Position numbers and translations under genes: made by a program. A stretch of 64,000 nt of DNA, from assembly GCA_019671135.1 (NCBI GenBank), contig JAHRHY010000019.1:992001-1056000 (forward strand). The letters are read 5' to 3'. Below are positions 1 through 64,000 of this stretch, in pieces (the stretch's first letter is position 1; each line of letters opens with the position of its first letter). The stretch comes from Linnemannia hyalina. Lineage: Eukaryota; Mortierellomycota; Mortierellomycetes; Mortierellales; Mortierellaceae. The notes beneath the pieces are model-generated. The model searched no databases. It had not been told where the DNA came from and worked only from the letters and a program-made list of their open reading frames with translations.

Positions 1-1018
1 AGTCTCCGCCCAAATGGCCGCCCATCGTTAGTCGTTATGTTGCTTGTTTTTCTTTCCTTGAACAGAACCTGCATGAATTGGAAAGGAGCATTTTTCATCC
101 CTCTTACCTTCGTGAGCCCTCTTTTTCTCCTCTCCCTATCCTGTCAGCTTAGTCTCTTTCCTTTGTGCATTCATTGTAGGGAAATGGATGTTGTGGTAAA
201 GAACATTGACCTTTCGTTCGACCCACGTGTATGTCTTTCTCGTGTTGGTTCTGTTCCATGTCGTCGTTTGTGTCCTGTCTTATCCATTCGTCCTGCTGCC
301 CTGCGCTTGTGCCCCTTTTATGCTTCTTGTTGGCTTTTGTACTTTTTGTCTCAACAAGAATATTAGAGGAGTTCAGTGATATGAAATGGAGATGAGAAAG
401 ATCGAAAAGTAAGGTTTTAATCGATCGTGTGACGTGCCCTGAAGAGGAAGAGAATCTATATGCGTATGCGCAGAGGCGGGGCGAAGGGAGAGGCAAGGTA
501 TGAAAAAGACAGGTTAGTCTACACCTGCCATGCCATTAACGGTCTTGAGGGCTGGTCCTGTACTGTGGGTGCAAAGATGACACCTCTTTGTTTCTTTGTT
601 TATGCTCTTTTTTTTTTTTGCTCGTGCTAAGGTGTACACGAACACAACAGAGGACAAAGGGAGAGGTCTGGCCTCGCCATGGCCACATTTCCGACTCGAC
701 CCTGGCTCAACTTTTTGTTTGTTTTCCTGATGGTTGACAGTGTTCGAAAAATAGTAAAGTTTTTTGTTCTTGATGGGATTGGATTGGCAGAGTTCTGAGA
801 AGCACAAGTGTATTCTTTTTTTGAAGGGAAGGGTACGAGAGCAAAAAGCGAACGAGCGGAACAAGAGAGAAGGAAATAGACAATTCTGATCAACAATGAG
901 AGAAGGGGAAGGATATGATAGACGAGAGCAATTCGGGTATCGAAAACCTTGATAGCTGGATCTTGAACACATAGCTGGATAACCCAGAGAGCGGGTGGGT
1001 GAGAGAAAGAAAGTAGCC

Positions 1019-1039
1019 AAAAAAAAAAAAAAAAAAAAA
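1019..1039. repeat. poly-A tract, 21 A
   Basis: An uninterrupted run of A, read directly. There is no adjacent retroelement-like open frame, so I treat it as a simple repeat. Confidence 0.9.
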
Positions 1040-4000
1040 GCAAACTTGGCTCTGACCATGGCCGATTTGCTCGTGCAATGTAATGCAATCAATGAATGTA
1101 CAGTATGCAAGTAAGGGTCGAGGGATAAACGGAACTGTCGTGTCGTTGTTGCGTTATTGCCGTTTCTTCGTAGCCCTTTTTTTTCTATCACCGACCGTCC
1201 CTTCTTTCCCTGTCAAATGTCAAAAAAAGATAAAACTGGAATGTATCCACCCTTTGTTCTTTTCTCGTCAAAATGCCATCCGATCGAAATGTACACTTGC
1301 CACAGGTGGTCCCTCAACCAGCCCTTTTTCCTTTCCTTCCTTTCCCATCCAACGTTCCTTTCATGCCAATGCTCATTCATGCCTCCCTCTATTTTGTTTT
1401 TTTGCTCCGTCGGTCGGCCGGTTGTTCGGCTCTGAGATTTAAAATTTTCGGATAATAGAAGCAGTTTGGCGTACCAGTCTGGGCGTACCTACTTTCCCTT
1501 CACCCCTTCAACCTTGACCGACAGAGGGACAGAATTGGCGTGCTGCTCATTCTAGCAGTAGATTTCGCCATATCCTTAATCTTCTTTTTTCATACTCTAT
1601 CCTTCCCTTCCTCACTCTCGGGCGCAAGGAGAAACCGGACTAGGAAAATAAAAAAACGACAGATGAACAGCAATAATGAACACAACGCATGAGGGATAAA
1701 CTCAATGTGCATCGCATCATTGTTGTTGTCTTGTGAAAAAAATAATCGAAGGCGTGCGACGATCAGTGTGAAGAGAAAAATGAAATACTCCGAATGGAGG
1801 GATTGGAGAGGTTAGGCTGGGTCGAGCTTCAATCTGCTTCCAACCGTCGTACGCTCATTTTCCAGTCTTCCCGCACGTTTTCGACTCTATTCAGATGGGA
1901 TATGATGTGAGTTTCCTCCTATCCTATCGGCTATTTCTTTTTCTCCCTGAAGATGCTTATTCCTGTTTGTATTCGTGTAATCAAGCTTTTTGGACAAGTT
2001 CACACTTTCGTTTGTCCATCTAACCCTCAACTCAAACAAATGATGTTTCAAGGTGGTTAAGTAAATAGGTGGATAAGTGAGTGCGCGTGAGTAGCTGATG
2101 GTAGGCGGAAATGTAAAATGCGTGGCTCACCTCCACCTTCACTCCACCTCTCCGTTCATCTATCCTTCCCTCACCACCACTTTTTATTCGTGAACGAGCA
2201 AAGCAAGCGCGTGTATAGTCGGTCGATTGTCCACCAAAACAAACAATGAAACAAAGAGGCTGGTTGGCTAGCTATAATAATTTCCAAAACGCTCACCTCC
2301 TCCTCATCATCATCATCATTCTCAACCCTCTCAAACCCGTTCAAGCTTAGATGCGTGCTCCATGCTGCTCATTGGACATAAAAAACAAACAATGCATGAC
2401 ACCCCCGCCCCCTTTTTTTACTTCAAACGAAATCGCCTTTTGGCCGCTTTCCTTTTTTCGATGATCCACATCGCCGTAAAACTATCTTTTGTTTGTTTTT
2501 TATTTTATTTTCTGAGCGTATGAGCGTTGCGCTGTTGTGAGAGGGTGAATGTCGTGTTTAGAGGAAGGTGGACCCACAAAAGGCAGGTGGAGTCGTTTGT
2601 CGCTATGGTTTGTGTATCTCTGATATGACTGGTGAACCTTGCAGAGCAAGGGATGGCATAGAAGGAAGGAAAGTACTATGGAGAAGGTTGGACGGGGTGT
2701 AAAAAGTGTAGGCGTGACAAGAATAAGGAGCTGCAAACTTAGCGAATTGAAAAGGGGGAGGGCGCCAAAGGGAAATAACAAAATGCTCCGGTCCAATCTT
2801 CCTTGCAGATTGACCCCTCGTTCGTTGTGCTTGCGCTGTGAGAGGATGGAACGACGCGACGAACTTCCCCTTCTCCAGGCACGAGATTGAAAGTCGTGAT
2901 CGTTGTGGAAGGTGGAAGGAGGAACTAAGAAAAGTGAAGAACCAACCAACTTTATTCTGTATTCCGCTCTGTTTTCTTTTTGCATTAGGAGGTTTTTTTG
3001 ATTAACTGACTGACTATCCTTCAAAACTGCCTGCGCATCGGCCAGATGGAACAAACGAAAAGACTAGTTTGTGGATGGTTGAACAAGAGGGAGGGAAGGA
3101 AGGAAGAAAGTAGCTTCCACCTTTCGGGCATTTGATTGTTGGATAGACGGAAGTGTTTGTGAGCAGAACCCATTTTTTTCCTCCTCTTTTTCGCGATGGC
3201 CAATCGATAACACAACATCAACCATAACTTAACAAAGAAAGACGATGGGTTATTGATGGATAACGTGTTTTCTTTTGGGGTTTAGTTTTACCCAACCGTC
3301 AGACTATCATGCTTATCGTTCAGGTTTCCAGTGGTTAACCGAGTGCAAAGGATAGGGGTTCGTTGGCTGTCCTGTCATGCCAAATACTTGTCGACAAGGG
3401 GTGCGTGTGTCTGTTGTTTATTGCTCGTCAAAGGTGGAGGTGAAGATGACAACAACAACAACAAAAGGAATCCATTCGACCTTGTCCACAAAATATTCCC
3501 GTCCAATCGTTTTTTTTATGTGGCACTTTATTTGACAAAGGCAGGGCGTAGTCAAACAAAATGGTCAACGGCAACAACCCATCTCGCATGGTCCTGTAGT
3601 CGGGAAAAAGGATTACATTAATTTCCATCTCTGTCAGCTTTCTTCCGTCCTTCTTTTGTTTGTAATTGTTTTTGTTTTTTTTGGGACCAAACGAAACCCC
3701 CGGATAGCCTTTCTTTCAACGCCATTAGCAAACGAAACATATACACTAAACAAAAAAAGGTGATGAAGAAGTAAAAGGAAGGAGAGCCTATCATCCATGC
3801 CGCCAAAACATGACTCGTCCGTTTTCTCTCTCGTTTTATCCTATCCTGTCCGAATACAGGCACACGACTCTAGCATGTTTTCTCTATCTTTCTCTATCCC
3901 TGAGCCAAATTTTCGATGGCCAATGGGTGTATTGAAGGAAAAAAATAGCCCAATTATTACTTGACGGAGAAACCCCTGGTAGTATTCACGTTTTTGACTT

Positions 4001-6141
4001 TCTAAGGTAGGGACCTGGAAACTTGAATAAAAAGATGGCAGAGAAAGGGAGAGGTGACGGACTGAAGGGTCTAGATGGTTTGAGCTTACCGGAGCAGGAT
4101 AAAGATGCGCGGGAAAGCGACTCGTTATGCTAATCCTAGATTTTTTCTTGCGTTTAAGCAGGGAAGCCAAAGGGAGGTGATTGGAGGGAGGGAGGCAAGA
4201 AGCAATCGAATGAATGAATGAAGGGAGTGGGGTGATCGGAGAAATATCAAATAAAAACGAGGGTGGGTGCAGTGCATACACATATAGAAATAAACGATCA
4301 CAAAATGAACAAAACGTCTCTTGGCTTTGCGATTATGGCAGCCGTCTCTGTGTATGTCAAGCAAAAATCCGATCGCAAGAAAATAAAGGGGTTGGGTGGA
4401 GGATATGAACTATGGAGGTTGGACAATGATGAAAGAAAGGAAGTGAATGACTGTCAGGGGCTCTATTGTCCACAACGGCATTTGGCTAAGAGTGTATCAG
4501 AACATGCAACCTTGAGCATTAGCAAAGATGAGGGTACGATGGAGGAGTGTCTTTGGATATGTTTCTAGACTCAAAAGATGGATACCCTCCCGGCTGCAAA
4601 AAAAGGGCTACACTTGATGGGACAGTTTGTACATACAAGAGAGATCTACTCGCACCGGATTGGATCTCATGTTATTGTTTCGGGGGACAATAGGAGAGTA
4701 GGTCAGACATCTAAGCCCACTTACGACAGTCGCCAGGTCGAACTCTGCAAACGACGGAGCTTGCTAGGATCTCTGCTGGACCTGAACTTGTTGAACCGGA
4801 TGGACGCACACGCATCCAATCTGTTCAAAAGGAGATATAATAGAACGACATTCGCAGCCGCAAAACAAAACTGTGAAGGTGTTTATCGGACGGTCGGGCA
4901 TTTTTTTTTCTTGTTCTGATTACTGCGTTTTGCGGTTGATGATTCGTTCTATCTTTAAACCAACGCGTTCATTCGATTGTCTCCCCTCTTCGATTGCTTC
5001 TTTCTCTTGTCCCCCTTCTTGGTAAGCTCGAACGGACGGACGGACGGACGATCATTCTTTTATTATCTTTATTTATTTTCGCTATTTGTCCGAACACTAC
5101 TCTCTCTCCATCGGATCGAAGTACGCAATAACAAATACATTGGGTGAGAAGGGATCCCATCATCATCATACCATCCTCTTCCATCATCGATGAGTGAGCA
5201 TATGGAAATAAAATGAACATCTAATTGAAATAAGGAAAATGGCTGAGCATGAAGACAAGAGTAGGGCAGGGTAGTGAAGGACTTTGTAAAAGCCAATCGG
5301 AAAGAACCCAAAAAAATATAGGCTGTCGATTGTTTTTAGGGTGTGTTTTTTTGTGCTGTTATGACTGATGTGTGTGTTTGTACAGCGTGCGACGTATATC
5401 CGTTTGGCTTGTATTCTTTTTTTCTTCATCTCTGGGATTCTTTTACTCACTCGCCCACGCATATGAAATAGCTCTCGTCGCAATAAGGGTCGTGGGTAGC
5501 TGCTTCCTTGTAACAACAACAAGAAAAGCAAGCACCTAAGAATATCTTGTTTTTTTGACCTCAATTGATTTACTTTTGTCCAATTGGTGGAGCTTAGGTC
5601 TTCGCTTTCTTTCCCCTTTGTTGTTAGTCTTCCCAGCGATGCAAGTGAGGGAAAGAAGAACCTTGTTTGTGAGGAGTCACCTTTTTGATGGTTCTTCTTT
5701 GTGTCGACTACGGAGGAGATTGGAGAATGGGATGGGGTTGGAAAGAAAGAAAGAAAGAGAACGAGAAGGATCTTTTGGTTGAGGTTGGTGATGATGTCTC
5801 TCTTTTATGTGTCGACTTTATGTATGGTATGTTTTGGTTTGCATCAATCTCTCCAAAATAGAGAAAAGAAAAATTCGCATCCATCGAAACAAATACCAAA
5901 AGACAATGAGAAGAAAGGAAGGAATGACGATGGGACAGATGGGTGGGAAGGGAGGGAGGATAGCGAGAACGTGGGGCGGAGGAAACATTTTAAACATTGT
6001 TAGTACCCAAGTCAAAAAATAGAATACTCTGCGGCAAGCACAGAGTCGAGCGGCAAGATGATGACTACAGGACTAAATGTCCCTGTTTTCCATATTCATT
6101 TTTTTTGAGGAGTACAACAGAGCAACACCCTGTTCATCTCT

Positions 6142-6144
<3 letters not shown>

Positions 6145-6173
<29 letters not shown>
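6145..6173. repeat. poly-T tract, 29 T
   Basis: An uninterrupted run of T preceded by a short CT-rich stretch. It is a simple homopolymer with no evidence of a flanking element. Confidence 0.9.
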
Positions 6174-6865
6174 CTTACTCCTACTTTCTTACTTCTAGTG
6201 TTTTTTATATCCCCGGATAGAAGGTAGAAAAGAAAGAGAAAAAAGGAAGAAAGAAAGGTGCAGGATTTGATGAGCCTAGTGGTGTCAGTTGGAGGTGCAT
6301 GGCTGGCAGGGGTATATGGATGCTTATGATGAAGAGTACATGAAGTCTCCGAGAGAAGTATATAGGAAGGGATCTGAGTCAAGTGATGCTCATTTCTATT
6401 GCTATGGTCCAACTTCAAAGGTAAGAAGAAAGAATAAGAAAGAAGAAGACACACACACGCCCTCAAAACACCGCATTGGAGCTACACCTTATTCGAGTAA
6501 GAGTAATAGTAAGAAAGGAGTCTAATTCAATTGATCACCCATCACTTATGATGTATGGTGTAGGTATGGACATGGTAAGACGAATCACTAGTAAGACATC
6601 AGTTCACAAGAGCAAGAGAATAGCAAACAACGATGACAGAGAGACGATGACAATGCGAGCGAAGCATAGGAGGAAACAACAAAAAACATCCGGCATAGTC
6701 AGTTGCAATGGAATAGATTACAAAGAGTAAACAATAATGTCATTTTTTTTAATTCTCCTTGGGATCACTATTGAATAGCAAGAGTGAGAGTGATTGAATC
6801 GATCAATTGGTATTTTGACTCGGTGGAGGCACACACTTCCAAATAATTTCCGCGAAGGGTGCGTG

Positions 6866-6868
<3 letters not shown>

Positions 6869-6900
<32 letters not shown>
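6869..6900. repeat. (TG)16 microsatellite
   Basis: A perfect dinucleotide run about 1.8 kb upstream of the zinc-cluster regulator, just before the C/T-rich leader begins. Confidence 0.95.
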
Positions 6901-6902
<2 letters not shown>

Positions 6903-6959
6903 AGGGTCAAGAAGGGCAAGACAGACAGGTGAATGGTGTCCCTACAGCACTGAACCCTC

Positions 6960-8651
6960 TCTTCCTCTGTGAATATTTACTCCACTGTTCCAACCCTCAT
7001 TTCAATTCTTTCTTCCTTTCTTCTCCTTTCCTTCTTTCTTCTCTTTCCAACTCTTTTCTCACTCTTACTCTCCTTTGTGTCCCTACTCCCTTCCCTCCTT
7101 TTAAGCTCTTTACCATACAACCCTTTCTGCGCACTCCTTTCACCCTCTCTCTCTCTCGCTCTCTCTCTCGCACTCCTCCTCTGTTTGCTTACTTCCTCCT
7201 GCGCACTTGCCCGCTCTTCTTCCTCATTCACTCTTCTTCCTCACACATACACAAATCATTCCAACAGCAAACACCACTTCATTTCACGACCTTGATTCTC
7301 CAACAAGCCAACAAGCACTTCCTCCGACATTCTCTTTCACTTGCCACCAACTAATAGCACTCTTAAGCACAACAAAACTCCTTTGACTCCTTCCAATCCC
7401 CCCCTCTTTCCTCACACTCATATACATTTTCTCCTCCCATCCAGCCAATTCAACTATCAACACCACATTTCCTCTTCGTTCTTCTTGCCACACCCCACTC
7501 ACTCATAAGGTATGAATAATAGGAAAAAGAGTCAAAATTCAGCCAACCAGTGTCTTCACCTTCAATACCCCTGCCATCGTCACTTCCTTCAGCACTACAA
7601 GCAAGCATCTTTTGTATCCTCTATACCACGTACCTCTCCACCTCACTCTACTCCACTCCACTCACCCGACTTGTTCTTCCCCCCCGTCTGAACTCTTTTT
7701 TTTTATTCTCCTTCCCAGACAACGGTCTTCCTTCCTTACACCCCTTCTCGTTCTCTTGTCGCTCCTTCTATCCCTCACCTTCCTTCGTACTTGTATCTAC
7801 ACCGCCATCTCTATTTCATCACTCATACACTCCCACCTAACCTTCATCAACACGCTCTCTCTCTCAGTTCCTTCTCGTCATCAACCTCCTTTTTTTAAAC
7901 TCTTTGTCCTCGACCGCGTTCTGTTCATACATCCCCGAACTTTTTTTGGAATCATTCCTCTCCGTCTTCTCAATCCAACAAAACACATATTCATACAACA
8001 AAAAGGGCCTTCTCTCTCTTTCTCTCTCTTGTGTAAATACCAACAACAACAAGCAACGATAAAACTTGTTCTCCGGCAAACTGGAGCCACGCCTTTCTTT
8101 CTTTGCTTCTGTGCTTTTCATATCCATCCACCCCTTCTCCTTTTTTTCCTTTAATCCTCGTTTTTATCTTTTTTTTTTGGGATTGTTTGTACATGCTTAT
8201 TTTTTTTGCCTTATTCCTTGTTCCTTTTTCACAACACCTCTCTCACCCTCTCCTCTTTTTTTTACTCCACTCTCCATCCCTCATTTTGCTCCTTCTCGCC
8301 TCCCTCCTTTTTTTTTGTTAATTCCTTGCAACTTGGTGTTTTTTATTTTCCTTGGCTTGTGTTTTGCACACAACCGTCGCTCAGTTTGTCGTTTTGTTTT
8401 TCGTTGTTTTTATTTACATGTGTCCTAGTCCTATTTTTTTGTATGTTTTAATTCTCCGGCGTGGCACACCCTCTCTCCCACTCACATACATATCGCATAC
8501 AGCACCTCTTCTTCCCTTTTGTATCCTTTTGACATATTTCTTCCGACCCTACAGCTCTCTCATTCCCTCTTACTTATTGACTAACCGACCGCCTGCTTGC
8601 ATACATACACGGATCCACTAGAGTCCTCCTCCCCTCCTTGTTCACAAGCGC
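6960..8651 (+). promoter_or_regulatory. long C/T-rich leader of the zinc-cluster regulator
   Basis: About 1.7 kb that is strongly pyrimidine-rich on the sense strand and runs into the start codon at 8652. Similar but shorter C/T-rich leaders precede most other genes here, on whichever strand is the sense strand. A possible 5' leader splice donor (AAG then GTATGA) lies at about 7510, so part of this may be a spliced 5' UTR. That is inference, and no transcription start can be placed. Confidence 0.45.
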
Positions 8652-11600
8652 ATGTCGACCACACCATACATGATGGACCCAGAGTCACTCCATCACGACT
8701 CGGCTCCCATGCGGCCTCATCCCGCAGCCCACCACCCTTCTTCCTCCTCTTCAGACCCCACAACCATGTCTGCCGCCGTCCCACTTCACCCACATCCCGT
8801 CGCAAGAATCAAATCCACCAAAGCACACGTCCCCAGCGCTTGCATCAACTGCAAAAAGGCCCACTTGGCCTGTGATCGTAAGTCTCTTCTCTACTCCATC
8901 ACTTCATACTTCCTCTCCGCGGTTGCACAAGACGCTGTTTAAGGTCGGTGTTGAACGTGCGTCCTTTACAACAGGGCGTGCTACTGGACGACCAGCCTTC
9001 GCTGTTCACCCAAGACCCTTTTTTGCTCACAAACGTCTTCCACTCACCCCACGCCACAATACTGACGCGCACCACCACACCACCCAGCTATCCGTCCATC
9101 ATGCCATCCACACCATCAACATCGCCACCCCTTTTCGCTATTGTCCGAGTTCCCCTCCCCCCTTTCCGATTCAAATCAGTATCATCTCCCCTCCCTCTTT
9201 CCTGTTTCTTTCAAGGAGGACCAAAAAAAGAAAGAACTGTCCGGCTAATTCCGTCAGCTACGTGGGGTTGATGATGCCTAGGGCGATGAAGACAAGGGCG
9301 ATGGTCCAAGTGAGAAAAAGAGAAAGGAGATATACGAGAGGACGCGCAAGTGGCGTTGACAGACACGGACAAAAAAAGGACAATGAGCCGTAAACAGATG
9401 TTTACACTCTCACCCAAATATGTCCCTGGAATCCACATTGCCTATCTCGGTTCATTTCTCATTTTTTTGTTGTGTATTTTCGCTCAACGTATATTTTCGA
9501 TTGCTTTCAGGTCTTTTTGCGATGACGATGACGATCGTGGTGGACACTTGACAAGGAGAGAAATACAAAAAAATGATGTCGGGCGGATGGGAAAGAGGAT
9601 CGAAGGATGATTGGCGTCGGCCTTCAAAGAACGATCGGACCCTGGGGATCAACGTGTTGGTTCTGCTCCCTTCACTTCCTCTTGCTTCTCACCCACATAC
9701 GGTTCGGGACCTCGGCTTTATTTACTCCATCTGGTCCTTGATTTGTTCCATCTTCCCCTCTCTGTCGCCATTTGCGCAATTGTTGCTCACTGGGGATGTG
9801 TGCTTTCTGGGCTTATTTTGGTTCTCGTTCATATTATCACTCGCCATCCAATGGCGCACTTTAGACGATGCAGCTATTTCTCCTTGCACCCTCTCTCTCC
9901 TACCCTTCATTTTTCTCTCCTTCGGGACTCTCCCAAATGAAATTGCGTGTTTTTTTTCTTTTCTTTCTCTCTCTGTCACTCTGTACTCCTAAAGAAAAAC
10001 ATGAATGAAGAGCGAACATTGAGAAGGGGCATGGACTCAATTTTGGTCCAATTCGTTCTCACGGTCCGATTCCTCCAATATTTTTTGTTGTGGTGGATGT
10101 TGTCTTGTGTTTCCAACTTTTTTTGTTTATTTTCGTTCAATGGTTCGTGCTTATTTCTCACGCCGAACGGGCAGGATAACAAGGAGAAAGAGTCAAAGGA
10201 AACGGGTGGCCCCGGACAGGTGCTAACGGCGTAGAGGACTTAATTCCTTGAAGAGAAATGTGTTGTGGAGGATTATTTATCTATTCACGAGGGATGTATT
10301 TGTTTCTCATTTTCTTTTGCAACGACACGCTGCAACTATAATTGCGAAGGTTTTTAGTCTTCTTTGTCATTGTGGATTGCATTGGGGATATTTTCTCATC
10401 CTTGTTGTTGTTGACAAGGGTTGCATTGTTTGTTTTATTTGCCCCTTCTTGTTTGTTGCTCACTTTTCATCTCCTTCTGTTTGGACTGGCAAGCTGCAGC
10501 CAATCCACGCGGGTATCAATCGATTTCTGGATGTGTTCCTATTGGCCAGCCACCCACACGACATACATGTTCACACATACCCTCCAAACACGCACACACA
10601 ACAACAACGACAAGCAATACCCAAACACCACGCTCTCGACCCACCAAATCCATTCTACCCACTAATCCATATCATCTCAAGATCCACTTGTCTTCTGCCT
10701 CTGCTCCTACTTCCGCCCTTTTGTCACTCTCTCGACTGGGCCATCATTTCGCACATATTTCATCGCAACGTTTGTATCGCATCTAACGCCTCTAGCCTCT
10801 CTGTCTATTCCTGTTTTTTTTTTTGCTCAAATAGTTTCCCGCCCATGCAAACGTTGTGTTTCCGTAGGGAAGGACGATACCTGCCGCGATGTCGAGCACA
10901 AGAAGAGAGGCCGCCCAAAGTTGGTCGATAGAACCGTCGCTCTCGATGCCGTCGTCTGGGGTCCATCTGGCAAAGAAGGTGGTGCTCCTCTGGCCCCAAA
11001 GCCCCACACTGCCTCTTCAGCCCTCGCCAAGACTCGCGTCAAGGGCAAATACACAAAGTCAGCCAACTACAAGATGCCTAAAAAGGCCACACTCAGCGCC
11101 AAGTATGTTCCGCCACTGCTATTTTCTTATCAACATATCATGGTCTGTTGTGTCACTCCAGGTCACGCATGCTAACGCGCACACTTGTGTCCTTGCATAC
11201 CTTGCTGTTCTTAGGATGTCCAATGGTTCAACCGATGCTTTCCCCATTCACCACACCAACCCTGTTCCCGGTGATGCCATGGTAATAACCACTACTACCA
11301 ACTGTGTTTTTTCTCCACTGTCGCCTTTCGCGTTTTCGACCTTTCTTCCTAACGCCTGTTTGCTTATTTAATTGTCCCTCTTGCAACAGGCGCGCCCTTC
11401 ATCCTATCCAAATCAAGACCACGAACGGTCATCCTCATCATTGTCGTACCGTTCCCATCAGCCCTCGGCTCAGGGTTACCAGAGTCGCCCACTCTCGCTT
11501 CATTCAGAGCCACCGCTGCCGTCGGACCACCAAGACTCATTCAGTTACCCTCCCTCATACCCACCCTCCAGCCATCAAGTCAAGCGGCCACAAGAGATGT

Positions 11601-13762
11601 ACACCAGCCCGAGCACTTCACCTTTGGCAACTGTTTTCTTGACCATGGACTTGATCTGCGCCCGAGTGTCAGACGAGTCACAGGCCCTTTGGGGCTACCA
11701 CCCCCACGATATCAGCCACAAGACTCTCTACTCGATCATTGCCAGCGAGGACCAGAGCAAGGTGAGGGGCCTGCTTGCAACCATCCGCGACGCAGTCTTC
11801 TCTGCCGTCGCACCGAACTCCCCCCAGCGCCTCTCCGACTACTCCTTCCTGGAGTCATCCTCCCCCGTCTTTTACCAGAACCGTCCAGGGATCATGTCCT
11901 CGAGTGCACCGGGCTCGAACGAATACTCGGACGTGGTCCGTGTTTGCCACGCTGACGGCGGATCGAGCATGTTCAGCATCCGCATGTATGTCGGAGGTGG
12001 ATTGGGAACAGATCTTATTCGGGGACTCAACCTCGAACATGCCTATGTCGTCTGCATCATGGCCCAGCATACCCCTCCCCCTACTCCCTCCACCTTCAAT
12101 GATCATCCGCGGTCGAGCGAACGCCACTCACTCGAGGACACCCGAGCAACCCTGTACAGCCATACCCAACCCTCCCGTTCAGCCGATTCGCCCTACGCCA
12201 GACAGCAGCCATTGCAGCAGCGTTTTCCTCCAATGGAGCCCCTGGGTAGCTCTCATACTATGGACAAGATTTCGTTGCCTCCAATCATGACAAGGCCTTC
12301 GTCCACGACTCAGTCGCCATCTCTTTCTTCGCCATCTGCACCATCGCCTCTGAGCTCGAATAGCTCCAATAGCCGTCCTCCCTTGTCTTTGGGCTCTTCT
12401 GCTCCCAGTACCCCCTTCTCGAGTTCCTCTCTTTCCTCCTACACTGTGCCTCTGGGCAAGCCATCACACTCCTCCACCCTCCCATCCTTCCGCACCGGTC
12501 CTCTTCACACCGCCCGCTGGTTGTTTGACCCTGAACCCTTTGGAGGTTCGAGTCACACGGGTCCAAGTGCGTCGAGCCATCGGTTGCCCACAGTCTTTGC
12601 AGAGTCGTTCCGCTCGATCTCAGCTCCCATGGGTGGTTTCGGTGTGTCAAAGTACCTCAACCGGTCAGAGCCCACACCTTCGTTCGGCAATATCAGACGT
12701 CACCAACTGCCGTTGCCATCGGCTCTACAGTCAGCCCAGTCCGCCAATTCTGATGCCAGCCAACGCACGCCCAGGTCGCTCCAGAGAGACCTGTCAACAT
12801 CGTCCTTTGGTGCCTCGTTTGCTTCGCGATCTCCCCCATCAATGAAGCGACCTTTGGCTGACATGGCGGATAGTCAGGATCGTAATCGCGACATTGACAA
12901 CCGTCACCAAGATCACCATCAGCACCAAGGATCTCGCTCCAGCATAGGTTCGAGCGCGTCATCGATGTCTTTGGTCAGCTCAACACGCCCCAGCTACACA
13001 TCGAGTATCAAGATGGATTTGCAGAGCATGCCACCAGATCATCCTCCAGTCGACGCGTCGTCGGCAGGAGTGTGCCCTATTGTGCATGGATCGCAGCAGC
13101 GGGAGCGTGTTCAGTTGGCGCAAAAGATAGTCGGCCAGCCTGCTCGCGAGATCGATATGAGGGAGGAGAGTCAACGAACTGTTGAGACTGAGAAGGCATT
13201 CGTCTGCCGTTGGGCCAAGATAGGAGAGCAACAATGGTCAGAGTGCAAGGACAATGGACCATCAGGACATGACTGCCGGTCACCCTTGCCTACCCTTGGG
13301 TCATCCTATGATCGCGACCACGAGCGCGATATGGAGAATACTGTCGGACGGGATCGTGACAGTGAGGGGTCGATGTCTAAGGGCTACTTTGAGCAGGATC
13401 GGGGCTGCCCTGTGCGCCATCATTCTCAGAGCCCCGGAGGACAGACCTTTACGACCGAGCACCCCATGGGTCACTTTAATCCTCAGGGTGATGAACGTGG
13501 TTTGGGCATGATGCAGTTCAACACCAGCCCAAGGTCTCCTGGCGAGACTTACCCCCACCACAAGACACACAGTTCGTTGAGGCGGACAAGCAGTGTGGGT
13601 CGGTCATCGTTTATTGGGCGACCTAGCAAGGGGCCTGTGATCTGCTTGACTGGAGCTTGCGGAAGTGTTTGCCGCTGCTCTGGCGAGGATGAGGAAACGC
13701 GTGCCGTCAAAGCCATGGATGCTGCTCGGAAACGCATGAGCGTCCACTCCTTGCTCTGCTAA
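8652..13762 (+). CDS. Zn2Cys6 transcription factor with PAS-like region
   Basis: A predicted nuclear DNA-binding regulator of 977 aa. The model has four exons, 8652–8877, 10835–11102, 11215–11281 and 11390–13762, all joined in frame at GT–AG sites. The Zn(II)2Cys6 binuclear cluster spans C64, C67, C74, C80, C83 and C92, followed by a basic RGRPKL-type linker. Residues ~268–411 resemble a PAS fold, as in the AcuK/Ert1/Rds2 group of gluconeogenesis regulators, but the assignment to that group is only suggestive. The remainder is Ser/Pro/His-rich and probably disordered, ending in a short Cys-containing tail. The start is the first in-frame ATG before the cluster. The first intron is 1957 nt and cuts between the third and fourth Cys, which is very long for this window. 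It lies tandem to the Gln-rich gene downstream. Confidence 0.85.
8878..10834 (+). other. exceptionally long intron 1 of the zinc-cluster gene
   Basis: 1957 nt from a GTAAGT donor to an ATAG acceptor preceded by a T-rich tract. Other introns in the window are about 50–670 nt. The last third (about 10540–10720) turns rich in C and A and looks like the leader sequences of other genes, so an internal promoter is conceivable. No coding exon was found inside it. Confidence 0.7.
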
Positions 13763-14287
13763 GCTTGCCCTTTGTTTTCTATTCTCTCTCTCTCCCTTTT
13801 ACTATTTCTTATTTCTGCCTTGTTTACAATAGTTTTATTTTTTTGTTTTTATTGTCTTGTACTCTTTCCATTTTGTTGTGTCTTTTACTACCCCTAATAC
13901 CTGGATTCACGTTGCAGCTCTTCTTTTTCCGCCTGCAATTGGTATCCGTAACACCTATTCCCCATTTACACTCCTTGTTGTTCATCTCACTCCTCTTCCC
14001 TTCCCTTCCCTCTACCTTCTCTTGCCTTGATCACATCTTTTTTTTCGACTGCTTCTCCAATAAAGAAAAAGAATTAATATGTATGGAAAGTTGCGTTCGT
14101 TGTGAAAAAAAGACAGTCCTTAAATCTTTGAAAACCTTTAAATAGAGCCAGGCTCGCTCCCTCGCTCTCTTTTCCATCTTGTTCATTTACTTTTCACTCT
14201 CGGACCACGCAAATAACAACACGCAACAAGCACGTATTCCCTTGTGCCATCCTCGCCATTCATACAGGACACACAGTTGCTTGCTCG
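13763..14287 (+). other. intergenic spacer with C/T-rich leader
   Basis: 525 nt between two genes on the same strand. The first two thirds are C/T-rich. I see no additional gene, and the spacer presumably holds the terminator of the upstream gene and the promoter of the Gln-rich gene. Confidence 0.5.
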
Positions 14288-17200
14288 ATGGGGCCACACA
14301 AGGACACCGCAACCCCCTTCACGCTTGTCTGTGGACATCTGTCCAATCGCATCCGCCTGTCCCCAGAGCCACGTCAGTCACCTCCCGATGACCTCAAGAC
14401 GCGGTTGCAGTACCTGGACCTCAGCAATGGTGGCGATCACAACGGACACCCCACAGACATGCAGACAGATTCAGAAATAGACAGCAACAACAACAGCAGC
14501 TCGAAGGAGTCAGAACCCACAGTTAAAACCAAGCGCGGAAAGCAGGATATCCTGAGGTCCTTGCAACGTCAGACGCTTGCCAATCAGGGCGCCGTCCTTG
14601 CCACCGATCTATCGATCATTGGGTTCATGAGCGAGACGGAAGTACAGTCTCCTCCGGTCATTTCTCGTCACTGGATAACTCTGGAGTGCCCACAGGAGCA
14701 GGATGCTGTCGCAATTGATAGGCCCATCAAAGTGGCTCCTACACTTTCTCCACTGCCACCACCACCTCAGGTGCTTTCACTTCAAGTGCCACCTCCCCAA
14801 CAGCCACTAGCGGCGCCATCTGGACCTGTTGATCCCAGGACGTTCAAGCCAGAAGACCCTCTTGCTGCAACTTTATTCCCTGAGACATCTCACCATCCCC
14901 AACCACCACCGCCTTTTCTCCCCCCAACGGCTAACGCCTTTCCACCGCGGCCACCATTTCACCCATCACCACATCAGCACTTTCCACCCAACTTTGGCGG
15001 TCACCCTCCAGGAGTGCCTCACATGCCCGGCTTGCCCGGCTTGCCGAACATGCCGCCCACTAGTCACACTAACGCTGTTATTCAGGGGTCGCCTGCTGTA
15101 CCGCAACAGCAACAACATTCTGGAATGTTTCCTGACGTCAAACCTGATCTCGGACCCCGGTCACAGGAGAACGGACCTCAATTTTTCACAATACTGTACC
15201 AGGCGCTTGAGAAAGAATCGATGGTCGCAATCGTTGCACTGCAATACCCGGACAAGCAGTGCGTCAAGTCGCGGAGATTGAGGCGTGAGAAGGAGAAGGG
15301 ACAGTCGTTCAAGAGAGGGTCAGTGGCAGGAGCTATAGCAGCGGCGGGTGTAATCGGCTCACCGGTGCCGTTATTGTTGTCGTCCGATCCAGCATCGAGT
15401 CCGTCATTGGGAATCACTAGCAGCAGTATCACTGGAATTTCGGCCAAGGATGACACAAACTTGGCGCGAGCCACCGCGCCGCAACCCGCGGTGTCAGAGA
15501 CGGATCGCGAATGGTTTGGTCTCCTCGTCGTTGGAAAGCACTATGTGGCAAACCGCTTTAACACTGCGCCTCTCTATGCGAATGCCACAGCAGGTAGAGT
15601 CATCGTGCTCTGTTCTTTCCGCATAGAAATGCTTCTTAAAATCATTGCAAAATAATTGACCAAGCCTTTTTGCATTTTCTTCACAACTAGATCTGGAGCA
15701 AAATGATGCCGATCGATTTGTGCTTCTGATTCTGCCACGCAACAGCAACAGACCGCATGCTCCGTGGCTTCCTGACTTTAACCGGGACGTCCCCTACTTC
15801 CTGACCAAGTACAACGAAGTACTTTCATCCCCGCGCACTGCCACTAAGAAGCAGGCGGTATTGGAGCCCGGCCTACCCGAGTCCGTAGTGGCGAGTGGTA
15901 TGGAGAACTTTGGACACATTCGCAAGCGACTGAAGAACATGAAACACCATTTGTCAATCCTTTTCGAGGTTCCAAATGAGGACAATACGTACACAATCGA
16001 ATGCAGCAGGCGACAGGTTATTGATCAGTAGGTGTCATTGTTGGTTTTACTTTGAGGGAGTGTGGCTCAAGCAAAGAAGGCATTATTAACTCGCGTTATG
16101 TTGTGTTTCCGTATAGTTATAACGCCGCCATGGCTGTCTCGGAGGCGTTTGGCTACACGTCGGGATTGGATGCAATGGTCAAGATTCTGACCAATTCACT
16201 CAGGTACATACATGAAGCTGTGTTTTGTTTGACAGATTATCGTCCTTTGTGCATAACTTAGATATAAAAGGCTGATGCTGGAAATTCCATATGTTGATAC
16301 TTCTTAGGGAGCTGGAGAAGGTACCCACTGTCAGCGACGACATTTTGCGTAGCGTTCGGTCATTACTCAGCGTTCCGGATGTTGATAGAGACGATGAAAC
16401 TCACTCACCAGTCAAAGTGGAGAACGTCACACCAGCGGGCAAAAAAAAGAGGCCACGGCGTAAGCGAACAGCTGTACCCGCTGTCGCTCCAACACCCAGC
16501 CCAGCGCCACCTGATGACGATGATGAGGAAGGACCGGACGAAGATCTGGGCGGAGGCAGTGTGAGAGTTCGTGATGCGGTCAAGGAGGAAGGAGCAATAC
16601 CGTCAAAAGCAAGCCCAAGCAGCCATAAGGATGAATCGGCGTCAGGAGCGCAGGTTCTCAAGCAGACCCTGATCAAACCCAGTCCACGACCCAGTCCTCG
16701 ACAGAGCCCACAGCCACAGCCACGCCCGCGCCAAGGGTCCGCGATGGATTTAACGGAGCAGGATACGATTATGGAGCAATCAAGGCCAGTTCGAGCATCT
16801 CGCCCCACGCCTGCAGTGAAGCCAGAGGCGTTGGAGCTGTCCATTCATAAGGATATTGTGATCCCAGAGGGTCAGTCAGATTCACAGCTACTGAGCCCTG
16901 GAGCACCTCACAAGCGAAGACGGGAGCTTTATGACGAGGGCTGTGAATATGGCTCTTCGAATGAGAGTGAGGGCACTCGCGCGCCATTCCAGGCGCCTGT
17001 CGCCGCTATAGCACCAACTCATCCAGAGGAACTAGCTCAAATACCGGCCAAGAAGCCTATCAAGAAGACTAAACGCGTGAAGGCCGAGCCCTTTGATGAT
17101 GGAGGAAGCTCCAAATCGCCTCTTGTGCTGTCGGATGATGGAGAACCAAATACTGGAAGACTTCGACCAGAGACTCCTACGAATGTTACGCGCTCTGTTT

Positions 17201-19851
17201 CACCTGCTCAACCACCACAGGAACCAGTCGCTCAGCCAGCGGCTCTCAAAACCCGAGGGCGTACAAAGCAGGCCAAGGCTGTAGAGCAGCAACAGCAGGA
17301 ACAAAAGGAGCAGCTACAGCCGGATTTGACCCCACGGGCATTGCCACCGCCAACGTTTGTCAGCCAGCATCAGAGGACACCGTCAGGAACCCCACAGTGG
17401 TTGGCTGTCAATTCGACGCCCAGTCTTATTACGAATATCAAGGGTCCAGGTCGTCCCAAGAAGCTTGCCGCTACTGTTGCACCAGCCCCTGCTACAAGCG
17501 CACCGCAGCCAGCGCCTGTACCGCAAGTGCAGCCTCAGCAGCCTCCCCAGCAACCACCACAGCAAGCCAAGCAACCACAGCAGCAGGTTCAACAGCATCT
17601 AGAACCGATTGCACAGCATCCACAGCCAATGCCCGCACAGCAGGCACCGTCTGTTATCAAAGAGGAGCAACGCCACCCCGGTTATGCCGCGGATGCACGC
17701 GCTCGATCTCAAGGAGCAGCGCCTGGGTACTATGCAGGACAAGCTCCTATGGACCACGAGATTCAGCACCGTCGATCTGCCGAAGAAGTCGTGGAGGTGC
17801 CTAATCCCCGACACGCCGGACACGATTCATCCTCGATGCGTATGCAGCATCCGTCTATTGCTCATGAGCAGCCAGGATACCCACCAAGGACACATACGCC
17901 ACCAACCCACGAACGGAATGTCTCTGCTACGTTCCCATCTGGGCAAGCACAGCATCCTCGATATGATCCAAGACAGGAACCTTTGCAGCAGCAGCAGCAA
18001 CCCGTTCATCAGAGACATGGATCCACGAGTGGAATGCCTCCTGGTGTAGCTGATCAGGGTATGGAAGCACAATACCGTCGCGTTGAAGATCCACGACAAC
18101 GCCAACATGCAGAGTACCAAGAGCATCAGCAACGCTACGTCCAAAAGCAACCTCTCGAGCATCCAGATTCTATGCGCCAGGCACCTCAGGAGCCGTCATT
18201 GAGACAGCGCCAGCAAGAGTGGGGCTATTCAGTTGAACCCGCAGCACAATACCCACCGTCATCATCGACCAACCCTTCGAGAGCACCAGCACATTATGGA
18301 GGACAGGGCATCCCACAGGAGCATCCTGGTCATGGCCACCCAACCCACTACTCGACTAGCGGTCCTCCCCCGCAGTCGTCCCATATGCAGCATCAGCATC
18401 AACAATCGCAGTCGCAGTATTATCAAGGACATGAGCGCGAGCATGTGCAGCATCCCGAGCCAGTAGCGCCAGCACCATCCGCCAAGAAGACCAAGAAGGT
18501 TAAAGCGGTACCAAAGCATCAGGAGGAAGACGAGCGGGCGCAGCAGTATCAGGCAAGTTACGAGCATCAACAACAGCAGCTCTACCAACAGCAACAAATG
18601 CAGCAGCAGCAGGCGCCGCAGCAGGTCCAGCATCGTCAGGAACAGTCTCGTCTTTATGCTCAGCAGGTACCTCAGCACATAGCACCCCAGCAACAGGGCA
18701 TTCAAGTACAGTACTCATCACCTGGCCCAACCCCGTCTTTGCCTGGACGTCGCTCAGGTCAGCACTCCCGAAACAGCTCTGGCAGTGGTCACCCAGGAAT
18801 GATGACGATGAACCCCGTGTCAACTCCACTCCCGCCGGCGATGGATCAAGCCGCAGCTGTCCGCGAACATTCCATAAGACGCAACAGCCCCGGCCCCGCA
18901 GGATACGAATACCACCACCCAGTCCAGACTCACAGTCGAAGCAGAGGGTCGTCGCCGTCATTGGCGGGCTACAACCAGTCATCCCATGGACCTTTACCTA
19001 TTCAAGGACCGGTTGTTGCAGGAGGAGGCTCTTCACGACAGGGAACTCACTCTCGGAACCCGTCTGGATATGAGATGGCACCAGCTCGTGGACAAGTCCA
19101 GGATCCCTATATGACCGCTCCTCCTGGTCGTTCGTCTGGCAGCTCAAGTCATTACGCTGTTCCTCCTCCTCCTCCACAGTCTGCGCCTCAGCACCATGGT
19201 CAGCAGTCTCATGCGGAACACCCTTCGTCCATGAAGCAGCAGCAGCAGGCGTATGGTCGGCATTCACAGCAAGATCTAAGGGCTACCTACGGTCATGCTT
19301 CCTCTCGCTCTCAGGATCTGTCAAGTTTGGCTGCTCAGCAGGAACAACATTCACGGTCTCATGAGGTTCCGGATGTCTACCAACAGCATGGACAGCATCC
19401 ATCGCACCAACAGCAACATGTGCAACAGCAGCAGTACCAGCAGGCGGCACATCGGTCATCGGAGAGTCAGAGGACTGCGTCTTCATCTAGGACAAGTGAG
19501 CGGCAGCAGCAGTGGCACCAGGACGAGCAGCAGCACTACGCGCAGCCTCATCCTTCTCAACAGCAGCAGCAGCAGCAGCAGCAAGGGTACCCGTCGCACG
19601 GAGGTCATCAATATCACCCATCACAATCGGCGGCGCCACAAGGGCATCTTGGGTACCCAAGTAGCGGGGGACAACAGGGAATGTACCAGCAGCAACTGCC
19701 TTCGGATGCAAGGTATCCTCCACAGGGAGGTCCTCCTCCTTCGGGTCACCACCCTGATCCCAACCAAGGGCCCCCTGCACCTGGTTCTGGAAGCAGTGGA
19801 GGCAGTGGTGGAGGTGGAAGCAGAATCTCGCTGAGTTCGCTTCTGAACTAG
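14288..19851 (+). CDS. Gln/Pro-rich probable nuclear protein, 1757 aa
   Basis: I do not recognise the family. The model has four exons, 14288–15593, 15691–16027, 16117–16203 and 16308–19851, all closing in frame. The N-terminal ~500 aa carry a proline-rich linker (from about residue 155), then a region of ordinary composition (about residues 296–605) that looks like the only folded domain. A basic KKRPRRKR patch near residue 621 suggests nuclear import. A GRPKK core near residue 956 resembles an AT-hook. From about residue 1000 the protein is dominated by Gln, His and Pro, with CAG/CAA runs up to eight codons long. This composition is typical of fungal coactivators, so a transcriptional role is my guess. 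The Gln tracts may vary in length between strains. Confidence 0.8.
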
Positions 19852-21499
19852 TTGTCGAGTAACTTTTTTTTTTCTGAATCCTTCCATTTTTTCTTTTGCC
19901 ATTGCAATTCTTTTACTGCTCATAAAACAAATAGTAAAAAAAAACTAAGTGAAACTGTGTTTTCTAATGTGTATCTGATTTGGGCAAGATGTAGGGTCAA
20001 GGAAGCTGCTGTGCTCAACAAAATTGTCGATTCTACTATCCAGTCTTCGAACAAGAAGGCCTAATGGTATGCTGGTTCGTTCCTATGCCGTTCATTTCTT
20101 CAGCAGATGCCCAGGGGTTTTCCCTATTTCATGGAGTCATTTCCAGGATTATGAAATAGTCGATTGGATGGGGGCTATGGCGCTTTGTAGGCATTGGATC
20201 CTTGGGCGCTTGTCTCGGGAGGAGGGAGGAGTTCTCCACCAACCTCCGAGTTTTTTTTTTGATGCAGCAGCGCCTGCAGGATCAGACGGCGCGAGGCGGT
20301 TTATCCTCCTTTCGCGTCGCGCCTTTGGAAATGTCTGGTAGCGTAGCCTATTTTGGCTGCCTCCAAGGTAAGGCCGCTGGTATACTCATGTCGTTTCATT
20401 GGTTACAAAAGCTCTGCGAAGGGGATCTCGAAGGCTCGAGATCGCCTCGCCGTTTTCTGTGTTTTAGAACGCGACATTTGACCGGTTCGTTAGGAAACGT
20501 TTTTTTTTTTTTGTTTCTGCGTGGTATCGAACAAATCAAGGGGCTTTCGAATATTTGTGCGTTGTAAAAGATCAATGAACTTGATAGCCCGACTCTGATG
20601 ATTACCAGAGGGAGGAAAGGCTTTTGGTGGAGCTTTAACATGGCCTTGGATAGCTCGATTGGAGAGACTCGTGGATAGAGCACGTTGGGACAATTCTTGG
20701 TATTAGCGAGTCGTATTCCTGCTTATGAGGGTTTGTTGAGGGTGTGTCGTGGTTGACTCGAATTCGTCTCCCGCCACGCGTATAGCCTTTTTCTTCTAGA
20801 GCTGATATTAGAGACAAAATATGAGTTCTTGTGAGCGGCCTTGACTGGTAGGCTAATTGAGTTGATGACGATTTCATGGACTTGAGCGCCTTCGTTTTGT
20901 GATGACAGACATCTTCGCGGAGGATATGCGCAGTGAGAGCAAGACGGATATATTTGGATGTGAGGATTGTATGGATGGCAAGGCCTGTCAGCGAAGACGA
21001 CATCATTTTTTTTTGCTGCACTTCGAGATGTCGCCGATACAGTGCCCAAGTTTGTCCTGTGGATCCATGATTTTTTTTAGACGTGGCTGAGAGGGATCCT
21101 AACCTGCTCTATCTGTCTTTGCGAGTACCTTGATCAACACCTCTCCTCCACAGTCCCCATCTACAAAAACCCTACTTACAGAAGGATGAAGACCCTGCGT
21201 GAGACACGTTTGGTCAACTCCATGCGGGCTTTGTTAATGCTGAAGCAGGGCGCGGATAAAGCTAAGCTCCTTCGAGGAGACTCAAGTTTTTTAGTTGGCT
21301 AAGGGTGGGGACGTTGCGTCTTCAGGACTGTGTCGAAGTTGTGGGCGATGGAAGCCAACCATTGCTAATTTGTCTCTCGTTGTTGCGGAGCGATATCATC
21401 ATGGCTGTGTCTCGCGGGCTTCACAGGAGCTAGGAAAGGGCATGCAAAAAATGCTAGGTCTTCCTTCTTAATCATTTTCTTGACTTATTTCACGCGCAA
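19852..21499. other. intergenic, no gene seen
   Basis: About 1.6 kb downstream of the Gln-rich gene. Short open frames exist on both strands but none looks coding. It lies on the downstream side of a decayed 5S gene and may be decayed ribosomal spacer, which I cannot show. Confidence 0.4.
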
Positions 21500-21615
21500 C
21501 TCTCATATCTATTATTCCCATGTGATCCTCCACCGTAGCACTGACTACGCCATCAACTGTTTAACTGCACAGATCGAACGGGATGCGGTGGGTTTAGTTG
21601 TGTATGGCCGTAGCT
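21500..21615 (-). pseudogene. decayed 5S rRNA gene
   Basis: Read on the minus strand, the segment follows fungal 5S rRNA from its 5' end (ACGGCCATAC) through the CACCGCATCCCGTTCGATCT block, the box A region (AGTTAAACAG) and the box C region (GTGCTACGGTGGAGGATC) to GGGAATA. It then departs from the expected 3' stem. Several normally fixed bases are changed, so I call it a non-functional remnant. It has the same orientation as the 28S remnant about 570 nt upstream of it on that strand, the order seen in fungi that keep 5S in the ribosomal spacer. Confidence 0.75.
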
Positions 21616-22184
21616 TAAAAGTAAGGGATTGTCGCCTCACTACATATCAGATATGACGCACTGAAGTGCCAAGTTTTGGCCATTGTGCAAGTCGGGCAGT
21701 TTTTAGTCCGTCGGCCATCAAATACGTGCCCTTGGGCGCCCTTTAGATGGTGTCCCTTTAGATGGTGTTCACGGTGCTATAGAGCAGACACGGCGGCGAG
21801 ATCATGGGAGCAGATGGTGGCCAAACGAACATTTGTTTTGACCATTACTCCGTGAATATGCCTCCCGATCTGCGTTTGCACCTAATTTTCAAGCTCTCCA
21901 GGCACGATTATCTTATTGTAGCCACTTGCCGCATCGATAATAGTTGGTAAAAGGCTGCCATTTTTTTCTTCCTTTCTTCAGGCTGGAGGAGGGGTATCGC
22001 CGTAAGCAGCCCATTTGACACAAGTACGCGCACAGAGGTTTCAACTGACCAGAAAGCAATCCGGCCATCCGCCAACCCGACAGCCGGAGCATATGCTGAA
22101 CTGCTCTTAACCCAAGCGCCTGAAAGGGAAAGAAAAAGAAAAAAGAGAGAGAGAGAGAGAGACGTTGTTCTTTCGAACAAATCT
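21616..22184 (-). other. probable decayed ribosomal spacer between 28S and 5S remnants
   Basis: About 570 nt lie between the end of the left 28S remnant and the 5S remnant on the minus strand. Next to the 28S end there is a T/CT-rich stretch on that strand (about 22115–22165), as expected of a Pol I terminator region, and an equivalent tract follows the right-hand 28S copy. The rest shows no features. Confidence 0.5.
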
Positions 22185-22720
22185 AAAGAGCAATGAGGTT
22201 TTCCCCACCATATCGTAGCAAAACAAGGCTACTCTACTGCTTACAGCACCCCGTCCAATTAAAGTCGCCCGCAATGGATTTATCTCTTTCGATATTTCAA
22301 ATTAGCATTACCAGGAACCTTACAAAGCCTTTCCGCTTTGCAAGATAATCCCACGTAGTATGATCTTGGACCCCAGAGTTTGTTCATATTCAACTAGATA
22401 TCGGAAAAAGGCGGTAATCGTCGCGTTCTAACGCGGGTTCTGACTTAAAGACATTCAGCCATAACCTAACGGACGATAGGTTCGGGATATTGCCTGCTCA
22501 GGCACGCTCAAATACCAATTATCCGAATGAACGGTTCCTCTAGCACTAAGTTCAATTACTATTGCAACAACATTTCATCAGTAAGGTAAAACTAACCTTT
22601 CTCATGACAGTCTAAACACCAACGCTTACTGAATTCTGCTTCAGTATGATAAGAAGAGACGACATCGAAGGATCAAAAAAGCAACGTCGCTATGAACGCT
22701 TGGTTGCCACAAGCCATTAT
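22185..22720 (-). pseudogene. decayed 28S rRNA 3' end, left copy
   Basis: Minus-strand sequence tracks the last ~540 nt of fungal 28S rRNA. It starts in the GGCTTGTGGCAACCAAGCGTT block and runs through the TTAGTTTTACCTTACTGATG block, the sarcin–ricin loop region and GAACGCGACGATTACCGCC to CAGTAGAGTAGCC near the 3' terminus. The sarcin–ricin loop reads AGTGCTAGAGG instead of the invariant AGTACGAGAGG, and a stretch before the TTAGTTTTACC block has shrunk, so it cannot encode a working ribosome. It is truncated at its 5' side near 22720. Confidence 0.9.
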
Positions 22721-23364
22721 TAGCGGAGATTTTGATTACGTGTTGCGGTACGGGATTTTTTTCAATGAGAAAGCTCACCCCCGCCCCTCACCCTGTCTCC
22801 ACCTGAGTACATTAGATATATTATCCCCTCCATGGTGCGAAATAAAAGATCCCTCTCTTTCGTCCCTTTGACCACTCGAACATACACATACCCTTGACTT
22901 TTCATAGGTAGGTCAACAAGTCAGCTACCTCACGCTTCGTCTTTCATGCTAAATGCAAAGCACTGACCGCTTGGTTTATCAGGCTACAAGCATATGCAAT
23001 GAGGCACGCGCTGACGCCCTTCGTGTAATTTGCTGATGTTGAAACCCTCCCTCGACTCATGCAAAAATTCTTGGTATGACGTTACAGTAACGCCTTCCGT
23101 TTCATGAGTTGAATCTTTGCACTTTTTACAACTTACTTCCTTCCGCCTCACCTTTTGACCTTTACCCTTTCTGTCTTCTCTTGTACAATAATCAGCATTC
23201 GTTTTTTGCGTTTTCCCCAATCCCCGCAGTGCTTCTCCTGCCTCTCCCTGCGATCAACACGTCGTTTGTCCTCAATCTTTAACTCATAAATCTGCCCTTT
23301 GCTGTCGCACCTTCATATCCACCATTTTCTGAGTCCAATTGACCCAAACTCTGAGCGGGGAACC
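22721..23364. other. upstream region of the SpoIIIAA-like gene
   Basis: 644 nt between the truncated edge of the left 28S remnant and the start codon at 23365. No 28S similarity continues here. The last 200 nt become T/C-rich like other leaders in the window, which suggests a fungal promoter drives the gene. I see no integrase site, inverted repeat or obvious target duplication. Confidence 0.45.
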
Positions 23365-24915
23365 ATGGCCAAATCAAAAACAAAGAAAGCCGCAGCTGCC
23401 AAAGCCGCAGCCATCAAAGCCGCCGAAGCCGCAGCCATCGAAGCCGCCGAAGCCGCAGCCATCGAAGCCGCAACCAAAGGATGTTTTGTGGATGGGAACA
23501 AAGTTAGCGTGCCTCTATTCACCACAGCGCTCCAGAAACAAAATATCGTCACTCGCCACAAGCTGAAGCGGATAATTGAGACCACAGACTATCTTTCACT
23601 GGAGAACGGCAACGCGGTGGTACTCTCAAGGAGCATATTCACAGCAAAGGCGATGCACCTGCCACGGCCTCCTCTTCAAAACATGGCTACAGAGCCTTCC
23701 CAAAATACAGCAGCTCCTCCTCCGGCCGTCAACCCTGTTCAAGTCACAAACGCCACAAAACCAGTTCCGCCCCCCCAAAATACAGCAGCTCCTCCTCCGG
23801 CCGTCAACCCTGTTCAGGTCACAAACGCCACAAAGCCAGCTCCGCCCCCCATCGTATACCTCGCGGCTCGCAAGATTAAAAACACCACAACACCAGTTCC
23901 TTCTCTGTCGGTCGACTGCGACACGATGGCGATTATGGATGTTCTCGGTGATATTGCAACCAGGCATCTCGACTTGGAAGAAATCGCATTGACGGATATT
24001 TTTCTCGATGTGGGATCCAAGATGTCCGTCAAGATCAATGGAGTGTGCGTTCAGTTCGACTACGTAATCGCGCATTCCGACATATCTACGATATTGGAAC
24101 AACTGCCAGGAGGTGGACCCGATTTTAAACATAGCAACCGTGTGATCTTCGGGAGGACTCTTCATCGTTTAGCGGCAGTGACATATGACGGGTCCATCGC
24201 GGGCATCACCATCAGAGTCGGTCGGAGTGTGTCAGGACTCCTGCCCGTGTTCGAGGGACTCGTCGAACAGAAGAACGTGCTTCTGTGTGGTTCCCCTAAC
24301 GTTGGGAAAACGACGACTCTTCGCGAGATATGCAAGTACCTCTCCCGCGGCAAGTGTCTGTGCTTGATCGACACGTCCGGCGAGGTGTGCGGAGAAACAG
24401 GAACAGGAGACAGGGGCCACATTGTGGGCACCTCACGAGTCTTCCGGCCAGTAGATCCCGCCAAACAGTATACGACTCTGCTCGACTGTGTAAGGAACCA
24501 TTCGCTTGACGTCATTGCAATCGATGAGCTGAACACAAAGGAAGAGGTGGAAGTATGTCAGACTATCGCACTGAGGTCCATTCAGATGGTTGCCTCTGTC
24601 CACGGAAACATCCAGGACCTCGTGTTCAACTCAATGCTGAACAAGGCGCTCGGAGGGTCGACAAATGCTCTCGTTTCGGATCGGGTAGCGATTGACGGAA
24701 GAAAGGTTGTCATGCAGCGTACTACACGTCCAATTTTCGACGTAGTGATTGATACCACGAGGACTTCACACGGGTTCGAGTATTCATTTATCGAAGACGT
24801 CGCCAACAATGTCAGCCGCATCATGCAGGGGAAACCGATCCATATCCGCAGAAGAAGAATGGTCGGCAAGGAATTGTTAGAGTCTAAGGAGGAGGTCTTG
24901 TATCCTTGTGAGTGA
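23365..24915 (+). CDS. SpoIIIAA/Ycf45-type P-loop ATPase
   Basis: An intronless gene for 516 aa. The start at 23365 sits in a strong ACCATGG context. Residues ~9–36 are an Ala/Lys/Glu helix built from AAEAAAIE-like units, and residues 113–162 are two copies of a 25-aa Pro-rich repeat. The C-terminal ~330 aa match the RecA-like ATPase of SpoIIIAA (bacterial sporulation) and Ycf45/R3H-AAA proteins (cyanobacteria, plastids). Supporting motifs are GITIRVGR (280–287), Walker A GSPNVGKTT (309–317), the CLIDTSGEV block, Walker B IAIDEL (384–389), and a SVHGN block with H413. The catalytic motifs look intact, so ATP hydrolysis is likely; the substrate is unknown. I see neither a plastid-style R3H domain nor a signal peptide. 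It sits between two decayed 28S ends, an odd place for a single-copy gene, and acquisition from bacteria is plausible but unproven. Confidence 0.85.
   Translation: MAKSKTKKAAAAKAAAIKAAEAAAIEAAEAAAIEAATKGCFVDGNKVSVPLFTTALQKQNIVTRHKLKRIIETTDYLSLENGNAVVLSRSIFTAKAMHLPRPPLQNMATEPSQNTAAPPPAVNPVQVTNATKPVPPPQNTAAPPPAVNPVQVTNATKPAPPPIVYLAARKIKNTTTPVPSLSVDCDTMAIMDVLGDIATRHLDLEEIALTDIFLDVGSKMSVKINGVCVQFDYVIAHSDISTILEQLPGGGPDFKHSNRVIFGRTLHRLAAVTYDGSIAGITIRVGRSVSGLLPVFEGLVEQKNVLLCGSPNVGKTTTLREICKYLSRGKCLCLIDTSGEVCGETGTGDRGHIVGTSRVFRPVDPAKQYTTLLDCVRNHSLDVIAIDELNTKEEVEVCQTIALRSIQMVASVHGNIQDLVFNSMLNKALGGSTNALVSDRVAIDGRKVVMQRTTRPIFDVVIDTTRTSHGFEYSFIEDVANNVSRIMQGKPIHIRRRRMVGKELLESKEEVLYPCE
23701..23850 (+). 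repeat. 75-bp tandem duplication inside the ATPase gene
   Basis: Two nearly identical 75-bp units, the second starting at 23776, add a second copy of a 25-residue Pro/Ala-rich linker. The few differences are mostly single bases, which suggests a recent duplication compared with the decay of the flanking rDNA. Confidence 0.9.
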
Positions 24916-25294
24916 TAGATAGAAGTGCGTTTTATTCTTTTAACTGCGCGATAAACCTCATAGCAACATCCATTTTTCATGCTATGATATTTGTGGACCA
25001 TTAACTGAGTTGGCCTTAAATTAGATCGACATTCACGTCAGAGTCTAGGAGCTGAGGTGTGATGGTAGAGAGAAGGACAGTAGGATTGTAGGAAAGGAGA
25101 GAGAGTGTTACGTGAGAAATAACGTTCGGAGCACTTACATATCGTTAAACACATTCAGTCCCATGTTCAACACATAGAGGCTCAACGGGCCAGCCGCACA
25201 ACCCATCCTCCAAGGGATAGGCTGAGCGACCCTTAACTCACGAGCTTGAAAGAAAAAAGGAAAAAAAAGAGAGGGAGAAGTTGTTCTTTCAAGC
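24916..25294. other. spacer between ATPase gene and right 28S remnant
   Basis: About 380 nt. Its last 70 nt (from about 25225) match the sequence flanking the 3' side of the left 28S remnant, including the CT-rich tract on the minus strand and a CTTAA-containing block. The rest shows nothing I can name. Confidence 0.5.
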
Positions 25295-25841
25295 AAAGAA
25301 CAATGGGTTTAATCTCAGCTGATCGTAGCAACAAAGCTACTCTACTGCTTTCAATACCCTGTTCAATAAAGTTGTCTGCAATGGATTTATCTCGTGCTAT
25401 ATTTGAAATTAACATTAGCAGGAACCTCACGAAGCCTTTCCGCTCTGCAAGATAATCCCATGTTTGTTTGTAAGATTCAGGACCGTAGGTCTATTCATAT
25501 TCAACTAAAAGCGGTACAAGGCGGTAATCGTTGCGTTCTAGCACAGGTTCCGACTTAGAGGCGTTCAGCCATAACGCAACGAATGATAGCTTCGGGCCAT
25601 TGCCTATTCAGGCACGCTCAAATGCCAAGTATCCGAATGAACGGTTTCTGTAGTGCTAAGTTCAATTACCATTGCAACAACATTTCATCAGTAGGGTAAA
25701 ACTAACCTGTCACGACGGTTACCTCAGGTCTTGTTCCCTATTTGTGGGCGAACAATTCAATGCTTACTGAATTCTGCTTCAGTATGATAGGAAGAGCCGA
25801 CTTCGAAGGAGCAAAAAGAAATTTCGCTATGAACGCTTGGT
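25295..25841 (-). pseudogene. decayed 28S rRNA 3' end, right copy
   Basis: Minus-strand sequence again follows the 28S 3' end, from CCAAGCGTTCATAGCG through GGCTCTTCCTATCATACTG, GTTAGTTTTACCCTACTGATG and GAACGCAACGATTACCGCC to GAGATTAAACCC at the 3' terminus. The sarcin–ricin loop is mutated (AGCACTACAGA). The 5' edge near 25841 falls within about a dozen bases of the left copy's edge in 28S coordinates. It is a direct repeat of the 22.2–22.7 kb remnant, and the two flank the ATPase gene. Confidence 0.9.
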
Positions 25842-26339
25842 AACTGTCGCGTACGAGGTTATTCCTAGCAAATTTGTAAGATCGCGTGATGACAGGCATT
25901 GTCCTTATTATCCACTTAATGTTATCTCTTTATCTTGTCCTTATTATCCCCTTGATGTTATCCCTTGATATTGTCGCTTGGCATTATCCATTGGAGTTGT
26001 CACTTGCTACTGTCCAAGTGGTGCTGCCCTTTGATCTTCTAGTCCTTTGACATTTTTTTTGCCACTTGGTTGCTTTTCAGACACTCATCCTTTTCAAGCA
26101 TCCCTTGATCTCTTCGCAGCATCTCTCGATCTTTTCGCAGCATCTCTTGATATTTTGGCGTTCCTCCTTTATCTTTTTCTCTGCATTATTTTCTTTCTTT
26201 TTCCACCATGCTATATTGATCTCCAACTCCGTCATACTATTAAAAGTACAGGCTTCCCTCCATTCCTACCTCTCAGCCTACTTTTACCTTTCAATCCATC
26301 CCTTTACATCCACCCTACTCACCCCATTCAAAAAAAGCT
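25842..26339. other. minisatellite-like spacer and C/T-rich leader
   Basis: About 25900–26000 contains degenerate repeats of a TTATCC…TTGATNTTGTC-like unit. At 26097–26159 a 21-bp unit (CATCTCTCGATCTTTTCGCAG-like) occurs three times. From 26160 the strand is C/T-rich like a gene leader and runs into the broken small gene at 26340. Confidence 0.6.
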
Positions 26340-26613
26340 CTAACATTTACTTTTCCTTTGCGTTCTTTCAAGTGACGCAGTTGCTACTCCAATCCCTGGT
26401 CTCGTCGGCGCCGTCGGCGTTATTTGGTATCGCCAACGTCAATGACGACAGCATCACCAACCACAATGTGGCCGCCGGTAACAACCAGCAATTCGCTGGC
26501 GATGGCAACTCAAACAATGTCAGGTACCACTATTGCCGGCCAATCCGTAGACTAAAGCATACATGGATAGACCATCATTGGCAATGCCGGCGGCGGTTGC
26601 TCCTAGATATTTA
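26340..26613 (+). pseudogene. broken small Asn/Gly-rich secreted-type gene
   Basis: The frame opens with a hydrophobic, signal-peptide-like run but has ATT where the start codon is expected, near 26346. It continues into a hydrophilic Asn-rich stretch (NVNDDSITNHNVAAGNNQ) and then needs frame changes near 26520 and again near 26570 to keep a plausible Gly-rich end (TIIGNAGGGCS). I know similar small Asn/Gly-rich secreted proteins only as a general class, so the family is not named. The leader, the hydrophobic start and the composition argue that it was once a gene. The missing ATG and frame breaks argue it is dead. A spliced functional gene is possible but less likely. Confidence 0.4.
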
Positions 26614-27477
26614 GTCGGGAACGAGTAAGTCCTCCTAGGCATTTATGAGCGATACAGCTCCCTATAAATCACTTTCAAGAGATTGCCCTGTGTAATGGGA
26701 TTGCTGTGAGTCTGAAGGAAAGGAGGATTATAGTGGTTTTATTCGGGATTGCTATGATGGGCTTTTTTTTCTTTCCCTCGAATTTCCAAGGACTGTTACC
26801 AAACATTGATTTCACGGCGACAGTCTGTTAAAAAGAAATGAAAACTCTTCCTTGGGCTCCCATTGGCGTGTCCGTAAAATCCACACTGGTGCAGGAATAT
26901 TTCAATGTTACAGAGGATGGACGCTTTTCTTTGCGACAAGACCAAGCCTGCTAAAGGCCATTAGCTAAAGGTTAGCAACACATGCTAGTGTATCCGCCTT
27001 CTCTAAGTTGAGCATGTAGCAAGTGCGAACAACAAAGCGATTAAGTCGGTTATCAATAAAGTACACCTTTTTCAAAGTTTGAGAGAGTATACACGTAGTG
27101 AGGGTGCTGATGACAAATTCAATGGACTGACGTGGAGAAAGAACAATGCGTTCATCGGGCGTTGGTATGCGTAAAAGAACGAGACAATCACAAGCTAAAA
27201 GAAAAGGACGTAGGCGAACAAGGTTCGAAAAGACAGTACGCTCTCACCGCATGGACCACGTGAACGAAGTGTGGGGTCAAACCTAACCAAACACCAAAGA
27301 GCCCTCCCACCCCCTCTCTCATCTCTTTCGCTTTTCTTTTTCGCATAAAAAGACGATCAGTCCGCTCTTCCCTCAACTCTCTTGTCTTCCTACTACTCTG
27401 CCCACCCTCACCCTCACCTTCACACCAAAAAAAAAGAACACTTCCTCCTCCCTACTCCCATACCACAAATACCTAAT
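26614..27477. other. intergenic with promoter of the Cys-rich gene
   Basis: About 860 nt with no coding signal. The last 180 nt are C/T-rich and include an A/T-rich GCATAAAAAG element at about 27343, a reasonable TATA-like site 130 nt before the start codon at 27478. Confidence 0.45.
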
Positions 27478-27987
27478 ATGTCAGACCGCCACCCGTCCTG
27501 CGTCCACTCAACCGGTCACCACAACTCGATGACCCAGGGTTCCGCCGCCTCGGCCTGCACCTGTGAAGAGTGCTCCCGCTATAAGGTCATGCCCGTCTCC
27601 TATGAACAATTCTCAGCTCCCAACGACATTGACCAACAGCACCTCTCAGTCTCCATGAGTTCAAACACCGCCAGTCGTGGAGACCCCTTTTCGGTCTCCA
27701 CATCCTCCTCCTCCCCTCCAACAACCTACCTCACCCGCCGAGCTTCTAACGTCCAAACCTCCAACTCTGGTAACCAGTCTGGGAACACAGCAACTTCCCC
27801 AAGGACGAGGCAACCTGCCGGGTTTGGACTTTACTCCAGAACCAATTCGAGCGGGATTAGTCCTCCCCAGCGTCGGTCGTCTCTCGAGTTCCATAACCGA
27901 GAACGGTCGTTCCAGCAGCACTCTACTGCTTGTGATTGCGGTGGGTCCGGTGTTGGGTGCGGGTGCTCGTACACTTGCAACTGTTAA
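27478..27987 (+). CDS. small cysteine-rich protein, 169 aa
   Basis: A single-exon gene whose first ATG in the frame is at 27478. Cysteines are confined to the two ends. An N-terminal cluster contains ACTCEEC, and the last 20 residues contain CDCGG, then GCGCSYTCNC. The middle is Ser/Thr/Pro-rich and likely disordered. Closely spaced CxC pairs are typical of metal-binding tails such as metallothioneins, so copper or zinc binding is a reasonable guess, but I do not recognise the family. There is no signal peptide or membrane segment. A TATA-like element and a C/T-rich leader precede it, and AATAAAAAT at about 28287 could be its polyadenylation signal. Confidence 0.7.
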   Translation: MSDRHPSCVHSTGHHNSMTQGSAASACTCEECSRYKVMPVSYEQFSAPNDIDQQHLSVSMSSNTASRGDPFSVSTSSSSPPTTYLTRRASNVQTSNSGNQSGNTATSPRTRQPAGFGLYSRTNSSGISPPQRRSSLEFHNRERSFQQHSTACDCGGSGVGCGCSYTCNC

Positions 27988-29057
27988 GAGATTGAACGGA
28001 AGCGATTACAGGATTGATTTGTTTGCAACATATCTATTCCCTTTGATACTTTTTTTTTTCTTTTTCTTTCCTTGTTCCCCTTCGTTGGCTCGATAACTTT
28101 TGCCGCAAATAGAGCTATTTCTCTTTGCTTTTTGAACAGTGCGTCTTCCTCATATCCCCCCTATCAGCAGCCTCTTTTCTTTTCTTTTGTTGTTGCTGTT
28201 CAACCGACAGATCAACCAACCATTTGTACATAACCGCCCCTCCACCCTATCAGCTTAGTCTTCTTTTTTCATCAGCTGCTTTTTGATAAATAAAAATATA
28301 TATATTAGCAGAGGTCAACATGCGTGTGGGTTTCAGTCATTACAGAAGGACATTGCTGGATACTCGTCGTCATTTGCCCATGTTTCGACTTCTGGATTGA
28401 AGCAAATAAAGTAGGGTGGGTTGAAAAATGAACGAACCCTTGTGGGCTCAATACGAAAGGGGAGGAGTGGGATAGACGGATTTTTTTTTTCTTTTTCTTT
28501 TGTACTCTCGTGTCTTTTTCTCTCCGACTCGTATTCCACTTTATTCAAATTCACGTCTTAACCCCCCACATCGCACCCAGTTTTCCATCCTTTTTTCTCG
28601 CTTTATTTTACAAAAAAAAACAGTTCTAGGGAGGCAAGGTATGGGAGAGAGTGGAGAGAAAGATAAGGGTTTGGAAGATAGCGCTAAAAAGAGTACAGTG
28701 TAAGCAAGGCAAGCGTGGGAACCCGAAAGCACAAAAAATATGTCCCCCTTTCTTTCCTTCTACTTGTCCATTTATCCCTTCCAATAGGACGAACTCTATC
28801 AAGCGAGGGTGGTCCTCTGACCGAGCTCATGACTTCCTGTTCCGTTCGACATCTCGCCGTTGCGATCCCCCACGAATTCTCTATAGCTGTTATCAGCAAA
28901 CAAATATCAAAGAACGAGAGAGAGAAGTGTAAATAACAAAGGACAACAACTAGCAGGGTTTCCCCGGATGACATCAGAAAAACAACCATATTCACATCCT
29001 CTTCTTCCTACCCCACATCAAACAGAAACAAAAAGGAACTAGAAGGTGGGGGCTAAC
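27988..29057. other. convergent intergenic region
   Basis: About 1.07 kb between the 3' ends of the Cys-rich gene (+) and PEX1 (−). T-rich trailer sequence and an AATAAA-like element near 28287 are visible. I see no gene. Confidence 0.5.
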
Positions 29058-32000
29058 TTACATTAGATCCAGTCGCTTGCTCTCCTCGGGCGTGATCGAT
29101 GACCGGGTGTTGTTCAGAGACACCTCCAAATACTCGTTTGTAATGATTGGACGCGATCCCTTGGGTGCCTTGTCCTGCGCTGACAATTCACCATCCACCG
29201 TCGAATCACCACCGCTTCCGCCTGCTGCTGCCGATGCTGCCTCTCTTGCCGCTCCAATTCCTTTTGCAATCAGACCTAACTATGAACACATGAACGATAT
29301 ATATAGCAACCATTAGCAATTGTATCCAAGTGTGATAGATAAAGCGTACACGAATGTACTTGACAAAGACTTACGCGTTGAGAGATGTGGCCGCGCTCGG
29401 CGAGGGTCAAGTTGGCCTTTTGGGTCGTCTTGCCAGTGCTGCCGAATCCTCCCTTGCCTCCAAAGCTGACAAACCGTGCCATCTTGCTATCACCACGACT
29501 GGTGGTCGCCGGTCCTCCAGGAACAGGCGAAGAGGCGCCAGTGCCTGCGGCAGAGCGCTCCTTTTTGACCGCCTCATCCTTCTCAATCGCCACACGAATC
29601 GCCTCCAAGTGGGCATTGTACAGGACAGCCTGCAAATCAGCACCCGTTAGACCCTCTGTCCGGCGAGCGCACTCCTTAAGGTCCACATCCTCCGCAACCT
29701 CCATCTTACGAGCTAAGCATGCCAAGATTTCATGGCGCTCCTCCAAGCTGGGCATACCGCAAAGCAGTGACTTGTCCAGACGACCAGGACGCAACAAAGC
29801 GGGGTCGATCAAGTCGGGGCGGGAAGTTGCTGCAAGAACGTAGACACCGTCCAGACCCTCTGCACCATCCATCTGTGTCAGCATCTGGTTGACCACACGA
29901 TCCGTTACTCCAGTGCTGTCGTGTCCTCTGGAAAAATAAAAACGATAATGCAAGAAAACATATCTCTGCGTCAGTATGCGTCCCTCTCATTGGATCATGC
30001 CTTTGGTCGTTTAGCATAAGACAACTTCATACCTCTTGGGCGCAATACTGTCAAACTCGTCAAAGAAGAGAACGCAGGGCTTGGCTGCCTGGGCACGCTC
30101 AAACAGATCACGGACAGACTTTTCAGAAGCACCAATGTACTTGTTTAGCAACTCGGGTCCCTTGACAGAGATAAAGTTCAGTCCACACTCCTTGGCAACC
30201 GCAGACGCCAACAACGTCTTTCCACATCCTGGGTGTCCAAACAGCAAAAGTCCAGATCGGAGACGAAGTGGACACTGCGAAAAGATGGCGGCATACTTGG
30301 TGGGCCACTCCAAGGTTTCAAGCAAGATCTTGCGGGTTTCATTCAATCCTCCAATATCGAGCCAGCTGGTCGCGGAACTCTGAAGCTTGACACCACGAAG
30401 ACTGCTGGGAACAAAGCCCTCTTGCGCCTTGAGGAAATCTGCCTGGGTCAACGAAAACTCGTCCTCGGATGAAGTGCTCGACTCGACAGCAGCAGTAATG
30501 GCCTTGGCCTTGCCATTGGGAATGCCATTGGCCTGGTTATCAGGTGATGGCGAGGCGGAAGCAGAGGCAATGTCTGCTTTGTGGCTCTCGACTTGGGCAG
30601 CAATGTTACGAACAGCTCCCTCATGCACCGTCCTCTCCAGGAATGCCTTCAAATCCGCGGCCAAGTAACCTTCCGTCTTAGAAGCAACCGAGACGAGGTC
30701 AATCTGAGGCAATGATCTCTGCAAAATGGCGGGTCCTGTTTCCATCAAGCTCTTCAACATCTCCTTGCGCTCCGTCTTTCCTGGTGGCATCAAACGAATA
30801 ATCTCGCTCAACAAGTGTGACGTGATCAGCGAAGGGTGGACAGAGACCTGCTGCTGGGCAGTCGCGACAATAGCGATCTGATCGAACCTCTTGCACATCT
30901 TGGTGGCAATCTGCAAAAAGACCTCGGCGATCTGCCTTGACCGGAAAGAGTCGGCATGCTCAACCTCGGCAGGGATCAAGCGGTCCAGATCCTCCAAGAA
31001 CAGAATACTGGGCGAGTGGAATGCAGCAGTGTCAAACCATTGCTGGAACTTTGTCATCAGCACTGGTAGCCTGTCCTCTGCAAACTCCGCACAGTTGATC
31101 TCCACACAGTCTATTTGTAAAGTAGTATTCAATTAGTAAGTTAATACAGAATCCTGCATGTGAAAATGTATTTCCAACGTGTATTCAATGCAAATCCACA
31201 CGCGCAACTTACAAGCAAGGGTTTCCCTGTTTTGGGCTAACTTGCGGATAAGGGACCGAGCGACGACAGTCTTTCCAGATCCATGAGGTCCGCACAGGAG
31301 GAATCCGCCAAGGTTGGAAACAGCGAAAGCGTCGCGGAGCTCGATCTTGGAAAGGCAGGTCAACAGATACTTTTCGCCCTTTGTCAACACCTGTGTCACA
31401 CCTCCCAAAGCTGCAGGAGTGTCAGCGATATGAGTGGCAGTCCTAAAAGTCGAAAGTGGTTTGTAAGATGGGTTGATCTGCGTAACAATATCAATTGCTG
31501 GTCTGTCGTGAACATTCTCAACGCCGACTTACTTCTTGTAGATATGACTGACTCCCTGGGGCTGGCCAATTTCGACCTTGAGCTGGGAGAGTTGAGCCTT
31601 GGTCAGGATACTGAAAGTCTCGGGTTCAGGCTGGCTCTTTCCTTCCTCCTGTTGGCTGGGTACAGCTGGCAGCGACTTTGCTGGGAAGACGACAGCAAAA
31701 GATTGGATGGTATCTTCATGAGGAATGGACAGCAACGATCCGTGGCTCAAAATGGTCGAGTCCATGTCAGGCAATGTGTTGACCCAATCCTTGAACAATG
31801 AAATAACGCTGGTGGCCTTCGCTGCCTTGTCAGAATCGTGGCTCGCAGATTTGGGTTGGAGCTTCAAAGGGGCAGGTGCCGAAGGTGCTGATCCAGGAGT
31901 CGAGATAGGGCGAAGTGTGATGCTTGGAAGCTGCACCGCGTGAATATTTGTTTCTGCCAATCTGTTGATTCATAAAGTTCTGAAATTAGTTCGGACACGT

Positions 32001-33623
32001 TTGATGCTTTACAGTGGTGCTTGACCAAATCAAGGCTCGACAGTGTAAGAGCAGGTACCTGACGATAGAAAAGTTCTCAGCATCGAGAGCGTCCTGGACC
32101 TGCTTGGAGATGGCAACATGACCAACTGGGACATGACGAGAGGGAACAGCCTTGACGAAGATCGCCGACGCTCCCACCAACAAGTCCTCGGGATCCCTTG
32201 TCTCATCATCGGTCACTTTTTCTGCATGGGGTGCAATGACCTTTGAGATACGGAGAGCAGGGCGGTGAGTGAGATCAGCCTCGAGCCAGCTGTCAGGGTG
32301 CACCTGCACTGTGAAGGGGCCTTCTTCGGCAATCTCCTGTCCAAGCTCTTCTGAAATCTCGTCGAGCGCAAACACACGCAAACACTGTGCCTGGGTCAAC
32401 TTTTGGACGCTGGTAGACAGGTCCTGGTTGTCGGATGATTTTGATGCTCCTCCGTTTGCTTTGCGGACCATTGGCGCCACAATGACCTCGGCATTTGCTC
32501 CCAACTTGACGCAAGGCGCGTTCGGGTTGATATCCACTATGATTAAGGATATTCAAAAAGTGCAATGGATCAGTTCGGCTCCACTTGACCTTAAAAAAAA
32601 AGATTGATTTCGACAAATAAAAAATTGATGGAAAGAGTAACTTACGAACGCGCAGGCGGACAAGGGTGCGGCCGTTGACCCACATGGTGATGACCTGGTG
32701 AGGGTACAAGATCCTGATCTGGTTCAGCATTTGGTCCTCGACATATCCTGCGTGTAATTCCTAAGGTGATGAAGAATTCGCTTCGTTGTTAGCTGTTGGT
32801 GGAAGAATGAAAAATAATCACAAGAGGAGAGCCCTCTCATTGGACCGATCCGTTTGTCTCTTGACACTTTTGTCCGGGAGCAAAAAAGCAGTGTTTCCTT
32901 CCACTTACCAAAATTTCCCAGTCATCCTCCGAGTATGGGGCAACGTTCACAGAGATGCCGTCCTGAACCGACTTTACAAACTCAATGTTGACCTTGATAA
33001 AGAAAACAGAAACGAAGGATGTTAGAAGGAGACAGTCAGTCGGTCGATTAATCGTTCAATTGCCTCGACTCGATATTTCGGAGAATACAAATATCCTGCA
33101 GCCTTTATGATCCTCGGATCAAGAGGAAAAAACACTCGTTTTTCATCTTCTTTTCTTGTTTCCCGCAAAGTAGCTCCCGTCGGTTTACCTTCTGTCCAGC
33201 TCTGAGTCCCATAGCCTGTCCGAACTGAGGATCCATCTCGATCACATCGCCAGTAGCGCCACCAGGTCTCGGTACAACGGCGCCCGCATTGTTTCCTGAA
33301 CCTGCACCTCCAGAGTTGGACGCGCCACCACTCCAGCCCACATACGACTTTTTCTCGGTGGATCCTTCCTGCCATGATAACTCCAGAACGACGTTTTGTG
33401 AGAGCTGTTTGTTGAGACAAAAAAGAAAAAAGTAGTTAGTTTCTCAGGCACACCGGAGGTTTGTTTTCCTGGGCTTGAGCAGAGAACAGAAGGTGGCAAG
33501 GTCCTTGGCGAGGAGAAAAAGTGTTACCTTGCCCTGGTCCAGCAACGCGTTTGCCCATGCGCCAGGGAGGTTGATGAGGCAGTGCCTGAGGGGGAGGAAT
33601 GCGACGGTGACAGACTTGAGCAT
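29058..33623 (-). CDS. PEX1: peroxisomal biogenesis AAA ATPase Pex1
   Basis: Pex1 pairs with Pex6 in the ATPase ring that extracts ubiquitinated Pex5 from the peroxisome membrane. Ten exons run from 33623 down to 29058: 33528–33623, 33189–33404, 32909–32992, 32646–32760, 32059–32536, 31533–31961, 31213–31442, 30033–31110, 29375–29927 and 29058–29279. They close in frame to 1166 aa, a normal Pex1 length. The N-terminus has the typical start ([18 protein letters not shown]). The first AAA domain has Walker A GPHGSGKT (524–531) and FLEDLD. The second has GHPGCGKT (841–848), [13 protein letters not shown], and the PGRLDK arginine-finger block characteristic of Pex1. All catalytic motifs are intact. 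G/A-rich plus-strand sequence upstream is its C/T-rich leader. It is the promoter-distal member of a minus-strand run of four genes. Confidence 0.93.
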
Positions 33624-34317
33624 GGTGAAAGGAGTAAGTATATTATAAAGTAAAATGACAAGAAAAGGCGGACGAATGGGAAAAAAAGTAAAAGAGAGAC
33701 GTTGAATGTGTTGCGGCTTGAGTTCAACGAAAGAGAAAGGAGTAATTGCGGGTCTTTGACGGAAGTGCGGGGAAGTAGTGCCAGGTAATGAAAGAAGGAG
33801 AGGAGGAGGAGTCAAAAGATAGACAGTCAGGACACGAAGTGAGGGATAGCAACCGGACGGGAGGGTGTGAGAGGAAGGTAAGTAGGGGAAGAAAGAACAA
33901 ATAAAAAAGAGGTGGGAGTGAAGAAAAGTAAGAAGGAAAGCTAAAGAAGGAGAAGACGAAGTAAGGAAGGAAGCAAAGTAAAAAGAAGTGACAAACGAGG
34001 GCCAAGACCGGTTGGTTCCTGATTCGAAGAAGGACGAGTGCGCTTCTAAAGCGAACAACTCCACTCTGTGGAGCTTATTCTTCCCTGCCCACCTTCAGTC
34101 ATCGATCGGCACCCCGGCTCCAGTCCAACGGACTCGTCCCCTTTTTGCCCGTCCAAATGGCAAAATCGTGAGCCGTGGGTTCGTTGTGTTTTAGCTTAGT
34201 CGAGTCAATTCCTCCTTTCATCACGTGTCACTTGGCTACAGTGTTCAGTGTTCTGTTCGTTTTTTCCTTTATTTCTCCCAACAGTAGGTTCACAACCATG
34301 GACACCTAGGAACATCC
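33624..34317 (-). promoter_or_regulatory. PEX1 upstream region, C/T-rich on sense strand
   Basis: 694 nt between the PEX1 start and the STEEP1-like stop codon. About 33650–33990 is strongly pyrimidine-rich on the minus strand, matching leaders elsewhere in the window. No separate gene is visible. Confidence 0.5.
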
Positions 34318-35141
34318 CTATGACGAAGAAGACGACGACGCCATAGAGGCCGCAAGGAAGGCTCTTGCCTGAGCAGCCGCACTCTGGTTCTCATCTGTTC
34401 TAATCTGCAACTCCACCTCCATACCGTTATTCTCCTCCACCTCAGCCTCTCCTTCTGTCTTTCCTGATCCTGCCGCAGGTCCACTGCCAGGCAACTCCTG
34501 CTCCCAATCCTCATGTGGCACTCCCTGGATCTCGTTCAACGCTCCCTGGACAATGTACGTATAAGGTCCGCCCTTCAAGTGTTTCGTCGTTTCATATGCA
34601 ATCGCCAGGCTGCATCGTGGACAATGTAGCCGGTACTGCTTCTCAAACAAGTTCTCGCCCCTATGATATCGGTTCACAAGCAATTACGAAAAGGGCGTCA
34701 GTCTCCTGGCGTAATTTTTTTCATAGCAGCAAACTGGCGTGATATTTTCTCGTTATTTGATGGCTGGTGGGCGTACCTCTTCACGATCTTGGCTTCTGTT
34801 TGGATCGCGTGGAGCTTGTACATCCTGGTGGCGTTGGTCAAAATGATCGAATTGTCCGTCTCCCGCCTTGGCAACTGTCCCAGCTCCATATCTATTGTGG
34901 AATATACCAAGAATACGATGCAGTCAGCTTCAATGATTGATTGATCAAACGGCGCTGAGGGTCCGGGCTTTTACAGTGTATTGTATAAGGTGGCGAGGTC
35001 GAAACAAAAAAAGCGATCGTTTTGTTGCATACCAATGACGAGAATGAACTCACTGCAGAGGCAGTAGTATGAATGCAGTCCTTGTTGCTCATCTCTGTGG
35101 TCTGAGGATGAGATAATACTGTTGCTGATAATCTTTGGCAT
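34318..35141 (-). CDS. STEEP1 (CXorf56) family protein
   Basis: Three exons (35033–35141, 34777–34891, 34318–34660) give 188 aa. The start MPKIISNSIISSSD followed by YYCLCSEFILVID, then LPRRETDNS, and a later HCPRCSLAIAYE with YIVQGAL, match the conserved STEEP1/UPF0428 layout: two Cys pairs likely to bind zinc, in a protein of about 200 aa. The human member promotes ER exit of STING. Fungi mostly lack STING, so the ancestral role is probably something else in trafficking or splicing. Homologues I recall are in both animals and fungi. The C-terminal ~60 aa are acidic, Ala-rich and poorly conserved. Only 195 nt separate its start from the WBP1 stop codon. Confidence 0.85.
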
Positions 35142-35336
35142 GGTCGATGTGTTGTCTTTGTGTTTGTTGTTGCGTCCTTGAATGGTCCTTTGTCCTGATC
35201 AGTGAAAGAGAGTGTTCAATTCTGCCACCTTTTATGCTTTCGAAAAACATGTCACGTGTAACTTTTATTTTCTAACGTGCACTTTTTTGTTCATGCTCAC
35301 TCCTGGTCGCTCGCCATTGTACACAGGCCAACATTT

Positions 35337-37139
35337 TTATGCCTTCTTGGTGGTCTTGACGGTAGAGTCCAAACCGCCCCAGAGATAGACGAAAGAAAAG
35401 ACCAACAATCCAACTCCCATGCTGGCTGCGCTGGTGTAATAGGGCTTGGCCTGAGAGATGAAGCGAGGGTACTGGTCGTGGCGGAAGGGGTGGATACCAA
35501 CAGTCGTCACGCTTTCAATATAGGTCAAACCGGGGCGCTTGTAGTTGACCATGAACTTGAACACTCCGTACTGGTCGGGCAACTGCAAGGTGGTGGTGAA
35601 GGTGCCGACAGTCGACTGGTCATTCAACTCGAGCTGTTCAAGGGTTTTGCGAACGTAGGGATCTAACATGATCAACTCCAGCTGAACATCGTCGGCAGAG
35701 AAAGGGTGCCACTCGCCCTCATGGTACTCGGCCAACGAGATCGTGTACGTCTAATTAGATTCACAGAATAAAGGTTAATCGCCTTGATTATCATTAAACC
35801 AGAAGATTCAACATATCGTTCAATTGAACATAACAAGAACGCACCATGTTGTCCTTGATACGGTAGTGGGCGGGGGCCTCCTCCTCGCCAACCTTGTGGT
35901 GCTGAACGGCAACGACATCCAGAGCGCTCTTTTCCTGGAAGGTCCACTTGGTCAATTCCTCGATAAACTTGCGGTTTCCGCTGACAGTCCTAAAATAGTG
36001 AGAGGCAAAAGTGCGCATTAGCTACCATTATTTTCCAAGTGGGTTCCATCCAATGCTACATGAAAGAAACAATGACAACGTTAACTTACTCCTTGTCACC
36101 TTGCTTCTTGGGGGAGGCACTAAAGAAGGCATCTGACAGCATATCAGTAGAACCCAAGAACGCAATACGGGCATTGTTACGGGCCTGCATCACCGAGACC
36201 AAGCTAATGTCCTTGCCGGCGATCAAGGGATCCTGATCAGCACTCTCGTCCAAGTTGACTGACTCCCACGAATACGCCTCCTGAGGGGCCCAAAGGATGG
36301 GGGTCAAGAGCGAGTTCTTAGGGTTGACAGAGTGGCCGATACCACGGAACAAGATAGGTCCGGGCAATTTATCCTGAGGGACAATGGCATCGATCTTGGA
36401 CATGTGGCTCGAGGGGTCGACGACGATCGTGTCGTGCTTGGCCTGGCCCAATTCCTTGTCGTAATTGAAGTGGTCCAAGACGGAGGTGTAGCGGTTATCG
36501 AACTCGACATCAAACTCACGAGACAGTTCGCGGAGAGGGTTTGCCAACTCGGAGGATCCTGCCAAAATGACATTGCCGCCTTCTGCCATGAATCCGATCA
36601 CTTCCTTTGCGTTCATTCCCTTGGGATACTCTATTGTGTTCAGAGAAGATGGAAGGAGGTAATTGATCCGACGGTTAATCACCTTGATGTTGATAGCACT
36701 GTACGCGACGACACTACACTATCGCAAGAGACGACTCAGCTTGGTCACGAACCCTTCATGTTGGGAGCGAGGAAAATGAGATGGTCATAGAGGCGACGGT
36801 CGTATTTGGTCAAGGAAACGGGCGTGCTGACATCGTTAAGGGTGAGGTTGAAGTGGCGTCCTATATTTCCATCGCAAACACGTTCGTGGAGAAAAAGATG
36901 AATGGTTAAGTCGAGACGCGACGAGATGATGAAAGACCTCAGTAAGAACAAAAAAGTGTCAGCAATGGTTCCTGCTGAGCAGCAATGAAGCTATTACCCT
37001 CGAGGTCACTCCAGAGTTCGGTGTAGATGAGAACGTCGTCGAGGGTATCGAGGAGGACGAGGGTGCGGAGTCCAGTGAGGGACGTGGCCTGGGCCACCAG
37101 TGCCATGGCCAGAGTAGACAGGAGGATGGATGCGCGCAT
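35337..37139 (-). CDS. WBP1: oligosaccharyltransferase 48-kDa subunit Wbp1/OST48
   Basis: A subunit of the ER oligosaccharyltransferase that N-glycosylates nascent proteins. Five exons (36998–37139, 36753–36860, 36090–36630, 35845–35989, 35337–35750) give 449 aa, the usual length. A cleavable signal peptide (MRASILLSTLAMALVAQA) is followed by the DDOST luminal domain (VLLDTLDDVLIYTELW, GGNVILAGSSELANPLREL, ILFRGIGHSVNP, QARNNARIAFLGSTDMLSD). One membrane helix (about 415–435) and a short Lys-rich tail ending KTTKKA follow. The second intron starts with an unusual GTTCGT. A shorter 50-nt intron (36699–36748) would also stay in frame and add about 28 aa, but family spacing favours the long one. 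Confidence 0.92.
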
Positions 37140-37490
37140 TGTGTTTTATCTATGTCGTCTGTTGGAGGTGGATGCTGCTGCTACTCCTCGGTTGTTATTT
37201 GTTGGTGGTTGTTTCGTCGAGTCCTGGGATGATGACGAGTGAAAAAATATTGACGACGGAGGTGCGAGTGGTGAAAGAAGAAGAAGAAGAAGAAGAAAAA
37301 GGACGCGAACAAAAGGAAAGAAAGATGCAAAGTGTCTGGCTGTACAAGGAAGAACGTTCACTCAAAAGACGTTGCTTCTCACACCCTGTCTGTCTGCGAG
37401 AACAAAGGGCAGTTGAAGATATTCATCCAAGCCACTCCTGACCAATCGATCCGTCGGCCATCCAATCTTGCGCCAACGCATCAAATCTTT

Positions 37491-37544
37491 GAATTAATTT
37501 CTGGTTGAATTAATTTCTGGTTGAATTAATTTCTGGTTGAATTA
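37491..37544. repeat. 16-bp tandem repeat, 3.4 copies
   Basis: The unit GAATTAATTTCTGGTT occurs three times without change, at 37491, 37507 and 37523, followed by a partial copy. Each unit contains the palindrome AATTAATT. It lies about 350 nt upstream of the WBP1 start. Confidence 0.95.
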
Positions 37545-37814
37545 GCCCCACGCCAAACACGATTCTTTATCCCAACGTTGTTCATGAAGCTAAACTCCAA
37601 GACAAATAAACAGTTCAAAAGGTACAGGGATCCTTTTGACGGACATCATTCCACTGAGGGCTATCTTTACCTTATGTGAATCTTCTTGTAAGAGCTGCAC
37701 ATGTTCGCAGGCGAGGCAACTAAAAAATCCGCACTCAACCCGCGACAATACAAACAAACGAAAAATACGCACAACATGCATGATTGCAAAAGAGAGGACG
37801 GAGGGGAGCCTGTT

Positions 37815-38223
37815 CCTATCGCAAGATGCCTGCTTCGGTAGGAGGGTACTGCGACTTTGGCCTTATCAGCGAGGCGCTGCTGAACAGAGCCACTTAGTCT
37901 CTGAAAAGGAGTATCAATCAACACGTTCGAGGTTGACTGGAATATGACATCAGCGCGGAACATTGGGACCCCCGGCACCCATCTCATTGACCGTGTCATA
38001 GGGAGGAGTTGTCCAAACCCAGAAAGACGAACAGAAGAACAAAGCAAATGATACAAGTAACAAACAAGCACGTGTATGCGATATAAAGTGGAGGTGAGTG
38101 GGTAGAAGGGGGAGAAAAGGGGCCTCTTCCTAATCCTGGACGCTTGTTTCGGGAAGAGGGATCTGTTCCTTTGGCGCTGGCTAGCGAGGTACTGCTAAAC
38201 AGTACCACTTTGTCTCTGAGGAG
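37815..38223. repeat. pair of diverged ~95-bp direct repeats
   Basis: Segments at about 37815–37911 and 38129–38223 align over their length at roughly 70 per cent identity by eye. Shared blocks are GCTTCGG/GTTTCGGG, AGCGAGG…CTGCT.AACAG and CTTWGTCTCTGA. They could be remnants of an old mobile element or a local duplication. Confidence 0.55.
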
Positions 38224-38638
38224 ATGCCAAGCACTTGCAAAGTTCGCTCTGGGGTGTTATATCTGGAATGAACTACAGTGGGCGTCTGGCGTCCTCAAGC
38301 GACCGTGTTTTGAGGGGGTGGGTTGTCCAGATCCTGGCAGGAATAAACCGTCAATGAGGGGAGCCAGCATTTTGTTGGGTGATTCCATGGTCCTGATTCG
38401 GAGTCGTGGATCTGTATCAGTTGAGAAGTGACAAAAAAATACGCGCTCTTGCATCTTTTTTACGCGTCAAGCGAAAATTATCTTAATTGGACCTTGCCAC
38501 CACTGCGGGATGACCGAGTTGTTGAATAGAACGGATAGGTTCTGTGTTATTTACTATTTGCCTATACAAGGAGAAATGCACTATGCTTTTTTATATTTCT
38601 AAACTGTCTAACTCTCTCGACATCTATAATTCTCGACC

Positions 38639-40959
38639 TCACAAGTCCTCAGCCAACTGCTTGGCAGAGGTGTTCAAAGTCCTCCACCTGGACCTGTAAT
38701 CATCCCAGTTGGTATATGCTCCACACATACGCCTCTTACCCGTGAAAGCCGACCGACCATGCAAACACCTCCAGTTATCGAAAATCAACACCCTACCCGG
38801 CTGAAACTTTGTCCACAACAAATTCTTCTCATCCGTGAGAACCCTATTCCAATCAAACAACGCCTCATAGAACGCATCGACTTGATGAGGTTCCAAATGA
38901 CCCATAGTCGAGCGATCATCATTGTTGAAGCGGACCTGGACTAGGTCTTGGGTTACGGGGTCATGGTTGAGGATGGGGTTTCGGCGGGGAGAGGGGACAA
39001 TGTGGGTGGAGAGGTCGCCGGCCGAGTGGGAGGGGATTCCGATTTCTGAGAGGAGTTTGTATGAGGCTGGGTGGCGTTCCTTGAGGATCTTTGCGCAGTG
39101 GAAGCCGTCGACCATTAGGTTGTGGCCGCCCTCGCCATCGTGGTGCAACAAATGGAACATCTGGAGACTACATGGTAGCAATTGGTGGTAAAAGGGAAAG
39201 AGAGTATGTCCGAGGTTAATGAATGAGTTTGGCTGAACAATGATTGGCTGGCGATTAATTTGCCACGCTGATCAAAAAATTAAGACATACCCGACGGGAT
39301 CAGTAAAATAGGTAGTATCGGTATGGGCGCCGAGGGCGAGGTCCGTGTATGCAGTGTCTCCGTGTCCAAGATCTGATGTAAAGTCCCAGAACCCACCTAC
39401 GAGAGGAACATTGTAAAAAATATATATAGGTTAAAGACGGCGTACTTTTGAATGGACTGGAATACGACATAGCAATAGATCAAGTAGCTTACCGTAGTGC
39501 GTCTCACGAATGAAGGAGATGCGCTTGGCCAATTCCTCAGTCGCCTCGGTCGTAACTGGCACTCCACTGACAAACGAGAATCCATAGACATGCTAATTGA
39601 AGTGAAAAATGGGTCATGTTAGGTGCAGTTCTCCATTATATCCCGATTCTCCAAAGACCTCTCCTGTGATTGCCAAGTCCCGAGTACTCACAATGTTGTT
39701 CAGCCATTCTGCAAGGCCCTTGTCTGACTCCATGACATCCTTGTATGCAACCTCTGGCAAGTCGGACGCGATCGAGTTGTCCCACGTCTTCTTACTAGGT
39801 GATTGAAATGAGGAGTGAAGAAAGAGACGTGTGTGAGTATAACGAAGCCAATCCAATGCCTCCCGCGTCCATATAAACAGAAAGGCGCAGTCAAAGTGCA
39901 TGCTACGACATACGGTGCTCCCTCGGGGAGGTAAGGGTCTGTGATCTTGGGGTCGTACGAGTGCCTGTTCAGCCAGGTGAATGGGTAATGACTCTTGTGG
40001 TTTTCGTGATCCCCTACGCATCGTCAATAAGAAATTGATGCGGTGTTAGTACAGTACTGGAGACATTGGGTTACACTGCATATCAATTGATGGTGTCCAT
40101 TGCAATGTTTGCGCGCTTACAGGTGATATCCAGGCCTGTGGAAGAGAGGGAGACTGACTTTGGCTTGATATCGCGTGGAATCTGCAGGAGAGAGAGTAGG
40201 AGAAAAAAAAGAGACACGGACTAAATTAGCCGTCAAACCCTCGTGCGAAAGCAAATTGATTCTGCGTGGCGCCGTTGCATATTGTTCGATGCTTCATTTG
40301 AGACATATCCCGGCTCGGGAAGATGAGAGGACTCGGCACGCGCGGGAAAATAATAATGGCTTGTTACCTTGAAGGTGTTGACGAGGCGCTGCTTGGTGAC
40401 GGAGTGGTAGCACTCGGGGCAGTGGCAATGGTCACGAAGCCAGAACGAATGGCTAAACAGAAAAGGTTTATCGCGCGTGAGACGAAAAAAAAGAGGATGA
40501 CAGGAAGTCAGCATTGGGAAACACTTTTCACCAACCCATATCCTTAGTCCGCAGCGACAATTGACCAAAGAGGTTCCTTACAAGCGGCTGGTGGTTCCGT
40601 CCTTCCAGCGAAGATGGACCTTGGAGGAGTCGACAACACTTGCGCTGCTCTGGTCCTTGATGTCAACCTGTGCCTTTAACTCCTATTTGTTTATACACAA
40701 ACGTTTTTTTTTCACTCCGTTAGCTGTCAGAGAAACAAAACAACAATTGAACACAAACAACAAAACATTGGATCCGTGGTCTAGCTGAGTGGAATTGGTA
40801 CTTTACTGTGGAATAGTGGCGATGGGTCGCGTGGGAGAGGTAATTTGGTGTTTGGAAGAGGGCGGGACGGGTTTGGCGTGGTAGAGAGCGGAGGAGAGCC
40901 TGGGATCTAGAAGGGATCGAAGGTGCTGCTGCTGTGCTCAATGGCGCTCTCTGTAGCAT
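38639..40959 (-). CDS. TMLHE: trimethyllysine dioxygenase
   Basis: An Fe(II)/2-oxoglutarate oxygenase that makes 3-hydroxy-trimethyllysine, the first step of carnitine synthesis. Nine exons (40807–40959, 40582–40682, 40368–40452, 40121–40181, 39914–40013, 39692–39794, 39493–39592, 39291–39396, 38639–39167) close in frame to 445 aa. The N-terminal ~45 aa are Arg/Ser-rich without acids, fitting a mitochondrial presequence. The N-terminal domain carries FWLRDHCHCPEC, the zinc-site pattern of this family. The iron ligands are H259 and D261 (HTD, followed by TTYF) and H406 in CLHGRSAF. The LLHHDGEGGHNLMVDGF block separates it from most other members of the group. Gamma-butyrobetaine dioxygenase is the close alternative, but RDHCHCPECYH…KQRLV fits trimethyllysine dioxygenase better. 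Confidence 0.9.
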
Positions 40960-43287
40960 TGGCAACCTAGTGGGTTGTTATTGATGATATCCATGAAGCC
41001 CGTCCACGAACGCAAGAGGTGAAAGAGGGAGGAAAAGAAGGCAATTGGAGTCAGTCAAAGATGCCAAGGAGAAAAAAGAGGAAGGAAGGAAGGTATTGCT
41101 TTGCTTCAGGCGTGACACAAAAATGTGAGTATTACCGTTGAGCTGCAGCTTTGGCGGGTGAGAGGAATGTGCGGAATAAGAGAGTCATAGTCGAGGTGCG
41201 ATGAGGAAATGGAGGGAGGTGGAGTTGAATGAGAAGAAGGGTGGAATGAACAAAGGAAAGAAAAAGAGAAGAGGAAAGAAAGTCGAAATGACGCCAAAGA
41301 AGTAATCTTTTTTTCCTTGGGTCCTTCAAAGTAGGCGTGGAGCGATGGAGAGCACTGTTTCATCGGGCAATAAGGAGACTGGATGGTTTGGAGTGGAGAT
41401 TAAGGGCATTGCAAATGAACTAGACCATCCCGAAAAGGTAATGCGGTCGATGGACATTATTGCTTATGCTGAGCTCTGTGGGTGAGAGATATTTGGTGTG
41501 GCAGATGTTGGACTCTAGGTGGGGCGGGCAAAATCATCTCCCTTTAACTTTGTTTTTCTTGTCTACTTTGTTGCTCAACGGACAAAGGGACAAGAAGCGC
41601 ACATGACCCATCGTCATCGATCGTTGCTTTGTATACACGACGATGGCTGTCGGTACGTACTAAATAATGGATTCAACGAGTAGAGAGCGTACAGCACGAT
41701 GATCTCGTCCCTGCGCCAAAGGTTCAGCCTGCCTGGGAAGAAAAGGTGCTTGTTAAGAACAACAGCCCAAAATGACATTATTTTTTCTTTCTCTTCATCA
41801 ATTGCTATTTCCCTCTCCTTTGAAGTGAGTTTGAACACATCATTGAACACATCGTTGCTTGAAAGATCAGTGATCATTGAACATCAATCAAATATGAATT
41901 GGATATGAGCGAAGGGACGGATGGATTCCGTTTCAACCACGCCAAAGAAAAAGACTCATGCAAGGGCGGATAAAATAGTCCGCTGTACTCTTCAATGCAC
42001 TAGAACGAATGGTTCGTGCCCTAGATTGGGGCGCACACTCTCCTACTTACATTGAAGTTATTGAACGCATTGGCGCTCTTCGTTTTCATCTTGTTGTAAT
42101 TGGTGTATGCTGTGACGCAACGCAACCAATGCTCTGCTTGTTCTGTGGTTTAGAGTATGTCATTGACACACCTATTGTGTTTCAATCAGATATAATAAGG
42201 TAGTAACAAAAGAAAGGATCCGTAAGAGGACATGGGGCGTGGAGGATCGAGTGGTTGGCCAGGCCTGGTCCTCCCTCCTTTCTTTTGTCCTCTTGTTGTG
42301 GTGCATGTGTATATGTGTCTGTCTCCTCCCTGGGAAACAAACCAACGAACAACTGGCATCCATTTTATTGTTATTGTTCACTGTTCATTGACTGACACAC
42401 GTAACTACAGCGAGTCAAGGGACCTCATTCATTGAGCTCTTTCTCACAGCTTTCTGTCTCCTTTTTCTTTGTCCTTTCTTTTCATTCTTCCTTCCTCAGC
42501 CCACAGCTTACGAGCTTCTTTCATCTTTGTTGATGCTGTCAATGGATTGAGAAAATATATCCTTTTCTGTGGCTCCTCAAATGAAGAAGGAAAGAAACCC
42601 CCTTTGTTTTTTTTCTTGCGTTATGTGTGCAGGTGGGTGTGTGCGAGTGTGTCTTTAACCTGTCCGTCTGTTGCCATCTGTGCGCCATAGTGGTTTTTAT
42701 TTTTATTTTGGCTCGTCTTCTCCACACGACCATCCACTTTTATTTTCAGAGAGGCAGACAAGACAGCGCAGACATACCTCGCAACAGTGTATGGATATGT
42801 ACACTTCAGCCAAGTGAGATGTGGTCTACTGTAGGTAAAGTAAAGTAGCCACCAAGGAGTAATAAGTCATGATGTACAATGATGGCAAAGAGGAGAAGAC
42901 GAGTCATGTTTATTTCAGCCAAGAGGCCAAGAGGGCATTAATAGCCATATCCATCGCAGGTATCCATGCGGACAAATACCTCCCCCGTCCTGGACCCGTG
43001 CAAAACTCCCTGGTCGTTTTCCTCCGTGTTTTTCTATTCTTATTTCCTTATTTCTCCCTCACTGTCTCTCTTTTTTCTCCTTCTTCTCTTCTCTCTCTCT
43101 TCTTCTCTTCCTTCACTCTTTTGTTCTTTTCATCCCTTCACTTTCATACATCTCGTCTCTCCTTTGTCTCTCTCCTTCTCTTCGCGCTACCCTTTATATA
43201 CATCTCCCTTCCTCTCCCACCTTTCTCTCTTCTTCCCTTCCCCTCTCTCACCCTCACTCACATACACACAAAAAGCTTTGATCCACA
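40960..43287. promoter_or_regulatory. divergent intergenic region between TMLHE and F-box gene
   Basis: 2.3 kb between two outward-facing genes. About 41010–41360 is pyrimidine-rich on the minus strand (the dioxygenase leader), and 43010–43270 is pyrimidine-rich on the plus strand (the F-box gene leader). The middle shows no gene. Confidence 0.5.
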
Positions 43288-45018
43288 ATGATGATGGCCC
43301 AGCAGACCCCCAACCCTCAGCTGACCATGGACCGCAGGGCTTACTCTGCATCCTCCGTCGACAGCCATCGCCGCGCAATGTCCTACGACGCCAACAACTC
43401 CTTTGCCCAAAACGACGACGAATCAAACTCAATCCCCCTCCAGCCCTACGACAACACTCAAAACAACCAACAGTCCTCAGCCTCATACGAGCCCCAGACC
43501 CAGCACCAGCTCCAACTCCAGTCCAACGCATCCTCCTCCGTCCCTTCCTCCTCTGCTCGTCTCGGTCGCTCGCTCTCGCTCTTCCGTCGCCAAAATCGCC
43601 TCCCCGGTCAATACACCCAGGGCACTGTCCCCCCCATCCCCCAGGTGCCCATCCTCCAGCACTCTGGCAAGTCTGCCTCGCCCCTCCTCCGCCTCGACGA
43701 TCCCATCCTCATCCGTATCGCCCGCAACCTCAACTTTGACCAGCTTATGGAGTTCTCTCACCTCTCCCGACGCTGTCGTGCCATCACCGCTAAGACTTTA
43801 ACGCTAATCCTCCAGCGCACCGTCCTCAAGGCCACCCTCTGTCAGGAACGCAAGGCCGTCTTCTCGCTCGAGTTCATCTTCCAGCACCTCGACCCGGCCT
43901 CACTCCAGGCCGTCTTCAGAGCGTCCCAACTCAAATCCAGACGCTACTTTGAAAACACGGCCTTGGCCCGCCCTGTCGTTCAAGCCTTGACGCTTGTTAC
44001 TCCCCACGGATCCCACCACCCCATCTTCAGACTCGGCGGCTTCGAACCTCCTCGCGACGGCGTCGATTCCATGACCGATCGAGACCTCGAGCGGGCAACG
44101 ACCCTCCTTGGACGTCCCTTTGAACTCGACATCAAGGAGAAGGGCTACTATCGCGTTTCCCCCACCACCTCGGCCATGGTCGACACCCCCTTCTTCCCCT
44201 CTCAACCCCTTCTGGACCCTCTGGTCCCTATTGTCATGGAGGGAGCCACTCACGGGCCCCCTTCGTGGGAGATGATGTACAAAGTCGACCTCCTCCCACC
44301 CAACTATCCCCAACGAGTTCAGCAACAGCAGGAAAAGATCTACCAGGAGCAGGTCCGGCAAGCTGCCTTGACTGGACAGCAACCCCCTCCACCCCCTGCC
44401 TCCTCAACTCGCATTGCCCATGTTGCTTCAGCCCAATCCCCTACGACGGTAGGCTTTGTGCCTCTCCCAGCCATCAAGTCGGGACCTAACCTGCGCTCGC
44501 TCATCCCGGAACCTTCGCCCCTCTCTGGAAACGACTCAAAGGACGGTAGCAAGCTCAAGCGCAAACCAACTGTCGTTCGACCTCCGCCTGAGGGTTGGGG
44601 TCCTCTCCCTCCCGTTGCTCCTCCACCACCAGTCCCTGCCTCGATGACCTATCAGCTCGGCACTCGGACAGTTCTCGACAATGGCCACAACCACAACCAC
44701 AACAACTCACACTCTCAAACCGCAGGCGGCATCCCCATGTCGCCCACTTCAGCAGCGGCTGCAGCACCTTCATGTCTCGAACCCGAATTGGCCGAGGAGA
44801 CGGAACGTTTCTTGACGTTGCTGTTTATCCAGTTCCCTATCCAGACTTTGTTCCCATACACAGCAACGGCACTCGGCCGGAGGGGTAGTAACAGTAACGG
44901 CATTGGTGGGTGGATGGCCAAGTCCAAGCTTGGGCGGTCCTTGACTCAAAAGAAGAAGCCTAGCGTTGACTACCGGAGGAGTACCGCCACTTCCAGTTAT
45001 TCACCGTTGGAGCAATAG
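43288..45018 (+). CDS. F-box-like protein, 576 aa
   Basis: A single-exon gene starting at the first of three consecutive ATG codons. Residues ~131–170 (DPILIRIARNLNFDQLMEFS, then HLSRRCR) fit an F-box helix bundle, which would recruit the protein to an SCF ubiquitin ligase through Skp1. There are no C-terminal WD40 or leucine-rich repeats. Instead residues ~180–330 look folded, and the rest is Pro/Ser/Gln-rich with an HNHNHNN patch. Near the end a short hydrophobic segment (FLTLLFIQFPIQTLFPY) precedes a basic tail. The N-terminal 130 aa are Gln/Asn/Ser-rich and probably disordered. The substrate is unknown, and the F-box call rests on pattern alone. Confidence 0.75.
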   Translation: MMMAQQTPNPQLTMDRRAYSASSVDSHRRAMSYDANNSFAQNDDESNSIPLQPYDNTQNNQQSSASYEPQTQHQLQLQSNASSSVPSSSARLGRSLSLFRRQNRLPGQYTQGTVPPIPQVPILQHSGKSASPLLRLDDPILIRIARNLNFDQLMEFSHLSRRCRAITAKTLTLILQRTVLKATLCQERKAVFSLEFIFQHLDPASLQAVFRASQLKSRRYFENTALARPVVQALTLVTPHGSHHPIFRLGGFEPPRDGVDSMTDRDLERATTLLGRPFELDIKEKGYYRVSPTTSAMVDTPFFPSQPLLDPLVPIVMEGATHGPPSWEMMYKVDLLPPNYPQRVQQQQEKIYQEQVRQAALTGQQPPPPPASSTRIAHVASAQSPTTVGFVPLPAIKSGPNLRSLIPEPSPLSGNDSKDGSKLKRKPTVVRPPPEGWGPLPPVAPPPPVPASMTYQLGTRTVLDNGHNHNHNNSHSQTAGGIPMSPTSAAAAAPSCLEPELAEETERFLTLLFIQFPIQTLFPYTATALGRRGSNSNGIGGWMAKSKLGRSLTQKKKPSVDYRRSTATSSYSPLEQ

Positions 45019-45942
45019 ATGATTAATTGCTTGTTTTATTAGTGTAGTTCCTTTTACTTTTTTTTTCTTACTTGAAAGCATCGTCTGAGGTTTGGCGATG
45101 TCATTCTCTTACATACTTCCTCCCCCTTGTCTCTCAATTACTTCATATCATTAAAAACAACAGAGGCCCATTACTGCCTCATATACCAATACCTCCTCAT
45201 CGTGCGCTCTTTGTTCGTTGCTTACTGACCAACTCTTTCACTGTGCTGTTTATTGGCCTTCTAGTCAGTCAGATGGCGAGTGGTGGCAATCGTCTGCTCT
45301 CACTTTTATTTTCCATTGCGCTTTTTTGTGTTTTGCCACCATGAGAGCTCTTTTCTCTTTTTTTCTTCTCACCTGTTCTGTCCTCTTTTTTCTGAACCTG
45401 TAAGGCTGGAACTGACAAATAGATCTGGGCGTGCACGAAAAAAAAACACCAGCAGGATTTTCAAATAGGGAAAAACGTTCAGCTGGCCATTCTTGATTTT
45501 AGTTTCTTGTCGCACAAATCGAGCGGAGGTCCTGGGTCCCTGGACCAGGCATATCCCATTTTCAGCCTACCCTCTCATTCCCCTTGTTTTTTTTTTTTTT
45601 TTTTGTTCCCATCCACCCCCAATGTAAATTGCATTTTAGATTGCATTTTTTTTAATCCAAATATTGAGAATTGAGAGAGAAGGAGGAAGGGAACTTGTTG
45701 TTATTTTCTAAGAAGGATCTGATAATTGCTTCCCGGGATTTCTCTTTTTCTCTCCGACGATCGTCGCAATTAGCATGTGGCCTTGCCAAACAGCAGGGGT
45801 ATCATGAATAGCAATCCATTGATCAAAGAAGAATGTACTGAACGACGTTTTTCTTATGTATTTATGGCGCCAAGTCTATGAACAAAAAAAGTTGGGAAAA
45901 AAAAGGTTGAACAACAAAAAGAAAGTAAAGCAAAATGACGGA
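45019..45942. other. convergent intergenic region
   Basis: 924 nt between the ends of the F-box gene (+) and the glycine-rich membrane protein gene (−). It is T-rich with a run of 18 T at about 45587–45604. No gene is seen. Confidence 0.5.
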
Positions 45943-47474
45943 CTACATAGCATCACCATATTGGTTCTTATGACGCGAAGGCCGGTTCTCCAGATCCTCC
46001 CGCGTCCTTGGGAACTCACTCGGTCCATCAACAACAGTCCCAGTACCACTCACGCCAACAAACCCATCCCCTCCAGCTTCACCCTTGCGAATTTTGTCCC
46101 AGTGCGACGTTTTCGTAGATGAAGAGGTAGTACTTGGCCGCTTTGAATCAGAGCCCAACCCGTCGTGGTGCCGGTGATCATGGTCGTCGTGGTCGTCAGA
46201 GGGTGAGTCGTTAGTGGAACGGGCACGGGAACCGCCTTGCCGGACATCGTTCCAAGCAGAACGGGGCATATTCTGTTGTCGGATCTGAGACCATCCTGGT
46301 GAGTTGTTGTGTAGTTCTTTTGCCTTTTGATCTACATATGCCCATGCTGTTATTTTTTTGAAAGGTGAACAAGTAAAAAAATGTGGAAGAAGTTGGAGTG
46401 GATTAATTTTAGATCTGCATTCTGATAATAGGGTGTCCAAAGGGGTTTAGCCCTTGTGCGTCATTCTTTTTTTTGTCCGATCCCTCAAATGAAACACGTC
46501 CTCTTTGTTCTTTCTCTTCACTACAAAACAAACAAAAGCAACTGAAAGAAGAAACATATGTCTTACCACTGTCTTGACGAGCGGTACTGGAATCAGAGCT
46601 ACCAGGATCCCGTCCACCATGGTATCCATCCCCATCCTTGAACCCTTGCTCAGGATGAACTTGCTGCGCGACCGCATCATCGCTCATCAACTCTGAACCC
46701 AGACGCGGTTGGATCGGGAATCGTTGTGTCCCTGCAGATGACATGCTTGCCGCACGGTCGTGTTGCATTGGTCCACCGCTCCTTCGTGGTCCTGCTGGTG
46801 CTCCTGCTGCCGCCGCCGCTCCTTCCTCCCTATAAGGTGGAAGTTAAGGATGTTAGAAGGTTGAAAAGGGTATCTTTTTGGATCGCTGTAGTACATGTGT
46901 CGTGTTGGTTTGGGGATAAATGGAAGTCGTACCGAACTTCTTGGACAATGTGGATGACGCGTTGGAAGTTGGGGATGGACTGAATGGTCCGGACACTGGC
47001 CATGGCGCCCATAATAATGCCCATTTGCGACCCGATCAAGAAGCCTCCCACTCCTATCGCAATCACCTGCAGTCCCTTGAAGTTCTTTGCCCTCGCTAAT
47101 ATCATTGCAATCGGAAAAAAAAATATAAGTATCGTCAACTCCTTGTTGCTCTCCTTGCATATTTTGTTTCTTGATTTTGGTGCGTGGTGGATAGAAGTAA
47201 TTGAGGGATGCTTACCGAGCATGAGTCCTGCAGCACCTCCAATGACCGACCCTCCCGTAGCTATTGATCAACGTTAAATGCACACAAAAAAAAGGCACAG
47301 ACAGGTCAGCGCCAGCAAAAGTCGGTAGCAAAACCGTATATTCCAAGAAACGTGAGAGTGCTTACTGTAGGATGAGAGCTGCTCTTTGGCCTTCTCGACG
47401 GTCTTGATCTCCTCGTCCGTGAAGCGCTCGCTCTTCATCTTTTCCGATATCTTTGCGTACACGTTGTCCGGCAT
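45943..47474 (-). CDS. small glycine-zipper membrane protein, 327 aa
   Basis: Not recognised with certainty. Five exons (47366–47474, 47216–47260, 46933–47095, 46567–46829, 45943–46346) join in frame. After a charged N-terminal helix (about residues 1–36) come two hydrophobic Gly-rich stretches, about 37–51 (TTGGSVIGGAAGLML) and 59–83 (VIAIGVGGFLIGSQMGIIMG). Their GxxxG spacing suggests a membrane hairpin. The rest is Ala/Pro then Ser/Asp/His-rich and probably cytosolic or matrix-facing. Tryptophan motifs AWAYVDQKAKEL, SAWNDVRQ and HWDKIRKGE recur. The overall plan recalls OCIA-domain and other small inner-mitochondrial-membrane proteins, but I would not assign it. It is head-to-head with a PTPMT1-like gene, a mitochondrial enzyme. 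Confidence 0.75.
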
Positions 47475-47878
47475 GTTTTGCTGTGTTCTGTCGCGGTGTA
47501 TGTAGGTGTTGGCTGGTAGGTTTATTTTGTGTGATAAGTAAGAAGTTATTCCGTGTTCTTGTTGACGACCGTATGGGTTTGTTGTTCTTGCTCTTGGCAA
47601 TGTATGTATGGGTTGAGTTGATGCCGATGAGTGTCTCCTTGTCCTAGTGTTTGCGCGGTGGTTGTCGGGATGAATGCAAAGTGTTTGAATGCGGTGGGGG
47701 TGCAGAGATCGCATTAATTGACGAGAACGTCATTTCGAAGTCACGTTTTTGGCTCTTGCCAGGCACGCGAACGAAAAAGGCGAAAGTTGGGCTTGGTCCC
47801 CCCTTTGCTGCCTTTTGTTGCCTCTTTATGCATTCACCACCTTTTCTTCGTTCCACACCAGCAACAAACAAACCAGCA
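47475..47878. promoter_or_regulatory. bidirectional promoter, 404 nt
   Basis: The two start codons face away from each other across 404 nt, so the promoters must overlap or abut. An in-frame ATG at 47828 could lengthen the phosphatase by 17 aa, but its context is poor (T at −3), while 47879 has G at −3 and +4. Confidence 0.6.
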
Positions 47879-49496
47879 ATGGCAATGTCAATGGCAACAG
47901 CAGATCTCGACCACCTCGACACAGAGAATACTACAACAGGACCCACACCCACGAAGGGAAACGTCCCAACCGAGACCCTCACGCCAACCGTAGAGACGAC
48001 AGCCTCAAAAGCTGACTCTGGAACAACGGGCGCAGCAGAAGAAGGAGACGTCGATGATGACGATAGATCCATTCACTTTGTGACCATAGAGCCAGACACC
48101 CCAGCCAACACTGTAATAACGACGACAACGACGACTACGACGGAAGAGCCACCTTTCGAAGGTGATGGAGTAGACCCCGCAGAGGCCTTAATCCCATCTC
48201 GATCTACCTTTGACTGGCTCGCCTACACTGTCTCCCTCAACTATAACCGCGTATGTGAATACTCCTTTTTTTATTTCAGGATTCGACTAGATCTTCTGAT
48301 TGTCAGACGACTTCCGCAAGGGAGTAATATCATGAGATCCCTCGCCACAGAACCTCATACTAAACCTTACACATCTCCTCCCAAATAGCTGGCAACGTCA
48401 GTGTTCTCGCCAATAACACGCTGGAACTGGTACGACCCCGTTCCGCACACAAGCATCATCCTCGGCGCCGTACCCTCCCAACAGCTCCTCGTTCATCTCC
48501 AACGCGGCCATGCGATCCAGGATATTGTCAACATGTGTGCAGAGTTCAAGGGGCACCTCCAGACCATGACAGAGTTGGGGCTCGTACAGTGTTGGCTGCC
48601 GACGCGGGATTTTTCTACGCCTTCGGTGGAGAGTATCTGGGCGGGGGTGAGGTTTATTGAGAAGTGTGAGAAAGGGTGGAGGGATGAACCTGAAGAGAAG
48701 CGGGGCGCGCTTTATGTGCACTGTAAAGGTAAGTGGGGATTGGTTTGAAAAGGGATGTACATGGTGTGACTAGTGCAAGGTTTCAGACACGCTTTCTGTG
48801 ACTTATTTAATCGCACTATTTTTTAATCCCTATCGATTACCTCTTTTGGACAATTGGCTGATTGAAATAGCTGGACGTGGCAGGAGCGCGACAGTGGTAT
48901 TGTGTTGGCTGGTTTACTGCTACAAGTTGACCGTCGTCGAGGCTCAAGTGATACTGCTCAAAGCAAGAGGACAGGTAAGGAGGCTCACTATGTGTGCTTT
49001 TAGTGATCACGTTTAGATGTGGAATATTTTGCTCCGCACATGAAAACAACGTGCCTTCTCGTGGGTCAAGAGGTGCAAGAGGATCGTGTAGTTTAAAGGG
49101 AATGGAGAGAGAGAATGTGGTCTGAATGAACACATAAAAAATCGCGTTTTTCTTTACTGCTCATTCCGGTCCACCAGATCAATACTTCGTGATGTTTACT
49201 GACCATCCTCACTCTTACTCTTGTGGTATATATTCTCTCTCGTCTCTTCTCAATGGTTTGAACATGCAATGAAACGTGTCTAGGTCGATAAGAATGTGTA
49301 CTTGCATCCGGAGGTGGTCTCGTTCTATGACCAAGTCCAGGAGCAGGAAAAGAATGGGGTACTTGAACGAAAGGTCTGGCCCGGCAACAACTCTCACTCT
49401 CAAGTCGACAACAACAATGGAAGTAACGATAGCAGCAGTGGTGGAGGCGGAGGTCGTACGGGAGAATGCAGCGGTGGTACAAGTGGCGATGCGTGA
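47879..49496 (+). CDS. PTPMT1-like dual-specificity phosphatase
   Basis: Probably the mitochondrial phosphatidylglycerophosphate phosphatase that acts in cardiolipin synthesis, or a close relative. Four exons (47879–48250, 48389–48728, 48871–48974, 49284–49496) give 342 aa. The PTPMT1-type layout is YNR then ITRWNWYDPVPHTSIILGAVPS, with the catalytic loop HCKAGRGRS (nucleophile C236, arginine R242) and a VYLHPEVVSFYDQ helix at the end. The N-terminal ~115 aa are Thr/Asp-rich with a run of eight Thr, and the C-terminal 40 aa are Gly/Ser/Asn-rich. Both extensions exceed the usual family length. Other cysteine phosphatases of this fold remain possible. Confidence 0.85.
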
Positions 49497-50735
49497 GTGA
49501 GCAGAGAAGCGAAACAGGATAGTCGGTCAGATAGGCAGACTAGCAGTTACAGCGTATGATTTCGACACTGCTCAAATGTATATATTCCTCTAACCCTTGA
49601 CTCTCGTCCTCCTATGCTGGCCGTTATTGATGATATGAGAGATTTTTCACGCGCGTCGACTCATCGTTGTCGCCGTGTTCGTTCCCCGCGCGTTTTTTTC
49701 TGCCACATCTAGCTCTAGTCTGGGCCGATTCTAGTCATCGGCTATTTTCCTTTGCTGCTTTTTTTTGTCGGTGCACATATGCACATTTGACAACCTTGTT
49801 GCTCTCTGTTATTTGTTCTCGCCCTTTTGTGCTGAAAAAAATAGGTGAACTTGATTAGTCTGTTTCACTTTTTGACTTTTTGTCAGGCGGCTTCACGCGC
49901 GCGATCCTCCTTTCCCTCCCCCCTTTCCAGAGCTTTGATCGTCGCATGACGACAAGAAACCAAAGTAAAAAAAGATGAAAAAAAAAGGCGCGCACGCGCT
50001 TGAATTACAGAATTGAAACATCACAGCATCACGTCGTCATTGTCAGTACTGTTTTTTTTCACGAGGAAGTCAAAGCATGCAAAGAAAGAAAGGAAAAAAA
50101 AAAAGTCGGCGAGTGATGCTATAGGAAGAAAGGAGGGGAAGAAGGTATAGAGAAATAAAAAAAAGAGAGAGGGGTGGGAAGTGTTGATGGAAAGAGGCGA
50201 GGATGACAATTCTCCTCTCCCTCTCCCCTTTGCCTCCCCTCCTTCCGTTCACGCATGCATTACATGCACGTAATCAGTCACTTGCCTCGCTCGATTCGCC
50301 CACATTATCGAATGCATTAGAGGGATAGAAAAAAAAACGCCCGGCACGTGTAGAGGCACATGAGAGTTGAGCGAAGCGTGCTCCTTGAAAATAATAAGAG
50401 AAAGGGGGGTGAGAGTAGCAAGGAAGAAGGTTAACGTGATTCATTGAATTACTATACATTGCAACAAGTTCGAAAGAAAGAGAAATAGAAAAGAGTGTCT
50501 ATTGAATTTACATAAAGCTGCTACAAGTACATTAGGTGAAGGCGTCAAGGGAAGAAGAACAAACGTGAAAGAAAAGAAACGCGAATTAAAAGGGTGTGGG
50601 GCTATATACAATTAGTAAACGCAAAAACAAAAAACGCGAAAGAAAAATAGAAATGAAAAAAGAAAAAGAAACTACCCTGGAAAGAAAAAAAAAGGCGCTC
50701 GCGTCAATGGTCCCAGACAATCGACACACACCACC
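49497..50735. other. convergent intergenic region
   Basis: About 1.24 kb between the 3' ends of the phosphatase gene (+) and the Ser-rich gene (−). It is A-rich toward 50740, as expected of a minus-strand trailer. I see no gene. Confidence 0.5.
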
Positions 50736-53700
50736 TCAGACAATAACAGTAAAACTCTGCAACTCCATCAACTGATCCCCCAATCGCTGCTGAAGACCCT
50801 TCAAATGCCCCAACAGCCCCGGAATCACCTCCACCGAGAACCGCACATGATCCTGCTCCCCCTGTTTAAACATATACTGCCTCGCCACCTCCGTCCCCAA
50901 ACCCTCCATCAAGATATCCTTCAGGACTTGCATGTGTCGGTCGGAGGGGATGGGTGTGAAGATTCCGATGGACGAGGATCCGTCGCCGTAGCCGTAGCTC
51001 TCGTAGCCGTCGTCTTCTTCGTCTTCGTCTTCCTCCTCTTCGTCATAGAATTCCTGCTCGTAGCGCTCGTTGGCGGGGCGGCGACTGTTGTGGGGAAGGC
51101 CGCCGGTTGTGCGGCGTTTGGAGTAATGGGAATACTTTTGGTACCGCCGGAAAGACGCCTCCATATCTGCCTGGAACCCATTCCCACCTCCCTCCTTGGG
51201 ACTACGGGGCGACAGCGGCTTGACAGTCGCGGACGAGTCCTCTTTACCATGGAACCCTTTATACAACGGCTGTTCGCCCTCAGGGAACCTCAATAACCCA
51301 ATCGACGCGTTCTCGTACTTGATCTCCAGGTCATCGTCATCATAGTCATCGTAATCCTCATCGTTCGAGGAAGTAGAGTTTCGGTTGTTGGTAGAGATGC
51401 GGAGGGGTGTCATGGGAGATGCGCAGAGTCCGAGTCCTGCGGGGCTGCTACAACTCTCCTTCATGTATGCCATCGACGGCGCCTGCCTCATCCTCATTCC
51501 TCCAACGACATTCCTTCCTGTAGTGCCCTGTAGAGACGCTAAGGCCTGCTGTTGGGAGATGGTCAGCCCTTCAACTGTAGCCTCGATACCAACCTTCAAG
51601 GACGCCGATGCGGAGGAAGAGGACGAGGTACGAGAAGAAGTCCTGGTCGACGGGCACGTGTCGCTCTCGGTGTCCTCTGACACCGAGGCCACAAGTGTCG
51701 ATCCTGTAAGGTTCGAAGACTGTGAATCAGATCGGACCTGCTGCTGCTGGATCGACTGGAACGTCGACGGCTCATCCAGCTGATTATTGGCAGGCGCAGA
51801 AGTTGAAAGTGCCGGTCGGTGAGGCATGAACCCTATCGACGGTTTGCTCGACAGACTACCCACAGCACCAGTCGAAAGACTCGCAAGACTGGGTTCCGAT
51901 CCCTTCATGCCCGAAGATCCAAGAGCCGATGATGCGCCAGGAGGAGAAGTGGTGGTAGGGCTGGTTTGAGCAATCTCCCCAAGATCGATAATGACCTCGG
52001 CCTGTTCCCAGTCACGTTGGAAGAGCACTGAGAGGTCTTGGTGTTTCTTTGGGTTGGTCGCCTTGAGCGAGCTGGACGCCATCCTCAGCGACGCCCTCAG
52101 CGTTTTCAAATCTATTTGTCGTACAATAATGAAGCGAAAAGAGAGTGGTTAGTTATTGCCATGAAAAATGGCGGTCGATTAATAACAAACAATATTACAC
52201 CAGAAATGAAAAGAAAAGGACTCACCTTCGATCTGGGAGGCAAAGTCCTTGATATTATACAAATCCATCTGCAGCGACATCTGGTTCTCAACAACCTTCG
52301 TCGGCACATGAATATCCGCAGAGATATCAAAATCCTCATCCCAGTTCTCACTCGGCGTCGACGAAGACATCTTCAAGAACCCGCCCTTGGGGGGTACGGT
52401 GTCCGCAGGGAGGGAAAGGCACCGTTGGCGAGACCGGAGGGAGGACAGGTTGGCATTGGAAGGTTTCTTGAGGTACGCCTTGTTGTGGGCGGGGTTGGTC
52501 GACATGGGCAGGGCGAGTGTTGACTGACAGGAGGGTTCGCGCACGCTGGCAGAGTACATGAGCGTTGAGGATGAGGGAGCACCAGAGTCGGATTGGTAGT
52601 CCCAGTCCTCATCTTCGTCGTCTTCTTCGTTGGTTTCGGGCATGTGGTTGCCAAAGGAGGAGAGGACTGGGGGTGGTGGAGGGGGAAGGGATGCCAGGAC
52701 ACGGTCATGGTCTTCATCATCGTCCATGCTCATGCTGTACCGAAAGTCATCGTCCTCGGTATGGTTGTTCTCGGGAGATCCGTCTTCTTGGTGCTGTTGA
52801 AGACTGAGTTCCGCCTGGTAGCGGGCAATAGCCTTGAGATCGTCCTTGGGTCGCGAGGTCGTACCGCCAGAAGCAGATGAGGAGGCCTTGGTAGATGATG
52901 CTCCATAAGGTCCCTGGAATGACACACGATTATGACTGTAGTCACCGTTGTTGCCGGTTGGCGGCGTCGCTGTGGTCCCATGGCGCAGATGGCGGAACTG
53001 ATCGCCCTCCAATAAATCATCCTCAATATCTGACAGCGAATGGTTCCCCTCATCTGAGATATCCGTTCCACTCAGACTGTGCCTCATCGGCACTCCGCCA
53101 TTCACCTGCAAGTTGTTACTGTGCTGCAAAGTCTCTCCTGCTGCTCCAGTAACGGTGGTGTGATGGTATCCCGATAAGGAGGAGTGCGAAGGTGAGGGCG
53201 AAGGCGAAAGCGACTGTCGACTGGCATTACTTCCTGCGGGTTTTGGCCGATGGAAATTAATGACCGATTCGTTCCAGATCCTCCTAAGTCGACCTGCCGC
53301 CTCTTTATCCTTCTCCTTCTCCTTCTCCTTCTTTGAGGACCCTTTAGACTTTTGGGAGGAATTTTGCTGCTGCTTCTGTGGTTGTTGCGGTTGTTGTTGA
53401 GATTGTTGAATATCAAGTTGGTTGTCGAGGGAGGTGTCAAGGTAGCAAAGACATCGAAGCTTCTGTTGCTGCTGCTGCTGTCGCTGTTGCTCCTGTTTTT
53501 GTAACTGCTTCTGAAGCTGCTTTTCCTTTTTTGACAGCTTTTTCGATGTTTTTGAAGAGTGATAGGACCCGCCGGTGGAGAGAAAACTCTCGTCGTCCTC
53601 AGACCCGTGCGTCTGATAAGAACCTGTCGAAGAAGTCGTGGTGTTGGTAGTAGAGAGCGAAAGCGAGACAGTCGAGAACGAAAGCCGGGACGACATGGAG

Positions 53701-54719
53701 ATAGAAGAAGTCAAGGTCGGCCACCAGGACTCCTGCACGGGTGACTCTTCATGATGGTCCAACAGAATCTTGTCGGGTCGAACCACAAGTGGATAAACCG
53801 TCGTCGGGGGTAAGATATAATTAGGTCCATTGTTAGCCCTTGCTCCTTGTACTGAGGTGGTTCCGTGATGATAACTCGACGAATGGACCTGACATCTTCT
53901 TGGTCGTTGTCGGAAGAGTCGAAACCGTTTATGAACCGCACACTGTTGTTGAAAAGTATGAGAGGGCGATTGGGCCTGCTGGGCGAGGGACTGTGGAGGC
54001 TCTTTTTGCCATTGTGTACAGTTGAGGGGGGAGCAAGGGATGGCTTCCTTAGCTTGGAGGGGTCGACCAAAGACGTGACCCAACCCGGATGCCGTTCCTA
54101 CCGCACCCGAAGCAAAGACAAGCTGTGAGGGTCGAGTTTGAGAGGAGAGTGCGGGTGAGGGTGAACAAGGGGCCGAGAAGGAGAGTCGTTGGAGTGGGTT
54201 GTGTTGTCGTATCCGTGGTCGTTCAAACGTAGCAGACGACGTCAAGGAGTAAGTAGAGAGACGTAAAGAGGTAAGTGGATCATGCGAGGAAGAAGGGGTA
54301 AGTGAAGAAGGGGAAGGAGAAAGGGTGCGAGTAGCACGATCGACAGAAGGCGAAGAGGAGGTAGAGGACGAGGTGGCAGAGGAGGTAGGAGAAGTAGGCG
54401 TCAGAGTTGTTGTTTTTGTTGAAATTGGCGTGGTTGTGGTAGGGTGCATCCATTGATGAGGTAAAGGTCGACGTCGGGGCGATGGTGGGGGAGCACGCCA
54501 GGCGAGGCGAGTTCGAGTAGTGAGAGGCGAGGTCGAGGCCGACAGAGATAGCAGAGACGATGACGATGAGAACGAGCCGGAGGAGGATGAGGAAGAAGAG
54601 GAAGAGGAGTATGTTGCAGGTGGCGGCATTGGAGGAGGTAGGAGTGGGGGATCAGAGGAGGAGAATAACGAAGACGAGGAAGAGAACGTTGAGGTGAGTG
54701 TTCTGAAAGACATATTCAT
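50736..54719 (-). CDS. large Ser-rich protein of unknown function, 1289 aa
   Basis: Two exons (52226–54719 and 50736–52111) joined in frame by a canonical 114-nt intron. The first ~550 aa are Ser/Thr/Pro-rich with a poly-Ser stretch, a KEKEKEKDKE basic–acidic helix and a Gln-rich helix near 330–350. The conserved-looking core is ENWDEDFDI followed by QMSLQMDLYNIKDFASQIED and LKTLRASLRM, spanning the splice site. A second candidate domain is the C-terminal ~65 aa (DRHMQVLKDILMEGLGTEVA onward). The WDEDFD plus helix arrangement reminds me of fungal cytokinesis regulators of the Byr4/Bfa1 kind, but this is weak. The start is the first ATG after the C/T-rich leader, and another ATG lies two codons later. 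Confidence 0.75.
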
Positions 54720-55672
54720 GTTGTTGTTGGCGTGGGCTCTGCCAAGAGATGAGACACAGACACAGGCGCACAGGAAGTGCGCGCGGGGCGTGCAGCAGAG
54801 CAAAGACCAGGGTGGTGGCCACACCGTGAAAATGGTGTCTGAGCGAGGAGGGGGGGTTGGTGAATGGTAATAGAAGGAGGGGAGGGGGGGTTGAGAGAAA
54901 GAGACAGAGCCAGAGATGATGCAGGAGTTTTTTTGTTGTTTGCTTTCGATGCCGTTCAAGTGTGTATGTGCGAGTGCGTGCGGTGTGCTCTCAAAAAGGT
55001 GCCTTAAGGTGTTTGGAAAGTGAAAAAGGATTGTTACAGAACAGTGGTAATGAGATCTGGTGTGTTGTGTGAGAATTTGCTGTGGTTGGAAGGAGTGAAG
55101 GTGGGCGAGATAGGAAAAAGAGGAGTGGAAGAAGAGAAGGTCTATGGTGCTGTGCGTTTATGTGTTGTGTGAGTGAAGAAATAGAAGGAAAGAGGACGCG
55201 ACGGAGTGAAGAAAGGGAGCCTGGTCGGGTGGGTGCTGAGAATCACTTCGCGTTTTTGTGGAGTGAGAGTGCTGAGACCAACAAAGTTGTTGATATCTGT
55301 TGTGTGAGACAGTGCGAGTGATAAGACGACGGACTGTGAAAAAAAAATGGTGGCGATGTCGAAAAGAGCAAAAAGGAATGGAATGGAATGGAGAAAAAGA
55401 AGCAAGTTGTTCGTTTGTAATGCAGAGAGAAAAGAAAATAGTAAGTGAGGAGTAGGGGGGAAGTGGAAGAAGAAAGGGAGCGAGCGACAGAGGGAAGAGC
55501 GAGGAAATGGAAGAGAGAAGGGAAGCGAACGAAAAGGTTCACGCAAATGAAGAAGGGATACCAGGAGTGAGGGTAAGGAACGGAGTGAGGAAAGACAAGG
55601 AAAGGGAAATGGATTTGGGAAGGAAGGAAGGTAAGGGTAAAGAAGGAGGGGTGACAAAATGACAAGGGTAGG
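54720..55672 (-). promoter_or_regulatory. leader and promoter of the Ser-rich gene
   Basis: About 950 nt, pyrimidine-rich on the minus strand for most of its length. It separates the Ser-rich gene from the stop codon of a possible small gene upstream. Confidence 0.45.
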
Positions 55673-56487
55673 CTAGAACTCCTTCATTTTTTTTATATGG
55701 TCCTTGAACTTCGTCACCACAGCCCCAAACCTAGAGCGGATCGGAACCATGTTCACGACAACGACAGGTCGTGAGTCCTGCCACTAGTTTTGAACTTCTG
55801 GGCATGGACGGACCCGTCCAGCCCTCGATGGATCGACGGCTTACAACAAACAACGCGGGAAAAGGAGCAGTATGTTTCCCCTACTCTTTCTTTTTTTTTT
55901 GCGTTGGAAGACCTCGTGTTGAAGTGAGGGAAAAGAAGGGAGGAAGGGAGGAAGGAAGGAGGGAAGAAAACAGTGAGGGACGGATTGACAAAAAAGATTA
56001 AAAAGACAAACAACAAAGCACAACAAAGAAAGAAAGAAAGAAAGAAAGAAATGACGAAGAGGCAGAAGCACGATGGGAAGTTAGGTGATAAGGAAGAGGA
56101 GTTTTTCAGGGACAATGAGGGCGAAAGGAGGGAGGGAGATGGGAAAAGGAGAGCTGGGGTGGAGATGGTGTACCAGGAAGGAAAGGGGAGGCAAAATACA
56201 ATCACACAGACAACAGGCACACACATAGAGGGAAAGAAGGAGCATGCACAACACGAGGTACGAAAAATATGATGTAGGGGAAGGAGGAGAGGGGGAAACT
56301 GTCGAGAGGCAGCGAGAGAGAAAACGAGGCACACACAAGCACACGCACACGCAGGACAGTAGAGTACAGGACAGGGCAGAACTAGACAGGTTACATGAAC
56401 GAGTAACGGACATTGGATGGGAAGGGAAGAAGGGAAGGAAGGGGAGGGATGACTTACCGAGCTGATCGCGCCGGACGAGGACGGCAT
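55673..56487 (-). CDS. possible 46-aa spliced gene
   Basis: Exon 1 (56458–56487) encodes MPSSSGAISS and ends at a perfect GTAAGT donor. Exon 2 (55673–55783) follows an AACTAG acceptor and encodes 36 aa, WQDSRPVVVVNMVPIRSRFG then AVVTKFKDHIKKMKEF. Both are in phase 0, so they join without adjustment. Exon 2 looks protein-like: a short hydrophobic strand, then an amphipathic Lys-rich helix, unlike the low-complexity frames around it. The longest C/T-rich leader in the window lies directly upstream of the ATG. The intron would be 674 nt, long for this window, and the acceptor lacks a good pyrimidine tract, so a missed middle exon is possible. I do not recognise a family. Confidence 0.45.
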
Positions 56488-57240
56488 TGAATTATGGCGG
56501 GAGGAAGAGATGGGGAGAAGATCGAGGGCAAGGAAGAAGAAGGGAAGAGGTAAGGTCTCAGGGGAGGGGAGGGGAGGAACTGCAAAGGCAGGAGGAGGTT
56601 ATGATGGAGGACGTGAACGTGGAGGAGGTTGCAGCCAGGGCCTGAAGGGGAACTTCAACTACCACTTGTGGTTGACAGAGGAAGGCGAAGTGTAAGTAGG
56701 GTATGCTGGGATATGACTGAACACTGGGGGAGTAAAGATAATTGGGGTCGATAGATAAATAGGTAAAAAGTTGAAGTGGATTAGGATGTGGAGGAGGAGA
56801 GGGGAGAGGAAGAAGAGGAAGAGGTTGACGGGGAAATTGAACCAAGAATGGGTGGCGATAGAGAGCGATGAGAGAGAGAGAGAGAGTGAGTGAGTGAGAG
56901 CGTGAAGAGAGGATTGTGGGGTAAGAGGATGGAGTTGGTTCGCGAATAGACACAATAGTGAAGGAAGTGACGGAGAGTATGTGTATATGTGTGTGTGACT
57001 TGATTAGGAAATAGAATAGAGAAAAGAGCGAGTCTTGCTAGAAGGAATGGGATGGGTGGAATTAACAATGAAAGAAAGGAAGAAGAAGAGAGAGAGAAGA
57101 AAGCGATGCAAAGGCAAAGAAGAAACAAGAAGGAAAAAGGGCGAGGGAATAAAAACAAACAAAGGAAGGAGTAATGAGTAAACGTGAATGAGCTCTTGTC
57201 AGTCAGTCAGTCAGAGTGTGTCTAGGGGATTCGGATCAGG
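56488..57240 (-). promoter_or_regulatory. strong C/T-rich leader upstream of the 46-aa candidate
   Basis: About 750 nt almost wholly G/A on the plus strand, thus C/T on the minus strand, ending at the candidate ATG. The pattern matches leaders of well-supported genes in the window. Confidence 0.4.
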
Positions 57241-57892
57241 CGGATCAACTCTTGAAGAAGAGGGGGGGGGGGGGCATATGACCTACTTTTTTTTCTTTCT
57301 TTTCTTTTTTTCTTTGCTTCTTTGTTGTATGTACTGTACAGTACTGTAACATATATGTTATGTTAACTACTGCCAATTGAGTAGAAAGGGGTATGTGTGC
57401 CTGTCTGTGCTGTGTGTGTATGCGCACACACACATACATCCTTCTCTCACTTCGCACATTGGCCAACAATAGCGACAGACATACAGGCAGGGCTGGTGCA
57501 TTGGTCATAATCGGTGCCCAAGGCTCACTCCGCGGCCATGATCCAACACCGACCCACACAAACACTCCGCATACACACGCAAAGACAGAAAATAAAGGGG
57601 GAGGGTTGGACGACTTCAAGTGCTCAATGCAATGCACAGGGAAACGCACGCGTATCTTCGATTGTCTGATTACTATTGCTATTTGTAAGAGGTCGACATT
57701 CGTCACCACCCCTTTCTCGTCCCTGAAGATTCAAAAACCTAGCCTCTCAGCTCAGCTCATTCGACTTGCTCCATGTACCCATTCATTGTCTCATTCGTTC
57801 TCTTTTCAGGAACCGAGAGTCAGGGTCTGTAAGAGAAAGAGGCAGGGGAAGGGAAGGGTCACCTTACAGTAACAATAAAGAAAAAGCACACT

Positions 57893-57923
<31 letters not shown>

Positions 57924-59166
57924 CAGACACTCTCCTTCAACTCCTTCAAGAGTCCACAAGAAAAGAGTTCATGATTAGGTCAAGAAGACGAAAGGGTACA
58001 GTACCACGGTCAACATACATATTATTTTTTTATTTTTTTTTTTATTTTATTTTTTTGGAAGAAGGTTGCCGCCCTCGTTGCTAGTTCTTGTTTGCGACCA
58101 GGGTCCAGAGTCTTGTCCAAAGGAACCCCGATCCCCCGCAAAGAACGTAGCCAGTAAGCTCTTTTGCAGACACGTACTTAGTTCTGGTTCAGGCACAACT
58201 ACAACAATGAAGAGAGGCAAACAGAGCCAACAGGCATAAGCCCTTTTTTTTTTTTGTTTGTCGCCCTAAATATTCTCCGCTCATCCCCTCTTGTCAAAGT
58301 TCCAACCCAACGGAGAAAAACAAACGATGCGGGTATGACACCACCATGCTCCCTTTCGCAACTTTAGGCCGTGGCAAGAACTAACAACAACAGCAACGAA
58401 ACGCCTGCTTACTAGTCTGCCTGTCTCACCCTTCCTACCCAGGCTATCCCTTCAACCCTGTTATGTGTCTAGACGAAAATAACCCGAAAAATAGGGGTGA
58501 AAGGGTCAAACCGTCTTCCTCTTTTCTTCTGAGCTCCTTTATTTTACTGCGATCCCCTTCGTCATCCACACTTGCTCAACAACAACAAAAACAAAAACAA
58601 AAACAAATGAACAAATGAACAAAATAACCAGCAACCAAACTCCTTGAAATAGGACGCAAAACAAGAATCGAATGATCTCTAAACTACTCCCAACTAGCCC
58701 TCTTGACCCCAACAAACAAAACGTTTCTCATTGATAGACTGACATGTTGAACGCTACAGCGATCATCAATCTGCCGATTTGTATTTTTTTCCTTCTCTCC
58801 TTCGTTGTTGATTGTGATGGTCCGTTCGACTTCTTCTTTGAATGTGTGTTGTTTTTATTCATTCAATGGCTGGAGAGGAGTTTCTAAAAAGCATATAACA
58901 AGTTGTGGTGGTAGTGGCGAAGAAAAAAAATAAAAAAATGACAAAATGGATAAAATGACAAAAAAAGGGGGATCCAGAGTAGAGTAGAGTAGAGTAAAAA
59001 AGGTAGCAAATAAAGAGGAGTAGCAGTAGACGAGGAAGGGTGATGAGAGGGAGCCTGAATGTCGGCACTCCCTTTCTTGACTCCACTGCCTCTTATCGAA
59101 ACGAAAAAAAGGTAAAAACAACGTTACGTAGCTTTCCACCTTCTTCACAACTTCAATAAAACTGAT
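57241..59166. other. intergenic region, simple repeats only
   Basis: About 1.9 kb downstream of PCCB. It contains a G run at about 57262–57273, T-rich stretches and a 27-nt A tract at 57893–57919. No coding or RNA gene signal is seen. Confidence 0.5.
57893..57919. repeat. poly-A tract, 27 A
   Basis: An uninterrupted homopolymer. There is no adjacent retroelement reading frame. Confidence 0.9.
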
Positions 59167-61819
59167 TTACAGAGGAATGTTGCCGTGCTTGCGCTTGGGG
59201 TTCTCCTGCTTCTTGGTACGCAACATCTCCAAGTCCTCAATGATCCTGCGGCGGGTGGTCGACGGCTCAATCACATCATCGATATATCCGCGCTGCGCTG
59301 CGGGCAAGGGGTTGGCAAACTTGCTAATATAATCCTTCTCAGCCGTCGCACGGTCAGAGCTAGAGCGGAAAATAATCTCAACCGCACCCTTGGCTCTATT
59401 GGTATAGAAATACGAAATGAACAAACACGTAGTTAGCGCTGCACTGCCCACTTTTCATTTTCATATTCATATTCAAGGCGATCCGTCATCCACAGACAAC
59501 GCGCAATTAGCAATGACAGAGGGTATTTTGGGCTGTTTGGATAGCATCAGCAGTCTACAGCGAGCACGACCAATGACACAAAAATAGAATAAACAAAAAA
59601 AAAGTTGCTTACCCCATGACGGCGATCTCGGCGGTGGGCCAGGCGTAGTTGAGATCACCACGAAGGTGCTTGGAGCTCATGACATCATAGGCGCCACCAT
59701 AGGCCTTGCGGGTAATGACAGTGACCTTAGGAACAGTGGCCTCGGCGTAAGCGTACAAGAGCTTGGCTCCGTGACGGATAATACCGTTGTGCTCCTGGGC
59801 GGTACCAGGCAAGAAACCGGGGACATCGACCAAGGTCAAAATTGGAATGTTGAAGGCATCAGCAAAGCGGACAAAGCGGGCAGCCTTGACGGACGAGTTG
59901 ATGTCAAGAACTCCGGACGAGACCAAGGGCTGGTTGGCAATGATCGAGACAGTGCGACCACCCATGCGACCAAAACCAATGACAATGTTCTTGGCATAGT
60001 CGGGCATGATTTCAAAGAACTGAGAGTCATCGACCAAGCGGGTAATGACATCCTTGATATCGTAGGCCTTGGTCGAGTCGACGGGGACGATCTGGTTCAA
60101 CGAGTCATCCTCACGGGTCGAGGGATCGTCGGTGTAACGAACGGGGGCGGGCTCCTTGTTGGAAAGGGGCAAGAAATCGACAAAGTCACGAAGGCGCTGC
60201 AAAGCCTCGACGTCGTTCTCGAAGGCGTTGTGGGCAACACCAGACTTGACAGTGTGGGCCTTGGCTCCTCCGAGCTCCTCCTGGGTGACCTCCTCCTTGG
60301 TGACGGTCTTGACGACATCGGGACCAGTGACGAAAAGGTAGGAAGTATCACGCACCATAAAGGTGAAATCGGTCAAAGCAGGCGAGTAGACGGCACCTCC
60401 AGCGCAGGGTCCCATAATCAGCGAGATCTGAGGAACAACTCCCGACGACATGACGTTTTTCTATTAGGGACATAATGAACGTGGATGTATTAGTAGGGAT
60501 TGCAGTATTTAGGACAAAGTGCATGTGAGAAGTGTCAATCGGCCATTGTTTTAGAGTGTGTTGCGGATTGAGGGTATGATCAAGGGGCGTCCATTATTCT
60601 GAAAATGCGATTTTTTTTTCGTCTGTGCTCTTTCGCCGCGCTGACTTGGACGCCTCAAGTCACGTCTTTTCCTGCTGCCTATTTCCCAATCGACATTGAC
60701 CTTCCTGCAATAGAAAGATAAAAGGTGAACATACCAAGAAGATATCAGCGTATCCGGCAAGGGACTCAACACCCTCCTGGATACGGGCTCCGCCAGAGTC
60801 GTTCAAGCCGAGGACGGGGGCACCGACGAGAAGAGCCTTGTCCATGATCTTGCAGATCTTTTGGGCGTGGGTCTTGGAGAGCGAACCACCAAAGGCGGTG
60901 AAGTCCTGAGAGAAGAGGAAGACGCGGCGACCGTTGATGGTTCCGTGACCAGTAACAACACCATCTCCTGTGATCTAATCGGCAAGGAAGGGGACAAGAC
61001 GAGAAAGAAATGAGTGTGAGTAAAGTTGATCCAGGCGCCATTTCATAACAAAGCAATTGACAAGTATAAGGAAGCGGTATCGGTCTAATCGCTTAAGGTT
61101 ACCTTCTGCTTGTCCATGCCAAAGTCGACGCACTGGTGCTCGACAAAGGCGTCGTACTCGCGGAAAGATCCAGCATCTAACAAGAGCTCGATACGCTCGC
61201 GAGCAGTTAACTTGCCCTATTGTGATTCAATGAATGAACCCCGTCCAAAGTATACGCGAGAGAAAAGATAGAAAAGGTAAGACAAAGTGTTAGTTGGGTC
61301 TGTCTGTTAGGAACGGTATGCTGCTAAAGTAGAATATAGATCTGACTCTTTTGTCTGCGTGTCTGCGTGTGCCCAACTTTGTCTGCTCTGTCCTTCTGAA
61401 TATCCGCCTTGCTGTTGGTCGTGTCCGTGTGTGGTGTTTGTGTGATTCGCGTGTCTTTTCTGCTATTGTGTGTGAACCTGCCTTCTTGTGCTGGGTCTCG
61501 ATTCTCTTCAGACCACCACCCATGAGCGACTCCTGACGCTTTCCATCAATCTTGGCGACAACATCCTACAGGTTGATCAGATGAATAATGGTGAAAAAAA
61601 TAAAGGATCAGTATTGTTATAATCACTAGGAAAGAGAGCAAGGCGTAAGATCGAGAAGAGTAACGAAAGAGAATGAGAGTTGTGATTTACGTTCTCGGCG
61701 GAGAGGGCGGTCTTTCCGATGGCATAGTGGCGGGCAGAGGTGGCAAGGGCAGGGAGGGCGCGACGGGTGGCCGAGGCCATGGCGGCCCTCGAGGCGAGGA
61801 CGGTCGAGAGGCGGAACAT
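59167..61819 (-). CDS. PCCB: propionyl-CoA carboxylase beta subunit
   Basis: The carboxyltransferase subunit that moves CO2 from biotin to propionyl-CoA, giving methylmalonyl-CoA in mitochondria. Six exons (61691–61819, 61482–61565, 61103–61216, 60735–60974, 59613–60460, 59167–59395) give 547 aa, close to the human 539. The first ~33 aa (Arg/Ala/Ser, no acids) fit a mitochondrial presequence. Hallmarks are [73 protein letters not shown] and the GNIPL end. The [15 protein letters not shown] block and overall similarity favour PCCB over methylcrotonyl-CoA carboxylase. Intron 2 (61217–61481) requires a GC donor (AAG then GCAGGT). It is head-to-head with the alpha-subunit gene. Confidence 0.95.
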
Positions 61820-63465
61820 GAGTGTGACTTTGGATGAAGGGGATGAAAAAAAGAAGAGTGGAAGGAGGAGAAGAAAGATGAATGAGAAGAAGAAGAGGGG
61901 AGAGAGGGGGACGAGAGGAGGAGAGGAGGAGAGAGGTGGGGGATCGAGAAGAGAGAAGAGATGAGAAGGAAAAAAAAAAGGAAGAAGGGGCAGAGAGGAG
62001 AAGGCGGAAAAGAAAAAGACTTCACATAGAAAAAATATTCGCACACTTCCACACTTCAACTCACCCTCTTCGCTCGCTTCGCGCGTGCCCTTCTTCCCTT
62101 CTTCGAGCATAGCATTGTCTTCTTCGAGCATAACATTGCCTTCTTCGCCCTTCATTCTTCTTCTTGCCAATTGCCAATTGACCCAAAGGCATAGTAACCG
62201 ATGCTGGTTTTCTGATTCAATGGCATCGCTAACTTGGTCGTTCAGTGTTTTATTTGAAATATTTCGTCCGACTCGGCTCGGTACCACGGGGATGTTATTT
62301 TTCTACGTTTTCGCATGCTTCAAACGTAGGGATCGAAAAAAACAACGAACGAACAGTAGCCATAAGGATAACAAACAAACAACCAATGGTTCGGAACAAC
62401 CATCCTTGTTGGCCTCCTTGATCAGAATTGAACTGGGTGTAAGGACTACTTGTCTTCTCCCTCCCTACTATTCTTCCTCTTTCGTTGGGTGGTGCCGATG
62501 ACTTTGCCTTTATTATGTTCTCTTCCCCGGACTTATTTTTCCTGCCGCCCTTCCTCCCTTATGCCCCCGCGCTCTCACTCCACCTCTCTGTCTCTTTTTC
62601 ACCTAAAGCGAATGTTTATTCGCTGTTCCAATTTTTCCCACGGTGAACTGAGTTTCAACACATTTCATCCCACACTCGCAACAAAAAGCACTTTCCGTTG
62701 CGAACCTGTCAGTCTCCCCCGCAAAAACAAGACTGGGTGTGAGAAGAAAAAACAAAAACGGGGCGAAAGCACAAGTTGACCCGATGAGTTTGCTTTCACA
62801 TATTGTGATCCGCCTCCTTCCTTCCTTCAGGGTGATCCGGATACAATATTTGAAGACAAGGATCGAGGACAGGTGTCGTCCATGGACAAGTGTAAATAAA
62901 CAATCAAACAAGAACGCGCCTGCTCATCGGCATGTCAAAGAAGAAGGAAAAAAAAAAAAAAAAAAAAAAGAGAGCAGCGAGGTTGACCCTACCTGACCCC
63001 TACCTGCCCCCCAGCCGGATACCTCATAGTAAATAAATAAACACTCGAGGAAATGATAATCTGATCCGAGAACGACACCAGGAACACGAACAATGGTACC
63101 TGAACAACAGCAGCAATGGTGTTCTATGGCTATCCATTGACCCTTTGTCGAAGATGGTTATAGGAGTGGGGCTCAATGAATAAAGCATTGAACAGGAAGG
63201 GAGAGAGAACAAGAGTCCCCTTTGACAAAAAGGACGAGGGGCACTCCCTCGGACCGAGGTCTTCTTCTCACACCCTGTGTGTGTGTGCCGCCTTTCCTTT
63301 GTTACTTTTCTCTGTCTCCCTTTTTCCCTTTTTTCTTCCTTTCTTTACTCCCACTCTCCCATCACCCATTCACCCTCTTCTTCTCATCTCCATCCCTTCT
63401 CTTTCTCTCTTCCTCTCCACTCTCCTTTCCTCTTCTCCTCGCACCTTTCCTTCACCCATAACATA
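61820..63465. promoter_or_regulatory. divergent promoter region of PCCB and PCCA
   Basis: 1646 nt between the outward-facing start codons. About 61825–62035 is pyrimidine-rich on the minus strand (PCCB leader) and 63285–63460 is pyrimidine-rich on the plus strand (PCCA leader). A 21–22-bp TTCTTCGAGCATARCATTG-like unit is repeated 2.4 times at about 62097–62148, and a 22-nt A tract lies at 62948–62969. Shared control of the two subunits is likely but not shown. Confidence 0.6.
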
Positions 63466-64000
63466 ATGTCCCTCTCGCTCGCTGCGGCCATCCCCCGCAC
63501 CACCGGTCGCTGGGTCTGTTCCCTCTCCGCCACCCGCCAGCGCCTCTTCCACTCGGCCGCCACCACCAGAGCCGCCGCCGCCACCTCCCAGCACCTCCAG
63601 CCCAAGCAGGACTACTCCCAGTATGGAAAGGTAATCCTTTCCGATCAGATGCTCATCCTTCAGTCTTTTTTTTTTTTTATTCTCGCGTCTCGTCCCTGAC
63701 ATCAAACAACTAACACTCTCCCCCTCGTGATCTGATGGACAACTTTCATATAATAGACCTTTGACAAGATCTTGATTGCAAACAGAGGAGAGATTGCTTG
63801 CCGTGTCATCAGGACCGCCAAGAAGATGGGTATCAAGACCGTTGCCATCCACTCCGACGCTGATGTCAACAGCTTACACGTCCAGCTCGCCGACGAGGCC
63901 GTCAATGTGGTATGTGGAGAAACAGAGACGAACCGCGACATTATTATTTTTTACTAGTCCGGAGACAAGGCGATTTGATTGTGGGAAGAAAATACAAGAG
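63466..64000 (+). CDS. PCCA: propionyl-CoA carboxylase alpha subunit, 5' part
   Basis: The start of the biotin carboxylase/biotin carrier subunit, cut off by the window edge. Exon 1 (63466–63630) encodes an Ala/Arg/Ser presequence ending near QDYSQYGK. Exon 2 (63757–63909) encodes the first part of the biotin carboxylase N-domain ([36 protein letters not shown], then [11 protein letters not shown]). A GTATGT donor at 63910 opens an intron whose acceptor lies outside the window. The sequence fits PCCA best. Methylcrotonyl-CoA carboxylase alpha and pyruvate carboxylase share this block, but the neighbouring PCCB supports PCCA. Confidence 0.9.

Follow-up and report, generated by a model that had tools for sequence, protein, structure and literature searches.

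In the nuclear genome of Linnemannia hyalina, an ATPase gene of bacterial type lies intact between two degenerate copies of the 28S rRNA 3′ end. In our judgement these are quite probably two distinct things that sit side by side: a gene from an old, vertically inherited ATPase family, and 28S ends from a dispersed SINE-like repeat family. The window, by which we mean the whole 64-kb stretch of DNA that was analysed, corresponds to positions C11:992001-1056000 of a 51.5 Mb assembly in 50 contigs. The features discussed below are collected in Table 1.

An intact ATPase gene between two 28S rRNA ends

A first-pass annotation of this DNA, made from its letters alone, had described an intact ATPase gene flanked by two direct, degenerate 28S 3′ ends. 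This arrangement is confirmed by the open reading frame and by matches to the Rfam eukaryotic LSU model, all on the reverse strand; the downstream element is matched in two parts (25290-25684 with 195.1 bits and 25704-25853 with 104.2 bits). For comparison, the longest stop-free run was 220 codons in 500 base shuffles of the segment that holds the ORF. The translation carries GSPNVGKTT, VIAIDE and SVHG, which we take to be Walker A, Walker B and the SVHG motif, all of them intact as first described. The surroundings are ordinary fungal genes, e.g. PEX1 at ~29-33 kb of the window. The description of a bacterial-type ATPase at a nuclear fungal locus is also upheld.

Table 1. Features of the gene, its product and the flanking 28S elements in the window
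Feature	Position	Strand	Remarks
Pyrimidine-rich tail, upstream element	22095..22178 (ends approximate)	-	TTAAGGG-like motif 68 nt past the 28S end
Upstream degenerate 28S 3′-end element, long family A	22179-22771	-	Rfam eukaryotic LSU, 271.9 bits; antisense to gene
Homology to the paralogous locus on contig C33 (approximate)	~23040..25010	+	Gene plus ~325 bp of its 5′ flank and ~95 bp of its 3′ flank
ATPase ORF	23365-24915	+	Intact, 516 aa; ATG at 23365 within stop-free 23299-24915
Pyrimidine-rich tail, downstream element	25200..25289 (ends approximate)	-	TTAAGGG-like motif ~60 nt past the 28S end
Downstream degenerate 28S 3′-end element, long family A	25290-25853	-	Antisense to gene
516-aa protein, N-terminus	residues ~1-95		Ala-rich helix plus putative winged-helix-like N-terminus
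516-aa protein, linker			Low confidence; internal duplication
516-aa protein, ATPase part	residues ~180-516		PilT/VirB11-like ATPase

The label SpoIIIAA/Ycf45-type, which the gene had been given at first, holds in part. The protein barely reaches the gathering cut-off of PF19568 (Spore_III_AA; 27.3 bits, cut-off 27), as do four further fungal members of the five that were scored, with P0067 below it at 26.1 bits. It is not SpoIIIAA proper, since it scores 42.2 bits against a curated cut-off of 281.3 bits for the TIGR02858 equivalog. An R3H domain was detected in the Anaerolineaceae protein P0075; none was found in the window protein (E up to 0.001), nor did five fungal proteins from elsewhere show one (E up to 0.01). 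The PilT/VirB11 secretion-superfamily fold was matched across the N-domain and the RecA-like domain. Judging from this fold, the protein is likely to be an ATP-driven hexameric motor that perhaps acts on nucleic acid. The N-terminus may be winged-helix-like, although this domain identity is tentative.

The two window elements are 84.8% identical to each other. They are 88.8% and 89.8% identical, over aligned columns, to a fresh dispersed reference copy from an array on contig C13, with 6 and 9 indels, respectively. The rest of the 64-kb window holds no further element of this family at E 1e-4, and no small-subunit or 5.8S rRNA match was found in the window at the Rfam gathering score. A 5S rRNA-like match (21497-21615, reverse strand, 52.8 bits) lies ~560 bp from the upstream element, and is possibly a 5S pseudogene or a diverged gene.

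A dispersed repeat family headed by 28S rRNA

The 28S pieces are dispersed SINE-like repeats and do not look like the remains of a local rDNA unit. Searching the genome with the upstream element gave at least 49 matches (40 scored of 209 candidates). Pattern searches, for which the reversed patterns gave no match at all, found a 24-nt head at 123 places genome-wide (at most two mismatches), a 23-nt head motif at 181 (at most three) and a 32-nt 3′-end motif at 57 (at most three). The freshest dispersed copies are ~99% identical to the reference copy.

The family has a fixed 5′ boundary. With the window and the tandem copies set aside, 22 distinct places were compared, and at 17 of them the long family starts within reference positions 76-82, at about position 2825 of the LSU model. 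Of the remaining five, three have their start at 92-107, another is broken by an insert and the last starts deep inside; two pairs among these places have common flanks and are duplicates. From this start the long family extends to the 28S 3′ end and then into a pyrimidine-rich tail. A TTAAGGG-like motif was found in the tails of 12 long copies out of 18 and is absent from the other six, with a background of 3% per 130 nt. These 18 were taken from 24 long copies (the 22 above and the two in the window) by omitting six that are near-identical or similar. A second family, of ~121 bp, has its first 75 nt in common with the long family and then continues into a different body; all 40 scored candidates in a search for this short family were matches, from 186 candidates in all.

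Dispersed non-coding copies, a head taken from an RNA gene and a fixed 5′ end are the features by which we call these elements SINE-like. In this non-coding family, the 5′ head corresponds to 28S rRNA from about position 2825 onwards. A 28S-targeted non-LTR retrotransposon of the R2 kind was rejected because elements of ~121 and ~660 bp are too short for a reverse transcriptase ORF. No target-site duplications were evident in the flanks inspected by eye. Some long copies are tandem, in units of ~3.69 kb with one element each, at the end of contig C13 (L024-L026, C13:904001-930000). Among the ORFs of at least 100 aa in one such unit, the largest has 205 aa and is of low complexity; by eye, another of 102 aa has a zinc-finger-like start.

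It is barely conceivable that rDNA fragments were put at this locus by misassembly. When a 300-bp internal 28S piece, a decayed stretch on contig C1 (L044, C1:2528501-2531800; model positions 1120-1449, on L037), was used as a DNA query, it matched nothing but itself; the assembly may therefore lack the true rDNA array, as this explanation would have it. However, copies that vary in divergence and in their flanks are spread over many contigs, and those in the window are 10-11% diverged and carry indels. Given this repeat family, a match to 28S rRNA in a genome of this kind is no evidence of an rDNA locus.

Junction sequences and target preference

The 5′ flanks of the elements are biased. After similar sequences were removed from a set of 54, 41 distinct flanks were kept. 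GGA is the last triplet of 12 of these, against a mean of 0.7 and a maximum of 5 in 2000 shuffles, and GGGA closes eight (shuffled mean 0.2, maximum 2). The 28S sequence itself reads GGA/GGGA directly before the element boundary. The places that hold the elements thus tend to agree, in the bases just ahead of the element, with its own 28S source. Further upstream, 11 of the 41 flanks loosely match the 28S stretch on the far side of the boundary, against a mean of 2.8 and a maximum of 9 in 200 shuffles; for this comparison we assume the 28S stretch used to be correct.

We read the junction bias as retroposition with microhomology, or as a site preference. The family would have spread as RNA that was copied into sites resembling its own 28S junction. 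The combination of a fixed start with a flank preference that mimics the source makes such a targeting mechanism testable. Ahead of some intact heads (e.g. L142, L132 and L130) lies a decayed form of the 28S sequence that stands at this place in the rRNA, as if these copies sat in or beside older 28S copies.

The ATPase family and its age

The ATPase is widely present in Mortierellaceae, where it appears to be old and vertically inherited. A first protein search gave 75 matches: 56 named Mortierellaceae, the window protein itself, 14 without an organism label, one labelled Apophysomyces ossiformis and three that show the R3H architecture of bacteria, including one with the name Anaerolineaceae. 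Several of the matched genera are presumed by us to belong to Mortierellaceae. A profile search gave the same pattern, with 76 matches at E 1e-10. Both searches scored the 7,998 candidates with the most words in common with the query, and among these no other fungal phylum (the Apophysomyces label aside) and no plant was found.

In a tree of 87 rows the fungal side (67) is separated from the bacterial side (20) with a support of 100/100. The window protein groups with Mortierella hygrophila P0005 and a protein of Mortierella sp. GBA39 (100/98), while its paralogue on contig C33 pairs with M. hygrophila P0014 (100/100). The two L. hyalina paralogues therefore split before L. hyalina and M. hygrophila did. 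For the tree, 18 bacterial loci were hand-picked from 80, with 62 left out, and of these 18 L057 was dropped as its frame was lost; also left out were the fragments P0048, P0062, P0063, P0071 and P0072, as well as P0076-P0078 from the profile search. At the point where the bacterial row L066 meets the fungal rows, the tree program flagged long branches, so any placement of the fungal clade among bacteria would be tentative. P0010, the protein labelled Apophysomyces ossiformis (Mucorales), falls among Linnemannia and Mortierella proteins; this may reflect a wrongly labelled genome, contamination or gene transfer from one fungal order to another in recent times.

For M. hygrophila P0005 and for the PEX1 of that species alike, the longest contig listed measures 310,633 bp. 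From this equal listing, which gives neither order nor distance, we read the orthologue and PEX1 as lying on one contig, as they do at the L. hyalina locus. In E. parvispora the ATPase and PEX1 are listed on contigs whose lengths differ, so linkage with PEX1 is not general.

A bacterial origin before the radiation of Mortierellaceae is probable. The best 80 of 509 confirmed bacterial loci are 30-37% identical to the fungal protein, mostly over residues ~180-516, and belong by title largely to Chloroflexota, but also to Cyanobacteria, Armatimonadota and others. These loci were found with two degenerate patterns, which may miss some. At such identities a close or recent bacterial donor is rejected among these loci, and any transfer would be ancient. 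A viral carrier was rejected too, as none of 53 pattern matches in IMG/VR encodes a relative. We suggest that the gene would have come from bacteria before the family radiated, with the R3H tail missing and a winged-helix-like N-terminal domain present in the fungal form.

Mortierellaceae often host bacterial endosymbionts, and the first-pass annotation had considered capture of a gene from a bacterium or endosymbiont into rDNA; in one form of this idea, an rDNA array would have decayed around the gene after the capture. The 28S ends on both sides in the same orientation would fit such a capture, as would the fact that the closest non-fungal relatives found in these searches are bacterial. We nevertheless regard it as very improbable. 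The gene family is older than the species and only distantly matched in bacteria, the 28S pieces have a fixed 5′ boundary and copies at more than 100 other sites on many contigs, and the window lacks the small-subunit and 5.8S matches mentioned above. The related proposal, that rDNA served as the landing site of a mobile unit, is not supported either: the 28S pieces are dispersed repeats and the orthologue apparently accompanies PEX1 in M. hygrophila. It had also been suggested that a tie to rDNA would fail if homologues in many fungi formed a fungal clade at ordinary loci free of rDNA. The clade was found; as for the loci, the picture in this genome is mixed, as described below.

Paralogues, selection and the flanking elements

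A protein search of the L. hyalina genome found three places: the window copy, the C33 copy and a decayed piece. The C33 copy is intact and encodes 469 aa (KI688_009105, the letters of which match the ORF on C33); both intact copies are single uninterrupted ORFs. The decayed piece at C11:88550 matches 59 residues near the C-terminus and has two stops. Nearby lies a 596-aa ORF (L028 107-1897, reverse strand) that by eye resembles a piggyBac-type transposase.

The proposed comparison of dN/dS between copies was made for the window and C33 pair by the Nei-Gojobori method. The ratio is 0.38 overall, with a dS of 0.35, and differs between residues 180-516 (0.24) and residues 1-179 (0.73). These values support constraint on the ATPase part, as an average of the two copies, and this agrees with the earlier claim that the gene was kept by selection as the 28S sequence beside it decayed.

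Both intact copies are accompanied by 28S elements. At the window gene these lie ~650 bp (649) before the ATG and ~380 bp after the stop. The C33 gene has a 28S 3′-end piece on its upstream side, ~660-690 bp from the start (motif at C33:630190). On its downstream side a short-family copy follows the stop by ~120 bp (C33:627857), and another family copy is present in the same 10 kb. The four flanking elements are all antisense to the gene and within 0.7 kb of it, yet they differ in kind: the window has the long family on both sides, and at C33 the upstream element is a 3′ piece of the long family and the downstream one a copy of the short family. No family member was found in the 9 kb read around the decayed third piece. 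If elements were placed uniformly, one would expect a 3′ end no farther than 700 bp from a gene at 0.0015 and a head at 0.005; these are upper limits, each for one element alone, and must not be multiplied because the elements cluster, as the extra C33 copy illustrates. Furthermore, the window locus was chosen for its flanks, so C33 alone is a test, at one locus.

Homology between the two loci reaches only from about -325 to +95 around the gene, and beyond this it is at the level of shuffles. This rejects a joint duplication of the loci with their flanks. It likewise rejects an ancestral upstream element, despite the similar distances to the ATG (649 and ~659 bp). Over a larger span, BLAST linked none of the outer flanks of the two loci. 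Since the flanks are non-homologous, the elements look like separate insertions, and those of the window look like old ones.

These observations bear on an alternative that we consider unlikely: the ATPase could be cargo or a retrogene of the machinery that spreads the 28S elements, placed into the same kinds of site and hence flanked by them. The antisense elements on both sides of each intact copy point this way, as do the short inter-locus homology, which is what a copied transcription unit would leave, the uninterrupted ORFs and a third place that is a short 3′ piece with stops. On the other hand, the flanking kinds differ between the loci, no common element termini frame the two copies, the third piece is without a family member and the putative single contig with PEX1 in M. 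hygrophila favours a stable place. In its broader form, that retroposition in Mortierellaceae is aimed at the 28S junction between AGGGA and TAACTGG and at similar sites, makes the two SINE sizes and also moved mRNAs, including that of an acquired PilT/VirB11-like ATPase whose N-terminus would bind DNA or RNA, we give the idea a small chance. If true, 28S-site retroposition of mRNAs would account for both intact ATPase copies being found between antisense 28S elements. In the account that we prefer, of an inherited gene and a separate repeat family, two old copies would have inserted separately on either side of the gene, and the co-occurrence of elements with both intact copies is left unexplained.

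Comparison with known systems

The results suggest that a bacterial type of motor ATPase has apparently been kept across a fungal family in which it has no known job. The fungal protein has its ATPase core in common with SpoIIIAA (PF19568/TIGR02858) and with the R3H-bearing bacterial relatives, which we take to be Ycf45-type. It differs from the latter by the lack of an R3H tail and by its extra N-terminus. Matches to the PilT, VirB11 and GspE ATPases are at ~12-17% identity, and a bacterial secretion system is not expected in a fungus. No description of the fungal ATPase family turned up in the titles and abstract openings of the papers found, nor was a fungal 28S-derived SINE described there. 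We think that the ATPase family and the repeat family each merit a description.

That 28S rRNA can give rise to an abundant family of SINE-like elements in a fungus is shown by these repeats. In mammals, 28S rRNA-derived SINEs are referred to in PMC13174262, which cites Longo et al. 2015 for them, and the name ‘SINE28’ appears in PMC3576234 on the tammar wallaby. As in L. hyalina, these are dispersed repeats that derive from 28S rRNA. The fungal family differs in its host, in a long form that reaches the 28S 3′ end and adds a pyrimidine tail, and in a short form that joins ~75 nt of 28S to another body. Closer in host is Aspergillus fumigatus, for which PMC5063351 describes 5S rRNA-related SINEs. 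Both fungi thus carry SINE-like repeats derived from rRNA, but those of A. fumigatus come from 5S rRNA and number five copies, whereas the L. hyalina family comes from 28S rRNA and counts 181 heads.
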